From assembly GCA_938034705.1 (NCBI GenBank), contig CALHMG010000137.1, positions 1-43,561 on the forward strand: 43,561 nucleotides of DNA. The letters run 5' to 3'. This DNA comes from an uncultured Gammaproteobacteria bacterium (GTDB taxonomy: Bacteria > Pseudomonadota > Gammaproteobacteria > Arenicellales > CALHMG01). Of this stretch, positions 1 to 43,561 are shown in pieces. Position numbers and translations under genes: made by a program. The notes under the pieces were generated by a model. That model was given only the letters and a program-made list of their open reading frames with translations. It was not told the origin of the DNA and searched no databases. Position 1 is the stretch's first letter. Every line of letters starts with the position of its first letter.

Positions 1-91
1 CTCGGCGCCCCTTTTTACATCCAGCTACTTCGGGCCCCGAAGATTCCGGTTACAGCGGAACCAACGCAGCCGCGCTCGACCGATCGTGCAA

Positions 92-1258
92 CTAGTTCAT
101 CGGCTCCAGTCGCAGCACCGCGCCATTGCGCGCATCGGTCAGCAGATACACATAACCATCGGGCCCCTGCCTGACGTCCCGGATACGCCCGAAATCACCA
201 CTGAGAAAACGTTCCTCCCCCGTCACTTTTGCGTTGTCCAGAGACAGTCGAAACATCAACCGTGATTTCAGCGCCCCGCCAATCAGGCTGCCCTGCCATT
301 GTTTGAATCGGTCGCCTGAATAAAACGCGAGACCTGAGGGCGCGATGGAGGGTACCCAGACCCACAACGGATCGACCATTCCATCCTTCTTGTTGCCTTC
401 ACCAATTGCACCACCACCATATTCCTCACCAAAGGTGACAACCGGCCAGCCAAAATTTGCGCCGGCTGCGATGACGTTAATCTCATCTCCGCCCTGGGGG
501 CCGTGCTCATGAATCCATATTCGTCCAGTTGACGGATCGCGGGTCATGCCCTGAGGGTTGCGATGACCAAAACTGTATATCTCCGGTTTGGCATCAGGGT
601 TGCCAACAAAAGGATTGTCTTCGGGAACCGTGCCGTCAGCGTTCAGTCGCAACACCGAACCGTTGTGTGTTGTCAGGTCCTGGGAGTTCTCGCGGTTGCC
701 GCGATCCCCAACGGAGACGAACAGATGACCCTCGTCATCGAAAACCATCCGGGAGCCAAAATGGTGGCCGCTTCCGGTTTTGGGCAGCGCCCGAAATATC
801 ACCTGAACATCTTCAAGTCCCGCATCGCGCAAAACACCTCGCGCAACTTCTGTTCCGTATCCGTCGGCACCCTTCGCCGCGAAGGACAGATACACCAGTC
901 GATTGGATTCAAAGTCCGGGTGCAGAACGACATCAAGCAATCCGCCCTGCCCGTGATCCGCAATGACCGGAACACCTTCGAGTGGCTCGTCCAGCAACTT
1001 GCCGCCAGACACTCGCCGCAACCGTCCGGCCTTTTCCGTAATCAGCATGTCGCCACCGGGCAGAAATGCCAGCCCCCAGGGACGCTCCAGCCCCTCGACG
1101 ATCGGAACCACACGAAATTCGCCGTTGGCGCCACTGGCGTCGGCAGTCTTGCTCGCGCCGGCAAAGCATGCGACAAGAAACACGCCCATGGTTGCCAGTG
1201 CAAACACGAACGCTGGCCATTCAAAACTATTCACCTGACTTCGTGGACCTGGTCGCAT
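92..1258 (-). CDS. PQQ-dependent aldose sugar dehydrogenase, lipoprotein type
   Basis: 388 aa, a usual length for the soluble glucose/sorbosone dehydrogenase (YliI/Asd) family, which oxidises aldoses to lactones with pyrroloquinoline quinone in the periplasm. The N-terminus is a signal sequence with a lipobox LVAC (residues 28-31), so the protein is probably lipid-anchored at Cys31. The blade motifs RPWGLAFLPGG, the GHHFGSRM segment holding the likely catalytic His, VGDRGNRENSQD, THNGSVLRLNADGT and HEHGPQGGDEIN are all family hallmarks. The ATG at 1258 has an AGGAG-like site about 9-11 bases upstream. No pqqA-E genes lie nearby; the PqqD-like gene at 13730 is far away and not obviously linked. 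Family assignment is firm, substrate unknown. Confidence 0.93.
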   Translation of the reverse strand: MRPGPRSQVNSFEWPAFVFALATMGVFLVACFAGASKTADASGANGEFRVVPIVEGLERPWGLAFLPGGDMLITEKAGRLRRVSGGKLLDEPLEGVPVIADHGQGGLLDVVLHPDFESNRLVYLSFAAKGADGYGTEVARGVLRDAGLEDVQVIFRALPKTGSGHHFGSRMVFDDEGHLFVSVGDRGNRENSQDLTTHNGSVLRLNADGTVPEDNPFVGNPDAKPEIYSFGHRNPQGMTRDPSTGRIWIHEHGPQGGDEINVIAAGANFGWPVVTFGEEYGGGAIGEGNKKDGMVDPLWVWVPSIAPSGLAFYSGDRFKQWQGSLIGGALKSRLMFRLSLDNAKVTGEERFLSGDFGRIRDVRQGPDGYVYLLTDARNGAVLRLEPMN

Positions 1259-1404
1259 TTACCAACGTTCTCCTGTTTTCTGATTTTCTCTGTCATTGTC
1301 AGCTGACGCCACACTATAAAACCACCCGCGAACCGGCGATGGCAATACCGAACACCAGGCATCTTCAGCGCGATTTTTGACGTCTGGGGATCATCGATTT
1401 CGAT

Positions 1405-2160
1405 TCAGGACATTGGCGCCGCCGCCGCTCTGTGCGCCGCCTGTCCGAATGCACCAAAAAGCGCCCGACTCAGCGGGTTATTGGCCGCATCGTGTTCCGC
1501 ATGCCACTGAACGCCGAGCGCAAACGTCGTCGTGTCATTGACGCTGACCGCTTCGATCGTCCCGTCCTCGGCAACACCTTCCGTTGTCAAACGCGAAGCC
1601 AGTTGATCGATCCCCTGACCGTGCAGGGAATTCACGCGAGCGTGAACGCCCTCGTTGAATCGATCAAAGGGCCCGTCTTTCCTGAAGGTCACACCGTGAG
1701 CGAGTGCGAATCGGTAGTCCATTTCCCGGGTCTTGGGCATGCGGTGATCAAAACGCCCGGGGACTTCCTGGAGTCTGGGGTGCAGTGATCCACCAAGAGC
1801 GACGTTCAGTTCCTGAAGACCCCTGCAAATCGCGAAGATCGGCTTGTTTTGCTCGATCAGGGCATTCAGCAGCGGCAACACCAGCGCATCGCGATGCTCA
1901 TCAAAAGGTGCGGCGCGTTCTACTTCGTCGGAGCCGAAGTGTCGCGGATGCACATTCGCACGCCCCCCGGTCAGCAGCACGCCGTCGATGCGATCAGCCC
2001 ACTGCTGCAAATCATCACCCCAGTCCCAGGACGGCAGAATCACGGGAATGCAATCCGCAAGTTCCCAGACCGCACGGGCATACTTGGAACTGACACGCTG
2101 CTCCAGTGTTCCAAATTCTGTCACGTTACAGCTGGCCGGAATGCCAATCACAGGTTTCAC
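1405..2160 (-). CDS. Gamma-glutamyl-GABA hydrolase family protein (class I glutamine amidotransferase fold)
   Basis: 251 aa. Peptidase C26 / PuuD-like protein, a cytoplasmic hydrolase that in the Puu putrescine pathway releases GABA from gamma-glutamyl-GABA. The nucleophile elbow is visible as FAICRGLQELN with Cys112, and the catalytic His lies in GVQWHAEHD near residue 220; the oxyanion segment is VLLTGGRANVHP. It is divergent from the agmatinase gene with a 145-base shared control region. Agmatinase makes putrescine, so the pair fits polyamine catabolism. The other Puu enzymes (PuuA, PuuB, PuuC) are not in the window, so a different gamma-glutamyl substrate is possible. Confidence 0.85.
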   Translation of the reverse strand: MKPVIGIPASCNVTEFGTLEQRVSSKYARAVWELADCIPVILPSWDWGDDLQQWADRIDGVLLTGGRANVHPRHFGSDEVERAAPFDEHRDALVLPLLNALIEQNKPIFAICRGLQELNVALGGSLHPRLQEVPGRFDHRMPKTREMDYRFALAHGVTFRKDGPFDRFNEGVHARVNSLHGQGIDQLASRLTTEGVAEDGTIEAVSVNDTTTFALGVQWHAEHDAANNPLSRALFGAFGQAAHRAAAAPMS

Positions 2161-2305
2161 GTCTGCACCTATCTGTTCGATCTTGGGGATTCAAGGACTG
2201 CGATACAGTGTGCCCGCTGTCGTGAACAAATTGAATCCACGTCGTTGAAAATTCTGGCAGACTCTGTTGAAACACACGGCAGCCGGCACAAGAGCGATTC
2301 CACCT

Positions 2306-3280
2306 ATGGTCCAGTCAACGCAGTCTGATAATGCTTTTCGTTCACAGGAGTTGTATGGCACCGGGATCGAACCGACTTTTTCCGGGGCGCTGAGTGCATT
2401 TCGCAGACGCTACACGCGAGACCTGACGAACGTGGATTTTGCGATCACCGGAATTCCTTTCGATACCGCGGTGACCAACCGTCCCGGCTCAAGGTTTGGT
2501 CCACGCGGCGTACGCGCAGCGACCGCACAGATGACGTGGGGTCCGGTCTGGCCGTGGGGTTTTGATCCGTTTGCGCGAGTCGCTGCGGTCGACTACGGGG
2601 ATTGTCTGTTCGATTTTGGTCATCCCGAGTCCGCGCCACCCGCCATCGAAGCCCACGCTTCGGAAATTATCGATGGCGGCTCAGAGGTCATTTCGATCGG
2701 CGGTGATCATTTTGTCACCCTGCCCCTGCTGCGCGCCCACGCAAAAAAATACGGCAAGCTGGCCCTGATTCACTTCGACGCCCACTCGGATACCTGGGAA
2801 ACGGACGACGGGCGAGTTGATCACGGCACGATGTTTCGCCATGCCGTCATGGAAGGAATCATTGATCCGGCAACGTCGGTTCAGATCGGCATCCGAACAC
2901 ATAATTCAGACCCCATGGGGTTCACCTGGCTGGATGCAGAATGGGTCCACGCCAACGGAGCGGATGCCGTTATCGCACAGGTCAAAAGCATCGTTGCCGA
3001 CACCAGGGCGTATCTCACCTTTGATATCGACTGCCTCGACCCCGCTTTCGCCCCGGGCACCGGAACCCCCGTGTCCGGTGGGCTGTCGACGGCCCAGGCC
3101 CAGCGCATCATCCGCGGTCTTGGCGACATAGACTTTGTCGGTATGGATCTTGTCGAAGTAGCGCCGGACTATGACCACGCCGAGGTCACCGCCCTCGCCG
3201 CGTCTCACCTCATTTACGATTATCTGTGCATGCGAGCCCAGCACCTCCCGGACAAAACCCAGGAGAGTTCGGGTATTTGA
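2306..3280 (+). CDS. speB: Agmatinase / ureohydrolase family
   Basis: 324 aa from the ATG at 2306. The frame stays open upstream to a TTG at 2267, but that has no better ribosome site. Ureohydrolases cleave guanidino compounds to urea with a binuclear Mn centre; agmatinase gives putrescine. All metal ligands are visible: His135 in SIGGDH, the triad Asp158/His160/Asp162 in HFDAHSD, and Asp240/Asp242 in TFDIDCLDPAFAPGTGTP. The N-terminal GSRFGPRGVRAA segment is also typical of agmatinase. It is divergent from the gamma-glutamyl-GABA hydrolase homologue. Guanidinobutyrase or guanidinopropionase activity cannot be excluded from sequence alone. Confidence 0.9.
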   Translation: MVQSTQSDNAFRSQELYGTGIEPTFSGALSAFRRRYTRDLTNVDFAITGIPFDTAVTNRPGSRFGPRGVRAATAQMTWGPVWPWGFDPFARVAAVDYGDCLFDFGHPESAPPAIEAHASEIIDGGSEVISIGGDHFVTLPLLRAHAKKYGKLALIHFDAHSDTWETDDGRVDHGTMFRHAVMEGIIDPATSVQIGIRTHNSDPMGFTWLDAEWVHANGADAVIAQVKSIVADTRAYLTFDIDCLDPAFAPGTGTPVSGGLSTAQAQRIIRGLGDIDFVGMDLVEVAPDYDHAEVTALAASHLIYDYLCMRAQHLPDKTQESSGI

Positions 3281-3412
3281 TCTCGCTGTAGAACGGGACT
3301 AGCTCCCATCACGCATCACGAAAGAGGCCCATCTCAGTAAAGCGCAATGCCTGGGTTGCCGGGTCGATCAGGCAAACCCCGAAACTGTTATCTACACTTT
3401 AAGAGAGTGACT

Positions 3413-3428
3413 GACCGGAATTCCGGTC
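3413..3428. promoter_or_regulatory. 16-bp perfect palindrome upstream of the 3445 gene
   Basis: GACCGGAATTCCGGTC reads identically on both strands and ends 16 bases before the TTG start at 3445. It could be a dimeric regulator site, or a hairpin in the leader near the ribosome-binding site. I do not recognise the motif. Confidence 0.4.
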
Positions 3429-3444
3429 TAACAGGACAGGGGCT

Positions 3445-5109
3445 TTGGAAGACTTACAGTTATCAGTAGAGCGGCTCAGCGACGTCTGGTCGGGGGGCAC
3501 GGTCGAGCGCGATCTCAGTGAACTCTCGTCACTGTCCGATACTGATATTCCGCTGAAAAAACGAGTCCAGACCGCCGAGTCGCGTCTGATGATCGCTCTT
3601 GAATCGGCCCGGGCGTTCGGCAAGTCCACAATCGGACTCGGACCCGTCACCTCAAGCGAAGACACGCAAGCCGTTCGGGAAATGGTGAAGCTTCTGGACA
3701 GCCTCGCCGAGACCTACCATTCAATGGCCGAGCAGCTCATGGTCGGTCGAAGCAAACTGACACGACAGCTTTCCAAGCATCTCGCGTGGTGTCTGTACCG
3801 CGAATTGTGCTGTCTGTACGAGCTTACGTTTCTTGCGAGTGCGGCTTTTGTTTCGTGGCAGCCCGGACTGTGGCAGCGAATCCACAATGTCTTTCGGGTT
3901 GCGACCGAGAACGGCGTTCACAAAATTGGCGAAACCGGTCAGCTCGCTGACCACTTTGAAGCCGAGAACCTCGTCGACCTGTACCTCGCGCTGGTCATGG
4001 TCGGCCTTGCTGACCCCTACCAGCTTCCGTTTCGTGACGTGTACCGGGTCGAAAAGTTTCTACGCAAACATCGCGCTGACATCGAACTTCGCAAAAGCGC
4101 GCCTGAAAAAAAGACCGAGGCAACACTATTCGCACTCGATCCCCAGACCGATACGCCGGGCGCACCGCTGTGGTCAGTCCAGGACCCTCTGGCGATTGAT
4201 CGAGGCTACATTCTCAACACCACGAAACTGGTGAATCTCGTTCGAAAACGGCGTCACGACCTTTCCCGACACCCCGGACGTTCAGACAAGGACTTTGGCG
4301 ACGATTCAAGCGGTGAATTGAAGCTGTTGTTCAAACAGCTTGGCGCAAGGTGGAGCGGTCGCATGGATCGCCGTCACGAACGCATGAAGTCGACACGCCC
4401 GATCAGTCTGTTGGTTTCGTTTGAGTCGATTATCAGAGCGCTTGGATCTGGAACAGCCGACAACGACATCGAACTACTGTTCAGCCAGGTTGCGTCTGCC
4501 TATACAGGCACACCATCAGCTCACGGGTTTACGCCGGCGCCGGAAGATATCGTCAATGCCTCGAGTCTCGACAAATCGACGTCGGGACTTCGGATCCGAA
4601 TCCAGCGAACTGCCAGACTGAATCTGCGCATAGGTGATGTAGTCGCCTGGAACGACACCGACGAGACAACAAAGGAGTGGCGCCTTGGCACCGTACGATG
4701 GATTCGGGAAACCGTTCCAGGTGAACTCGATATTGGTTTGATGCGTGTGCCCGGCGCGCCCGTGCTTGGCACAATTTCGATGCGATTTACCAAAAGAAAA
4801 AGTTCTTTCGCATCGGACATGCCGTGCATTCTTGCGATATCGAAAGCGAACGACGCCGTCCGGGTGAACGCAATCGTCCCGCGTATGCACGATGCAGAAA
4901 CCATACCGGCAAATGTCGCGATAGGCGGACAGCCTCTGGAACTCAAGGACAGCAAGAAGATTCTTGGCACTCGGTTGATTCAGGGTTTCAAACTGTCAAT
5001 TGCGCCGGGCGATCACAAGCGAATCTTCACAATTCTGAACACGGCTTCGACCGCAAAAGCGCCGGCTCGGGCTCGTCGAGCTCAAATCTGGTCCGCCCAT
5101 GAATCCTGA
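3445..5109 (+). CDS. Unrecognised protein with helical N-terminus and beta-rich, PilZ-like C-terminus
   Basis: 554 aa with a TTG start at 3445, supported by the purine-rich AGGACAGGGG just upstream. No signal peptide or membrane segment is visible. Residues 1-130 look helical and charged. Residues about 110-210 hold a conserved-looking block (HLAWCLYRELCCLYELTFLA, DLYLALVMVGLADPYQLPF), followed by a polar linker. The last 160 residues are beta-rich (IGDVVAWNDT, WRLGTVRWIRE, LDIGLMRVPG), resembling atypical PilZ-type proteins of gammaproteobacteria that sense cyclic di-GMP. I do not see a clear RxxxR plus D/NxSxxG c-di-GMP motif, so this resemblance is weak. It is monocistronic by context. A cytoplasmic regulatory or adaptor protein is plausible, but the function is unknown. 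Confidence 0.75.
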   Translation: MEDLQLSVERLSDVWSGGTVERDLSELSSLSDTDIPLKKRVQTAESRLMIALESARAFGKSTIGLGPVTSSEDTQAVREMVKLLDSLAETYHSMAEQLMVGRSKLTRQLSKHLAWCLYRELCCLYELTFLASAAFVSWQPGLWQRIHNVFRVATENGVHKIGETGQLADHFEAENLVDLYLALVMVGLADPYQLPFRDVYRVEKFLRKHRADIELRKSAPEKKTEATLFALDPQTDTPGAPLWSVQDPLAIDRGYILNTTKLVNLVRKRRHDLSRHPGRSDKDFGDDSSGELKLLFKQLGARWSGRMDRRHERMKSTRPISLLVSFESIIRALGSGTADNDIELLFSQVASAYTGTPSAHGFTPAPEDIVNASSLDKSTSGLRIRIQRTARLNLRIGDVVAWNDTDETTKEWRLGTVRWIRETVPGELDIGLMRVPGAPVLGTISMRFTKRKSSFASDMPCILAISKANDAVRVNAIVPRMHDAETIPANVAIGGQPLELKDSKKILGTRLIQGFKLSIAPGDHKRIFTILNTASTAKAPARARRAQIWSAHES

Positions 5110-5157
5110 ACGTTGGGTAACACCCGACGCGTGCCTTGCCAGCGACCTGAATTAACC

Positions 5158-5174
5158 TACCTTTAATAAAGGTA
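5158..5174. promoter_or_regulatory. 17-bp inverted repeat before the cytochrome c peroxidase gene
   Basis: Arms TACCTTTA and TAAAGGTA flank a single A, 13 bases before the GTG start at 5188. As DNA it looks like a site for a dimeric regulator; as RNA it could fold over the translation start. It is AT-rich against GC-rich surroundings. I do not recognise the regulator. Confidence 0.5.
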
Positions 5175-5187
5175 CTCTCTCAGCTAA

Positions 5188-6687
5188 GTGACACAGATGT
5201 TGGCGCATTACTTTTTCCGCTCCTGCTCCAAGACCGTAGTTGGCACAGTCACGTTATTGCTGCTCACAGCCGGTGCGACTGCCGCAACGCTTGAGTCGGA
5301 ACTGCGCCAGCTCGTGCTGCCGTTCAAACTGAACGGCACACCCGTTGAGGCTGCGCAGATGCCATCACCCGACGCACCCATGGCGCGGCTTGGCAAGCAA
5401 CTGTTCTTTTCCAAGAACCTGTCGGGAAACAAGGATGCTGCGTGCGCCAGCTGCCATCATCCTGTGCTTGGCGGTGGAGACGGTCTGAGTCTCGCGATCG
5501 GCACCGACTCAAAGCTGCATGACGTTGTGGGTCCAGGCCGCATGCCGGACGAAAAACACGAAGACTACGACGGCGGCCCTAACGTACCGCGAAACTCACC
5601 AAGCACCTTCAATGTCGGTCTCTGGCAACGCGTTCTTTTTCATGATGGAAGAGTCGAAAAAACGGCTGACGGAATCAGATCACCTCTGTCACCTCCGCTG
5701 AAAAACGACCCTCGTGCTCGCGGCAATCTTGTAGCAACTCAGGCGCTTTTTCCGGTCACGTCCCGTCACGAAATGCGCGGGCAATATTTCGTGAACACCG
5801 GAAATTTCGATGACCTTTACAACGAAGTAGCCGATCGCCTCAGATACCTCCCCGGTATCGATCCGGAGAAACGCGATATCAACAAGCGATGGATGGAAGA
5901 ATTCAAAACCGCGTTCAGCGACTCATCAGATGACGAAAAAAAGGTCATCACATACGAGCGAATCGCTGACTCGCTTGGCGAGTACCAGCGCTCCCAGGTA
6001 TTCGTCAACTCACCGTGGGCCGCCTGGGTGAAGGGCGATGAACAGGCCATTTCAAAGTCCGCAAAACGTGGCGCAAAAATATTTTTCAGCGACAAGTCTG
6101 CTGGCGGCGCAAACTGCGTAAGCTGTCACAGCGGTGACAGATTTACCGACGAAAATTTCCATGCGCTGGCGATGCCCCAGATCGGTCGGGGCAAGCGTGT
6201 CCGTCTGAATCGATCCCAGACCGACGATCTTGGTCGATACCACGCTTCAACGAAAAACGAAGATCAGCACAAATTTCGTACGCCAAGTTTGCTGAATGTC
6301 GCCGCTACAGGTCCGTGGAGTCACGCAGGTGCCTACACATCTTTGAAAGATGTCGTAAAACATCACCTGGATCCGGTCGCGTCGCTGCAGAACTATGACG
6401 TCAGTCAGATTGACTCGATGATCCAGACAGAAGATCTGGAACGCAACAAAGCCAACGCGATCGCGAGCTTTAAAAGAGCATGGCCCGAACAAAGCTGGCC
6501 CCTTAACGGTGTCAGCCTCAGCGAAAACGAGATTGAAGACCTGGTCGAGTTTTTGCATGCGCTGACGGACCCGTGCACCCAGGATCGCGAGTGCCTGAAA
6601 CCGTGGCTGCCAGAGGCTGGCGCACAGAACCCCGACGATCAGCCGCTGATAGCGGTCGACCAGGACGGGCAGTCACTCGATCAGTAG
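5188..6687 (+). CDS. Di-haem cytochrome c peroxidase / MauG family
   Basis: 499 aa from a GTG at 5188 (an ATG at 5197 is equally possible). A Sec signal peptide (hydrophobic run TVTLLLLTAGATAA) directs it to the periplasm. Two c-type haem sites are visible: CASCH at residues 86-90 and CVSCH at about 310-314. These match the N- and C-terminal domains of the bacterial di-haem peroxidase family, which reduces H2O2 with electrons from cytochromes, or in MauG-like members oxidises protein or other substrates. Downstream family motifs FRTPSLLNVAATGPWSHAG and LKDVVKHHLDP are clear. At about 500 aa it is longer than the classical CcpA (about 330-350 aa), which favours the MauG-like or long-form branch. 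It is a single gene preceded by a strong inverted repeat. Confidence 0.9.
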   Translation: MTQMLAHYFFRSCSKTVVGTVTLLLLTAGATAATLESELRQLVLPFKLNGTPVEAAQMPSPDAPMARLGKQLFFSKNLSGNKDAACASCHHPVLGGGDGLSLAIGTDSKLHDVVGPGRMPDEKHEDYDGGPNVPRNSPSTFNVGLWQRVLFHDGRVEKTADGIRSPLSPPLKNDPRARGNLVATQALFPVTSRHEMRGQYFVNTGNFDDLYNEVADRLRYLPGIDPEKRDINKRWMEEFKTAFSDSSDDEKKVITYERIADSLGEYQRSQVFVNSPWAAWVKGDEQAISKSAKRGAKIFFSDKSAGGANCVSCHSGDRFTDENFHALAMPQIGRGKRVRLNRSQTDDLGRYHASTKNEDQHKFRTPSLLNVAATGPWSHAGAYTSLKDVVKHHLDPVASLQNYDVSQIDSMIQTEDLERNKANAIASFKRAWPEQSWPLNGVSLSENEIEDLVEFLHALTDPCTQDRECLKPWLPEAGAQNPDDQPLIAVDQDGQSLDQ

Positions 6688-6713
6688 CGGCGGCCGAACC
6701 TGAGCCGAACTCG

Positions 6714-6727
6714 GCGGGTTAACCCGC
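6714..6727. repeat. 14-bp palindrome at the ccp/mmgE convergent junction
   Basis: GCGGGTTAACCCGC is a perfect palindrome covering the mmgE stop codon (TTA on the plus strand at 6719) between two convergent genes. It could form a short hairpin in either transcript. No T-run follows, so an intrinsic terminator is not supported. Confidence 0.35.
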
Positions 6728-8104
6728 AGTCAACAGCGGCACCAGCGTCTCAACGTCGTCGAGAGTGTCGAGACGCTGAACGAGCGAATAAAGCTCATCG
6801 GCCTGGGTTTCACTCAGCAGTGAGCACGCATTGGATCGAAACTTGTTTTCGATTTCTCTTTGCGACAGTGGATTGTCGGGACTCCCCTTTCGGGTCGATA
6901 CCGTCAGCTCATGCTTTTCGCCCGACGTGGCCGTCACCACCAGACGCGCCGTGTGTCTTGACTCCGGCCCAAGCGCGTTAATCGCGGGATCACTGGTTAC
7001 GTCGATTCGCTTGATAAAATCCAGAATGATCGGGTCATCTATGCGCGCCTCGGCAAATTGATCGACAAACGCAGCGCCGTCCAGAACCATTACCGCAAGT
7101 CCGTAGAAAATATTCATCTGCGCTGCTGTCACGCTCTGGGCTCGGTACTCCCAGGCACAGTGTTGATACGTCGGCTCCGATACGTAGGCATGGATATGCG
7201 CGATGTCAGCGGGCGTGAAGCCGTTACCAACAACAATAGTGGACAGCGCCTCAAGCGCGGTATGAATACTGGTGACCGCCGCAAACGGCTTGTAGCCAAC
7301 GTCAGCCGTTTCCCAGCGTTCACCGAGACCGTTGAGCAATCGATCCGGTCGGGGATCATCGCTGTAGGCGTGAAGAAAACCGCCGTAGTCTGCCTCCACC
7401 ACATTTTCTATTCCCGTAAAACCTCGCTCACACATCAACGCCGCATACACACCGGACTGCGCCGCGCGGCCTGAATGAAAACGCTTGACCATTGCGCCTT
7501 CCTGGGCGGCCATCAGACCCGCCGACTGTGATGCAGCGGCGCCAATCGTGTGTTGTGTTTTGCGCGGGTCCAGATTGAGCGCCCTTGAAGCGGCAGCCCC
7601 GGCCGCAATGGTCCCGGTCGTTCCCTGGGGATGAAAACCTTTAAGCAACAGTGACTGGGATGCGGCAGCGCCAACCCGAGTGCCAACCTCATAGCCGGCG
7701 ATGACGCTTTCGAGCATATGGCGTCCCGTCATGCCGCCACGGGCCTGCGCCAGGGCAATCGCAATCGGCGTCACAATCGAACCACCGTGAATGATGGAAT
7801 CACGATGGATGTCGTCCATCTCGAAAGCATGGCCCGCCGTCGCGTTGACGAGAACAGCCTGACTGGCGGCTACGCGATGTGGCGAACCAATGATTGTTGA
7901 TTGTGGCGGTCCGGCTTCGCCGAGGACCATGTCCCGCACCAGCCGCGTCCACTGCAACCCCGACCCCTGGATACAGCAACCCAGTGCATCGAGCACCAGA
8001 TTGCGCGTGTGAGCAACGACTTCCGCCGGCACAGCGTCCAGGCAAAGCTCGCTTGCAAACCTGGCCAGTACTGCGCTTGGACCCTCAGAGAAACTGTCTT
8101 GCAT
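6719..8104 (-). CDS. MmgE/PrpD family protein
   Basis: 461 aa, full length for the MmgE/PrpD family, whose members include 2-methylcitrate dehydratase and cis-aconitate decarboxylase. Typical segments include DALGCCIQGSG, AFEMDDIHRDSIIHGGSIVTPIAIALAQ, QGTTGTIAAGAAASRALNLD and FHSGRAAQSGVYAALMCERGFTG. It lies 55 bases downstream of the peroxiredoxin gene on the same strand. No prpB, prpC or acnD neighbours are present, so a methylcitrate-cycle role is not supported by context. The substrate is unknown; a dehydratase, decarboxylase or isomerase acting on a small di- or tricarboxylic acid is expected. Confidence 0.88.
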   Translation of the reverse strand: MQDSFSEGPSAVLARFASELCLDAVPAEVVAHTRNLVLDALGCCIQGSGLQWTRLVRDMVLGEAGPPQSTIIGSPHRVAASQAVLVNATAGHAFEMDDIHRDSIIHGGSIVTPIAIALAQARGGMTGRHMLESVIAGYEVGTRVGAAASQSLLLKGFHPQGTTGTIAAGAAASRALNLDPRKTQHTIGAAASQSAGLMAAQEGAMVKRFHSGRAAQSGVYAALMCERGFTGIENVVEADYGGFLHAYSDDPRPDRLLNGLGERWETADVGYKPFAAVTSIHTALEALSTIVVGNGFTPADIAHIHAYVSEPTYQHCAWEYRAQSVTAAQMNIFYGLAVMVLDGAAFVDQFAEARIDDPIILDFIKRIDVTSDPAINALGPESRHTARLVVTATSGEKHELTVSTRKGSPDNPLSQREIENKFRSNACSLLSETQADELYSLVQRLDTLDDVETLVPLLTAG

Positions 8105-8159
8105 CTGTTCTAGAGTCGCCGACGATCATTCGTGTTCACAAGGCTCACACCAGGCGTCC

Positions 8160-8633
8160 CTATTCCTGAGCGGCCGTCAGCTGCTCGAGAACTTTCTGCG
8201 GGTGATCCGCCGCTTTGGGTACCTTGCGCCAGTGCTTGACGACCTTGCCGTTGGGTCCGACCCAAACGGTTGATCTGATAACGCCGATAGTCTTTTTTCC
8301 GTACATCATTTTTTCACCCCACGCGCCGTACTTCTCCATCACTTTTTTCTTGGGGTCACACAACAACGTAAACGGCAGCTTGTACTTCTTGACGAACTTC
8401 TTGTGGGACTCTTCGTCGTCCGGAGAAATTCCAAGCACTACGGTGTCGAGTTTGGCGTACTGCTTCTTCAGGTCACGAAAACCGCACGCCTGCTTGGTGC
8501 AGCCCGGGGTGTCGTCTTTCGGATAGAAATAGACGATGACGTTCTGTCCACGAAAATCCTTTAAGGCGACCTTGTTGCCGTCGGTGTCATTGAGCGTAAA
8601 CGCCGGTGCCGCTTTTCCTTCCTCGATTGCCAT
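8160..8633 (-). CDS. bcp: Thioredoxin-dependent peroxiredoxin, PrxQ/Bcp type
   Basis: 157 aa from the ATG at 8633; an upstream in-frame extension to 8741 has no homologous look. Cytoplasmic thiol peroxidase reducing H2O2 and organic hydroperoxides. The peroxidatic cysteine sits in KDDTPGCTKQACGF (Cys45), with a resolving cysteine five residues later (Cys50), the C-x4-C arrangement of PrxQ. The C-terminal IRSTVWVGPNGKVVKHWRKV is also standard. It is divergent from metF, and mmgE follows it. Confidence 0.93.
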   Translation of the reverse strand: MAIEEGKAAPAFTLNDTDGNKVALKDFRGQNVIVYFYPKDDTPGCTKQACGFRDLKKQYAKLDTVVLGISPDDEESHKKFVKKYKLPFTLLCDPKKKVMEKYGAWGEKMMYGKKTIGVIRSTVWVGPNGKVVKHWRKVPKAADHPQKVLEQLTAAQE

Positions 8634-8779
8634 GTCTGATGCCGGTCCTCTGGTTGTCTGTCTTATCTGTCTTGAATGAAGTTGCCGAATCGAGCGCAAG
8701 TCGGCCGCTAAAGGGCGAATGTACAACCTGACCACCCGCAACGCCGGCCAGTTTCTGCAGCGAAGGACGCCGTGAAAAT

Positions 8780-8816
8780 ACCCCCTGGCACGAGAAAGTG
8801 AGCCCTGTCAGGGGGT
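8780..8816. repeat. Inverted repeat in the bcp-metF intergenic region
   Basis: Arms ACCCCCTG (8780-8787) and CAGGGGGT (8809-8816) are perfectly complementary across 21 bases. A competing pair GCCCT (8802-8806) with AGGGC (8818-8822) overlaps the right arm. The element lies upstream of the predicted metF promoter, so it would not be in the metF mRNA made from that promoter. Confidence 0.4.
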
Positions 8817-8836
8817 TAGGGCAGAATGGGCCAGAT

Positions 8837-8865
8837 TTGAGGATTACATAAAGATATGTTTATAT
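8837..8865 (+). promoter_or_regulatory. Candidate metF promoter
   Basis: A -35-like TTGAGG (8837-8842) is followed after exactly 17 bases by a -10-like TTATAT (8860-8865), giving a predicted start near 8872 and a leader of about 26 bases before the ATG at 8898. It overlaps the near-palindrome at 8846-8867. Confidence 0.5.
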
Positions 8866-8867
8866 GT
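8846..8867. promoter_or_regulatory. Near-palindromic operator overlapping the metF promoter
   Basis: A 22-bp imperfect inverted repeat with half-sites ACATAAAGATA and TGTTTATATGT, 8 of 11 base pairs symmetrical. It covers the spacer and -10 box of the metF promoter, the position of a repressor site. An AT-rich dyad with ATAAAGATAT character before metF recalls the ArsR-family S-adenosylhomocysteine-responsive regulator SahR of proteobacteria. That identification is from memory and not proven here; no regulator gene is adjacent. Confidence 0.5.
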
Positions 8868-8897
8868 TCAAACCCTAATGTCTCCACGAGTCCTGGT

Positions 8898-9836
8898 ATG
8901 TACGAGAACCGCAGCCGCCTGATCACCCCTATCCGCAACGACATCTCGGTGACCTTCGAGTTCTTTCCGCCGAAAACCGACATCGCCCAGACCAGGCTGT
9001 GGGAATGCATCGACAAGCTGACGCCGGTCGGACCCAATTTCGTGTCGGTGACCTATGGCGCAGACGGCAGCACGCGCGGACGCACCCACGACACCGTGCA
9101 CAAGCTGGTTACCGAAACCGGTCTCAAGACCGCCGCCCACCTCACGGTGGCAGGAGCGAGTCGCGCGGAGATCGACGAGATTCTCGATGCGTATGCGGAC
9201 ATGGGCGTCGAACATATCGTTGCCCTGCGCGGTGATGCGCCGGGAAACAACGGCACGTTTGAGCCACACCCTGACGGTTACGCCAACGCGCTTGAACTGG
9301 TGGAAGGCATTCGCAAACGCCACGACTTTGATATCAGCGTCGCCGCCTACCCCGAAGGCCACCCGGACGCCCGGAGCGAAACCGAAGCGCTGGACTATCT
9401 CAAAGCAAAAATCGATGCGGGTGCAAACCGGGCAATCACCCAGTTCTTCTTCGATGCCGAAACCTATCTCCGATTTGTCGACAAGGCTCGGGCTGCGGGC
9501 ATTACTGCGCCGATCGTCCCCGGCATTCTCCCCATCACCGACTACCGGCGGACCAAGGACTTCGCGGATCGCTGCGGCACGCGCGTGCCGTTGTGGATTC
9601 AGGAGCTATTCAAAGACCTCGACGATGAACCGGAAACCCGCGAGCTGGTTGCGGCGGCAATCGCGGTCGAACTGTGCGCCGAGCTGATGGAGCATGGTGT
9701 GAGGGCGTTCCACTTCTACACCCTTAACCGGGCCGAGTTGACTCGCGCAATCTGCCGGGCTCTGCGATTCCGACCGGCGCGCACGTCACGCCTGCCAAGA
9801 GATCGCGGATCACTGCACGTCGTCGCCAACCGCTGA
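8898..9836 (+). CDS. metF: 5,10-methylenetetrahydrofolate reductase
   Basis: 312 aa from the ATG at 8898. An in-frame ATG at 8856 lies inside the predicted -10/operator and is unlikely to be used. The enzyme is a cytoplasmic flavoprotein reducing methylene-THF to methyl-THF for methionine synthesis. The family motifs are in order: FEFFPPKTD with the catalytic-type Glu, SVTYGADGSTRGRT, HLTVAGASRAEI, IVALRGDAPG, GANRAITQFFFD and VPGILPITDY, ending with GVRAFHFYTLNRAELT. It stands alone, divergent from bcp and convergent with the racemase-like gene. A repressor-type operator covers its promoter, consistent with methionine-cycle control. Confidence 0.95.
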   Translation: MYENRSRLITPIRNDISVTFEFFPPKTDIAQTRLWECIDKLTPVGPNFVSVTYGADGSTRGRTHDTVHKLVTETGLKTAAHLTVAGASRAEIDEILDAYADMGVEHIVALRGDAPGNNGTFEPHPDGYANALELVEGIRKRHDFDISVAAYPEGHPDARSETEALDYLKAKIDAGANRAITQFFFDAETYLRFVDKARAAGITAPIVPGILPITDYRRTKDFADRCGTRVPLWIQELFKDLDDEPETRELVAAAIAVELCAELMEHGVRAFHFYTLNRAELTRAICRALRFRPARTSRLPRDRGSLHVVANR

Positions 9837-9846
9837 AGCCGGCTTC
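9835..9846. repeat. 12-bp palindrome just after metF
   Basis: GAAGCCGGCTTC starts on the second base of the metF stop codon. It can form only a four-pair hairpin with a CCGG loop and lacks a T-run. It may be a weak 3' end for the convergent metF and racemase-like transcripts. Confidence 0.3.
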
Positions 9847-9856
9847 TTAGACCGGA

Positions 9857-10516
9857 TCAGACGCCCAGCAGTGTCTTGAGCTTTGAGACGGCGCTGTCTG
9901 GACTGGTCAGCACCCGCGCTCCGATGCGGCTCTGGACCTGCTCTTTGGCAGCGCTCATGGAAAACTGCGCCAGCATGACGGTGTCGCAGTCGGCCAGTTC
10001 CCGGGCACCGTTCGCTACAGCCTGATGGTGAAATTCGGCGTCGCCCTCGGCGAGCCTCTGCATTGCATCGGGCACCAGTGTCGTTTGCAACTGTCGGGAG
10101 TCGCCGAGCGCCTTGGCCATCGCCGCAAACTCTTCGCTCATTGACGGGATGCTGGGACCAAAGGTCGCCGCGAGTCCGAGGCTGCCCGCGGACTCAAGGG
10201 CTTCTTCAAACATGGCCTCGTTCGGTTTCAGCACCGGGAGATCAATTGTCTGACGCGTTGTTTCTATCGCGTCACCAAAAGCCGAACAGGTATACAAAAT
10301 CGCATCCGTTCCCGCTTTGAGCGCGTGTCGGGCGAGTCGATCGATGCGGTCGTAGATCTCCGGCGTCATCGTCCCAAGCTGCGCAAGATCCACCGACAAC
10401 GATTCATCGAGCAGGTCCAGCGTTGTTGCCTCGGGCCACAGCTGCGCAAAAGACCGGGCAACCGGTTCCATCGAAACGGGCGTCGCGTGGATAAAAAAGA
10501 TTCTGGGGCCGCTCAT
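9857..10516 (-). CDS. Asp/Glu racemase-like protein lacking the second cysteine
   Basis: 219 aa from the ATG at 10516, which has a GAGTGA-type site upstream; a GTG at 10525 is an alternative. The fold family (Asp/Glu/hydantoin racemase, maleate isomerase, arylmalonate decarboxylase) normally uses two cysteines as acid/base pair. The first is visible in AILYTCSAFGDAIE. At the expected second site the sequence reads DTVMLAQFSMSAA, with no cysteine. One-cysteine members such as arylmalonate decarboxylase carry out decarboxylation rather than racemisation, so simple racemase activity is doubtful. It is the last gene of a minus-strand run, 49 bases after the polysaccharide lyase gene. Substrate unknown. 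Confidence 0.75.
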   Translation of the reverse strand: MSGPRIFFIHATPVSMEPVARSFAQLWPEATTLDLLDESLSVDLAQLGTMTPEIYDRIDRLARHALKAGTDAILYTCSAFGDAIETTRQTIDLPVLKPNEAMFEEALESAGSLGLAATFGPSIPSMSEEFAAMAKALGDSRQLQTTLVPDAMQRLAEGDAEFHHQAVANGARELADCDTVMLAQFSMSAAKEQVQSRIGARVLTSPDSAVSKLKTLLGV

Positions 10517-10565
10517 GTTGTTCACTCTGTCGAAGGTTATCTACGCGAAGGACGCTTGCTGCACA

Positions 10566-11489
10566 TCAGTCCGGTGCCATCCGTGGACCTTCGCTGCCGT
10601 CGAGGCGTAAGGAACAGTCCACGCACACCGCATCGTAGTCGTTCCCCCGGCGGTAGGCGTCGTGATAAACCACGTGGGGCTGTTTGACGTCATGACGCGC
10701 GTAGATGCCAAACTTGACGTAGGGCCCAAGGTCATCGAAATACCCTACGGGTCCGGTGTAATCGACAATCTGCTTGTTGTCGAGCCACGCGCGAACGAAT
10801 CCGGTGTCAGGCCCTGTCGGTCGCGCAGACCAGCGCACGTGATAAATCAAATCGTGCCAGACGCCGCGCTCAAGATTGGGATGGGAGTACAAGATTCTCT
10901 CACGGCCGTTCTCGCCAGGTTGCTGACCCTCAAACGCATGGCGTAATGTGATGTCGAGTCGGTGATTCCGATAGCGTGTCGCCAGCGGTGGACTGTGACC
11001 TTCAGGGTTATTCCAGGGGACCTTTTGGTCATGCCACTGAATCAGCACGAACGAATTTTCCGGTTCGTCAGGAAAGTCTTTGGGTATCAGTGTGCTCAGC
11101 GAATACCAAACCTCTGATCCCGGCACGGCGTTGTTCAGATCTCGTAACTCCGCGCGCCATCCCCCTGACACACGATCTCCCGTACGCAGTTCAAACCGGG
11201 CAGCATTACGACCCTGTCGCACTTTAGGCGAGTTGGCGGCCGCGATCTCATCAACAATCTGGGCCGAGTAGGGATTGACCAGACGCCTTGTCGACAGCCC
11301 TGGTAAATCCAGCGTACCGCTTTCGAAATCAAAGACGATGCAGTGTGGGTTGACGCCGCTGAAGTCCCATTTGTAAACCGTGTTGTAGCTCTCATCGGTA
11401 AACGGCTCGCCAGCGAAAGCGGATGCGAACGGTAAACTCGCCAGAGTCGATGCAATCAAAAAATGAAATAACTGTTTTGACTTGATCAT
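10566..11489 (-). CDS. Secreted polysaccharide lyase, heparin lyase I / glucuronan lyase-like
   Basis: 307 aa from the ATG at 11489. This start has an AGAAAGG site eight bases away and begins directly with a signal peptide (FHFLIASTLASLPFASAFA). An in-frame ATG at 11519 overlaps the previous stop in a TAATG and would put ten residues before the signal. The body matches the beta-jelly-roll polysaccharide lyase family that includes heparinase I (PL13) and glucuronan lyase (PL20), with segments VRQGRNAARFELRTGDRV, WYSLSTLIPKDFP, FVLIQWHDQK and YVKFGIYARHDV. It should cleave an acidic, uronic-acid-containing polysaccharide outside the cytoplasm by beta-elimination. Substrate not determinable from sequence. 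Confidence 0.8.
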   Translation of the reverse strand: MIKSKQLFHFLIASTLASLPFASAFAGEPFTDESYNTVYKWDFSGVNPHCIVFDFESGTLDLPGLSTRRLVNPYSAQIVDEIAAANSPKVRQGRNAARFELRTGDRVSGGWRAELRDLNNAVPGSEVWYSLSTLIPKDFPDEPENSFVLIQWHDQKVPWNNPEGHSPPLATRYRNHRLDITLRHAFEGQQPGENGRERILYSHPNLERGVWHDLIYHVRWSARPTGPDTGFVRAWLDNKQIVDYTGPVGYFDDLGPYVKFGIYARHDVKQPHVVYHDAYRRGNDYDAVCVDCSLRLDGSEGPRMAPD

Positions 11490-11518
11490 CAATGCGCCTT
11501 TCTCACAGTTCAGGGTCA

Positions 11519-12085
11519 TTAGTTACTCTTTCTGGAACTGAAAATTTTCCCGGCGAACCAGCAAACCAGAACAATCGGCGCGGTGGCCAGAATCTCCAGT
11601 CCCAGCGCCTTGAAGTTGTGAACCGAAAACACTTCGGCAACAACCGTCGACAGACTGTCCCCCGGTACGCCATGTCTTATTCCACCAAAAAACGCTGAGC
11701 CATGCACGTGATAGTCGTCGGAAAACGGCCAGAACAACGGGATACCAAATGGCGCGCGCGTGTCGCTGCCAAAATAGTCCAGCAGCAGATGAGACCCGTA
11801 GAACAAGCCGGCCAGCGTCGCCAGCAGAACTGGTCTTGTGCTGAACCGACGGGCAACCAGCCACACGAGAGCCGCCCAGACGAAGGCAAAGATGATGGAG
11901 TGAGTGGGTCCGCGATGAAAGACATTGAAGTCGTTGATCAGGATGCCGGGGATGAAATCAAAATCAGCAGCGTTGGCCGAAACCACAAACAGCGCGACCA
12001 GGCACAGTCGCGCGCGCGTTGAGTCTGCCGGCACCAGAAGCGCCCCGGCAAGACCGGCGATCCCGTGTCCAACCGGCGACGTCAA
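11519..12085 (-). CDS. YdjM/DUF457-type inner-membrane metal-dependent hydrolase
   Basis: 188 aa. Family signatures are the N-terminal SPVGHGIAGLAGALL, FHRGPTHSIIFAFVWAALVWL with the HRGxTHS motif, and the GSHLLLDYFGSDTRAPFGIPLFWPF block. Several hydrophobic segments indicate an inner-membrane protein; the conserved His and Asp residues suggest a bound metal. The start is a TTG at 12085 that overlaps the stop of the FAD dehydrogenase gene (TTGA). Its own stop overlaps an ATG of the following frame (TAATG), so the three genes look translationally coupled. The biochemical role of this family is unknown. Confidence 0.8.
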   Translation of the reverse strand: MTSPVGHGIAGLAGALLVPADSTRARLCLVALFVVSANAADFDFIPGILINDFNVFHRGPTHSIIFAFVWAALVWLVARRFSTRPVLLATLAGLFYGSHLLLDYFGSDTRAPFGIPLFWPFSDDYHVHGSAFFGGIRHGVPGDSLSTVVAEVFSVHNFKALGLEILATAPIVLVCWFAGKIFSSRKSN

Positions 12086-13551
12086 ACGTCCGGCGCCTCG
12101 GGGCGGGCAATCGACACAACCTTGCCCGGGTTCATGATGTTGCCGGGGTCCAGAGTGGTTTTGATTGCGCGCATGACATCGAGTTCGACGTCTGATTTGT
12201 AACGCTCCGCCTCGTGCATGCGCAGACGACCAAGACCGTGCTCTGCACTGATCGACCCGTTCATTTGCGAAATGAGATCGTGCACGACCTTGTTAACGTC
12301 CGGGTACAGCTTGTAAAACGCTTCACCATCAGTCCCGGCGGGCTGTCCGATATTGAAATGAATATTGCCATCGCCGACATGGCCGAACGCGACCGGGCGA
12401 CAACCGGGAAAAGCGGCATCCAGGCGTTCGCACGCCTTGTCGATGAACTCCGGAATCCTTGAAATCGATACCGATACATCGTGCTTGATGCTGGCACCTT
12501 CATGATTCTGCGCCTCGGGAATCTTCTCGCGAATCGCCCACATCGACTGCGCCTGGGCGCGATTGGCCGCGATGACGGCATCGACAACAATGCCGGCCTC
12601 AAAACCCTGGGCAAGACATTGCTCGACATCGGCAGCGAGCGTGCCGGGCGCGCCCTGACCGGCGATCTCCATCAGCACATACCAGTCGTGTGCTTGTTCC
12701 ATCGGATCCACGACGCCCGGTACGTTGCGCACGGTCATCTCCACTCCATATCGCTGGATCAGTTCAAAGGTGGTGACCTGGTCGCCAACGATCGCCCGGG
12801 CGTTGCCGAGCAGTTCCACCGCTGCTGCGACGTCGCGCACCGCCACAAAACAGGTCTGAACATCGGTTGGCTTTGGAAACAGCTTGAGCACGGCGGCGGT
12901 GATGATTCCAAGCGTGCCTTCAGAGCCAATAAAATACTGCTTCAGGTCGTAGCCGGTGTTGTCCTTGCGCAGGCTGCGCAGACCATCCCAGATCCGGCCG
13001 TCGGGAAGCACCACCTCGACACCCAGCACCAGCGCACGTGTGTTGCCGTAACGCAGCACCTGTGTTCCGCCTGCATTGGTGGCAAGGTTGCCGCCAATCT
13101 GACACGACCCTTCGGCGGCAAGACTCAGCGGAAAGAGCCGATTATGTTCGTCCGCCGCGCTCTGGATACTCTGCAGAATGCACCCGGCCTCAACCGTCAT
13201 GGTGTCATTCGCAAGATCGACGTCACGGATCGCATTCATCCGCGACGTGGAGACAATAATTTCACTGCCGTCGTCATGAGGCTGGCTCGCGCCAGTCAGA
13301 CCGGTGTTACCGCCCTGGGGGACGATCGCCGTACCGGTCTCGGCGCAGACCTTCACGACCTCGGCAAGCTCGGCGGTGTTGGCGGGCTTGACGACCAGGG
13401 GCACCCACCCTTTCCAGTTGTCCCGCCAGGACACGCAATGCGGTTCGATCTCGGCAGGATCCGTCACGCAGCCCTTTGGCCCGACGATTTTCTTGATACG
13501 TTCCAGCACATCGGCTTCGACCGGGCGAGAGTTGGGTAATGAGCTGGACAT
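12082..13551 (-). CDS. FAD-linked 2-hydroxyacid dehydrogenase (D-lactate / D-2-hydroxyglutarate dehydrogenase family)
   Basis: 489 aa, full length for the GlcD/DLD group (FAD_binding_4 plus FAD-linked oxidase C-terminal domain). The FAD domain shows VVKPANTAELAEVV, PQGGNTGLTGAS and GGNLATNAGGTQVLRYG with the GSEGTLGIITA block. The substrate/C-terminal domain has FGHVGDGNIHFNI and SAEHGLGRLR, which carry catalytic and metal-binding histidines in known members. It should oxidise a 2-hydroxyacid to the 2-oxo acid, passing electrons to the respiratory chain. It is the first gene of a coupled minus-strand set. D-lactate versus D-2-hydroxyglutarate cannot be decided from sequence. LarA at 40077 could supply D-hydroxyacids, but no physical link exists. 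Confidence 0.88.
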   Translation of the reverse strand: MSSSLPNSRPVEADVLERIKKIVGPKGCVTDPAEIEPHCVSWRDNWKGWVPLVVKPANTAELAEVVKVCAETGTAIVPQGGNTGLTGASQPHDDGSEIIVSTSRMNAIRDVDLANDTMTVEAGCILQSIQSAADEHNRLFPLSLAAEGSCQIGGNLATNAGGTQVLRYGNTRALVLGVEVVLPDGRIWDGLRSLRKDNTGYDLKQYFIGSEGTLGIITAAVLKLFPKPTDVQTCFVAVRDVAAAVELLGNARAIVGDQVTTFELIQRYGVEMTVRNVPGVVDPMEQAHDWYVLMEIAGQGAPGTLAADVEQCLAQGFEAGIVVDAVIAANRAQAQSMWAIREKIPEAQNHEGASIKHDVSVSISRIPEFIDKACERLDAAFPGCRPVAFGHVGDGNIHFNIGQPAGTDGEAFYKLYPDVNKVVHDLISQMNGSISAEHGLGRLRMHEAERYKSDVELDVMRAIKTTLDPGNIMNPGKVVSIARPEAPDV

Positions 13552-13729
13552 CGGCTAAGGTTCCGTTGGGGTGCAAAGACAGCGCGTTGCGGGCCTGATC
13601 TGGTCTGATCGTTTTTCGGGACGTTTGTCACGAACGTGATCGGGTTAACAGTTTATCACCGTGACTGCCCGAGACCCATATTCCGACAGGGTGCGTCCAC
13701 GGCGCCGGCGGCCTCCTATACTCAAAGAC

Positions 13730-13981
13730 ATGCAGATCGCCGACAACATCATGTTCCGGGAACTCGATGACGAGGTCATCTTTCTCGACGCCAGCGCGGG
13801 CCAGTATTTCAGCCTCGACGGTGTGGGCAGCCACTTTTGGCGGCTGTTTCAGGATGGCCTCGATGTCACGCAGTGTATCGAAGCGTTGATGAGCGAGTAC
13901 GACGTCGATCATGACGTTCTGCGCGACGACATCACCCGGCTGACCGAAACCATGAAACGTCGCGGCATCCTCACGGACTGA
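13730..13981 (+). CDS. PqqD-like peptide-chaperone domain protein (orphan)
   Basis: 83 aa from the ATG at 13730. The frame is open to a GTG at 13661, but the extra residues are basic and not family-like. The pattern ELDDEVIFLDASAGQYFSLDGVGSHFW, continuing to a DITRLTETMKRRGIL end, is the PqqD / RiPP-recognition fold that presents precursor peptides to radical-SAM or other maturation enzymes. No radical-SAM enzyme, precursor peptide or pqq gene is adjacent: upstream is the divergent FAD dehydrogenase and downstream the SulP leader. A TATACT at 13717-13722 lies only seven bases before the ATG, so a nearly leaderless mRNA is possible. Family is well supported; partner unknown. Confidence 0.8.
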   Translation: MQIADNIMFRELDDEVIFLDASAGQYFSLDGVGSHFWRLFQDGLDVTQCIEALMSEYDVDHDVLRDDITRLTETMKRRGILTD

Positions 13982-14045
13982 GCCGCGCCGACCGGTCTCG
14001 GACTCAAGGAAAACATCCCGGCTTGAGGCGAGAGACAGGGTCATC

Positions 14046-14054
14046 TGTTATACT
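14046..14054 (+). promoter_or_regulatory. Extended -10 promoter for the SulP leader
   Basis: TGTTATACT matches the extended -10 form TGnTATAAT with one mismatch. A -35-like TTGAGG at 14023 is spaced 20 bases away, too far for a strong match, but extended -10 promoters need little -35. The predicted start near 14061 is at the foot of the hairpin. Confidence 0.45.
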
Positions 14055-14057
14055 TGT

Positions 14058-14096
14058 CTGCACGAGTTAAGGGGTGTTTCAACCCCTCTCGCGCAG
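14058..14096 (+). ncRNA. Long 5' hairpin of the SulP leader (candidate structured RNA)
   Basis: Nested complementary blocks are CTGC/GCAG, CGAG/CTCG and AGGGGT/ACCCCT. They form 14 pairs broken by one A.C mismatch and a three-base TTA bulge, with a six-base GTTTCA loop. A later hairpin at 14136-14158 (AGA/TCT and GCGT/ACGC) has the related loop GTTTCTCA. Both loops close with GT...AC. No known family is recognised. Confidence 0.45.
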
Positions 14097-14334
14097 TTGC
14101 TGGCAGCAGCGGAAGAGCCGTTAAGCAATACTTCCAGAGCGTGTTTCTCAACGCGTCTTTGATTCGAGCACTTTGAGATCGCTGTGCCAGCCCCGTTGTT
14201 ATCGATGTTGTTTACAAGTTCAATTTTCAGGCGATGAGCTCGGCACCAGTTTCAAAATTCAGTTCTTCACGGCGATCGCTTCAGGCTGTCGCCGGTGCGG
14301 TCGAGCTGATGTTGTGCAAAGGTGAGCAAGTCTG

Positions 14335-16131
14335 ATGCATCTGTCTGATCTGATCACAGCAGCGCGAGACTTGCTGCATGGTTGGATCAGAAACTTTGTT
14401 CCCTTTCTCGGATGGGTCGGCGAACTGCTCGACCCGCGAACACTGCGCGCGGACATCGTGGCAGGCATCACCGTTGCGCTGATCCTCATTCCGCAATCGA
14501 TGGCGTATGCGCAGCTCGCCGGTCTGCCACCACAGTACGGTCTCTACGCGTCGTTTCTGCCAGGCATCGTCGCGGCTATTTTCGGCTCCAGTCGACAGCT
14601 GGCCACCGGCCCCGTCGCCGTGGTGTCGCTGCTGACTGCTGTCGCGCTGGGTGAAGTCGCCCGGTATGACCCCGCGGCGTACGTTACGTACGCAATTGCC
14701 ATCGCGCTGATCGTGGGGATGTTCCAGCTCGCTCTCGGGATGCTGCGTCTGGGTTTTCTGGTCAGCTTTATTTCCCACCCCGTCATCATCGGCTTTACCA
14801 ACGCTGCAGCGATTATTATCGCCACCTCCCAGATCGGGAAGCTGTTTGGCGTGACCGTCGAGCCCTCCGAGCATCAGTACGAAACCGTCTACAACACGAT
14901 TCTTGCGGCGATGGAGAGTACTAACTTTGTCAGTCTGGCTCTGGGCGTGCTCGCGATCGCCCTGATCATGGGCGCGCGCCGAATTTCCCCACGAATTCCC
15001 GGGGTGCTTCTCGCAGTGGTGCTGACGACTGTCATATCGTGGTTGATCGGCTACGCCGAACAGGGCGGCAAGGTCGTTGGATCAATCCCTGCCGTACTGC
15101 CCCAGTTCGGGCTGCCGGAGCTGCAGCTGGCGAAAGTGCTTGAATTTGTGCCGATTGCGATGACCATTGCGTTGATCGGTTTTATGGAGGCCATCAGTAT
15201 CGCCAAGGCGATGGCAACCCAAACGCGTCAGCAGCTCGACCCGGATCAGGAACTTATTGGCCAGGGACTCGCCAACCTCGCCTCCAGCTTCTGTCAGGGC
15301 TACGCGGTCTCCGGGTCATTCTCCCGGTCCGCCGTGAACTTCAGCGCCGGTGCGGTTACCGGTTTTTCAGCCGTTGTCACCGGGCTCATTGTCATGGTGA
15401 CGCTACTGTTCCTGACGCCGCTGCTGTTTCACCTGCCCCAGGCGGCGCTGGCCGGAGCCGTCATCGCGGCAGTCTTCAACCTGATCGATATCAAGCCATT
15501 TATTCATGCGTGGAAAGTACATCTGGATGATGGCCTGGTTGCCATCACCACCTTCGTACTGACGCTGATCCTTGCACCACATCTTGAGTACGGCATCGTT
15601 GCCGGAATCATCATGTCCCTCGTGTTGTACCTGTATCGGTCAATGCGACCACGAGTGATTTTTCTGTCGCGTCATATGGACGGAACGCTTCGTGACGCGG
15701 AGCTGTTTGATCTTGAGCTGTGTCCAAACATTTCAGTCGTTCGATTTGACGGGTCGCTCTATTTTGCGAACACCGGCCTTTTCGAAGACATGATGATCGA
15801 GAAGGTTGCCACACGGCCCAATTTGCAATTCGTGATTCTCGATGCGGAGGGCATCAACGAGATTGATGCATCGGGCATGGAAACCCTGCACGCGGTTGAA
15901 CAGCGCCTTGCGCTGGCCGGGGTCGAACTGGTCATCGCCAGAGCGAAACGCCAGCTGCGTCAGCCACTCCAGCGTGCCGGATTTGTCGAGCACATCGGTG
16001 AAGAAAGAATATTCCGGATTCGAAACCAGGCGATCATGTATGCCTGGTCAAAAATCGAAAAGTGCGACAAGGAAGGCTGCACTCAAACCTGCCCATTACG
16101 TGCACACTTGCCAGGGTCGGAGCCGGCATGA
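14335..16131 (+). CDS. SulP (SLC26) anion transporter with STAS domain, copy 1
   Basis: 598 aa. Inner-membrane carrier of the SulP family, which moves sulfate, bicarbonate or other anions, often with Na+ or H+. Hallmarks are PQSMAYAQLAGLPPQYGLYASFLP, the GSSRQLATGPVAVVSLLTA segment, GFTNAAAIIIATSQI and a C-terminal STAS domain (residues about 450-555) with VILDAEGINEIDASGMETL. The tail after STAS ends in C-x4-C-x3-C (Cys577, 582, 586), shared with the next gene. The ATG has an AGGTGAG site 10 bases upstream. It is followed after 40 bases by a paralogue, so a tandem duplication is likely. BicA-like bicarbonate uptake and sulfate uptake are both possible. Confidence 0.92.
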   Translation: MHLSDLITAARDLLHGWIRNFVPFLGWVGELLDPRTLRADIVAGITVALILIPQSMAYAQLAGLPPQYGLYASFLPGIVAAIFGSSRQLATGPVAVVSLLTAVALGEVARYDPAAYVTYAIAIALIVGMFQLALGMLRLGFLVSFISHPVIIGFTNAAAIIIATSQIGKLFGVTVEPSEHQYETVYNTILAAMESTNFVSLALGVLAIALIMGARRISPRIPGVLLAVVLTTVISWLIGYAEQGGKVVGSIPAVLPQFGLPELQLAKVLEFVPIAMTIALIGFMEAISIAKAMATQTRQQLDPDQELIGQGLANLASSFCQGYAVSGSFSRSAVNFSAGAVTGFSAVVTGLIVMVTLLFLTPLLFHLPQAALAGAVIAAVFNLIDIKPFIHAWKVHLDDGLVAITTFVLTLILAPHLEYGIVAGIIMSLVLYLYRSMRPRVIFLSRHMDGTLRDAELFDLELCPNISVVRFDGSLYFANTGLFEDMMIEKVATRPNLQFVILDAEGINEIDASGMETLHAVEQRLALAGVELVIARAKRQLRQPLQRAGFVEHIGEERIFRIRNQAIMYAWSKIEKCDKEGCTQTCPLRAHLPGSEPA

Positions 16132-16159
16132 TGAGACGATCTACAGCCTGTAAATCCGG

Positions 16160-16172
16160 CGCGCTACGCGCT
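16160..16172 (+). promoter_or_regulatory. Small hairpin directly before the second SulP start
   Basis: GCGCG (16161 region) and CGCGC flank a three-base CTA, ending at the TTG start codon at 16172. No Shine-Dalgarno sequence is visible, so this stem may limit or couple translation of the second transporter. Confidence 0.3.
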
Positions 16173-17959
16173 TGAAATTTACGACGCTAGATCTGGGAAC
16201 GCTGCGTGCGTTCACTTTGCACGTTGTCCGTGCGGCGGTGCCATTTCTCAAATGGCTCCCTGAGTCCGTCAAGCCTGCAATTCTGAAGGCAGATCTTGTC
16301 GCCGGCATCACCACGGGTCTCGTGGTCGTCCCTCAGTCCATGGCCAACGCCCAGCTGGCCGGACTGCCGCCCTACGTCGGGCTTTACGCGAGCTTTTTGC
16401 CGGCAATTGTCGCCGCACTGTTTGGTTCGTCGCGCCAACTCTCAACCGGGCCGGTGGCCGTGGTGTCGCTGCTGACGGCGGCCGCGCTCGAGCCCATGGT
16501 CAGGATGAACCCCGACAGTTACGTCGTTTATGCCGTCGTGCTGGCTATTGTCGTCGGCGTCTTTCAGCTGATGCTCGGGTTGCTGCGACTGGGCGTCATC
16601 GTGAACTTTCTGTCGCATCCTGTGGTTGTCGGTTTCACCAATGCGGGTGCGATTATCATCGCCGCATCACAGCTGCCCAAACTGCTCGGCATCGACCTGC
16701 CGCCGACCGAGCATTTGTATGAACAACTCTGGGAGCTCGCGCGAGCGGTGCCGGCAAACACGCATCTACCTTCGCTTGGCATCGGCATCGTTGCAGGCGC
16801 GATCATTCTCGGCATCAAACGTTTTGCTCCGCGTATCCCCGGCATTCTGTGCGCGGTAGTTCTGACTACCGTAGCGTCGTGGTACTTCAACCTCGAGAGC
16901 ATGGGCGTGAAAGTGATCGGCGTCGTGCCCGGCGGCCTGCCAAAAATCGAGGTGCCGGCCCTGGTATGGGCTGAGTGGCTCAAGCTGATCCCGGTCGCGG
17001 TTGCCATCTCTATCATCGGATTCATGGAATCGATATCCATTGCGAAATCCATGGCCGGCCAGACTCGTCAGCGCCTCGACCCGAATCAGGAACTCATCGG
17101 GCAGGGACTGGCCAATATTATTTCAGGGTTCAATCAGGGCTGTCCGGTCTCCGGATCGTTCGCGCGATCTGCCGTGAATTTTGGTGCCGGGGCAAAAACC
17201 GGCATGTCCTCAATCGTCACCGGCATCACGGTTGCGGTAACGCTGGTCTCGCTGACCAAACTTCTTTATCACCTGCCGTTGCCGGTGCTGGCCGCAATCG
17301 TCATCACGGCCGTAGTTAATCTGGTTAACGTGCGCGCAGTCGTCGCGGCCTGGCAGGTGCATCGTGACGACGGCATCATCGCAGTGGTGACGTTCCTCGC
17401 GATCGTGGTGATGGCACCCCATCTGGAAACGGGGCTGCTGTTCGGTGTGCTGCTGTCGCTGGCGCTCTATCTTGCGCGCACAATGCGGCCGACCGTAACC
17501 GAACTCAGTCGTCATGCAGACGGTACGCTGCGGCCTGTTGATCTGTTCGATCTGGAAAGCTGTCCCAGTATCTCGATGTTGAGATTCGACGGTTCACTTT
17601 ATTTCGCGAACGCGCCCGCTTTTGAAAGCCTGATTCTGCAGAAGGTAGCGACACATCCAGAGCTCAAGTTTGTAGTGCTGGATGCCCAGTCGATCAACGA
17701 GATCGACGACACCGGTATCCACGTCCTGACAACGCTTGAGGAACGTCTGAAGGCTTCAGGAATCGAACTGCTTTTCGCCAGAACCAAGCGGCAAATTACT
17801 CGACCGCTCGCTCGCATAGGTTTTCTCGACAAGGACCGCGATGCCAAGATGTTCAACATTCGAAATCAGGCCATCATGTATGCGTGGTCCAAGATTGATC
17901 ACTGCCCCAAAGAAGGCTGCACGCAATCCTGTCCGCTCAGGCGCCACACCACCAACTAA
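16172..17959 (+). CDS. SulP (SLC26) anion transporter with STAS domain, copy 2
   Basis: 595 aa, closely similar in layout to the preceding gene: PQSMANAQLAGLPPYVGLYASFLP, GSSRQLSTGPVAVVSLLTAAAL, GFTNAGAIIIAASQL, a STAS domain with VVLDAQSINEIDDTGIHVL, and the same NQAIMYAWSKI plus C-x4-C-x3-C tail (Cys578, 583, 587). The start is a TTG with no ribosome-binding site. The in-frame stop at 16151 leaves no ATG choice near it, so translational re-initiation from the first gene is likely. Core helices are conserved but loops differ, for example EPSEHQYETVYN versus LPPTEHLYEQLWE, so the two may differ in substrate or work as a hetero-oligomer. Its stop overlaps the convergent SGNH gene. Confidence 0.92.
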   Translation: MKFTTLDLGTLRAFTLHVVRAAVPFLKWLPESVKPAILKADLVAGITTGLVVVPQSMANAQLAGLPPYVGLYASFLPAIVAALFGSSRQLSTGPVAVVSLLTAAALEPMVRMNPDSYVVYAVVLAIVVGVFQLMLGLLRLGVIVNFLSHPVVVGFTNAGAIIIAASQLPKLLGIDLPPTEHLYEQLWELARAVPANTHLPSLGIGIVAGAIILGIKRFAPRIPGILCAVVLTTVASWYFNLESMGVKVIGVVPGGLPKIEVPALVWAEWLKLIPVAVAISIIGFMESISIAKSMAGQTRQRLDPNQELIGQGLANIISGFNQGCPVSGSFARSAVNFGAGAKTGMSSIVTGITVAVTLVSLTKLLYHLPLPVLAAIVITAVVNLVNVRAVVAAWQVHRDDGIIAVVTFLAIVVMAPHLETGLLFGVLLSLALYLARTMRPTVTELSRHADGTLRPVDLFDLESCPSISMLRFDGSLYFANAPAFESLILQKVATHPELKFVVLDAQSINEIDDTGIHVLTTLEERLKASGIELLFARTKRQITRPLARIGFLDKDRDAKMFNIRNQAIMYAWSKIDHCPKEGCTQSCPLRRHTTN

Positions 17960-19029
17960 CGTTCTGTTGTGACGTGCATCGCCAGGTGATTCTCGATTGC
18001 GTTAACCAACACGCCTGCGGCGACCCTGTGACCGTGCTTGTTCCAGTGCCCGTCATGCCGAAAGTGAAAGTCGTGCAGCGGATCAGCGCTGCGATCAAAT
18101 TCGATCAGCGGATCGACAACATTGATGTCCGCCGCCTTCAACGCCTTTACGAGTGACTGATGAGTAGCACGAGCCCCGGCGCGTGTATCGTCAACGTACA
18201 CCTGTCGTGATGGAATAATCAGAACAACCAGCTGACGCCCCGTGGCAAGACGCTTCAGCTGTTCGACGGTGGATTCGACCTGTGCCAGAGACTGGGGAGT
18301 CAGTTCAGGCAAACCGCCCGGAGCTATCGCGCCTAACGATGTCGCACCATCGCGGGCCCACCGGGTCGAATGAACCACCGCGGTGAATGCTCGCCAGGCG
18401 GCGGATGCATTACCCAGTACTCGCTTCAGGTTCACAAGTGGCGGCGCATCGATCACGCGCATCATATCGGCGCGTTCGGCGTCATAGTCGATGACGTCAT
18501 TCTCGACGCAAAGCCCGATGACGACACGGGACGTATCCGCACCCTGGCTGTCAGCATAGTTGAGCAACATTTCGTAGTGTCGAATATTTCCGGGTGCTGC
18601 GAGATTAAAAACTTGCGCGCCGATCGCCCTGTCGAGCAGATCTCCAAAACGCCTTGACTCATCGACCCCCCAACCGAAACTGAATGAATCACCAACAACA
18701 ATCCAGTCTTCGAATTTTACGTCTTCGATCTCTTTGGAGTCGCGAAAGCCCGCACTGTTAAATCGAACGCTGACGTCATAGTCGCCGGTGTTTTTGGTCT
18801 GACGCATTTCGCGGCTTCTCGGTCCGGAAAACACGTTGCGAGTCTTGTCAAAAACAAACCGGATTTCATTGGCGGGCGAATATTGCGGCATGATAATCCG
18901 GACCCCCGCTTCCAGGGCCCCGGCTCCCAGCAGCAACCCGGCGGTCACGCTCAGGATGCGCGTCAAGAACCTGCCTGAACGCGCGCCGTCAGCCACAGAA
19001 GCGTCTCCCGGCATTGCCTCGGGGCACAT
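17956..19029 (-). CDS. Membrane-anchored SGNH/GDSL hydrolase-like protein
   Basis: 357 aa. An N-terminal hydrophobic segment (FLTRILSVTAGLLLGAGALEAGV) is a signal anchor, placing the rest in the periplasm. The SGNH block I serine is visible in VVGDSFSFGWGV and the C-terminal Asp/His pair in DFHFRHDGHWNKHGHRVAAG, a DGHWN-x-G-H form also seen in AlgJ/AlgX-like O-acetyltransferases and related esterases. It could acetylate or de-acetylate an exopolysaccharide or envelope glycan, but no alginate or capsule genes are nearby. The start may be the ATG at 19029 or one at 19014. Its 3' end overlaps the SulP stop by four bases; the gene upstream is 106 bases away. Confidence 0.75.
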   Translation of the reverse strand: MCPEAMPGDASVADGARSGRFLTRILSVTAGLLLGAGALEAGVRIIMPQYSPANEIRFVFDKTRNVFSGPRSREMRQTKNTGDYDVSVRFNSAGFRDSKEIEDVKFEDWIVVGDSFSFGWGVDESRRFGDLLDRAIGAQVFNLAAPGNIRHYEMLLNYADSQGADTSRVVIGLCVENDVIDYDAERADMMRVIDAPPLVNLKRVLGNASAAWRAFTAVVHSTRWARDGATSLGAIAPGGLPELTPQSLAQVESTVEQLKRLATGRQLVVLIIPSRQVYVDDTRAGARATHQSLVKALKAADINVVDPLIEFDRSADPLHDFHFRHDGHWNKHGHRVAAGVLVNAIENHLAMHVTTER

Positions 19030-19135
19030 GGCAGTAGATCTTTCGAGCTTTCAGATGCGCATTGGACATCTTGAAGTTCTAGCACACGGTCGAAATACCA
19101 TGCGCCGCCGGTGACCGATGGTCCGGCTGACTCGA

Positions 19136-20185
19136 TCAGGTACCCGACGCGAGCAGTTCGGTTAAGTCGTTTTCGTAGCCAAACACTCCAGGACCACCAC
19201 CTGTGTGAACGTAGAGTATGTTTTTGCCGGCCGGCGTCGCGCGAGCCAGTGACATCGCCCCGGCCATGGACTTGGCCGTGTAGACCGGGTCGACCACCAG
19301 ACCCTCATATCGTGCGGCGCACTTCAGCGCCTCTATGGTGGGTGGATTGAGTTTGCCGTAACCCGGCGCGAGAAACGCGTCGTCGACGCGCACGTCGGAT
19401 TCATCAACGACCGGGTCTATTCCCATCATTCCCTCGATTTCTCGGCACAGACCAAACACACGGGGTTGCTGCAGCGCGGCGGCTCGACGTACGCATATGC
19501 CTTTGACCGGGATCGTGCAGTCCGCGAGCTTGAGACCGACAACAAGGCCCGCGTGGGTGTGCCCCGAACCTGACGCGACAACGATTGCATCGACATCGAG
19601 CTGTTGCTCGACAATTTGATCGAGGATCTCGCCTGCGGCACCAACGTACCCCAGACCTCCAACAGGCTTGTGACCGGTACTGAGATGCACCACGTACGGA
19701 CTGCGGCCCTCTTCGCGCAACCGGTCCGCAAGCTCGTCGAGTTGACGATCCGCGCCCGCCTCATCTTCACCGGCGCCTTCGGTGTAGTAAGAGACACTGG
19801 CTCCAAACAGATGATCGAGCAGAACGTTACCCGAGTTTTTGTACGCGTGATCGTATTTGGGCACACGATCTTCCAGCTGAACGTGACACTCCAGACCGAG
19901 CTTGGCCGAGGCGGCCGCCGCACAGCGCACATAGTTGGACTGCGTTGCGCCCGTGATAAGAATCGTATCTGCCCCGCTTTGCAGCGCGTCCCCGAGATAG
20001 AACGAAAGCTGACGAATTTTGTTTCCACCAAAGGCAAGACCGGTGCAGTCATCGCGCTTGATGTAAAGAGAGGCGGATCCGCAGAATTCACTCAATCGAG
20101 GCATGGGTTCAAGCGGCGTTGGCAAATGCCCCAGGGTTGCGACCGGGAACTTCGACAGTGCGCGCGATATGGGATCACTTTGCAT
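19136..20185 (-). CDS. PLP-dependent D-cysteine desulfhydrase / ACC deaminase family enzyme
   Basis: 349 aa, typical for this tryptophan-synthase-beta fold group. The PLP lysine is Lys56 in GLAFGGNKIRQL; the phosphate/carboxylate loop is TGATQSNYVRCAAAAS; the glycine-rich region is VVASGSGHTHAGL. Related enzymes release H2S and pyruvate from D-cysteine, open 1-aminocyclopropane-1-carboxylate, or cleave L-cysteate to sulfite (CuyA). The YIKRDDCTGLAFGGNK and CHVQLEDRVP segments resemble the D-cysteine desulfhydrase/CuyA branch more than ACC deaminase, from memory. It lies 18 bases after gluconokinase with an AGAGAG ribosome site, so it is probably the last gene of the yhhQ-gnd-gntK run. No sulfite exporter or other cysteate gene is beside it. 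Confidence 0.82.
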   Translation of the reverse strand: MQSDPISRALSKFPVATLGHLPTPLEPMPRLSEFCGSASLYIKRDDCTGLAFGGNKIRQLSFYLGDALQSGADTILITGATQSNYVRCAAAASAKLGLECHVQLEDRVPKYDHAYKNSGNVLLDHLFGASVSYYTEGAGEDEAGADRQLDELADRLREEGRSPYVVHLSTGHKPVGGLGYVGAAGEILDQIVEQQLDVDAIVVASGSGHTHAGLVVGLKLADCTIPVKGICVRRAAALQQPRVFGLCREIEGMMGIDPVVDESDVRVDDAFLAPGYGKLNPPTIEALKCAARYEGLVVDPVYTAKSMAGAMSLARATPAGKNILYVHTGGGPGVFGYENDLTELLASGT

Positions 20186-20203
20186 GGCAGACTCTCTGTT
20201 TAG

Positions 20204-21676
20204 TCACTCGAATTCAATTCCGAAAAGTTTACGCTCAAATTCAACCTGACGATCCCGCTGAGACGCAAATTCAGCCTTCAGCTGCCGATCAGGTGTAAGA
20301 CTGAACGCGACATCGGGTTCGTCGATCACAACACCCTCTCTCGAAAGAACGTACGCCACGGCCCCGCGAATTGATGCGTCGCTGACACTGCAGACCTCTA
20401 TCGGCTCACCGAGAACATTGCACAGACGCTGCATCGCGCTGCGTCGTGTCGCAAGTCCACCGGAGACAATGATGCGCTTCACTTCCCGGGTCTTGCTGAG
20501 AGCATCCACAATCAGCGCCAGCCGATGGTAGGCAGATTCGAGTGTGGCCTGGGCAATATCAAGGCTGGTTGTGGACTGGGTCAAACCGAATATCCCGCCC
20601 GTAAGATCATCGCGCCAGCGCGGCGCACGCTCGTTAAGCCAAAAGGGTAAAACACTCAAGCCATGTTCAGGTGCCGGACGTGACTCGAGAAGGTCTTCGA
20701 ACGCATCGTACGAATCCGGTATCTCAAGCTCCCGCCAGCACCACTGCAATAGACTTGCCAGATTGGAAACGGCGCCGCCTACGAGATACCGTGACTCGTC
20801 GAGACGATAGCCAAACAGACCGTAAGGTGCGTCCAGGTTTTCGCCGCTTTCCATCAGTCTGACCGCGCCACTGGTGCCGAGGTTTATCGCCGCAACACCC
20901 GGTCGATCACCTCCACTACCAAGATTGCTTGCGGCACCGTCGCCAATCGCCGCATACCAGCGGGCATCCGTCAGATCTTCGAGACCATGCTGCACCAGTC
21001 GCGTGTGATCAGGCCGTTGCGGCCCCGGGTCCAGCCGGGGCAGCTGCTCGGCAGCCACGTCACAGATCTCTCGCATTTGGCTGTCCCAGGTCTGGGTCTG
21101 CGCGTTGTACAGACCGGTCGCGCTGGCCATACCCGGTGCGCACACGTTTATTCCTGCGATCTCGCGATAGATGTATTCCGCCGGAGAGACCCAGAACGCG
21201 ACTCGCTCACAAAGCGTCCGGTCGGCGCCCAGCGCCAGTAGCTTACCCGGCCAGAAACTCGCATGAAGCATGCACCCGGTCCGTTGGTGCGTTGCGCGCG
21301 CATCGAGCTGCTCGCGGAGCTTTGCTGTCTCGTGCGCGCCTCGGGAATCAGCCCAGGTGATTACACGGGTAAGCGGTTCGCCGGTGGTATCCAGACCCAA
21401 AAGACTGTGCCAGAGCGAGGAAGCGCCAACCGCGACAATCTTGCGACCCGGATAAAGACTGGAACAGTTAACAAGCGTTTGTTGCGTGCATTCAATCGCG
21501 GCCGCAAGCATGTCGGCCGGGTCCAGTTCTGCCCGGCCTTCGTTATCGGTCAGCAGCCGATAGCTCTTGCGGCTCTGGGTTCCTTCAAGCAGCTGAGCAG
21601 TCGAATCGAACACCGCAGTTCGCAAACTGGAGGTGCCGATGTCAAATGCAAGAAAAACGCCCGTCTTTTCTTCCAT
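20204..21676 (-). CDS. FGGY-family carbohydrate kinase, probable gluconokinase
   Basis: 490 aa from the ATG at 21676, whose first base is the last base of the gnd stop (TGATG); a GTG one codon earlier is possible. FGGY kinases phosphorylate sugars and polyols with ATP. The N-terminal phosphate loop is FLAFDIGTSSLRTAVFD, the second domain begins with GDGAASNLGSGG and AINLGTSGAVRLM, and the adenosine region is RIIVSGGLATRRSAMQRL. The tight coupling with 6-phosphogluconate dehydrogenase strongly suggests gluconate as substrate, feeding 6-phosphogluconate to Gnd. Xylulokinase-like activity is an alternative from family alone. Confidence 0.85.
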   Translation of the reverse strand: MEEKTGVFLAFDIGTSSLRTAVFDSTAQLLEGTQSRKSYRLLTDNEGRAELDPADMLAAAIECTQQTLVNCSSLYPGRKIVAVGASSLWHSLLGLDTTGEPLTRVITWADSRGAHETAKLREQLDARATHQRTGCMLHASFWPGKLLALGADRTLCERVAFWVSPAEYIYREIAGINVCAPGMASATGLYNAQTQTWDSQMREICDVAAEQLPRLDPGPQRPDHTRLVQHGLEDLTDARWYAAIGDGAASNLGSGGDRPGVAAINLGTSGAVRLMESGENLDAPYGLFGYRLDESRYLVGGAVSNLASLLQWCWRELEIPDSYDAFEDLLESRPAPEHGLSVLPFWLNERAPRWRDDLTGGIFGLTQSTTSLDIAQATLESAYHRLALIVDALSKTREVKRIIVSGGLATRRSAMQRLCNVLGEPIEVCSVSDASIRGAVAYVLSREGVVIDEPDVAFSLTPDRQLKAEFASQRDRQVEFERKLFGIEFE

Positions 21677-23094
21677 CACTCTGGGGACTGACTCGACCAG
21701 TCGCTATGGAACATCTGACCGCGACTGCTGTCGACTCTCTCAAAAGTGTGCGCACCAAAACAGTCCCGTAGCGCCTGAATCATGTTGGCAGACGTGCGGC
21801 GACTGCGCATTGCGTCTACGAACCCGACAGCGCTGGCGAGGCACGGCACGGGCAGGCCGGCTTCTACACACGCAGCCACAACGCGTCGAAGACCGGGCAG
21901 TCGGCGCTTGAACTCGTTCGCAAACCAGGGATCCCCGAAAAGAACCGCGAGTGAAGGATCACGGTCAAAAGCTGCCGCGATCGGTTCGAGCATGGCGCTT
22001 CGAATGATGCAGCCACCACGCCAGAGGCGCGCAATATTGCTCAGGCGAAGCTCCCAGCCGTATTCCCCTGAAGCGGCCGACATCAGCATGAATCCCTGTG
22101 TGTAGCTCACCGCCCTGGCGACAAAAAGGGCATCAGCGAGGTCCGACTCAAAAGCCGTATCATCATCGACCGTGAGCACTGCCGGTTGATCAAAAATGGA
22201 CGAGAGTGCCGCTCGTTCGTCGATTCGCGACGAAACACAGCGCGCAAATACGGCTTCGGCAATCAACGACACGGGTGTACCGAGATCCAGCGCCGAGATA
22301 CCCGTCCACTTACCCGTGCCTTTCTGGCCCGCGGCATCAAGAACTTTTTCAATCAACGCCGTGCCGTCAGCGTCGCGCTTGCGCAGAACATCCACGGCAA
22401 TCTCAAGCAGATAGCTCTCGAGATCTCCGGCATTGAATCGGGCGAATAAATCTGCGATGTGCTCGTGGCTGCGACCGAGACCGCGGTGCATCAGATCGTA
22501 GACTTCGGCAATGACCTGCATGTCGCCATATTCGATGCCGTTGTGCACCATCTTGACGTAGTGTCCAGAGCCGCCGTCGCCAACCCAGTTACAGCAGGGT
22601 TCGCCGTTGAATCTGGCACTGATTGCCTCGAGTAACGGCTGCACCTCGGACCACGCCGTTGGATCACCTCCGGGCATCAGCGCCGGACCGTTTCTCGCAC
22701 CTTCTTCTCCACCCGAAATTCCGCTGCCTATGAACCGCAGGCCTTTTGACGCAAGAAGATCACAGCGTCGATTGGTGTCCGCAAAATTACTGTTGCCGAG
22801 ATCAACGACAATGTCATTTCGATCCAGCACTTCGTCAAGCGCCCGGAGCGTTTCGTCAACGATGTCCCCAGCCGGGACCAGCAGAAGGATCACGCGCGGC
22901 GCTTCAAGAGAAGCCGCGAGCGCTGCAAGAGAATCCGTTGTTTTGGCGGCCGGGTGAGCCATCGTGAGTTCTGCCCGGGCCTGCTGATCAACATCGTATG
23001 CGATCAGCTCGAAGTTGTTGTTCAGTATGTTCTGGGCCAGCGCACGCCCCATGACACCAAGACCAACCAGACCCACTTTGCGAGGCTTGCTCAT
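21676..23094 (-). CDS. gnd: 6-phosphogluconate dehydrogenase, decarboxylating
   Basis: 472 aa, standard length for Gnd, the cytoplasmic NADP-dependent enzyme that converts 6-phosphogluconate to ribulose 5-phosphate and CO2. The Rossmann motif is GLVGLGVMGRALAQNI; substrate loops are SGGEEGARNGPALMPGG and GHYVKMVHNGIEYGDMQ with the catalytic lysine; the C-terminus has KGTGKWTGISALDLGTPV and CFGAHTFERVD. It has an AAAGG site before the ATG. It lies eight bases after yhhQ and is coupled to gluconokinase, forming a gluconate/pentose-phosphate module. Confidence 0.95.
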   Translation of the reverse strand: MSKPRKVGLVGLGVMGRALAQNILNNNFELIAYDVDQQARAELTMAHPAAKTTDSLAALAASLEAPRVILLLVPAGDIVDETLRALDEVLDRNDIVVDLGNSNFADTNRRCDLLASKGLRFIGSGISGGEEGARNGPALMPGGDPTAWSEVQPLLEAISARFNGEPCCNWVGDGGSGHYVKMVHNGIEYGDMQVIAEVYDLMHRGLGRSHEHIADLFARFNAGDLESYLLEIAVDVLRKRDADGTALIEKVLDAAGQKGTGKWTGISALDLGTPVSLIAEAVFARCVSSRIDERAALSSIFDQPAVLTVDDDTAFESDLADALFVARAVSYTQGFMLMSAASGEYGWELRLSNIARLWRGGCIIRSAMLEPIAAAFDRDPSLAVLFGDPWFANEFKRRLPGLRRVVAACVEAGLPVPCLASAVGFVDAMRSRRTSANMIQALRDCFGAHTFERVDSSRGQMFHSDWSSQSPE

Positions 23095-23102
23095 TGGGCC
23101 TT

Positions 23103-23720
23103 TCAGGTCAGAGCGTTAGCTGGTCGCGTCACGATCATCAGCGCTCTGAACGGAACCAGCATGGCCAGCGCGACGAGAAGCTTCACGCCGTAGTCACCCA
23201 GCGCCCACGTCATCCAGGGCAACCCGGTACCAACAAACGCGATTGAAAAGAACAGGGCGGTGTCTATGATCGATGCCAGCGTAGACGACACTACGGGAGC
23301 TTTCCACCAAGCTCCATGACGAAGCCTGTGAAAAAGCTGCGTATCAAAAAGCTGTGCCGCCAGAAAAGCGCTGCCTGATGCGAGCGCGATTCTCCAGTCG
23401 GCCACCTTGATCGAGATCAGAACCGCAAGTGCGAAACCCACCAGCACGACAATTCTCGCGGCACCGGTTCCGAGTCGGCGGTTGGTCAGATCGTTGACAA
23501 GAAATGCGATCGGGTAGGTGAACGCGCCCCAGGTCAGGAGTTCGTTGATCGGTATTCCAAATATTCCAGTCACGCCGTTGGCGAGGCCAGCGGGCACCTG
23601 CTCCGGTTGAACAGGAAACTGCACCAGGTAGTTGGACGCGACGACGACTGCCACCATGGCGATCGTTGCGAGCACAACACCCGGACGCAGGAAGTAACTG
23701 GCGGTATTCGAATTCATCAT
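23103..23720 (-). CDS. yhhQ: Queuosine precursor transporter, YhhQ/VUT family
   Basis: 205 aa with about six hydrophobic segments. The family imports queuosine precursors (preQ0/preQ1) through the inner membrane. Family features seen are FTYPIAFLVNDLTNRRLG in an early loop, ASGSAFLAAQLFDTQLFHRLR in the middle, and SSTLASIIDTALFFSIAF near the end. It is the first gene of a minus-strand run with gnd and the kinase, an unexpected partnership that probably reflects shared transcription only. The 46-base gap to the M23 gene is too short to hold a preQ1 riboswitch plus promoter, and I see none. Confidence 0.88.
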   Translation of the reverse strand: MMNSNTASYFLRPGVVLATIAMVAVVVASNYLVQFPVQPEQVPAGLANGVTGIFGIPINELLTWGAFTYPIAFLVNDLTNRRLGTGAARIVVLVGFALAVLISIKVADWRIALASGSAFLAAQLFDTQLFHRLRHGAWWKAPVVSSTLASIIDTALFFSIAFVGTGLPWMTWALGDYGVKLLVALAMLVPFRALMIVTRPANALT

Positions 23721-23766
23721 CAGGGTTCTTTAAATAGAAAATTGAGCGCAACAGCCTGCCGGACGG

Positions 23767-24600
23767 TTATTGATCAGAGGCCGGCATGTCGCCAACAAGC
23801 TGTCGTGGATCGATTCGCAGCTTGAACAGGTTCATGCGCCAGTCCAGATGCGGGCCGGTGACCCGGCCACTGTCTCCAATCGTGGCGATGATATCGCCCT
23901 GACGTACCACCTGTCCCACCTTTACGGTCACGGTGTCCAGGTGCAGAAATGACGAAGACAGCCCGTGCCCGTGATCGAGCATGATTGTTCCGCCCGAATA
24001 GTACATGTCCGCGTGAGCCACCGTAATTATTCCGCTCGCGGGCGCCTTCACCGGCGTTCCCTTGGGCGCGGCGATGTCGAGACCAAAATGTGGCCGGCGA
24101 GGCTTACCGTTGAAATATCGCTGGCTGCCGTAGACGCCTGAAATTGGCCCAATGGCAGGCCAGATGAACGTCTCGAGAAAATCGGTGCGCGCGTCGTCGC
24201 GTTTGCGCGCAATCCCGATCAGTCGATTGTCCGCGCGGATCCGCTTCAGGGTCGACTCTGGTGGTGAGACGTATTTCTTGGCGACACCTTCGATTTTCTG
24301 AATATCGTATTTGCGCTTCGCGACATTAAAGACATGTTGCTCCTGAAGCTTGTTCGGGTAGGTGATCACAACGGTGGACGTGTCTGGATGGTCACGGTTA
24401 AAGCCGATCAGAAAATCACCGTTGGGAGAAACCCTGACCTCTTTGCCATCGATTGACGCCCGGGATCCAGGCGGCACTGACGCAAACAGCAAACCGCCCT
24501 GCTCGACCTTACCCCTGTAGGTGAATTCACCGGCCTCGACGACGCCGATCGAGAGCAAAACCAGTGAAAGCATCCACACACTCTTAATGAGTCGTAACAT
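23767..24600 (-). CDS. Secreted M23-family peptidase-like protein with HLD in place of HxH
   Basis: 277 aa from the ATG at 24600, which has an AAAGGGAT site; an upstream extension overlaps the previous gene. A signal peptide (MLSLVLLSIGVVEA) leads to the periplasm. Residues 30-110 form an Ig-like or beta domain and about 165-255 the LytM/M23 fold: HFGLD (His171, Asp175), GIITVAHADMYYSGGTIMLDHG, and FLHLD with His220. The last zinc motif, normally HxH, reads His251-Leu-Asp253, so the final ligand is Asp. M23 enzymes cut peptidoglycan cross-bridges; degenerate members act as amidase activators (EnvC/NlpD type). Activity here is uncertain. It begins four bases after the HslV-like gene. Confidence 0.85.
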   Translation of the reverse strand: MLRLIKSVWMLSLVLLSIGVVEAGEFTYRGKVEQGGLLFASVPPGSRASIDGKEVRVSPNGDFLIGFNRDHPDTSTVVITYPNKLQEQHVFNVAKRKYDIQKIEGVAKKYVSPPESTLKRIRADNRLIGIARKRDDARTDFLETFIWPAIGPISGVYGSQRYFNGKPRRPHFGLDIAAPKGTPVKAPASGIITVAHADMYYSGGTIMLDHGHGLSSSFLHLDTVTVKVGQVVRQGDIIATIGDSGRVTGPHLDWRMNLFKLRIDPRQLVGDMPASDQ

Positions 24601-24604
24601 ATCG

Positions 24605-25180
24605 TTATCCCTTTTGCTTGACTTCAACCACATTGATCTCGCCACCACAGTAGGCGTCATAAGCACAGGCGGCCTGGGCCGCGGCAGAGGCCAGCCTGGC
24701 CGCGGTCTGCTTTGATGACTTGAGCGCGTGACATGCACCCAGCGCATAGTCCTGTCCGGAACCGATTGCGAAGTAGTTGTCAAAAGCGGTCACCGACATA
24801 TCGCTCGCTACATAAAAAATCCCTTTGGGCGAGGCGATCAGAAAAGACGAATCGAGATCTCCGAACGGTGAATCCTTGTCATCCGCCTGCTCGTTGACGA
24901 GGGAGTACCGCTTTCCAAGATCACCCCATAGCGCGTGGAAGAACTTAAAAATGCCCATCTCGTCATCAAGCTTCGGGACACGCTTGGAACGCGCGATGTA
25001 GTCACGAAGAATGAGATCGTATTTGCTCCAACCGGTCCCCGCGATCCAGGCGGACCCGCACTTGACGACCTTGGTGCTACTGAGGTTGTCCGCCGGAAGC
25101 TGCAGCGAACCGAAGCTCGTCACACTGTCCGTTGCCAGAGCAATCGCTCCTCCTCTTTTTACGGCTACCGCTACAGACAT
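24605..25180 (-). CDS. HslV/proteasome-beta-like Ntn hydrolase with N-terminal serine
   Basis: 191 aa from the ATG at 25180; a TTG at 25189 would add three residues. The fold markers are those of HslV: after Met removal the chain starts SVAVAVKRGGAIALATD with Asp at position 17. It has a lysine in STKVVK aligning with the catalytic Lys33 of HslV after a short insert, and YFAIGSGQDYALGACHAL matching the GSG block of HslV. The N-terminal nucleophile that is Thr1 in HslV would here be Ser1. No hslU, clp or other AAA+ partner is adjacent; neighbours are DUF3047 and M23 proteins. It could be a self-standing bacterial proteasome homologue (like Anbu or BPH) or a different Ntn hydrolase. Confidence 0.8.
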   Translation of the reverse strand: MSVAVAVKRGGAIALATDSVTSFGSLQLPADNLSSTKVVKCGSAWIAGTGWSKYDLILRDYIARSKRVPKLDDEMGIFKFFHALWGDLGKRYSLVNEQADDKDSPFGDLDSSFLIASPKGIFYVASDMSVTAFDNYFAIGSGQDYALGACHALKSSKQTAARLASAAAQAACAYDAYCGGEINVVEVKQKG

Positions 25181-25229
25181 CTGTTGCAACTCTCGACATG
25201 ATTAAAGTCGCTAGTTTACGTTAAGTAGC

Positions 25230-25931
25230 TCAGGACCGTTGCAGTCTCGCGGGGCCGAACGCGGCTACGGTTTCGCCGCCCGTCTGATCACTGTCAGCCC
25301 AGAGCGCAACTGACCTGACCCGTTCAGTCGGCGGTTGCCCAAATGCGCTTGCGTAGTCATCGACAACGTTGCGAGTTGCATCACGCCACTGTCCAAGCGG
25401 CGTCTGCGCGTTTTCAACAACAATAAATCTCATCGTCTCGGGGTGTCGTACGCACTGGACGACATCACCGGACTGGTCCTTTGACGCGCCCCAGATGTAG
25501 ATCAGCATCGGAGGGTGCTTCTTGAACAGGCCTACTTCACCAAAAACCAGCGCCAGTCCCGCACCAACATCGTCGGCATCGGTGCTCGACAGATCGGCCT
25601 CCTGAGGCAAGGCGGAAGCGTACCAGCGCCAGGTCAGAACGGGTTGAGACGTGACGTCGACCGAAATTGATCGATGCAAAATTCCAACGCTGCCTCGCGC
25701 CGTCACTGAGATTGCGTCAACACCCGCCACCGTTTCATTGGTCCACACCGGTCGCGGCCTGGTGCCGTCGGATTTCCACTCGGAAATATCAGTGGCGGGA
25801 TCGACCAGCACCGTGCCTGCACGCTGTATGTCGTCCGTCGACGCCCGACCGGTCGATACAGCGGTCGGCAACGCCAGGATTGCCCCCAGAGAGGTAACAC
25901 ACTGAACCACTTGCCGACGCTTGATAGCCAT
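25230..25931 (-). CDS. DUF3047 family exported protein
   Basis: 233 aa. The N-terminus MAIKRRQVVQCVTSLGAILALPTAVSTG has paired basic residues and a hydrophobic stretch, consistent with an exported protein (Sec or weak Tat type). The body carries DUF3047-like segments: LTWRWYASALPQEADLSSTDADD, GAGLALVFGE, PPMLIYIWGAS and QWRDATRNVVDDYASAFGQPP, ending in VALWADSDQTGG. The beta-sandwich-like family has no known function. It is the promoter-proximal gene of the minus-strand series with the Ntn hydrolase (49 bases to its start) and is divergent from the TPR gene. Confidence 0.78.
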   Translation of the reverse strand: MAIKRRQVVQCVTSLGAILALPTAVSTGRASTDDIQRAGTVLVDPATDISEWKSDGTRPRPVWTNETVAGVDAISVTARGSVGILHRSISVDVTSQPVLTWRWYASALPQEADLSSTDADDVGAGLALVFGEVGLFKKHPPMLIYIWGASKDQSGDVVQCVRHPETMRFIVVENAQTPLGQWRDATRNVVDDYASAFGQPPTERVRSVALWADSDQTGGETVAAFGPARLQRS

Positions 25932-26063
25932 GTCTCAAGTTTAGCCCACGGGCGCAATTTGCTGATAAATTTGAGCGAATCTTCCACACTGTTCAACGTG
26001 TGGTTGCGACAACCTGTCCGCAACTCCAGAATGAACGATTCATCATTGACGTCTGGATGCGAC

Positions 26064-27401
26064 ATGCCTGTTTCCGATCTTCAAATCACCACTACAAGTG
26101 ATGCTGCGCAGTCTGCACTGGTTGCCGGTATCGATGGTTTCAATCGATGGCGTGTGGACGCCATGGGCAATCTGGATGCAGCAATTGTCGCCGCTGAACA
26201 GAACGACGAGTCGCTGACACTCGCCCATGCGGCAAAAGGAATCATTCTTTACGGTGGACGACACAAGAAGTTCCGGCCGATGATCGAACAGTGTCTCGCG
26301 GACAGTAAGGTCAACGACAGGCAAAGCGAGCACGAGCAAACCTATTCCAGAGTCCTTGAGTATATGGTGGCCGGTAATCTGGATCGGGCGGTGCTTGAAC
26401 TCGAGCTTCACCTGACCAAAAACCCGACCGATGTATTCGGTCACCGCATACTGCAGCAGGAACTTTTCTGGAGTGGTGACGCAAAGACCATGAAGAGCGT
26501 TACCGAACGTGCGTTTCAGTCTTTTAGTGGCGACGAGCCAGACTACAGCACCTTTCTCGCCGTTTACGCGTTCAGCCTCGAAGAAGCGGGGCACCGAACC
26601 GAAGCCGAAAAATTCGGGCGCGAGGCGGTCTCGCTGGACCCGTCCGACCCCTGGGCTGCCCATGCGGTAGCGCACGTTCTGGAAATGGACGGGCGTGACG
26701 AAGAGGGAATCGCATGGATCGAACCGCTCACCCCAAATTGGGATGGCGTCAATCAGATGAAACATCATCTGTGGTGGCACCTGGCACTTTTCTGTCTCGA
26801 GTCAGGCGATCACGCGAGGATACTTGAACTTGTAGACACCCAGATTCGCAATCCGGAGTCGCCTCTCGTTCAGGCCATGCCGGATGCTTACATAGACCTT
26901 CAGAACGTCGCGTCGATCCTGCTGCGCCTGCAGTTGAGAGGCGTAGACGTTGGCGATCGCTGGCATACGATCGCTGATTTTTGCGCCGAGCGAATCGACA
27001 ATCACGAGAGCCCTTTCACCAGCGCTCATGCGGTCATGACACTGGCCGCATGCGGTCGTTTCGAAGAGGCGCAGACGCTTGTTCGGTCGCTGGACGATTT
27101 CGCACAGACCAACGGCGGATCACTTGCGCCGCGCGTGCGCTACGCATCGCTTCCCGCGGCGAAAGCCTCTCTTGCGTGGTTCAAACAAGACTACCAGGGT
27201 GTGATCGACATCCTGATGCCCGCTCGGCGCGAGCTGTGGCGAATGGGCGGCAGCCACGCTCAACGTGATGTTTTTGTGCAGATCCTGTTTCAGGCCTGTC
27301 GCAAACTTGATCGAGCAGATTTTACAGCGATGATCCTCGATGACCTCACCACCACTGGATTCACACAACCGAATAACCGATCGCTGTACGCAGCGGCGTA
27401 G
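26064..27401 (+). CDS. Tetratricopeptide-repeat protein, TTC38-like
   Basis: 445 aa from the ATG at 26064; a longer open frame upstream overlaps the DUF3047 start region and is unlikely. No signal peptide. It is built of helical repeats, for example YMVAGNLDRAVLELELHLTKNPTDVFG, AVYAFSLEEAGHRTEAEKFG and AAHAVAHVLEMDGRDEEGIAWIEP, in the order seen in the TTC38 family found in many bacteria and animals. Such proteins are probably scaffolds; no catalytic site is visible. It is followed after 90 bases by the molybdenum hydroxylase subunit on the same strand, suggesting co-expression. Confidence 0.8.
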   Translation: MPVSDLQITTTSDAAQSALVAGIDGFNRWRVDAMGNLDAAIVAAEQNDESLTLAHAAKGIILYGGRHKKFRPMIEQCLADSKVNDRQSEHEQTYSRVLEYMVAGNLDRAVLELELHLTKNPTDVFGHRILQQELFWSGDAKTMKSVTERAFQSFSGDEPDYSTFLAVYAFSLEEAGHRTEAEKFGREAVSLDPSDPWAAHAVAHVLEMDGRDEEGIAWIEPLTPNWDGVNQMKHHLWWHLALFCLESGDHARILELVDTQIRNPESPLVQAMPDAYIDLQNVASILLRLQLRGVDVGDRWHTIADFCAERIDNHESPFTSAHAVMTLAACGRFEEAQTLVRSLDDFAQTNGGSLAPRVRYASLPAAKASLAWFKQDYQGVIDILMPARRELWRMGGSHAQRDVFVQILFQACRKLDRADFTAMILDDLTTTGFTQPNNRSLYAAA

Positions 27402-27491
27402 ATTCTTTCGGCGTCCCAACAGCTTCACGGTCATCGCTGTGTGCGGTGGGGTTAGCTGTCGCCGGATTTCAATCAGGAACAAGGGTCTCTC

Positions 27492-29846
27492 ATGGGTAGA
27501 TACAGTTTTGGACAACCGGTCAGACGGCTCGAAGACGTTCGGTTTGTAACCGGCACGGGTCGATACGCCGAAGATATTCGAACAGATAACGAATCTCATG
27601 GCGTATTTATGCGCTCGCCGGTGGCGCATGCGGATATCACGTCCGTAAATATCGAAAGAGCTCGCAAGTCCCCTGGAGTTCTCGCCGTATACACCGGCCG
27701 CGACTGGCGCGAAGCCGGGCTGCGCAATATTCCAATACGTTCAGACTTCAAAAGCCGCGACGGCTCGGCAATTCGACATCCATTGTTTCCGTGTCTCGCA
27801 ACAGATCGCGTTCGCTTTGTTGGCCAGCCCATAGCGATGGTCGTCGCCGACACCCGGGCTCAGGCCGAAGATGCGCGGGATCTGATTGAATGCGAATTTT
27901 CCGATCTGCCGAGTGTCGCCAGTGCCGAAGTGTCACGCCGTGAAGAGGCGCCAACGCTTCATGTCGATGTGCCGGGCAACCTCTGCTTCGACTGGGAAAA
28001 CGGCGATGAGACGGCGGTGGATGAAGCTCTTGAGAAATCAGAGCACGTCATCGAGTACAGCATGTACAACAACCGCGTCGTCGTGAGTCCGATGGAGAAT
28101 CGCGGGTGCTGCGTCAGCATCGACAATGACATTGTCAAACTCGAAGGTGCGATACAGAACGTCTTTACCTTTCGCGGACTGCTCGCATCGGTGTTCGGCG
28201 ATGACGAAAGCAACTATCACGTCGCGGCGCCCGACGTCGGCGGCGGGTTTGGTGCCAAGAATCAGATGCAGCCCGAGCACGTCATGTGCGTGTTTGCTGC
28301 TCGTCAACTCAACCGCAGCGTCCGCTGGGTCAACTCTCGCTCGGAAACGTTTTTAACGGACTCCCAGGGCCGCGATGTACGACACACGGCGAGGCTCGGT
28401 CTGGACAAAAATCTGCGATTCACGGCCATGAAAGTGCTGGGCGTCGCCGACATGGGTGCCTATCTGTCCACCAACGGTCCAGTTGTACCGACTGTTGCCA
28501 CGGCCGCGGTCCTCGGTGGGCCTTACGAAATTCCCAACCTCTACATGAACGTCAAGGGGTACTTCAGCAACTCGACACCCACGGACGCTTATCGCGGGGC
28601 CGGCAGACCCGAGGCGAATTTTATTACCGAACGCATGGTCGAGGTTGCCGCTCGAGAACTTGACGTGTCGGCGGTCGAGCTTCGCCGCAAAAATCTGATC
28701 AGCGTGGAGAGCCTGCCGTATACCAACGCGTTCGGGAAAGTAATCGACTCCGGGGCCTTCGAGGTCGTGATGGACAAGGCATTGGAGCTTATTCAGGCAC
28801 AGGACTTTGGCGCACGCGCAATCAAGGCGCGGGCGGCTGGCAAGCTGCGCGGCCTCGGGGTCGCTTCGTACCTGGAATCGACTTTGGGTGGCCCAAGTGA
28901 AAATGCGCGAATACAGATCCAGCCTGACGGCGCTGTACATTTGATGGTGGGAACTCAGTCCAACGGCCAGAGCCACGAAACCGTATTCAGTCAGCTGGTT
29001 GCAGATCGACTCGGAATCGACATACAGCAAATCAAATTCTCCCAGGCAAGCACAGGCATTGGCGTACCAATGGGCGGAGGTCATGGCGGCTCTCGCTCGC
29101 TGCAGATCTGCGGCAGCGCGATATTTGGTGCAACCGATCAGATCATCGAAAAGGGACAGCGAATCGCCGCCCACCTGCTCGAAGCCGCTATTGCGGATAT
29201 CGAGTTCGATACACAGGCCGACGCTCTCGAGGGTGGCAATTTTGTGGTCAAGGGTACTGACCGAAAGGTTTCTTTAAGCGATGTCGCGAACGCAGCCGCT
29301 CGCGGCGAAGGACTCGAGTCCGACGAGGCGCGCGCGCTCGACGAAATCAACACCTACGATCGAGAAGCGTTTACGTACCCTAACGGTTGCCACGCGGTTG
29401 AGATCGAGATAGATCCGAAAACGGGCGAAATCGAAATTGTCGATTACAAGATTGTCGATGACTTCGGCAAAATCGTGAACCCCCTGGTTGTCACAGGCCA
29501 GATTGTTGGCGGAGTCGTTCAGGGACTGGGGCAGGCGGTGATGGAAAAGGCAACATTTGACGAATCAGGCCAACTGCTCGCTGGCTCATTCATGGACTAT
29601 TGCCTGCCGCGAGCGGATGATTTTCCCGCCGACTTTGAAGTCGATCTGTTCGAGGACGCCCCGCCTGAAACAAATCCACTCGGAATCAAAGGCTGTGGAG
29701 AAGCCGGTTGCGTTGCGTCAACGGTAGCGATGGTCAACGCGGTCACCGATGCTTTGCGTGCAGGAGGCGTCGAAAACGCTGACGCCATCGAGATGCCACT
29801 CACACCCGACAAACTCTGGCGCGCGGTCCGAGATGGCAGGGTATAG
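27492..29846 (+). CDS. Xanthine dehydrogenase / CoxL-family molybdenum hydroxylase large subunit, without partner subunits
   Basis: 784 aa, full length for the molybdopterin-cytosine-dinucleotide-binding subunit. The N-terminus (FGQPVRRLEDVRFVTGTGRYAEDI) is typical. The active-site loop is AYRGAGR at about residues 366-372, the form II (not true CO dehydrogenase) signature. VGGGFGAKNQ, GGGHGGSRSLQICGSA and the C-terminal GIKGCGEAGC with the catalytic Glu are present. Form II enzymes hydroxylate aldehydes or N-heterocycles. They normally need a 2Fe-2S small subunit and an FAD medium subunit, neither of which is in the window; neighbours are a TPR protein and an MFS carrier. An AAGGG site precedes the ATG. 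The partners must be encoded elsewhere or replaced. Confidence 0.88.
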   Translation: MGRYSFGQPVRRLEDVRFVTGTGRYAEDIRTDNESHGVFMRSPVAHADITSVNIERARKSPGVLAVYTGRDWREAGLRNIPIRSDFKSRDGSAIRHPLFPCLATDRVRFVGQPIAMVVADTRAQAEDARDLIECEFSDLPSVASAEVSRREEAPTLHVDVPGNLCFDWENGDETAVDEALEKSEHVIEYSMYNNRVVVSPMENRGCCVSIDNDIVKLEGAIQNVFTFRGLLASVFGDDESNYHVAAPDVGGGFGAKNQMQPEHVMCVFAARQLNRSVRWVNSRSETFLTDSQGRDVRHTARLGLDKNLRFTAMKVLGVADMGAYLSTNGPVVPTVATAAVLGGPYEIPNLYMNVKGYFSNSTPTDAYRGAGRPEANFITERMVEVAARELDVSAVELRRKNLISVESLPYTNAFGKVIDSGAFEVVMDKALELIQAQDFGARAIKARAAGKLRGLGVASYLESTLGGPSENARIQIQPDGAVHLMVGTQSNGQSHETVFSQLVADRLGIDIQQIKFSQASTGIGVPMGGGHGGSRSLQICGSAIFGATDQIIEKGQRIAAHLLEAAIADIEFDTQADALEGGNFVVKGTDRKVSLSDVANAAARGEGLESDEARALDEINTYDREAFTYPNGCHAVEIEIDPKTGEIEIVDYKIVDDFGKIVNPLVVTGQIVGGVVQGLGQAVMEKATFDESGQLLAGSFMDYCLPRADDFPADFEVDLFEDAPPETNPLGIKGCGEAGCVASTVAMVNAVTDALRAGGVENADAIEMPLTPDKLWRAVRDGRV

Positions 29847-29977
29847 TTCGCGCACCGACTCAGATGACGAGCGCGATTTGCGCAGCACACGATTGAACTC
29901 TCCCAAACTGGTCCAACTTTCGGCGCCATCACACGCATGAATGGCGGCCACTCGATCGACCGCGAGTTCATTGAGAT

Positions 29978-31222
29978 ATGAATCTTCAGCTACTGAGCTA
30001 TGTCGATTTTGCGCGGACCAATCTGCGCTTCGTGTCTTACGGGTTTCTGATTACGCTGGCGTCGAGTTTTGGTCAGACGTATTTCATCGGCATCTTCGGC
30101 CCCGCGCTGCAAAGCGAGTTCTCCCTCTCGCACACACAATGGGGAACGGTCTACATGATCGGAACATTGTGCAGTGCTGCCGTCCTGCCATTCAGCGGTC
30201 GCTATATCGACAAACTTGATCTCAAGTACTACACGCTCCTGGTCTGCGCCCTTTTCGTTTTCGCATGCATTTTCATCACGCTGGCGACGGCCGCATGGAT
30301 GTTGATCCCGGCGATATTTCTGCTGCGTCAGTCCGGACAGGGATTGATGAGTCATATTTCAATTACGTCCATGGCACGGTACTTCGACGAGTTTCGAGGC
30401 AGGGCAATTGCGGTAGCGTCACTGGGCTTCGCAGCCGGTGAGGCGATATTTCCGGTCGCAGCAGTCAGCTGCATTGCGACGTTTGGATGGCGCTCGACGT
30501 ACACCGGGGTCGCCGCATTTCTGGCTCTGATCGTCGTTCCGCTGGTGATATTTCTGCTTGCCGGCCACGAAGAACGACACAAGCGATGGCTCGCCAGCGA
30601 AGTCGTGGCGTCAAACGATACCGAGTCTCGAACGCGTTCCTGGACTCTGCGTGAGGTGCTTCGCGACGGCCGTTTTTATTTGCTCATGCCCGGCCTGATG
30701 GCGCCCGGTGTGATTGTAACGGCCCTGTTTTTCCATCATCTGAATCTCGCCGACGCCAAAGGCTGGTCCCACGCCTGGATAACCGGAAGCTACATTATCT
30801 ATGCGATCGCCACGATTCTGACATCGCTGATCACCGGCCCGTTGATTGATCGACTCGGAGCAATAAGACTGGTGGCCGTGATGCATCTGCCGCTCGTGAT
30901 CTGCGTCGTTGTGGTCGCGCTGTTTGAAAGTCCGTTAACCGTATGGGTCTATCTCACCATTGCCGGCATCCACGTTGGAATCTCGCACACAGCGGTTTCG
31001 GCGATGTGGGCCGAAGTCTATGGTGTCGGCAATATTGGAGCGATCAAATCCCTCGCTACCGCACTTGGCGTACTCGCCTCGGCCCTTGGTCCGGTCATTG
31101 TTGGCCTGTTGATGGACAACGGTGTACCTATTGAAAATGCCTGCCTGATCCTTGCGGGTTATGCGGCGGCAGGCGGCATCCTGCTTTTTGTGACTCTCAC
31201 CCGAATTCGAAACAATGCCTGA
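29978..31222 (+). CDS. Major facilitator superfamily transporter
   Basis: 414 aa with about 12 hydrophobic segments in two halves. The central loop (LASEVVASNDTESRTRSWTLREVL) separates them, and the second half begins FYLLMPGLMAPGVIVTALFFHHL. A loop after helix 2 reads GRYIDKLDLKYY, an MFS motif A-like pattern. The closest flavour is the monocarboxylate/oxalate-type MFS group, but the substrate is not determinable. It follows the molybdenum hydroxylase after 131 bases, and its last eight bases overlap the start of the sodium-channel gene, a translational coupling. Confidence 0.85.
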   Translation: MNLQLLSYVDFARTNLRFVSYGFLITLASSFGQTYFIGIFGPALQSEFSLSHTQWGTVYMIGTLCSAAVLPFSGRYIDKLDLKYYTLLVCALFVFACIFITLATAAWMLIPAIFLLRQSGQGLMSHISITSMARYFDEFRGRAIAVASLGFAAGEAIFPVAAVSCIATFGWRSTYTGVAAFLALIVVPLVIFLLAGHEERHKRWLASEVVASNDTESRTRSWTLREVLRDGRFYLLMPGLMAPGVIVTALFFHHLNLADAKGWSHAWITGSYIIYAIATILTSLITGPLIDRLGAIRLVAVMHLPLVICVVVVALFESPLTVWVYLTIAGIHVGISHTAVSAMWAEVYGVGNIGAIKSLATALGVLASALGPVIVGLLMDNGVPIENACLILAGYAAAGGILLFVTLTRIRNNA

Positions 31223-32036
31223 AACCCAATCCCGAACACTCAGAGACCGCGCTAGAACTCTGGTCGAAAGTGGATGGTTCCAGAAGACCATCATCATTCT
31301 GATCGTGATCAACGCGATCACCCTCGGTCTGGAAACCAGCAAAGACATCAGCGGGCGCTTTGGTTCGCTCCTCACGCTGATTGACGATCTCGTGCTTGTG
31401 GTCTTTGTACTCGAGATCCTGTTACGACTCTACGCTTACGGCTGGCGATTTTTTACCGACGCCTGGAGTATTTTCGACTTCATCATTGTCGGGATCGCTC
31501 TCGCGCCCGCTTCGGAAGGTTTTACCGTACTGCGCGCTCTTCGAATCCTCAGGGTCCTGCGACTGATATCGGTAGTGCCACGGATGCGCCGGGTCGTCAG
31601 CGCACTGCTGGGTTCCCTGCCCGGCTTGGGCACGGTCATCGCTTTGCTTTCGCTCGTCTTCTATGTGGCTGCCGTCATGGCGACCAAACTCTTCGGTGAC
31701 GCGTTCCCCGAGTGGTTCGGATCACTGGGGGACAGCCTGTACTCGCTGTTCCAGATCATGACGCTCGAGAGCTGGTCGATGGGGATCGTGCGACCGGTGA
31801 TGGAGACGTACCCATACGCATGGGCATTTTTTATCCCCTTCATTCTGGTTGCGACGTTTACGATGCTCAACCTTTTTATCGCGGTCGTCGTCAACGCCAT
31901 GCAAAGTGATTACCACGAGGAAGAAGCGGCACACGCTCAAGCCGCGCACATCGAACGTGAACAACTGCTGGAAGAAGTCAGATCACTCAGAAAAGAGGTG
32001 ACTGATCTAAGTGATGCGATTCGCTCAAAGGGCTAG
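31215..32036 (+). CDS. Voltage-gated sodium channel, BacNav (NaChBac) type
   Basis: 273 aa, standard for the single-domain bacterial Nav family that forms homotetrameric Na+ channels in the inner membrane. Six helices are visible: S1 (about 24-40), S2 (52-76), S3 (84-100) and the S4 voltage sensor with Arg107, 110, 113 and 116 at every third position. Next come S5 (138-160), the selectivity filter TLESW at residues 183-187 and S6 ending in LFIAVVVNAMQ. The C-terminus (about 235-273) is a charged coiled coil that assembles tetramers in this family. Marine and alkaliphilic bacteria commonly use these channels for Na+/pH homeostasis and motility. Overlap with the MFS gene is unusual. Confidence 0.95.
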   Translation: MPETQSRTLRDRARTLVESGWFQKTIIILIVINAITLGLETSKDISGRFGSLLTLIDDLVLVVFVLEILLRLYAYGWRFFTDAWSIFDFIIVGIALAPASEGFTVLRALRILRVLRLISVVPRMRRVVSALLGSLPGLGTVIALLSLVFYVAAVMATKLFGDAFPEWFGSLGDSLYSLFQIMTLESWSMGIVRPVMETYPYAWAFFIPFILVATFTMLNLFIAVVVNAMQSDYHEEEAAHAQAAHIEREQLLEEVRSLRKEVTDLSDAIRSKG

Positions 32037-32828
32037 ACGCAGCATGCGCTCAATCGCGGTATTGAGTTGATCCGGTTCTTCAAACTGCGGAAAGTGGCCG
32101 GTGTCTGGCAAGACTTCGATTTCAGATCTGTCGTGGTTGAACATTGACTTAAGATAGTCGGTGAACGCCGTTGCTTCACCACTGGAAAGCGTTTGCCGGT
32201 CTCCCGCGTTTGCAATGGTCGTCGTCTGGTAGACCAGCATCGGCAGTTCACTGGTCGCGAGCGTTATGTGAAGCGTGTGCGCGTCCCAGTGACCCATATC
32301 CACAAACAGCGACCGGGCCCACTCGGGGTCCACCCCCAGAGCTCGCGCGATAATGCGTTCACGCGTATCGCTTTCGGTTTTCTCCGTGAACATCTGACCA
32401 AACAGTGAGGCCCCGAATTCAGAAAATTCGATTCCTTCGAGCCGATGTTTAAGCGCCTCATACTCGGCTGGCGTGGTGGCCGCCCGGCTGCCATCAACGA
32501 AGACAATGCCTTTGACGCGATCACCACATATACGGGACGCTTCGAGCACCACACGGCACCCCATGCTGTGCCCGACCAGGGTGGTATTGACGAGCTCAAG
32601 CTGATGTACCAGCGTCGCCACGGATGCACCGAGCGCGGCAATGGAAGGCTCGCCTGTAATCGACTGACCGTGGCCGGGCAGGTCCAGCGCAATCACCCGG
32701 TAATTTTGCGACAAATACGCAATTTGACGATCCCAGTCGGTGTGGTCGCAGGTAAAGCCGTGGACCAGCACGACTGACGCTGTACCGGTCCCTGAATCCG
32801 TAAAGTGAATACCGTCTATTGTCGGCAT
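32025..32828 (-). CDS. Alpha/beta hydrolase
   Basis: 267 aa from the ATG at 32828, which has an excellent CAGGAG site six bases upstream. The oxyanion loop is VLVHGFTCDHTDWD, the nucleophile elbow LVGHSMGCRVVLEA, and the catalytic His lies in PDTGHFPQFEEPDQLN. No signal peptide, so cytoplasmic. It converges on the sodium-channel gene (12-base overlap) and is divergent from the phytanoyl-CoA dioxygenase-like gene across 57 bases, suggesting joint control. Substrate (ester, lactone or C-C bond) cannot be told. Confidence 0.88.
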   Translation of the reverse strand: MPTIDGIHFTDSGTGTASVVLVHGFTCDHTDWDRQIAYLSQNYRVIALDLPGHGQSITGEPSIAALGASVATLVHQLELVNTTLVGHSMGCRVVLEASRICGDRVKGIVFVDGSRAATTPAEYEALKHRLEGIEFSEFGASLFGQMFTEKTESDTRERIIARALGVDPEWARSLFVDMGHWDAHTLHITLATSELPMLVYQTTTIANAGDRQTLSSGEATAFTDYLKSMFNHDRSEIEVLPDTGHFPQFEEPDQLNTAIERMLRLAL

Positions 32829-32885
32829 CTTAAGCTCCTGCCTGATATAGTTTTTCGAAGAATGCGCAGCTTGAGCGAGACGAAC

Positions 32886-33647
32886 ATGTTGAATCAGGAA
32901 CAGATCGCCAGATACCACGAAGACGGCTACGTCACGCCGGACTTTACGCTACCCGAAGATATGGTAGAGGACATCAAGCAAGCCCACGCACGGCTTCTGA
33001 AAAAACATCCCGAATTCGAAAATTACTGTCCAAATATTCTGAAATTCGATACCGGATTTCTTGGCGTCGCTCGCCACCCCGATATTCTCGACATGGTTGA
33101 GCAGGTTATCGGGCCAGACATCGCGCTCTGGAACTCCAGCTTCTTTGCCAAGCCCGCTAATGGCGGACACGCCACGCCCTGGCATCAGGACGGCGAGTAC
33201 TGGCCAGTTCGGCCGCTCGCGACGTGCACGGTGTGGATCGCGCTGGATGAAACCACCACCGAGAACGGCTGCCTTCGGATGATTCGCGGGTCTCACAAAA
33301 GCCGTCGATTGCGAAAGCACCATACGAACGACGCAGAAAACCTGACCCTCAATCAGGAACTGGACCCTGCCGAATACGACGAAGCGGACGCCGTCGATCT
33401 GCTCCTCAAACCAGGACAGATCTCGCTGCACGACGTCTATCTCCTGCACGGATCCGAGGCTAATCATTCCTCACAATCGCGCCGCGGCATGACGCTTCGA
33501 TATATGCCGACAACCTCAGTTTTTGATCGTCAAGTTGCCAAGGACCTGCACAAGAAGTTGAAGATCATGGACCACAGTGAACGAACCGTGTTTCTCATGC
33601 GCGGTCGTGATGTCTCTGGCCAAAACGACTTTACAGTCAGACTCTGA
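32886..33647 (+). CDS. Phytanoyl-CoA dioxygenase (PhyH) family Fe(II)/2-oxoglutarate oxygenase
   Basis: 253 aa from the ATG at 32886. The iron facial triad is visible as HxD in TPWHQDGEYW and a distal His in SLHDVYLLHGSEANHS, with the 2-oxoglutarate-binding Arg in QSRRGMTLRYMP. Family members hydroxylate lipids, ectoine or small acids. The central block TVWIALDETTTENGCLRMIRGSH is typical. It precedes larC on the same strand by 35 bases, so it may be co-transcribed with the nickel-cofactor genes. Substrate unknown. Confidence 0.88.
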   Translation: MLNQEQIARYHEDGYVTPDFTLPEDMVEDIKQAHARLLKKHPEFENYCPNILKFDTGFLGVARHPDILDMVEQVIGPDIALWNSSFFAKPANGGHATPWHQDGEYWPVRPLATCTVWIALDETTTENGCLRMIRGSHKSRRLRKHHTNDAENLTLNQELDPAEYDEADAVDLLLKPGQISLHDVYLLHGSEANHSSQSRRGMTLRYMPTTSVFDRQVAKDLHKKLKIMDHSERTVFLMRGRDVSGQNDFTVRL

Positions 33648-33682
33648 ATCCACCTCGCATCCTTTTGAACACCCGAACACCG

Positions 33683-35038
33683 ATGACGGCGCCGAACAAG
33701 CAATCTGAGTCCATCCATCTTCATCTGGATACGGTAGGCGGCATTGCGGGCGACATGTTTGTCGCAGCGCTGCTTGACGCCCGTCCCGAACTTGAAACGG
33801 AGATGCTGGCTGCGTTGACCACGGCCGATCTGGACACGCTTGTCACCGTCAATCGCGAGGATTTTGACGATGGAACACTGACGGGGTCACGGATCACCGT
33901 CGCACCCGTGGGAGCGGCTGCGACCGGACCTGAGCACGGCCACGGCGCGGCTGAGCACGTCCATCACCACGATCATCACCATGGCGTTCACGAACATACG
34001 CACGACCATGGACATGGACATGGACACGACCATGGACACGAACATGATCACGGACATTCGCACGCGCACACCCACCGGGCGTGGCGTGACATACGCGCAA
34101 TGCTCCAGCAGGCAAAGCTGCCAACCGGCGCGAAATCCGCAGCGATTGAAATATTCTCCGAGCTCGCGAAAGCCGAGGCGCGCGTGCACGGCAAGTCGGT
34201 CGATGATGTCGCCTTTCACGAAGTTGGCGCCTGGGACTCGATTGCCGACATTGTGATGGCTGGATGGTTGATCGATCGAATGGGCATCACGAGCACGTCC
34301 TCTTCGGCACTCCCGATGGGCCGTGGTCTCGTGCCGACGGCTCACGGCCGATTGCCTGTGCCGACACCGGCTACGGCGCTGTTACTCGAAGGAATGCCGC
34401 TTGTTGATGACGGACTGGAGGGTGAACGTGTCACGCCGACGGGTGCCGCCATTCTCAAGTTTCTTCAACCGACGTTCAGCGGCTCCAACTCCCCGCGTGT
34501 GCTTCAGGGAACGGGAGCAGGGTTTGGCACCAAGCGTTTTCCCGGTATCAGCAATATGCTGCGCGCCAGTCTCTATGACAGCCACTCAGCGCCAGGTTTC
34601 AGTAACGAGCAGATTGCGTTGATCGAGTTCGAAATCGACGATCAGACCCCGGAAGATCTGGGAGTAGGACTTGAGGCGTTGCGAAACTCCAGCGATGTTC
34701 TTGACGTTGTGCAGAGTACGGTGACCGGCAAAAAGAATCGTTTGATGATTCGGGTTCAGGTCATGACGCGGATCAGTGCGGTCAACAGCGTGCTTGAAAG
34801 ATGTTTTACCCAAACAACAACTCTGGGCGCGCGATGGCAGATAATCAATCGCGCCGTACTGGATCGCACCCCCGGCGAAAAGACCGTCGGAAACAACACG
34901 ATCCGGATCAAGACCGCAAGACGACCGGACGGCTCTACAACAACAAAGGCCGAAATCGACGACCTGGCGGACGGCGACAGCGATAACGACAGCCATCGAC
35001 ACCGCCAGGCACTTAGACGTGATGCCGAGGACCAATAG
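33683..35038 (+). CDS. larC: Nickel pincer cofactor biosynthesis protein LarC (nickel insertase)
   Basis: 451 aa from the ATG at 33683; a TTG at 33665 is in frame but has no better site. LarC inserts nickel into the dithiolated pyridinium mononucleotide using CTP. The N-terminus HLHLDTVGGIAGDMFVAALLD and the block KAEARVHGKSVDDVAFHEVGAWDSIADI are family signatures; the C-terminal half includes FEIDDQTPEDLGV. Between them, about residues 83-133, is a long His/Asp/Gly-rich insert likely to bind or store Ni2+. In Lactiplantibacillus the gene is split by a programmed frameshift; here both halves are one continuous frame. larE starts three bases after its stop. Confidence 0.95.
   Translation: MTAPNKQSESIHLHLDTVGGIAGDMFVAALLDARPELETEMLAALTTADLDTLVTVNREDFDDGTLTGSRITVAPVGAAATGPEHGHGAAEHVHHHDHHHGVHEHTHDHGHGHGHDHGHEHDHGHSHAHTHRAWRDIRAMLQQAKLPTGAKSAAIEIFSELAKAEARVHGKSVDDVAFHEVGAWDSIADIVMAGWLIDRMGITSTSSSALPMGRGLVPTAHGRLPVPTPATALLLEGMPLVDDGLEGERVTPTGAAILKFLQPTFSGSNSPRVLQGTGAGFGTKRFPGISNMLRASLYDSHSAPGFSNEQIALIEFEIDDQTPEDLGVGLEALRNSSDVLDVVQSTVTGKKNRLMIRVQVMTRISAVNSVLERCFTQTTTLGARWQIINRAVLDRTPGEKTVGNNTIRIKTARRPDGSTTTKAEIDDLADGDSDNDSHRHRQALRRDAEDQ
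33930..34080 (+). repeat. His-rich coding repeat within larC
   Basis: Imperfect six-base repeats of the GGACAT / GGACAC type encode alternating Gly-His and Asp-His runs (HDHGHEHDHGHSHAHTH near the end). A metal-binding tract is the obvious reading. Repeat number is likely to vary between strains. Confidence 0.7.
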
Positions 35039-35041
35039 AAC

Positions 35042-35848
35042 GTGACCGCAGAAAAACTAATCGCCGACCTTGAGGCCGCGATCGACGCGATCGGGCCGAT
35101 CGCGGTTGCCGTGAGTGGCGGCGTGGACAGCATGACTCTCGCGGTCGTCGCCGGTCGAATGACAGACCGGTCCGTGCAGATGTTTCATGCCGTGTCTCCG
35201 GCCGTGCCCGAAGAATCAACCGATCGGGTACGGGCCTACGCAAAGACCGAGAACTGGGATCTGCAGGTCTTGAACGCCGGTGAATTTGACGACGAAAACT
35301 ACATGGCTAATCCAGCCAATCGATGCTTTTTCTGCAAAACCAATCTCTACGGTGCAATGGTCTCCCATACCCGGGCCACTTTAGTATCAGGTACAAACAC
35401 GGACGACCTTGGCGACTATCGACCCGGTCTGAAAGCCGCCGACGATCATGGGGTTAAGCACCCGTACGTTGACGCCGGGATCAGCAAGGCCGGGGTACGG
35501 TTAATCGCGAGAAAGCTTGAACTCGACGATGTCGCCGAACTTCCGGCCGCGCCCTGTCTGTCCAGTCGCGTTGAAACGGGAATCAGCATCGACCCCGCCC
35601 AGCTTTTGAGCATCAACGCCGTGGAAAAAATGCTCCGAAACGAACTGACCGCAAAGACCGTACGCTGCAGAGTTCGAGAGGCCGGCATCGTCATAGAGCT
35701 CGATGAAGACTGTCTTGATGGTCTCGCCGATGCAGAACGCGAGTCTTTGCGCAGGTCCGTTGCCAGTCACTTCATCAAAAGCCGTCCAGACGCTTCGGTG
35801 TCGTTCGAGGCCTATCGAATGGGCAGCGCATTTTTGACCACCATCTGA
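35042..35848 (+). CDS. larE: LarE sulfur transferase of nickel pincer cofactor synthesis, three-cysteine type
   Basis: 268 aa from a GTG at 35042. LarE adenylates the LarB product and converts its two carboxylates to thiocarboxylates. The PP-loop SGGVDS is at residues 25-30. Three cysteines are placed as Cys95 and Cys98 in NRCFFCKTN and Cys172 in PAAPCLSSR. The sacrificial Lactiplantibacillus enzyme uses a single cysteine (Cys176). From memory, LarE proteins with three such cysteines bind a [4Fe-4S] cluster and can act catalytically, so this one is probably the cluster type. It is tightly placed between larC (3 bases) and larB (11 bases). Confidence 0.94.
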   Translation: MTAEKLIADLEAAIDAIGPIAVAVSGGVDSMTLAVVAGRMTDRSVQMFHAVSPAVPEESTDRVRAYAKTENWDLQVLNAGEFDDENYMANPANRCFFCKTNLYGAMVSHTRATLVSGTNTDDLGDYRPGLKAADDHGVKHPYVDAGISKAGVRLIARKLELDDVAELPAAPCLSSRVETGISIDPAQLLSINAVEKMLRNELTAKTVRCRVREAGIVIELDEDCLDGLADAERESLRRSVASHFIKSRPDASVSFEAYRMGSAFLTTI

Positions 35849-35859
35849 AGACCAAATCC

Positions 35860-36531
35860 ATGAAAGACCGAGACCACACGCCTGATGATGCTCGCGCATC
35901 AAGAATAGGTATCGACGAAGCAATACTCTGTGACAGCAAACGCTCAGAGCATATCGACAGCATTCTCAACGATGCGGCAGCAAAACAGATGTCTTTGCTC
36001 CTGACACGAATTTCAACCGAGAAAGTCGAAGCTCTGCCAGCAAGACACAGGGAACGCCTCGACCATGATCCGGTCTCCAACACCGCCTGGTTCGGTCAAC
36101 CAACCCGCGATCTGCCAGAAACCGCTGATGTGGCGATCGTAACCGCCGGCACGTCGGACGTCCCTGTTGCGCGCGAAGCGGTTCGTACCCTTGAATTCAA
36201 CGGTGTCCGAAGCCACGAGGTCTATGACGTTGGCGTAGCCGGGGTCTGGCGATTGATGGATCGCGTCGATGAACTGAAGCAGTTTTCGGTGGTTATCGCA
36301 GTCGCCGGAATGGATGCTGCTTTGCCGAGTGTTCTTGGCGGTCTGGTTCCGGGTTTGATCATCGCGGTACCGACGTCCGTAGGATACGGGGTCGCCACAG
36401 GTGGCAATGCCGCACTGAACGCGATTCTGGCAAGCTGTGCGCCCGGAATCTGCGTCATGAATATAGATAACGGATATGGAGCGGCCTGTGCGGCCCTGCG
36501 CGCTATCAACAGTTTTAGCGAAAGTGCTTAA
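35860..36531 (+). CDS. larB: LarB, pyridinium-3,5-biscarboxylic acid mononucleotide synthase
   Basis: 223 aa. LarB carboxylates the pyridinium ring of nicotinic acid adenine dinucleotide and releases AMP, the first step of the nickel pincer cofactor. The C-terminal PurE-like domain is clear: VAIVTAGTSDVPVAREA, VYDVGVAGVWRLM, VIAVAGMDAALPSVLGGLV, PTSVGYGVATGGNAALNA and the SCAPGICVMNIDNGYGA block, whose Cys193 matches the cysteine that binds the substrate covalently in the characterised enzyme. It is the third gene of larC-larE-larB; a GC-rich hairpin follows. Confidence 0.95.
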   Translation: MKDRDHTPDDARASRIGIDEAILCDSKRSEHIDSILNDAAAKQMSLLLTRISTEKVEALPARHRERLDHDPVSNTAWFGQPTRDLPETADVAIVTAGTSDVPVAREAVRTLEFNGVRSHEVYDVGVAGVWRLMDRVDELKQFSVVIAVAGMDAALPSVLGGLVPGLIIAVPTSVGYGVATGGNAALNAILASCAPGICVMNIDNGYGAACAALRAINSFSESA

Positions 36532-36561
36532 AGACTGAAGCGGCACATTTTTCTGGAAGCT

Positions 36562-36592
36562 GGCCTGACCCGAAGGGTGATGCGGGTCGGCC
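36562..36592 (+). terminator. GC-rich hairpin after larB
   Basis: GGCC-GACCCG and CGGGTC-GGCC pair across a ten-base loop, with one bulged T, 31 bases after the larB stop. No T-run follows, so it is either a Rho-dependent or 3'-protecting structure rather than a classical terminator. Confidence 0.45.
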
Positions 36593-36787
36593 GAAGGTGA
36601 GCAACACTTTCAACATAGACGCCTGAATCAGATATCCAACACGCCGTTGCAGGAATAACTGTCTTCAGGAAATCTCCCCGCTAACAATCAGACACGTCAC
36701 CCGGAACTTCCGATAGTGGCTCGATTTTTCATAGGACTAAATCGGCCTTATTGAACTCGATAGTATTCACATGAAAAAACCGGGGCA

Positions 36788-36816
36788 TTGCACCTGACAA
36801 TTCATGTCGATGTAAT
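36788..36816 (+). promoter_or_regulatory. Candidate sigma-70 promoter for the VWA gene
   Basis: TTGCAC (36788-36793) is followed after exactly 17 bases by TGTAAT (36811-36816, five of six consensus bases). A start near 36823 would give a 307-base leader. Confidence 0.5.
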
Positions 36817-36929
36817 GAACTCACGAAAAACATGAGATCAACTTCATAGTTCACCCAAACCCTCCTACGTAGTATTCGTTGTGGGTGTACGAACAAGCAC
36901 TCGAAGTCTCCGGGGGGTGACTTGCAGAG

Positions 36930-37078
36930 CCAGACCCAAACGTCTGGATCTCACAAGAGACAAAGAGCGTCGCAACAACGCTCTTAACAACGGTTCTCAC
37001 GAACCTCGTTGTAACCCCTGGTCGCGATCGAGCACTTGCTTCGTGTTTAGTCTGACGCGGATCAACCCGTATCAGACT
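36930..37078 (+). promoter_or_regulatory. Four tandem hairpins in the VWA leader
   Basis: Hairpin 1: CCAGAC/GTCTGG, 36930-36947. Hairpin 2: AAGAGCG/CGCTCTT, 36963-36985. Hairpin 3: ACAACGGTTC with GAACC-TC-GTTGT, 36987-37012, ten pairs with a two-base bulge. Hairpin 4: AGTCTGA/TCAGACT, 37049-37078, with a CGG/CCG inner stem. The core CAGAC or its complement GTCTG occurs six times between 36931 and 37102, so alternative pairings are possible. No known riboswitch is recognised. Confidence 0.55.
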
Positions 37079-37092
37079 GTCTGGAAAGCAAC

Positions 37093-37117
37093 GCCATCAG
37101 ACGATGGCAACTTTTTT
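37093..37117 (+). terminator. Terminator-like hairpin just before the VWA start (possible attenuator)
   Basis: GCCATC and GATGGC pair around an AGAC tetraloop (37093-37108); AAC follows, then six T (37112-37117). The ribosome site GGGGTGA begins immediately after, and the ATG is at 37130. Its position inside the leader suggests conditional termination. The three-base offset of the T-run makes it weaker than the 39030 terminator. Confidence 0.5.
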
Positions 37118-37129
37118 GGGGTGACAACA

Positions 37130-38983
37130 ATGTACGGTTTCAAATTCAAACTTCGTAGCGCTCTCACGGTTCTCGCAACCGGCGGTGTGCTGCTCTCGAC
37201 TCCTGCGAACGCGCAGAAAGTTGACAACAATCCGGATCTGCCGGTTCAGTGTGGCCTGGACATCGTCCTGGTGCTGGACGCTTCAGGTTCAATCAAATAC
37301 ACGAACGATCCTTCAGTCGCTGACGACAAAAACGGTTCTATCGACCGTGTCGCCGGCGCCGCTAACGCGTTTCTGAACGCGTTTTCAAACACTAACAGCC
37401 GCGTCGCGGTTGTCAGCTACTCGCACGACAGCGTTGAGCAGACAAACTATGCCGACGTGAACCCCGGCACTATCGCAGCTGGCGGCATTCATAATGTCGC
37501 AATCGGCGACGCGGGCGGCCTGGCTGGTCCAGTTCCAGCAGGCACGACCGGCTACGCCGAACACGCGGGCAAAGGGGGCTCCACTAACTGGGAGGCCGCC
37601 ATGATGTCGACTCGCGACATGCTGTCAGGCGCTACAGGAAACAGTCCTCGCCACAACGTTCCGCGACTTGTGGTTCACATTACTGACGGACAGCCAACCA
37701 GTTATATCGATCCAACGACGAATTCGCCAACAACCGGCAACTCATCGATGGCTCTCAGCAACGCCGCTGGCGTCGCCAAGCAGATCATGACCGATCAGAA
37801 TGCTCATATTTACACTGTTGGAGTTGGCGGCGCAGCTAGCCACGTCAGCAAGCTGGAGCAGATCTCGGGCCCTGACGTTTACAACCAGGCCGACGTAAAT
37901 CAGACGTTTGACGCATCGACTACCGACGTGATTCTGGCAACTGACTTTGTAGAACTCGAGAAGCTGCTCGCCGGTTTCGCAACCGAGCTTTGCGCACCTT
38001 CACTGACCATCACGAACCTGGTTTCTGAAGCCGATACGCCTGACACCTATGAAGTGGATGCGGGTTGGAATTTCACCGCGAAGCCTATGGCATCGGACAA
38101 CACATACGAGTGGGTACTGCCTAACGCAACTGCAGCAGCCAACAAGACATCAACAACCGACGACAATGGTCGAGTTCAGTTTCAGTGGCAGCTTGAAGAT
38201 GCCATCAACTGGGCACCAGGCATGATCAATGTCAAGCAGACACAGCAGACCGGTTACGACAACATGGTCAACGTTGAGTGTTTTCGAACCAACCGTTCGG
38301 TTACAAACCAGCCCTTCACAGCCAACTACGAAAGCACCACCGGCTCTATCGACGTCAACGTTGAAGCCGACGACATCGTAACCTGTGAAGTGATGAATAA
38401 TTCCAATCGTCGAGATGGCGCAGACGGTTCACCAACGAGACGTGGCGTATGGTGGAGAAAGCATCCTGAAGCTGTAGCTCAGTGTCTTGCAGAGAGTAAT
38501 GGCATGATCGACGTCGGAATCTTCGAAGTTCGCGATGAAGCCTACGACGACGAAATTGACGCATACAAGATCCACGACGGCAGCACCAAGGGTGATCGCG
38601 ATAACGTAGCCGATCGAGGAATTGATCTTGCACTGGGTGTACTTAACACCGACACGGTAACTCACCGCAGCGGCTTTATTTATCCTACAGTCAAGACTGA
38701 GTGCATGCGTGCAACTCGCCAGCTGATGGTTGCTCACTGCAACACGGTATGGATGGGAACCCCGGGACCGATTGATTTTGACAAGAGTCGTGAAATCGTC
38801 GTCCAGAACTGCAAGACGCGCGGCACAGAGGCACAGCTTGCAGAACGCGAAGCTAACCTGAGAGCACTTCGCGCTGAGCTGATCCGTTACTCATCTTCCG
38901 GTCACCATATTGACCTGCAGCGAGATGGCGGAGTAGAAGACGCAAACGCTTACTACGACGATCCTCGCGATCCACGTGACTAA
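37130..38983 (+). CDS. Secreted von Willebrand factor A domain protein
   Basis: 617 aa from the ATG at 37130, chosen because it has a GGGGTGA site six bases away and starts the signal peptide (LRSALTVLATGGVLLSTPANA). The VWA domain (about 40-290) has a complete MIDAS: DASGS at 50-54, the Thr in GKGGSTNWEAAM, and the Asp in HITDGQP. A beta-rich segment follows (about 295-430), then a C-terminal module starting GVWWRKHPEAVAQCL that resembles the G-x-W-x-x-HP repeat modules of secreted proteins. The C-terminus is acidic. Cysteines suggest disulfides. Codon use looks less GC-biased than in the flanking lar genes, and the gene separates larCEB from larA. It may be a metal-dependent adhesin or surface factor; function unknown. 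Confidence 0.8.
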   Translation: MYGFKFKLRSALTVLATGGVLLSTPANAQKVDNNPDLPVQCGLDIVLVLDASGSIKYTNDPSVADDKNGSIDRVAGAANAFLNAFSNTNSRVAVVSYSHDSVEQTNYADVNPGTIAAGGIHNVAIGDAGGLAGPVPAGTTGYAEHAGKGGSTNWEAAMMSTRDMLSGATGNSPRHNVPRLVVHITDGQPTSYIDPTTNSPTTGNSSMALSNAAGVAKQIMTDQNAHIYTVGVGGAASHVSKLEQISGPDVYNQADVNQTFDASTTDVILATDFVELEKLLAGFATELCAPSLTITNLVSEADTPDTYEVDAGWNFTAKPMASDNTYEWVLPNATAAANKTSTTDDNGRVQFQWQLEDAINWAPGMINVKQTQQTGYDNMVNVECFRTNRSVTNQPFTANYESTTGSIDVNVEADDIVTCEVMNNSNRRDGADGSPTRRGVWWRKHPEAVAQCLAESNGMIDVGIFEVRDEAYDDEIDAYKIHDGSTKGDRDNVADRGIDLALGVLNTDTVTHRSGFIYPTVKTECMRATRQLMVAHCNTVWMGTPGPIDFDKSREIVVQNCKTRGTEAQLAEREANLRALRAELIRYSSSGHHIDLQRDGGVEDANAYYDDPRDPRD

Positions 38984-39029
38984 GCAAGACAGCTCGTCAC
39001 ACCAACGGTGAGGCGAAAGCAAGTCCAGA

Positions 39030-39057
39030 AAGCCCTGACGCAAGTCAGGGCTTTTTT
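39030..39057 (+). terminator. Strong intrinsic terminator after the VWA gene
   Basis: AAGCCCTGAC and GTCAGGGCTT form a perfect ten-pair stem with a GCAA loop, followed directly by a T-run ending at 39057. It ends the VWA transcript; on the minus strand it is preceded by the aldo/keto reductase stop and could act weakly for that gene too. Confidence 0.95.
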
Positions 39058-39060
39058 GCG

Positions 39061-39936
39061 TCAGGTACCGAGACCGAAAATCGTGCTCAGACGTGACTTG
39101 TCTTCGAATTCGGACATCGTCTGTTCATCGGGTTTGGCCGTATAGCGTGTGGCCGCATCGAGCACTTTGGGCAGAAGGTCTACATCACCCACCGTGTTAA
39201 TGAATATTCTCGGGCGTGCCATGCACCAGTGCATCGCTTTGTCGATGTCACTCTGCTCGGACAGCGGTTCATACCACGTGTTGTAGTTAGCCGATTTCGC
39301 CGCCCATGGACCTCGGGCAACGGACTTTATGGTCTGTACAGCGCAGTTACGCTCTTCGGCGATGGCGCAGACTTCGTCGAACTCACGGGCATAGCGATCG
39401 TTCGCGTAGAAAATTCGGTTGTAGGGCAAAAGGACCGAGTCAAAATCAAACGCGGCGAGCGATCGTTTGTGCATGGCAGCAATTGTCCATCCATGCCCGG
39501 TCACGCCAATGGCTTTGATCAGCCCCTCTTCCTTCGCTTCGACTAGCGCCCTGATTGCACCATCATCGCCAAAAGCGCTATCCCACTCATCGGGGTGGTA
39601 CAGCGCGTGCATCTGCAAGAGGTCCACGTGATCGGTTTTAAGACGATCCAGGGAGACCGCGAGTTGATCCTTTACGGCCTGATAGGTACGGCCATCGGTC
39701 TTCGTCGCAAGAAAGAAATCGCTTCGGTGTCGCTGCATCCAGGGACCGATCCTCTTTTCGGCGACTCCGTACCTGGGCGCGGTGTCAATATGGTTGACGC
39801 CATACTCCAGCAATACATCCAGCGTCCTGTCGGCAACGGACTGGTCAACGTTTTTCAGCGCAGCAGCACCAAAGAGGGTTACCGTGCTCATGTGACCACT
39901 GCGGCCGAAAGGCCGTTTTTCGATAGTCTTGCTCAT
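39061..39936 (-). CDS. Aldo/keto reductase
   Basis: 291 aa from the ATG at 39936 (MSKTIEKRPFGRSG); longer upstream frames are not family-like. Cytoplasmic TIM-barrel NADPH-dependent oxidoreductase. The catalytic tetrad is visible: Asp and Tyr in HIDTAPRYGVAE, Lys in FFLATKTDGR and His in VDLLQMHAL. Segments ALVEAKEEGLIKAIGVTGHG and CAVQTIKSVARGPWA place it in the large bacterial AKR group that reduces small carbonyls. It shares a 140-base divergent control region with larA, so a metabolic link to a hydroxyacid or hydroxycarbonyl is plausible but unproven. Confidence 0.9.
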   Translation of the reverse strand: MSKTIEKRPFGRSGHMSTVTLFGAAALKNVDQSVADRTLDVLLEYGVNHIDTAPRYGVAEKRIGPWMQRHRSDFFLATKTDGRTYQAVKDQLAVSLDRLKTDHVDLLQMHALYHPDEWDSAFGDDGAIRALVEAKEEGLIKAIGVTGHGWTIAAMHKRSLAAFDFDSVLLPYNRIFYANDRYAREFDEVCAIAEERNCAVQTIKSVARGPWAAKSANYNTWYEPLSEQSDIDKAMHWCMARPRIFINTVGDVDLLPKVLDAATRYTAKPDEQTMSEFEDKSRLSTIFGLGT

Positions 39937-39972
39937 GGATGAAATTACCCGCTTTCCTGAATTCCGCGGCAG

Positions 39973-39978
39973 TATAAT
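39973..39978 (+). promoter_or_regulatory. Consensus -10 box between the reductase and larA
   Basis: A perfect TATAAT on the plus strand, reading TATACT on the minus strand one base offset, so it may serve both divergent genes. No good -35 box is visible at 15-18 bases. The implied larA leader is about 92 bases. Confidence 0.35.
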
Positions 39979-40076
39979 CAGAACCGACAACCGCCAAGTT
40001 TTTCCGTTCCGAATCCGGACGGTGCTGAGACGCGATACCGGGTCAACAACACCAAAACAGGCTACCGAGAACAACC

Positions 40077-41381
40077 ATGCACATTCGCCTCAACTACGGT
40101 CACGACGGGCTCAACGTCAAAATGCCGGCACAAGCCCAGGTCGAGATCATCAGAAAACCTGAAATGCCCATTTTGGAGGATCCCCGACGTGCGGTCGAGG
40201 ATGCACTGGACAAAGGCCCGGGTCCGAATCTTGCGGCTGTCGCGGCGGGCGGCAAAAGTGCGTGCATTGCCGTCTGTGACATCACCCGACCCGTTCCCAA
40301 CGGACTCTTTCTGCGACCGATGATCGAACGACTCATGGCGGGTGGCATCGAGCTTAAAAACATAACCGTAATCGTCGCGACCGGGCTGCACCGCCCGAAT
40401 GAAGGCGCCGAGTTGGCAGAGCTGATCGACGATGACTGGGTGCTGGAGAATGTCACCGTCGTAAATCATTTCGCGCGGGACGACGACGCGCATAAATTGC
40501 TGGGACAGACACGCAGCCGCGGTACCGTCGTGCGTCTTGACCGCAGACTGGTAGATGCCGACATCAAAATTGCCACAGGTCTCGTCGAACCCCACTTCAT
40601 GGCCGGTTATTCAGGCGGCCGCAAGGTCTTTGCGCCAGGTCTCGCCCACGCCGAAACCATCACAACGTTTCACAGCGCCAGGTTCATGGCCGATCCGGCA
40701 GCGTCAAACTGCAACTTCGACCAAAACCCGCTGCATGAAGAACAACTGGAAATCATGAACCTGCTGGGCGACGCGTGGGCGCTGAATACCGTAATCGACG
40801 AAGACAGGAAGCTGTCGTTTGTCAATTTTGGGGAGATTCTTCAAAGTCACAGCGAAGCCGTCGAATACGTCCGCGAGTATTGCGAAGTCCGTACGCAGCG
40901 GCGTTATCCGACTGTCGTCACAAGCGCCGCAGGCTATCCACTGGACAAAACCTACTACCAGACCGTCAAGGGAATGGTGGGAGCCATGGAAATTCTGGAA
41001 CCCGGAGGAAACCTGATCATCGCATCAGAGATATCGGAGGGTATGGGTTCAGAGGAATTTGTCGAAGCGCAACGCCGGCTCGTCGAGCTCGGACCAGAAC
41101 GCTTTCTTGAAGACATACTCAAAAAATCCCACGCAGACATCGACGAGTGGCAGACCCAGATGCAGCTGCGCCCAATGGCAATCGGCAACATCCACCTCTT
41201 CACTCGCGAACTGTCCGCTTCGGATCAACGCCTGACCGGCGTCAACTGCGTCGATTCGGTCGAAGCCGCAATAGACCAAAGCATCCGCCAAACGGGAGAC
41301 ACCAACGTCGCCGTCATTCCCGAGGGGCCTTACCTGGTACCGTTTTGTGGAAACCGGGACAGTCAGACTGCCGCTGCGTGA
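40077..41381 (+). CDS. larA: LarA-family nickel-pincer racemase/epimerase
   Basis: 434 aa. LarA carries the covalently bound nickel pincer nucleotide and interconverts alpha-hydroxyacid stereoisomers by hydride transfer. The key residues of the characterised lactate racemase (His108, His174, Lys184, His200) have counterparts here at His105 in TGLHRPNEG, His173 in VEPHFMAGYSGG, Lys183 in GGRKVFAPGLA and His199 in TTFHSARFM, with near-constant spacing. Other LarA homologues act on malate, phenyllactate or sugar acids, so lactate is not assured. It is on the same strand as larC-larE-larB but 3.5 kb away, divergent from an aldo/keto reductase. A hairpin follows the stop. Confidence 0.93.
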   Translation: MHIRLNYGHDGLNVKMPAQAQVEIIRKPEMPILEDPRRAVEDALDKGPGPNLAAVAAGGKSACIAVCDITRPVPNGLFLRPMIERLMAGGIELKNITVIVATGLHRPNEGAELAELIDDDWVLENVTVVNHFARDDDAHKLLGQTRSRGTVVRLDRRLVDADIKIATGLVEPHFMAGYSGGRKVFAPGLAHAETITTFHSARFMADPAASNCNFDQNPLHEEQLEIMNLLGDAWALNTVIDEDRKLSFVNFGEILQSHSEAVEYVREYCEVRTQRRYPTVVTSAAGYPLDKTYYQTVKGMVGAMEILEPGGNLIIASEISEGMGSEEFVEAQRRLVELGPERFLEDILKKSHADIDEWQTQMQLRPMAIGNIHLFTRELSASDQRLTGVNCVDSVEAAIDQSIRQTGDTNVAVIPEGPYLVPFCGNRDSQTAAA

Positions 41382-41387
41382 TCCTGA

Positions 41388-41406
41388 TGAGGAGGACGAG
41401 TCCTCA
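41388..41406 (+). terminator. Hairpin after larA
   Basis: TGAGGA and TCCTCA are perfectly complementary around a seven-base loop, just seven bases after the larA stop; a second register GAGGAC/GTCCTC overlaps. No T-run is present, so it is probably a 3'-end or Rho-dependent structure. Confidence 0.35.
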
Positions 41407-41418
41407 CACCATGACTAT

Positions 41419-41452
41419 CAAACAAAGCGCAAATCAATGCGCAAACAAAGCG
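41419..41452. repeat. Two 11-base direct repeats between larA and the DUF3144 gene
   Basis: CAAACAAAGCG occurs at 41419-41429 and 41442-41452. The pair lies in the 81-base convergent gap. Meaning unknown. Confidence 0.35.
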
Positions 41453-41462
41453 GTCTGCTGAA

Positions 41463-41951
41463 TCAGTCCTGTTCGTACCGATCTGACCGAGAATCGTCTG
41501 TCTCGGAAACGCCGCTTTGCACCGACTCGTCGGACGCCGGCACATCGACGTACTGGGACAGATTTTCATCAAACAGCTTGCGAAACTGCAAAGAAAAATA
41601 CTGAGCCACCGTGTCCGCCTCGATGTCGTCATCGCTACCATCGTCTGATAACAGTGCGTGCTGATTGACGGCGACAAATGCGCTGTAACGGGCGGCGGCA
41701 TACATCAGTGCTGCATTGACGGTTTCAGGCGGAACCGTGTCACCCTGGTCGTTGGCGAGTTCTATAAAGGAGTCCGCAACGTTCCAGAAAATGTCCTCGG
41801 ACACATCACCCGGAAAGTACTCGACCGCTTCTTCGTCCGCGCTGTTCTCGGCGCTGTCTGAATCGACGCGACTCGTGTGTTTCGAGGACCCACCACCGTT
41901 TCGAGATCGAGGGTGACTGCGGCCATTTTTTTTGGGGGCTGATTTGGTCAT
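41463..41951 (-). CDS. DUF3144 family protein with acidic extensions
   Basis: 162 aa. The central part (SEDIFWNVADSFIELANDQGD through VNAALMYAAARYSAFVA) matches the DUF3144 family, small helical proteins found mainly in gammaproteobacteria. The N-terminus is basic and Ser/Gly-rich (KSAPKKNGRSHPRSRNGGG), then turns acidic; the C-terminus adds another acidic Ser/Asp-rich tail, making the protein longer than the roughly 80-aa core of the family. No signal peptide or membrane segment. It converges on larA. Function unknown. Confidence 0.82.
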   Translation of the reverse strand: MTKSAPKKNGRSHPRSRNGGGSSKHTSRVDSDSAENSADEEAVEYFPGDVSEDIFWNVADSFIELANDQGDTVPPETVNAALMYAAARYSAFVAVNQHALLSDDGSDDDIEADTVAQYFSLQFRKLFDENLSQYVDVPASDESVQSGVSETDDSRSDRYEQD

Positions 41952-42506
41952 CGTCGCGTCTTTTGCTGTGGAATCTCAGTCGATCAAAACCAGGTTCAGA
42001 GTTTACACAGGATCGATGGTCGTCGAAGCCCGGGCCGCTAGCGCTTGCGAGACGACGCATCAGTGCGCCTGCGATCAACGAATGATTTCCACGCAACGAG
42101 CCACTCTAACCGTGACAACCCTGACAACCCTGACAACCGTGCCGATCGCCCCGAGTGCCCGGGCGAGTCCTTTGCGGGATCTTCAGGTCGCAGAACATCC
42201 GTCGCGCGACACGGTTGCAATCGACGAAACGCTGAAGGTGTTTCGCACACCGCGGTGCGTGGCTGGCACTGGCGCGCAATTTTGTGCCGACGACGATGCT
42301 CCCGACGTTCGAACAGAGCCTGTCGTTCTGCCATTGCGTCAATGAGCAACAGCCGATTTGATCGTGTATAGGTCATTTAGATCAGAACCTCGCTAAAACC
42401 AAAAACAACAATGACGTCGTCACCGCAACGACAGGTCAATGACAAAGTTTTCAACCTGGATGCGCAGCAACGATGACCCGCGCCTGCGCAGAATTACTCC
42501 CGAGGA
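41952..42506. other. Gene-poor stretch between the DUF3144 gene and the 42507 frame
   Basis: 555 bases. Short overlapping open frames exist on both strands but are Arg/Ser-rich with no domain look and no ribosome site I can support. A three-copy nine-base tandem repeat is at 42113-42139. An AT-rich patch at about 42360-42420 may hold a promoter. Otherwise I see nothing. Confidence 0.5.
42113..42139. repeat. Three-copy 9-bp tandem repeat
   Basis: TGACAACCC, TGACAACCC and TGACAACCG follow one another without gap. Copy number may vary between strains; the repeat lies in non-coding sequence. Confidence 0.7.
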
Positions 42507-43304
42507 TCACGCCTGCATTCCTCGCGCAAATTTTTCGGCAAAGCTGACCGCGGGAATCTGATCGACCGGCATGTTCATCTGCAGGGCCAGCTGTGAACCA
42601 CCTGCGTCAACGGCGAACGGCGCCACGTCTTTGACAACACCAGCGACAACATCAACCGTAGCGCTTCGTCTGGAAACGTCATGAGAAGCTGCACAGGAAT
42701 CCGAACGAAGATTCGATTTTTGAATGCGCGATGGTCGGGAAGACCGGGCAGGCAAATCCGTCCGCACATCTGCCACGGTGATCTTGCCCGCACCGCCGCC
42801 AGGTCGTTGCTCTGACACCGTCGCTGGAGCGTCCAGAAATTCGCGCAGCCAGGGACCCAGTTCAACCTCGGTTCGCGCCAGTTTGAGCGCGGTTCGAAAA
42901 TCTGTCTTGCGGCCTGCGCGTGCGCGCCGTCGCCGCGGCGCAGGCGCACGACCCAGATCCGCCCGGTGCCCGGATTGAGGCACCGTTTTGACCCGCTGGA
43001 CCGTCTTCAGATGATCGAAGTCCGCGGTAGTAGACGGGGCATCCGGGCCACCCGCGGGACTGAACACAGCCCTGGCGCTGACGCCACGAGGTCGACCGGC
43101 GGACGCCGTCGCGGCGGTGGATGAGGTCGCCCGAACACCTGAAATACCGGTGTTTTGGCGCATTTTCCCGCTGCCGCGAGTCAAAACCCGCGGGGCCTGG
43201 GGAGCTTGTTTTGGGATACTGTACATCCAACCAGTATTCCACCGGAATCCGCGCAATGCAACCCCCGGGGTATCTGACCGCCATTTCACTGAAATCCGAG
43301 TCAT
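42507..43304 (-). CDS. Doubtful basic, low-complexity protein
   Basis: 265 aa if the ATG at 43304 is used, but the gene is uncertain. The middle is Arg/Ala/Pro-rich (APAPRRRRARAGRK). The C-terminal half (VDVVAGVVKDVAPFAVDAGGSQLALQMNMP) looks more protein-like. A second minus-strand frame (42862-43308, from a GTG) has a more natural-looking N-terminus, MAVRYPGGCIARIPVEYWLDVQ, and the two could represent one gene broken by a frameshift or a sequence error. No domain recognised, no good ribosome site. It is divergent from the EamA-type gene. Confidence 0.4.
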   Translation of the reverse strand: MTRISVKWRSDTPGVALRGFRWNTGWMYSIPKQAPQAPRVLTRGSGKMRQNTGISGVRATSSTAATASAGRPRGVSARAVFSPAGGPDAPSTTADFDHLKTVQRVKTVPQSGHRADLGRAPAPRRRRARAGRKTDFRTALKLARTEVELGPWLREFLDAPATVSEQRPGGGAGKITVADVRTDLPARSSRPSRIQKSNLRSDSCAASHDVSRRSATVDVVAGVVKDVAPFAVDAGGSQLALQMNMPVDQIPAVSFAEKFARGMQA

Positions 43305-43394
43305 TCACGACGCCGGTTGTCCGTACAATCTGGCCGGCCTGCCGCCCTACCCACCGTGGCTGACCACTGACCCTGTCGCCCGACGCCCCAAACC

Positions 43395-43561
43395 ATGCTC
43401 AACCCCGACAATCTGCCTTTGCTGTTTGCCCTGTGTGCGTCCGGGCTGTTTGGCGCAACGGTACTGACCGCGAAGAACGGCCTCGACACCGTTGATCCCC
43501 AGACCGGCGCTCTGATTATTCTGACAATGGCGACATCGGTGTTCTGGATCAGCGCGCCGCT
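43395..43561 (+). CDS. EamA/DMT-type transporter, N-terminal part (cut by window edge)
   Basis: The last 167 bases open with an ATG at 43395 and read LPLLFALCASGLFGATVLTA, then GLDTVDPQTGALIILTMATS without a stop to the window end. Two hydrophobic helices with the connecting AKNGLDTVDPQTGAL loop are the start of a 10-helix drug/metabolite-type inner-membrane permease. Substrate unknown. The rest lies outside the window. Confidence 0.65.
   Translation, partial: MLNPDNLPLLFALCASGLFGATVLTAKNGLDTVDPQTGALIILTMATSVFWISAP

Follow-up and report, generated by a model that had tools for sequence, protein, structure and literature searches.

A strongly folded orphan 5' leader, candidate for cis-regulation, precedes a putatively secreted VWA protein gene in an uncultured gammaproteobacterium

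The window, i.e., the whole stretch of 43,561 nt analysed on contig CALHMG010000137.1 of an uncultured Gammaproteobacteria bacterium (Arenicellales, CALHMG01; assembly GCA_938034705.1), carried a VWA gene preceded by a long leader and followed by its own intrinsic terminator. Lactate-racemase-type genes were located at window positions 33665-36531 and 40077-41381. The LarC-like gene carried a His-rich insert, the LarB-like gene corresponded to AIRC, and the gene in the LarE position displayed a sub-threshold Asn_synthase match only, while the LarA-like gene was found past the VWA gene and an opposite-strand aldo/keto reductase-like ORF. The VWA gene, its terminator and the members of its protein family were distributed as follows.

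37130-38983, + strand: VWA gene, 617 aa, signal-peptide-like N-terminus, C-terminus DDPRDPRD (Pfam VWA, 1.3e-11)
39032-39051, + strand: genuine intrinsic terminator of the VWA gene (GCCCTGACGCAAGTCAGGGC TTTTTT), score +36.7
Family members in the same genome: window 37130-38983; L018 8422-11454; L019 4679-7789; L020 1026-3482; L021 4169-1554 (- strand); L064 5723-6142

The clear Pfam VWA match and the signal-peptide-like start are consistent with the secreted, metal-ion-adhesion-type product proposed by the initial annotation, and the MIDAS residues D50, S52, S54, T152 and D186 were invariant in the alignment of the paralogues. Members of the family shared a C-terminal domain of about 185 aa with DDPTDPxD at the extreme C-terminus, a fixed tail that might signal sorting or secretion. 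Four of them harbored an N-terminal VWA domain, one had DUF11-type repeats instead, and the sixth was a short ORF (139 aa). Orthologues of the VWA gene were not found in plasmids, viral contigs, a collection of 84,980 species or sampled class genomes (where class genomes gave matches, these were confined to the alignment's repeat region), and none of 144 relatives encoded the shared C-terminal domain. As far as searched, the protein family thus appeared private to this genome, itself the sole representative of its bacterial family among the genomes searched.

Upstream of the VWA start codon, the same frame stayed open for 83 codons (from 36881), through the leader. An N-terminal coding extension was rejected on its codon score, which at -0.16 per codon equalled that of every other frame (genes, +0.19). 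The paralogues begin at their signal peptides.

The hairpins in 36823-37129 were real and well above chance. The minimum free energy of this RNA was -116.5 kcal/mol, against -83.8 ± 5.3 kcal/mol in dinucleotide shuffles (z = -6.2, 100 shuffles); with 300 shuffles the full leader reached z = -6.4 and no shuffle was equally stable. Stability was still pronounced for 36851-37124 alone (z = -6.8) and for the main domain 36888-37045 by itself (z = -6.1), and the 290 nt preceding the leader were unstructured (z -1.6). The leader ranked first in structure among 145 stretches sampled from the window, and only 4 of 4006 segments of 150 nt, drawn from 306 kb of this genome, scored lower. Three of these four fell in two gene-end stretches with one simple hairpin each (L065 5101-5176; L062 18526), and the remaining one was at L065 11776. 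Ensemble diversity was 20.4, whereas shuffles averaged 70 ± 20 and none of 200 came down to the leader's value; pair probabilities were mainly 0.9-1.0. This indicates a single well-defined fold rather than a set of near-equal alternatives. A second strongly structured stretch (z about -5.1) was present at window positions 43051-43200, close to the contig end.

The predicted fold, over a stretch of 280 bases, comprised the following elements.

36851-36856, + strand: 5' strand of P1, UCACCC (anti-Shine-Dalgarno), pairing with 37119-37124 at probabilities of 0.61-0.96
36883-36887, + strand: alternative local partner of the P1 5' strand, +5.4 kcal/mol
36859-36886, + strand: P2, ACCC 36859-36862 with GGGU 36883-36886, inner ACG/CGU (predicted fold)
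36888-37045, + strand: main domain P3, an interrupted 24-bp stem, then a four-way junction with three hairpins
36917-36961, + strand: junction arm a, tip CCAGAC/GUCUGG (36930-36947, 6 bp)
36963-36985, + strand: junction arm b, perfect 8-bp hairpin, loop of 7 nt
36987-37012, + strand: junction arm c, 5+5 bp, 2-nt bulge
37048-37079, + strand: P4, hairpin UAGUCUGA..UCAGACUG, inner GCGG/CCGU, 8+4 bp, small internal loop
37083-37116, + strand: P5, GGAAAG/CUUUUU around the hairpin GCCAUC-AGAC-GAUGGC (37093-37108, 6 bp)
37118-37124, + strand: Shine-Dalgarno GGGGUGA, predicted to pair with 36851-36856

The outer stem of P3 showed pair probabilities of 0.95-1.00, and the GGGU of P2 was also used by the alternative CACCC/GGGUG helix. 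Inverted repeats were indeed present at each of the five hairpins reported earlier (36930, 36963, 36987, 37049, 37093). The CAGAC/GTCTG core likewise occurred six times (36931, 36942, 37050, 37073, 37079 and 37098), four of the copies being the two arms each of two hairpins; dinucleotide shuffles contained it 0.97 times on average, and 0 of 200 reached six.

This excess over the 0.97 copies expected would also suit an element acting at the DNA level, in which the CAGAC dyads (CCAGAC-N6-GTCTGG, AGTCTGA-N16-TCAGACT and CAGAC-T-GTCTG) would serve a dimeric transcription factor as operators, or another palindromic DNA element. The opposite strand was nearly as structured, with z values on the + and - strands of -6.4 and -4.9 for the leader, -6.8 and -5.7 for 36851-37124, -6.1 and -5.5 for the main domain, and -4.6 on both strands for the 3' part. 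The small strand difference of the main domain keeps a DNA-level role a live rival. The strand comparison nevertheless mildly favours an RNA role, the + strand being modestly better; in addition, the motif was absent from the arms at 36963 and 36987 and from the outer main stem, no promoter was found near the dyads, and a second genomic copy was not found, which argues against a dispersed repeat. A DNA element is considered quite unlikely. Among other identities, a mobile repeat was rejected with no second copy in its own genome, a tRNA- or tmRNA-like element with no ARAGORN match in the window, and an integron attC site by eye, as its core sites do not fit the leader.

The initial annotation had proposed an attenuator or riboswitch ending in a terminator at 37093-37117. 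A GC-rich 6-bp stem with six T within three bases, just ahead of the ribosome site, does give the leader that appearance, and transcription attenuators likewise have a hairpin and T run ahead of the start codon. The 37093 hairpin, however, scored -50.6 on a d'Aubenton-Carafa-type scale, i.e., as a non-terminator, against +36.7 for the terminator of the VWA gene and +51.2 for the L065 5181 terminator of the same genome; this verdict is one of sequence score only. Its stem was weak (-8.2 kcal/mol), and AAC intervened before the T run, which was itself predicted to pair with GGAAAG (probability about 0.64). The mutually exclusive pairings suggested for GTCTG 37079 were uncompetitive as antiterminators, at +6.1 kcal/mol relative to the ensemble with CAGAC 37098 and +10.7 kcal/mol with CAGAC 36931. 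A leader-peptide attenuator was not indicated: a single separate + strand ORF of at least 20 codons started in the leader (36922, TTG, within the main domain), and by eye no short ORF with a preceding Shine-Dalgarno was seen there. Transcription attenuation, by a riboswitch or otherwise, thus appears very improbable, whereas the long structured leader, the lack of a known class and the secreted VWA gene of the initial annotation held. The locus carries a caution, in that a hairpin and T run with the look of an attenuator before a start codon failed against terminator scores from the same genome. Elsewhere in this genome, a long perfect hairpin with a 13-bp stem (CTTCCTGCGCGTC) and a short T run was located near a gene end (L062 18593-18622).

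The promoter pair assigned upstream of the leader (TTGCAC-N17-TGTAAT) was sub-threshold, its -35 box matching at 3 of 6 positions, and a sigma-70-like promoter scan of 36450-37250 returned no site.

Searches for relatives agreed with the earlier statement that the leader belongs to no recognised class. No Rfam family reached its gathering score anywhere in the window; relaxing the cut-off to E 10 over 36500-37300 brought up only two chance matches below threshold, both on the opposite strand. DNA similarity searches in the own genome, relatives, phages and plasmids yielded chance matches only. When 284 relatives and 378 phylum genomes (two samples with some genomes in common) were searched with a covariance model (R1, 161 nt) describing the main domain, nothing but noise at E 0.3-5 was returned; because this model rests on one sequence and strict filters were applied, distant relatives could have escaped it. 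Many weak matches to a model of the 3' part (R2) were rejected as chance because the best of them aligned mostly over single stems. Leaders of the paralogues did not match R1, were not similar in sequence and had ordinary structure (z -0.4 to -1.8, four leaders). Covariation, the customary evidence for a structured RNA class, requires homologues, and these searches found none.

A survey of intergenic regions reported many structured-looking regions with no homology even in close species, which may be rare RNA classes, of which such surveys predict many, or functionless junk (PMC8632094). The ilvD and potE motifs, rare orphan intergenic RNAs from GC-IGR surveys (PMC8632094), resemble the present leader in being structured, located before one gene, narrowly distributed and backed by little or no covariation; they have several representatives, compared to one here. 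The lack of a relative among the genomes and databases searched and the possible junk status of homologue-less structured regions (PMC8632094) would both fit a chance or relic structure, e.g., a decayed inverted-repeat insertion with no function today. Yet z values near -6 and a very low ensemble diversity are hard to obtain by chance, and the leader was made of several independent nested helices, rather than one repeat, with little decay in its hairpins, so that such an origin is judged decidedly unlikely.

The region is a real, strongly folded orphan leader and a cis-regulatory candidate. The z values, the low diversity, the unstructured 290 nt upstream and the better + strand all speak for a leader, as do the gene's own terminator and an in-frame upstream extension that is not coding-like. 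Against it stand a ribosome-site occlusion at chance level, the lack of a recognisable promoter, searches that found no homologue, paralogue leaders devoid of such structure, and a - strand on which the main domain was nearly as stable (z -5.5). The explanation we hold best, tentatively and at somewhat less than an even chance, is that about 36830-37129 would form an orphan structured 5' leader limiting translation initiation of the VWA gene.

In this model, the main domain (36888-37045), P4 and P5 would fold and bring UCACCC (36851-36856) beside the Shine-Dalgarno. UCACCC would then sequester GGGGUGA (37118-37124), P1 being the last helix formed. Release could occur by re-pairing of CACCC with GGGUG (36883-36887). 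This change, costing about 5 kcal/mol, would leave the main domain untouched, and its driver could be a ligand, a protein or even the ribosome. We infer transcription from upstream of 36851, a Shine-Dalgarno occlusion that would matter in the cell, and switching.

Computation gave the stability, the single dominant fold, the energies of both states and the finding that no good terminator is present. P1 paired the Shine-Dalgarno with a probability of about 0.9, and in the full-length leader the Shine-Dalgarno-free CACCC/GGGUG form lay at +5.4 kcal/mol, while constrained pairing of UCACCC with 36916-36921 was at +11.4 kcal/mol. When the chain was folded as it grew, the Shine-Dalgarno-free CACCC/GGGUG form appeared first, and the Shine-Dalgarno-paired form once the Shine-Dalgarno had emerged. 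Opening the Shine-Dalgarno cost 8.2 kcal/mol; as 59 of 300 shuffled leaders reached the same cost, occlusion of the ribosome site was not above chance. Translational control is weakened by this chance-level occlusion and by the fact that no trigger is known. The 16S rRNA, which would give the exact anti-Shine-Dalgarno, was not found in the genome bin.

A structured 5' leader might also act with no switch, stabilising the mRNA or imposing a fixed, low initiation rate on a secreted protein. Stable 5' structures shield mRNAs from decay, and the leader displayed one dominant fold, not two close ones, with an occlusion of the ribosome site no stronger than chance. Its multi-junction architecture, though, exceeds the needs of protection, and paralogues of the same family manage with no such structure. 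A non-switching leader is regarded as unlikely. A separate trans-acting small RNA, with the leader being or being processed into it, would agree with the compact and stable fold, but is extremely improbable given a 3' end that lacks a good terminator, a final helix made with the ribosome site, and no Rfam match.

The leader proposed to limit translation initiation shares with translational riboswitches and other Shine-Dalgarno-sequestering leaders an upstream structured domain and a predicted helix covering the Shine-Dalgarno, whose covering strand has a second possible partner. It differs from translational riboswitches in having no Rfam aptamer and no conserved relatives found, in an alternative state 5.4 kcal/mol away and in its chance-level occlusion. 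That it would be the first example of a new class of cis-regulatory RNA, with a four-way-junction domain sensing a signal and controlling translation of the secreted VWA protein, appears rather improbable. On strong folding evidence, the leader now stands as a candidate. If real, it would be a regulatory RNA of large size that comparative discovery, relying as it does on relatives, would miss.
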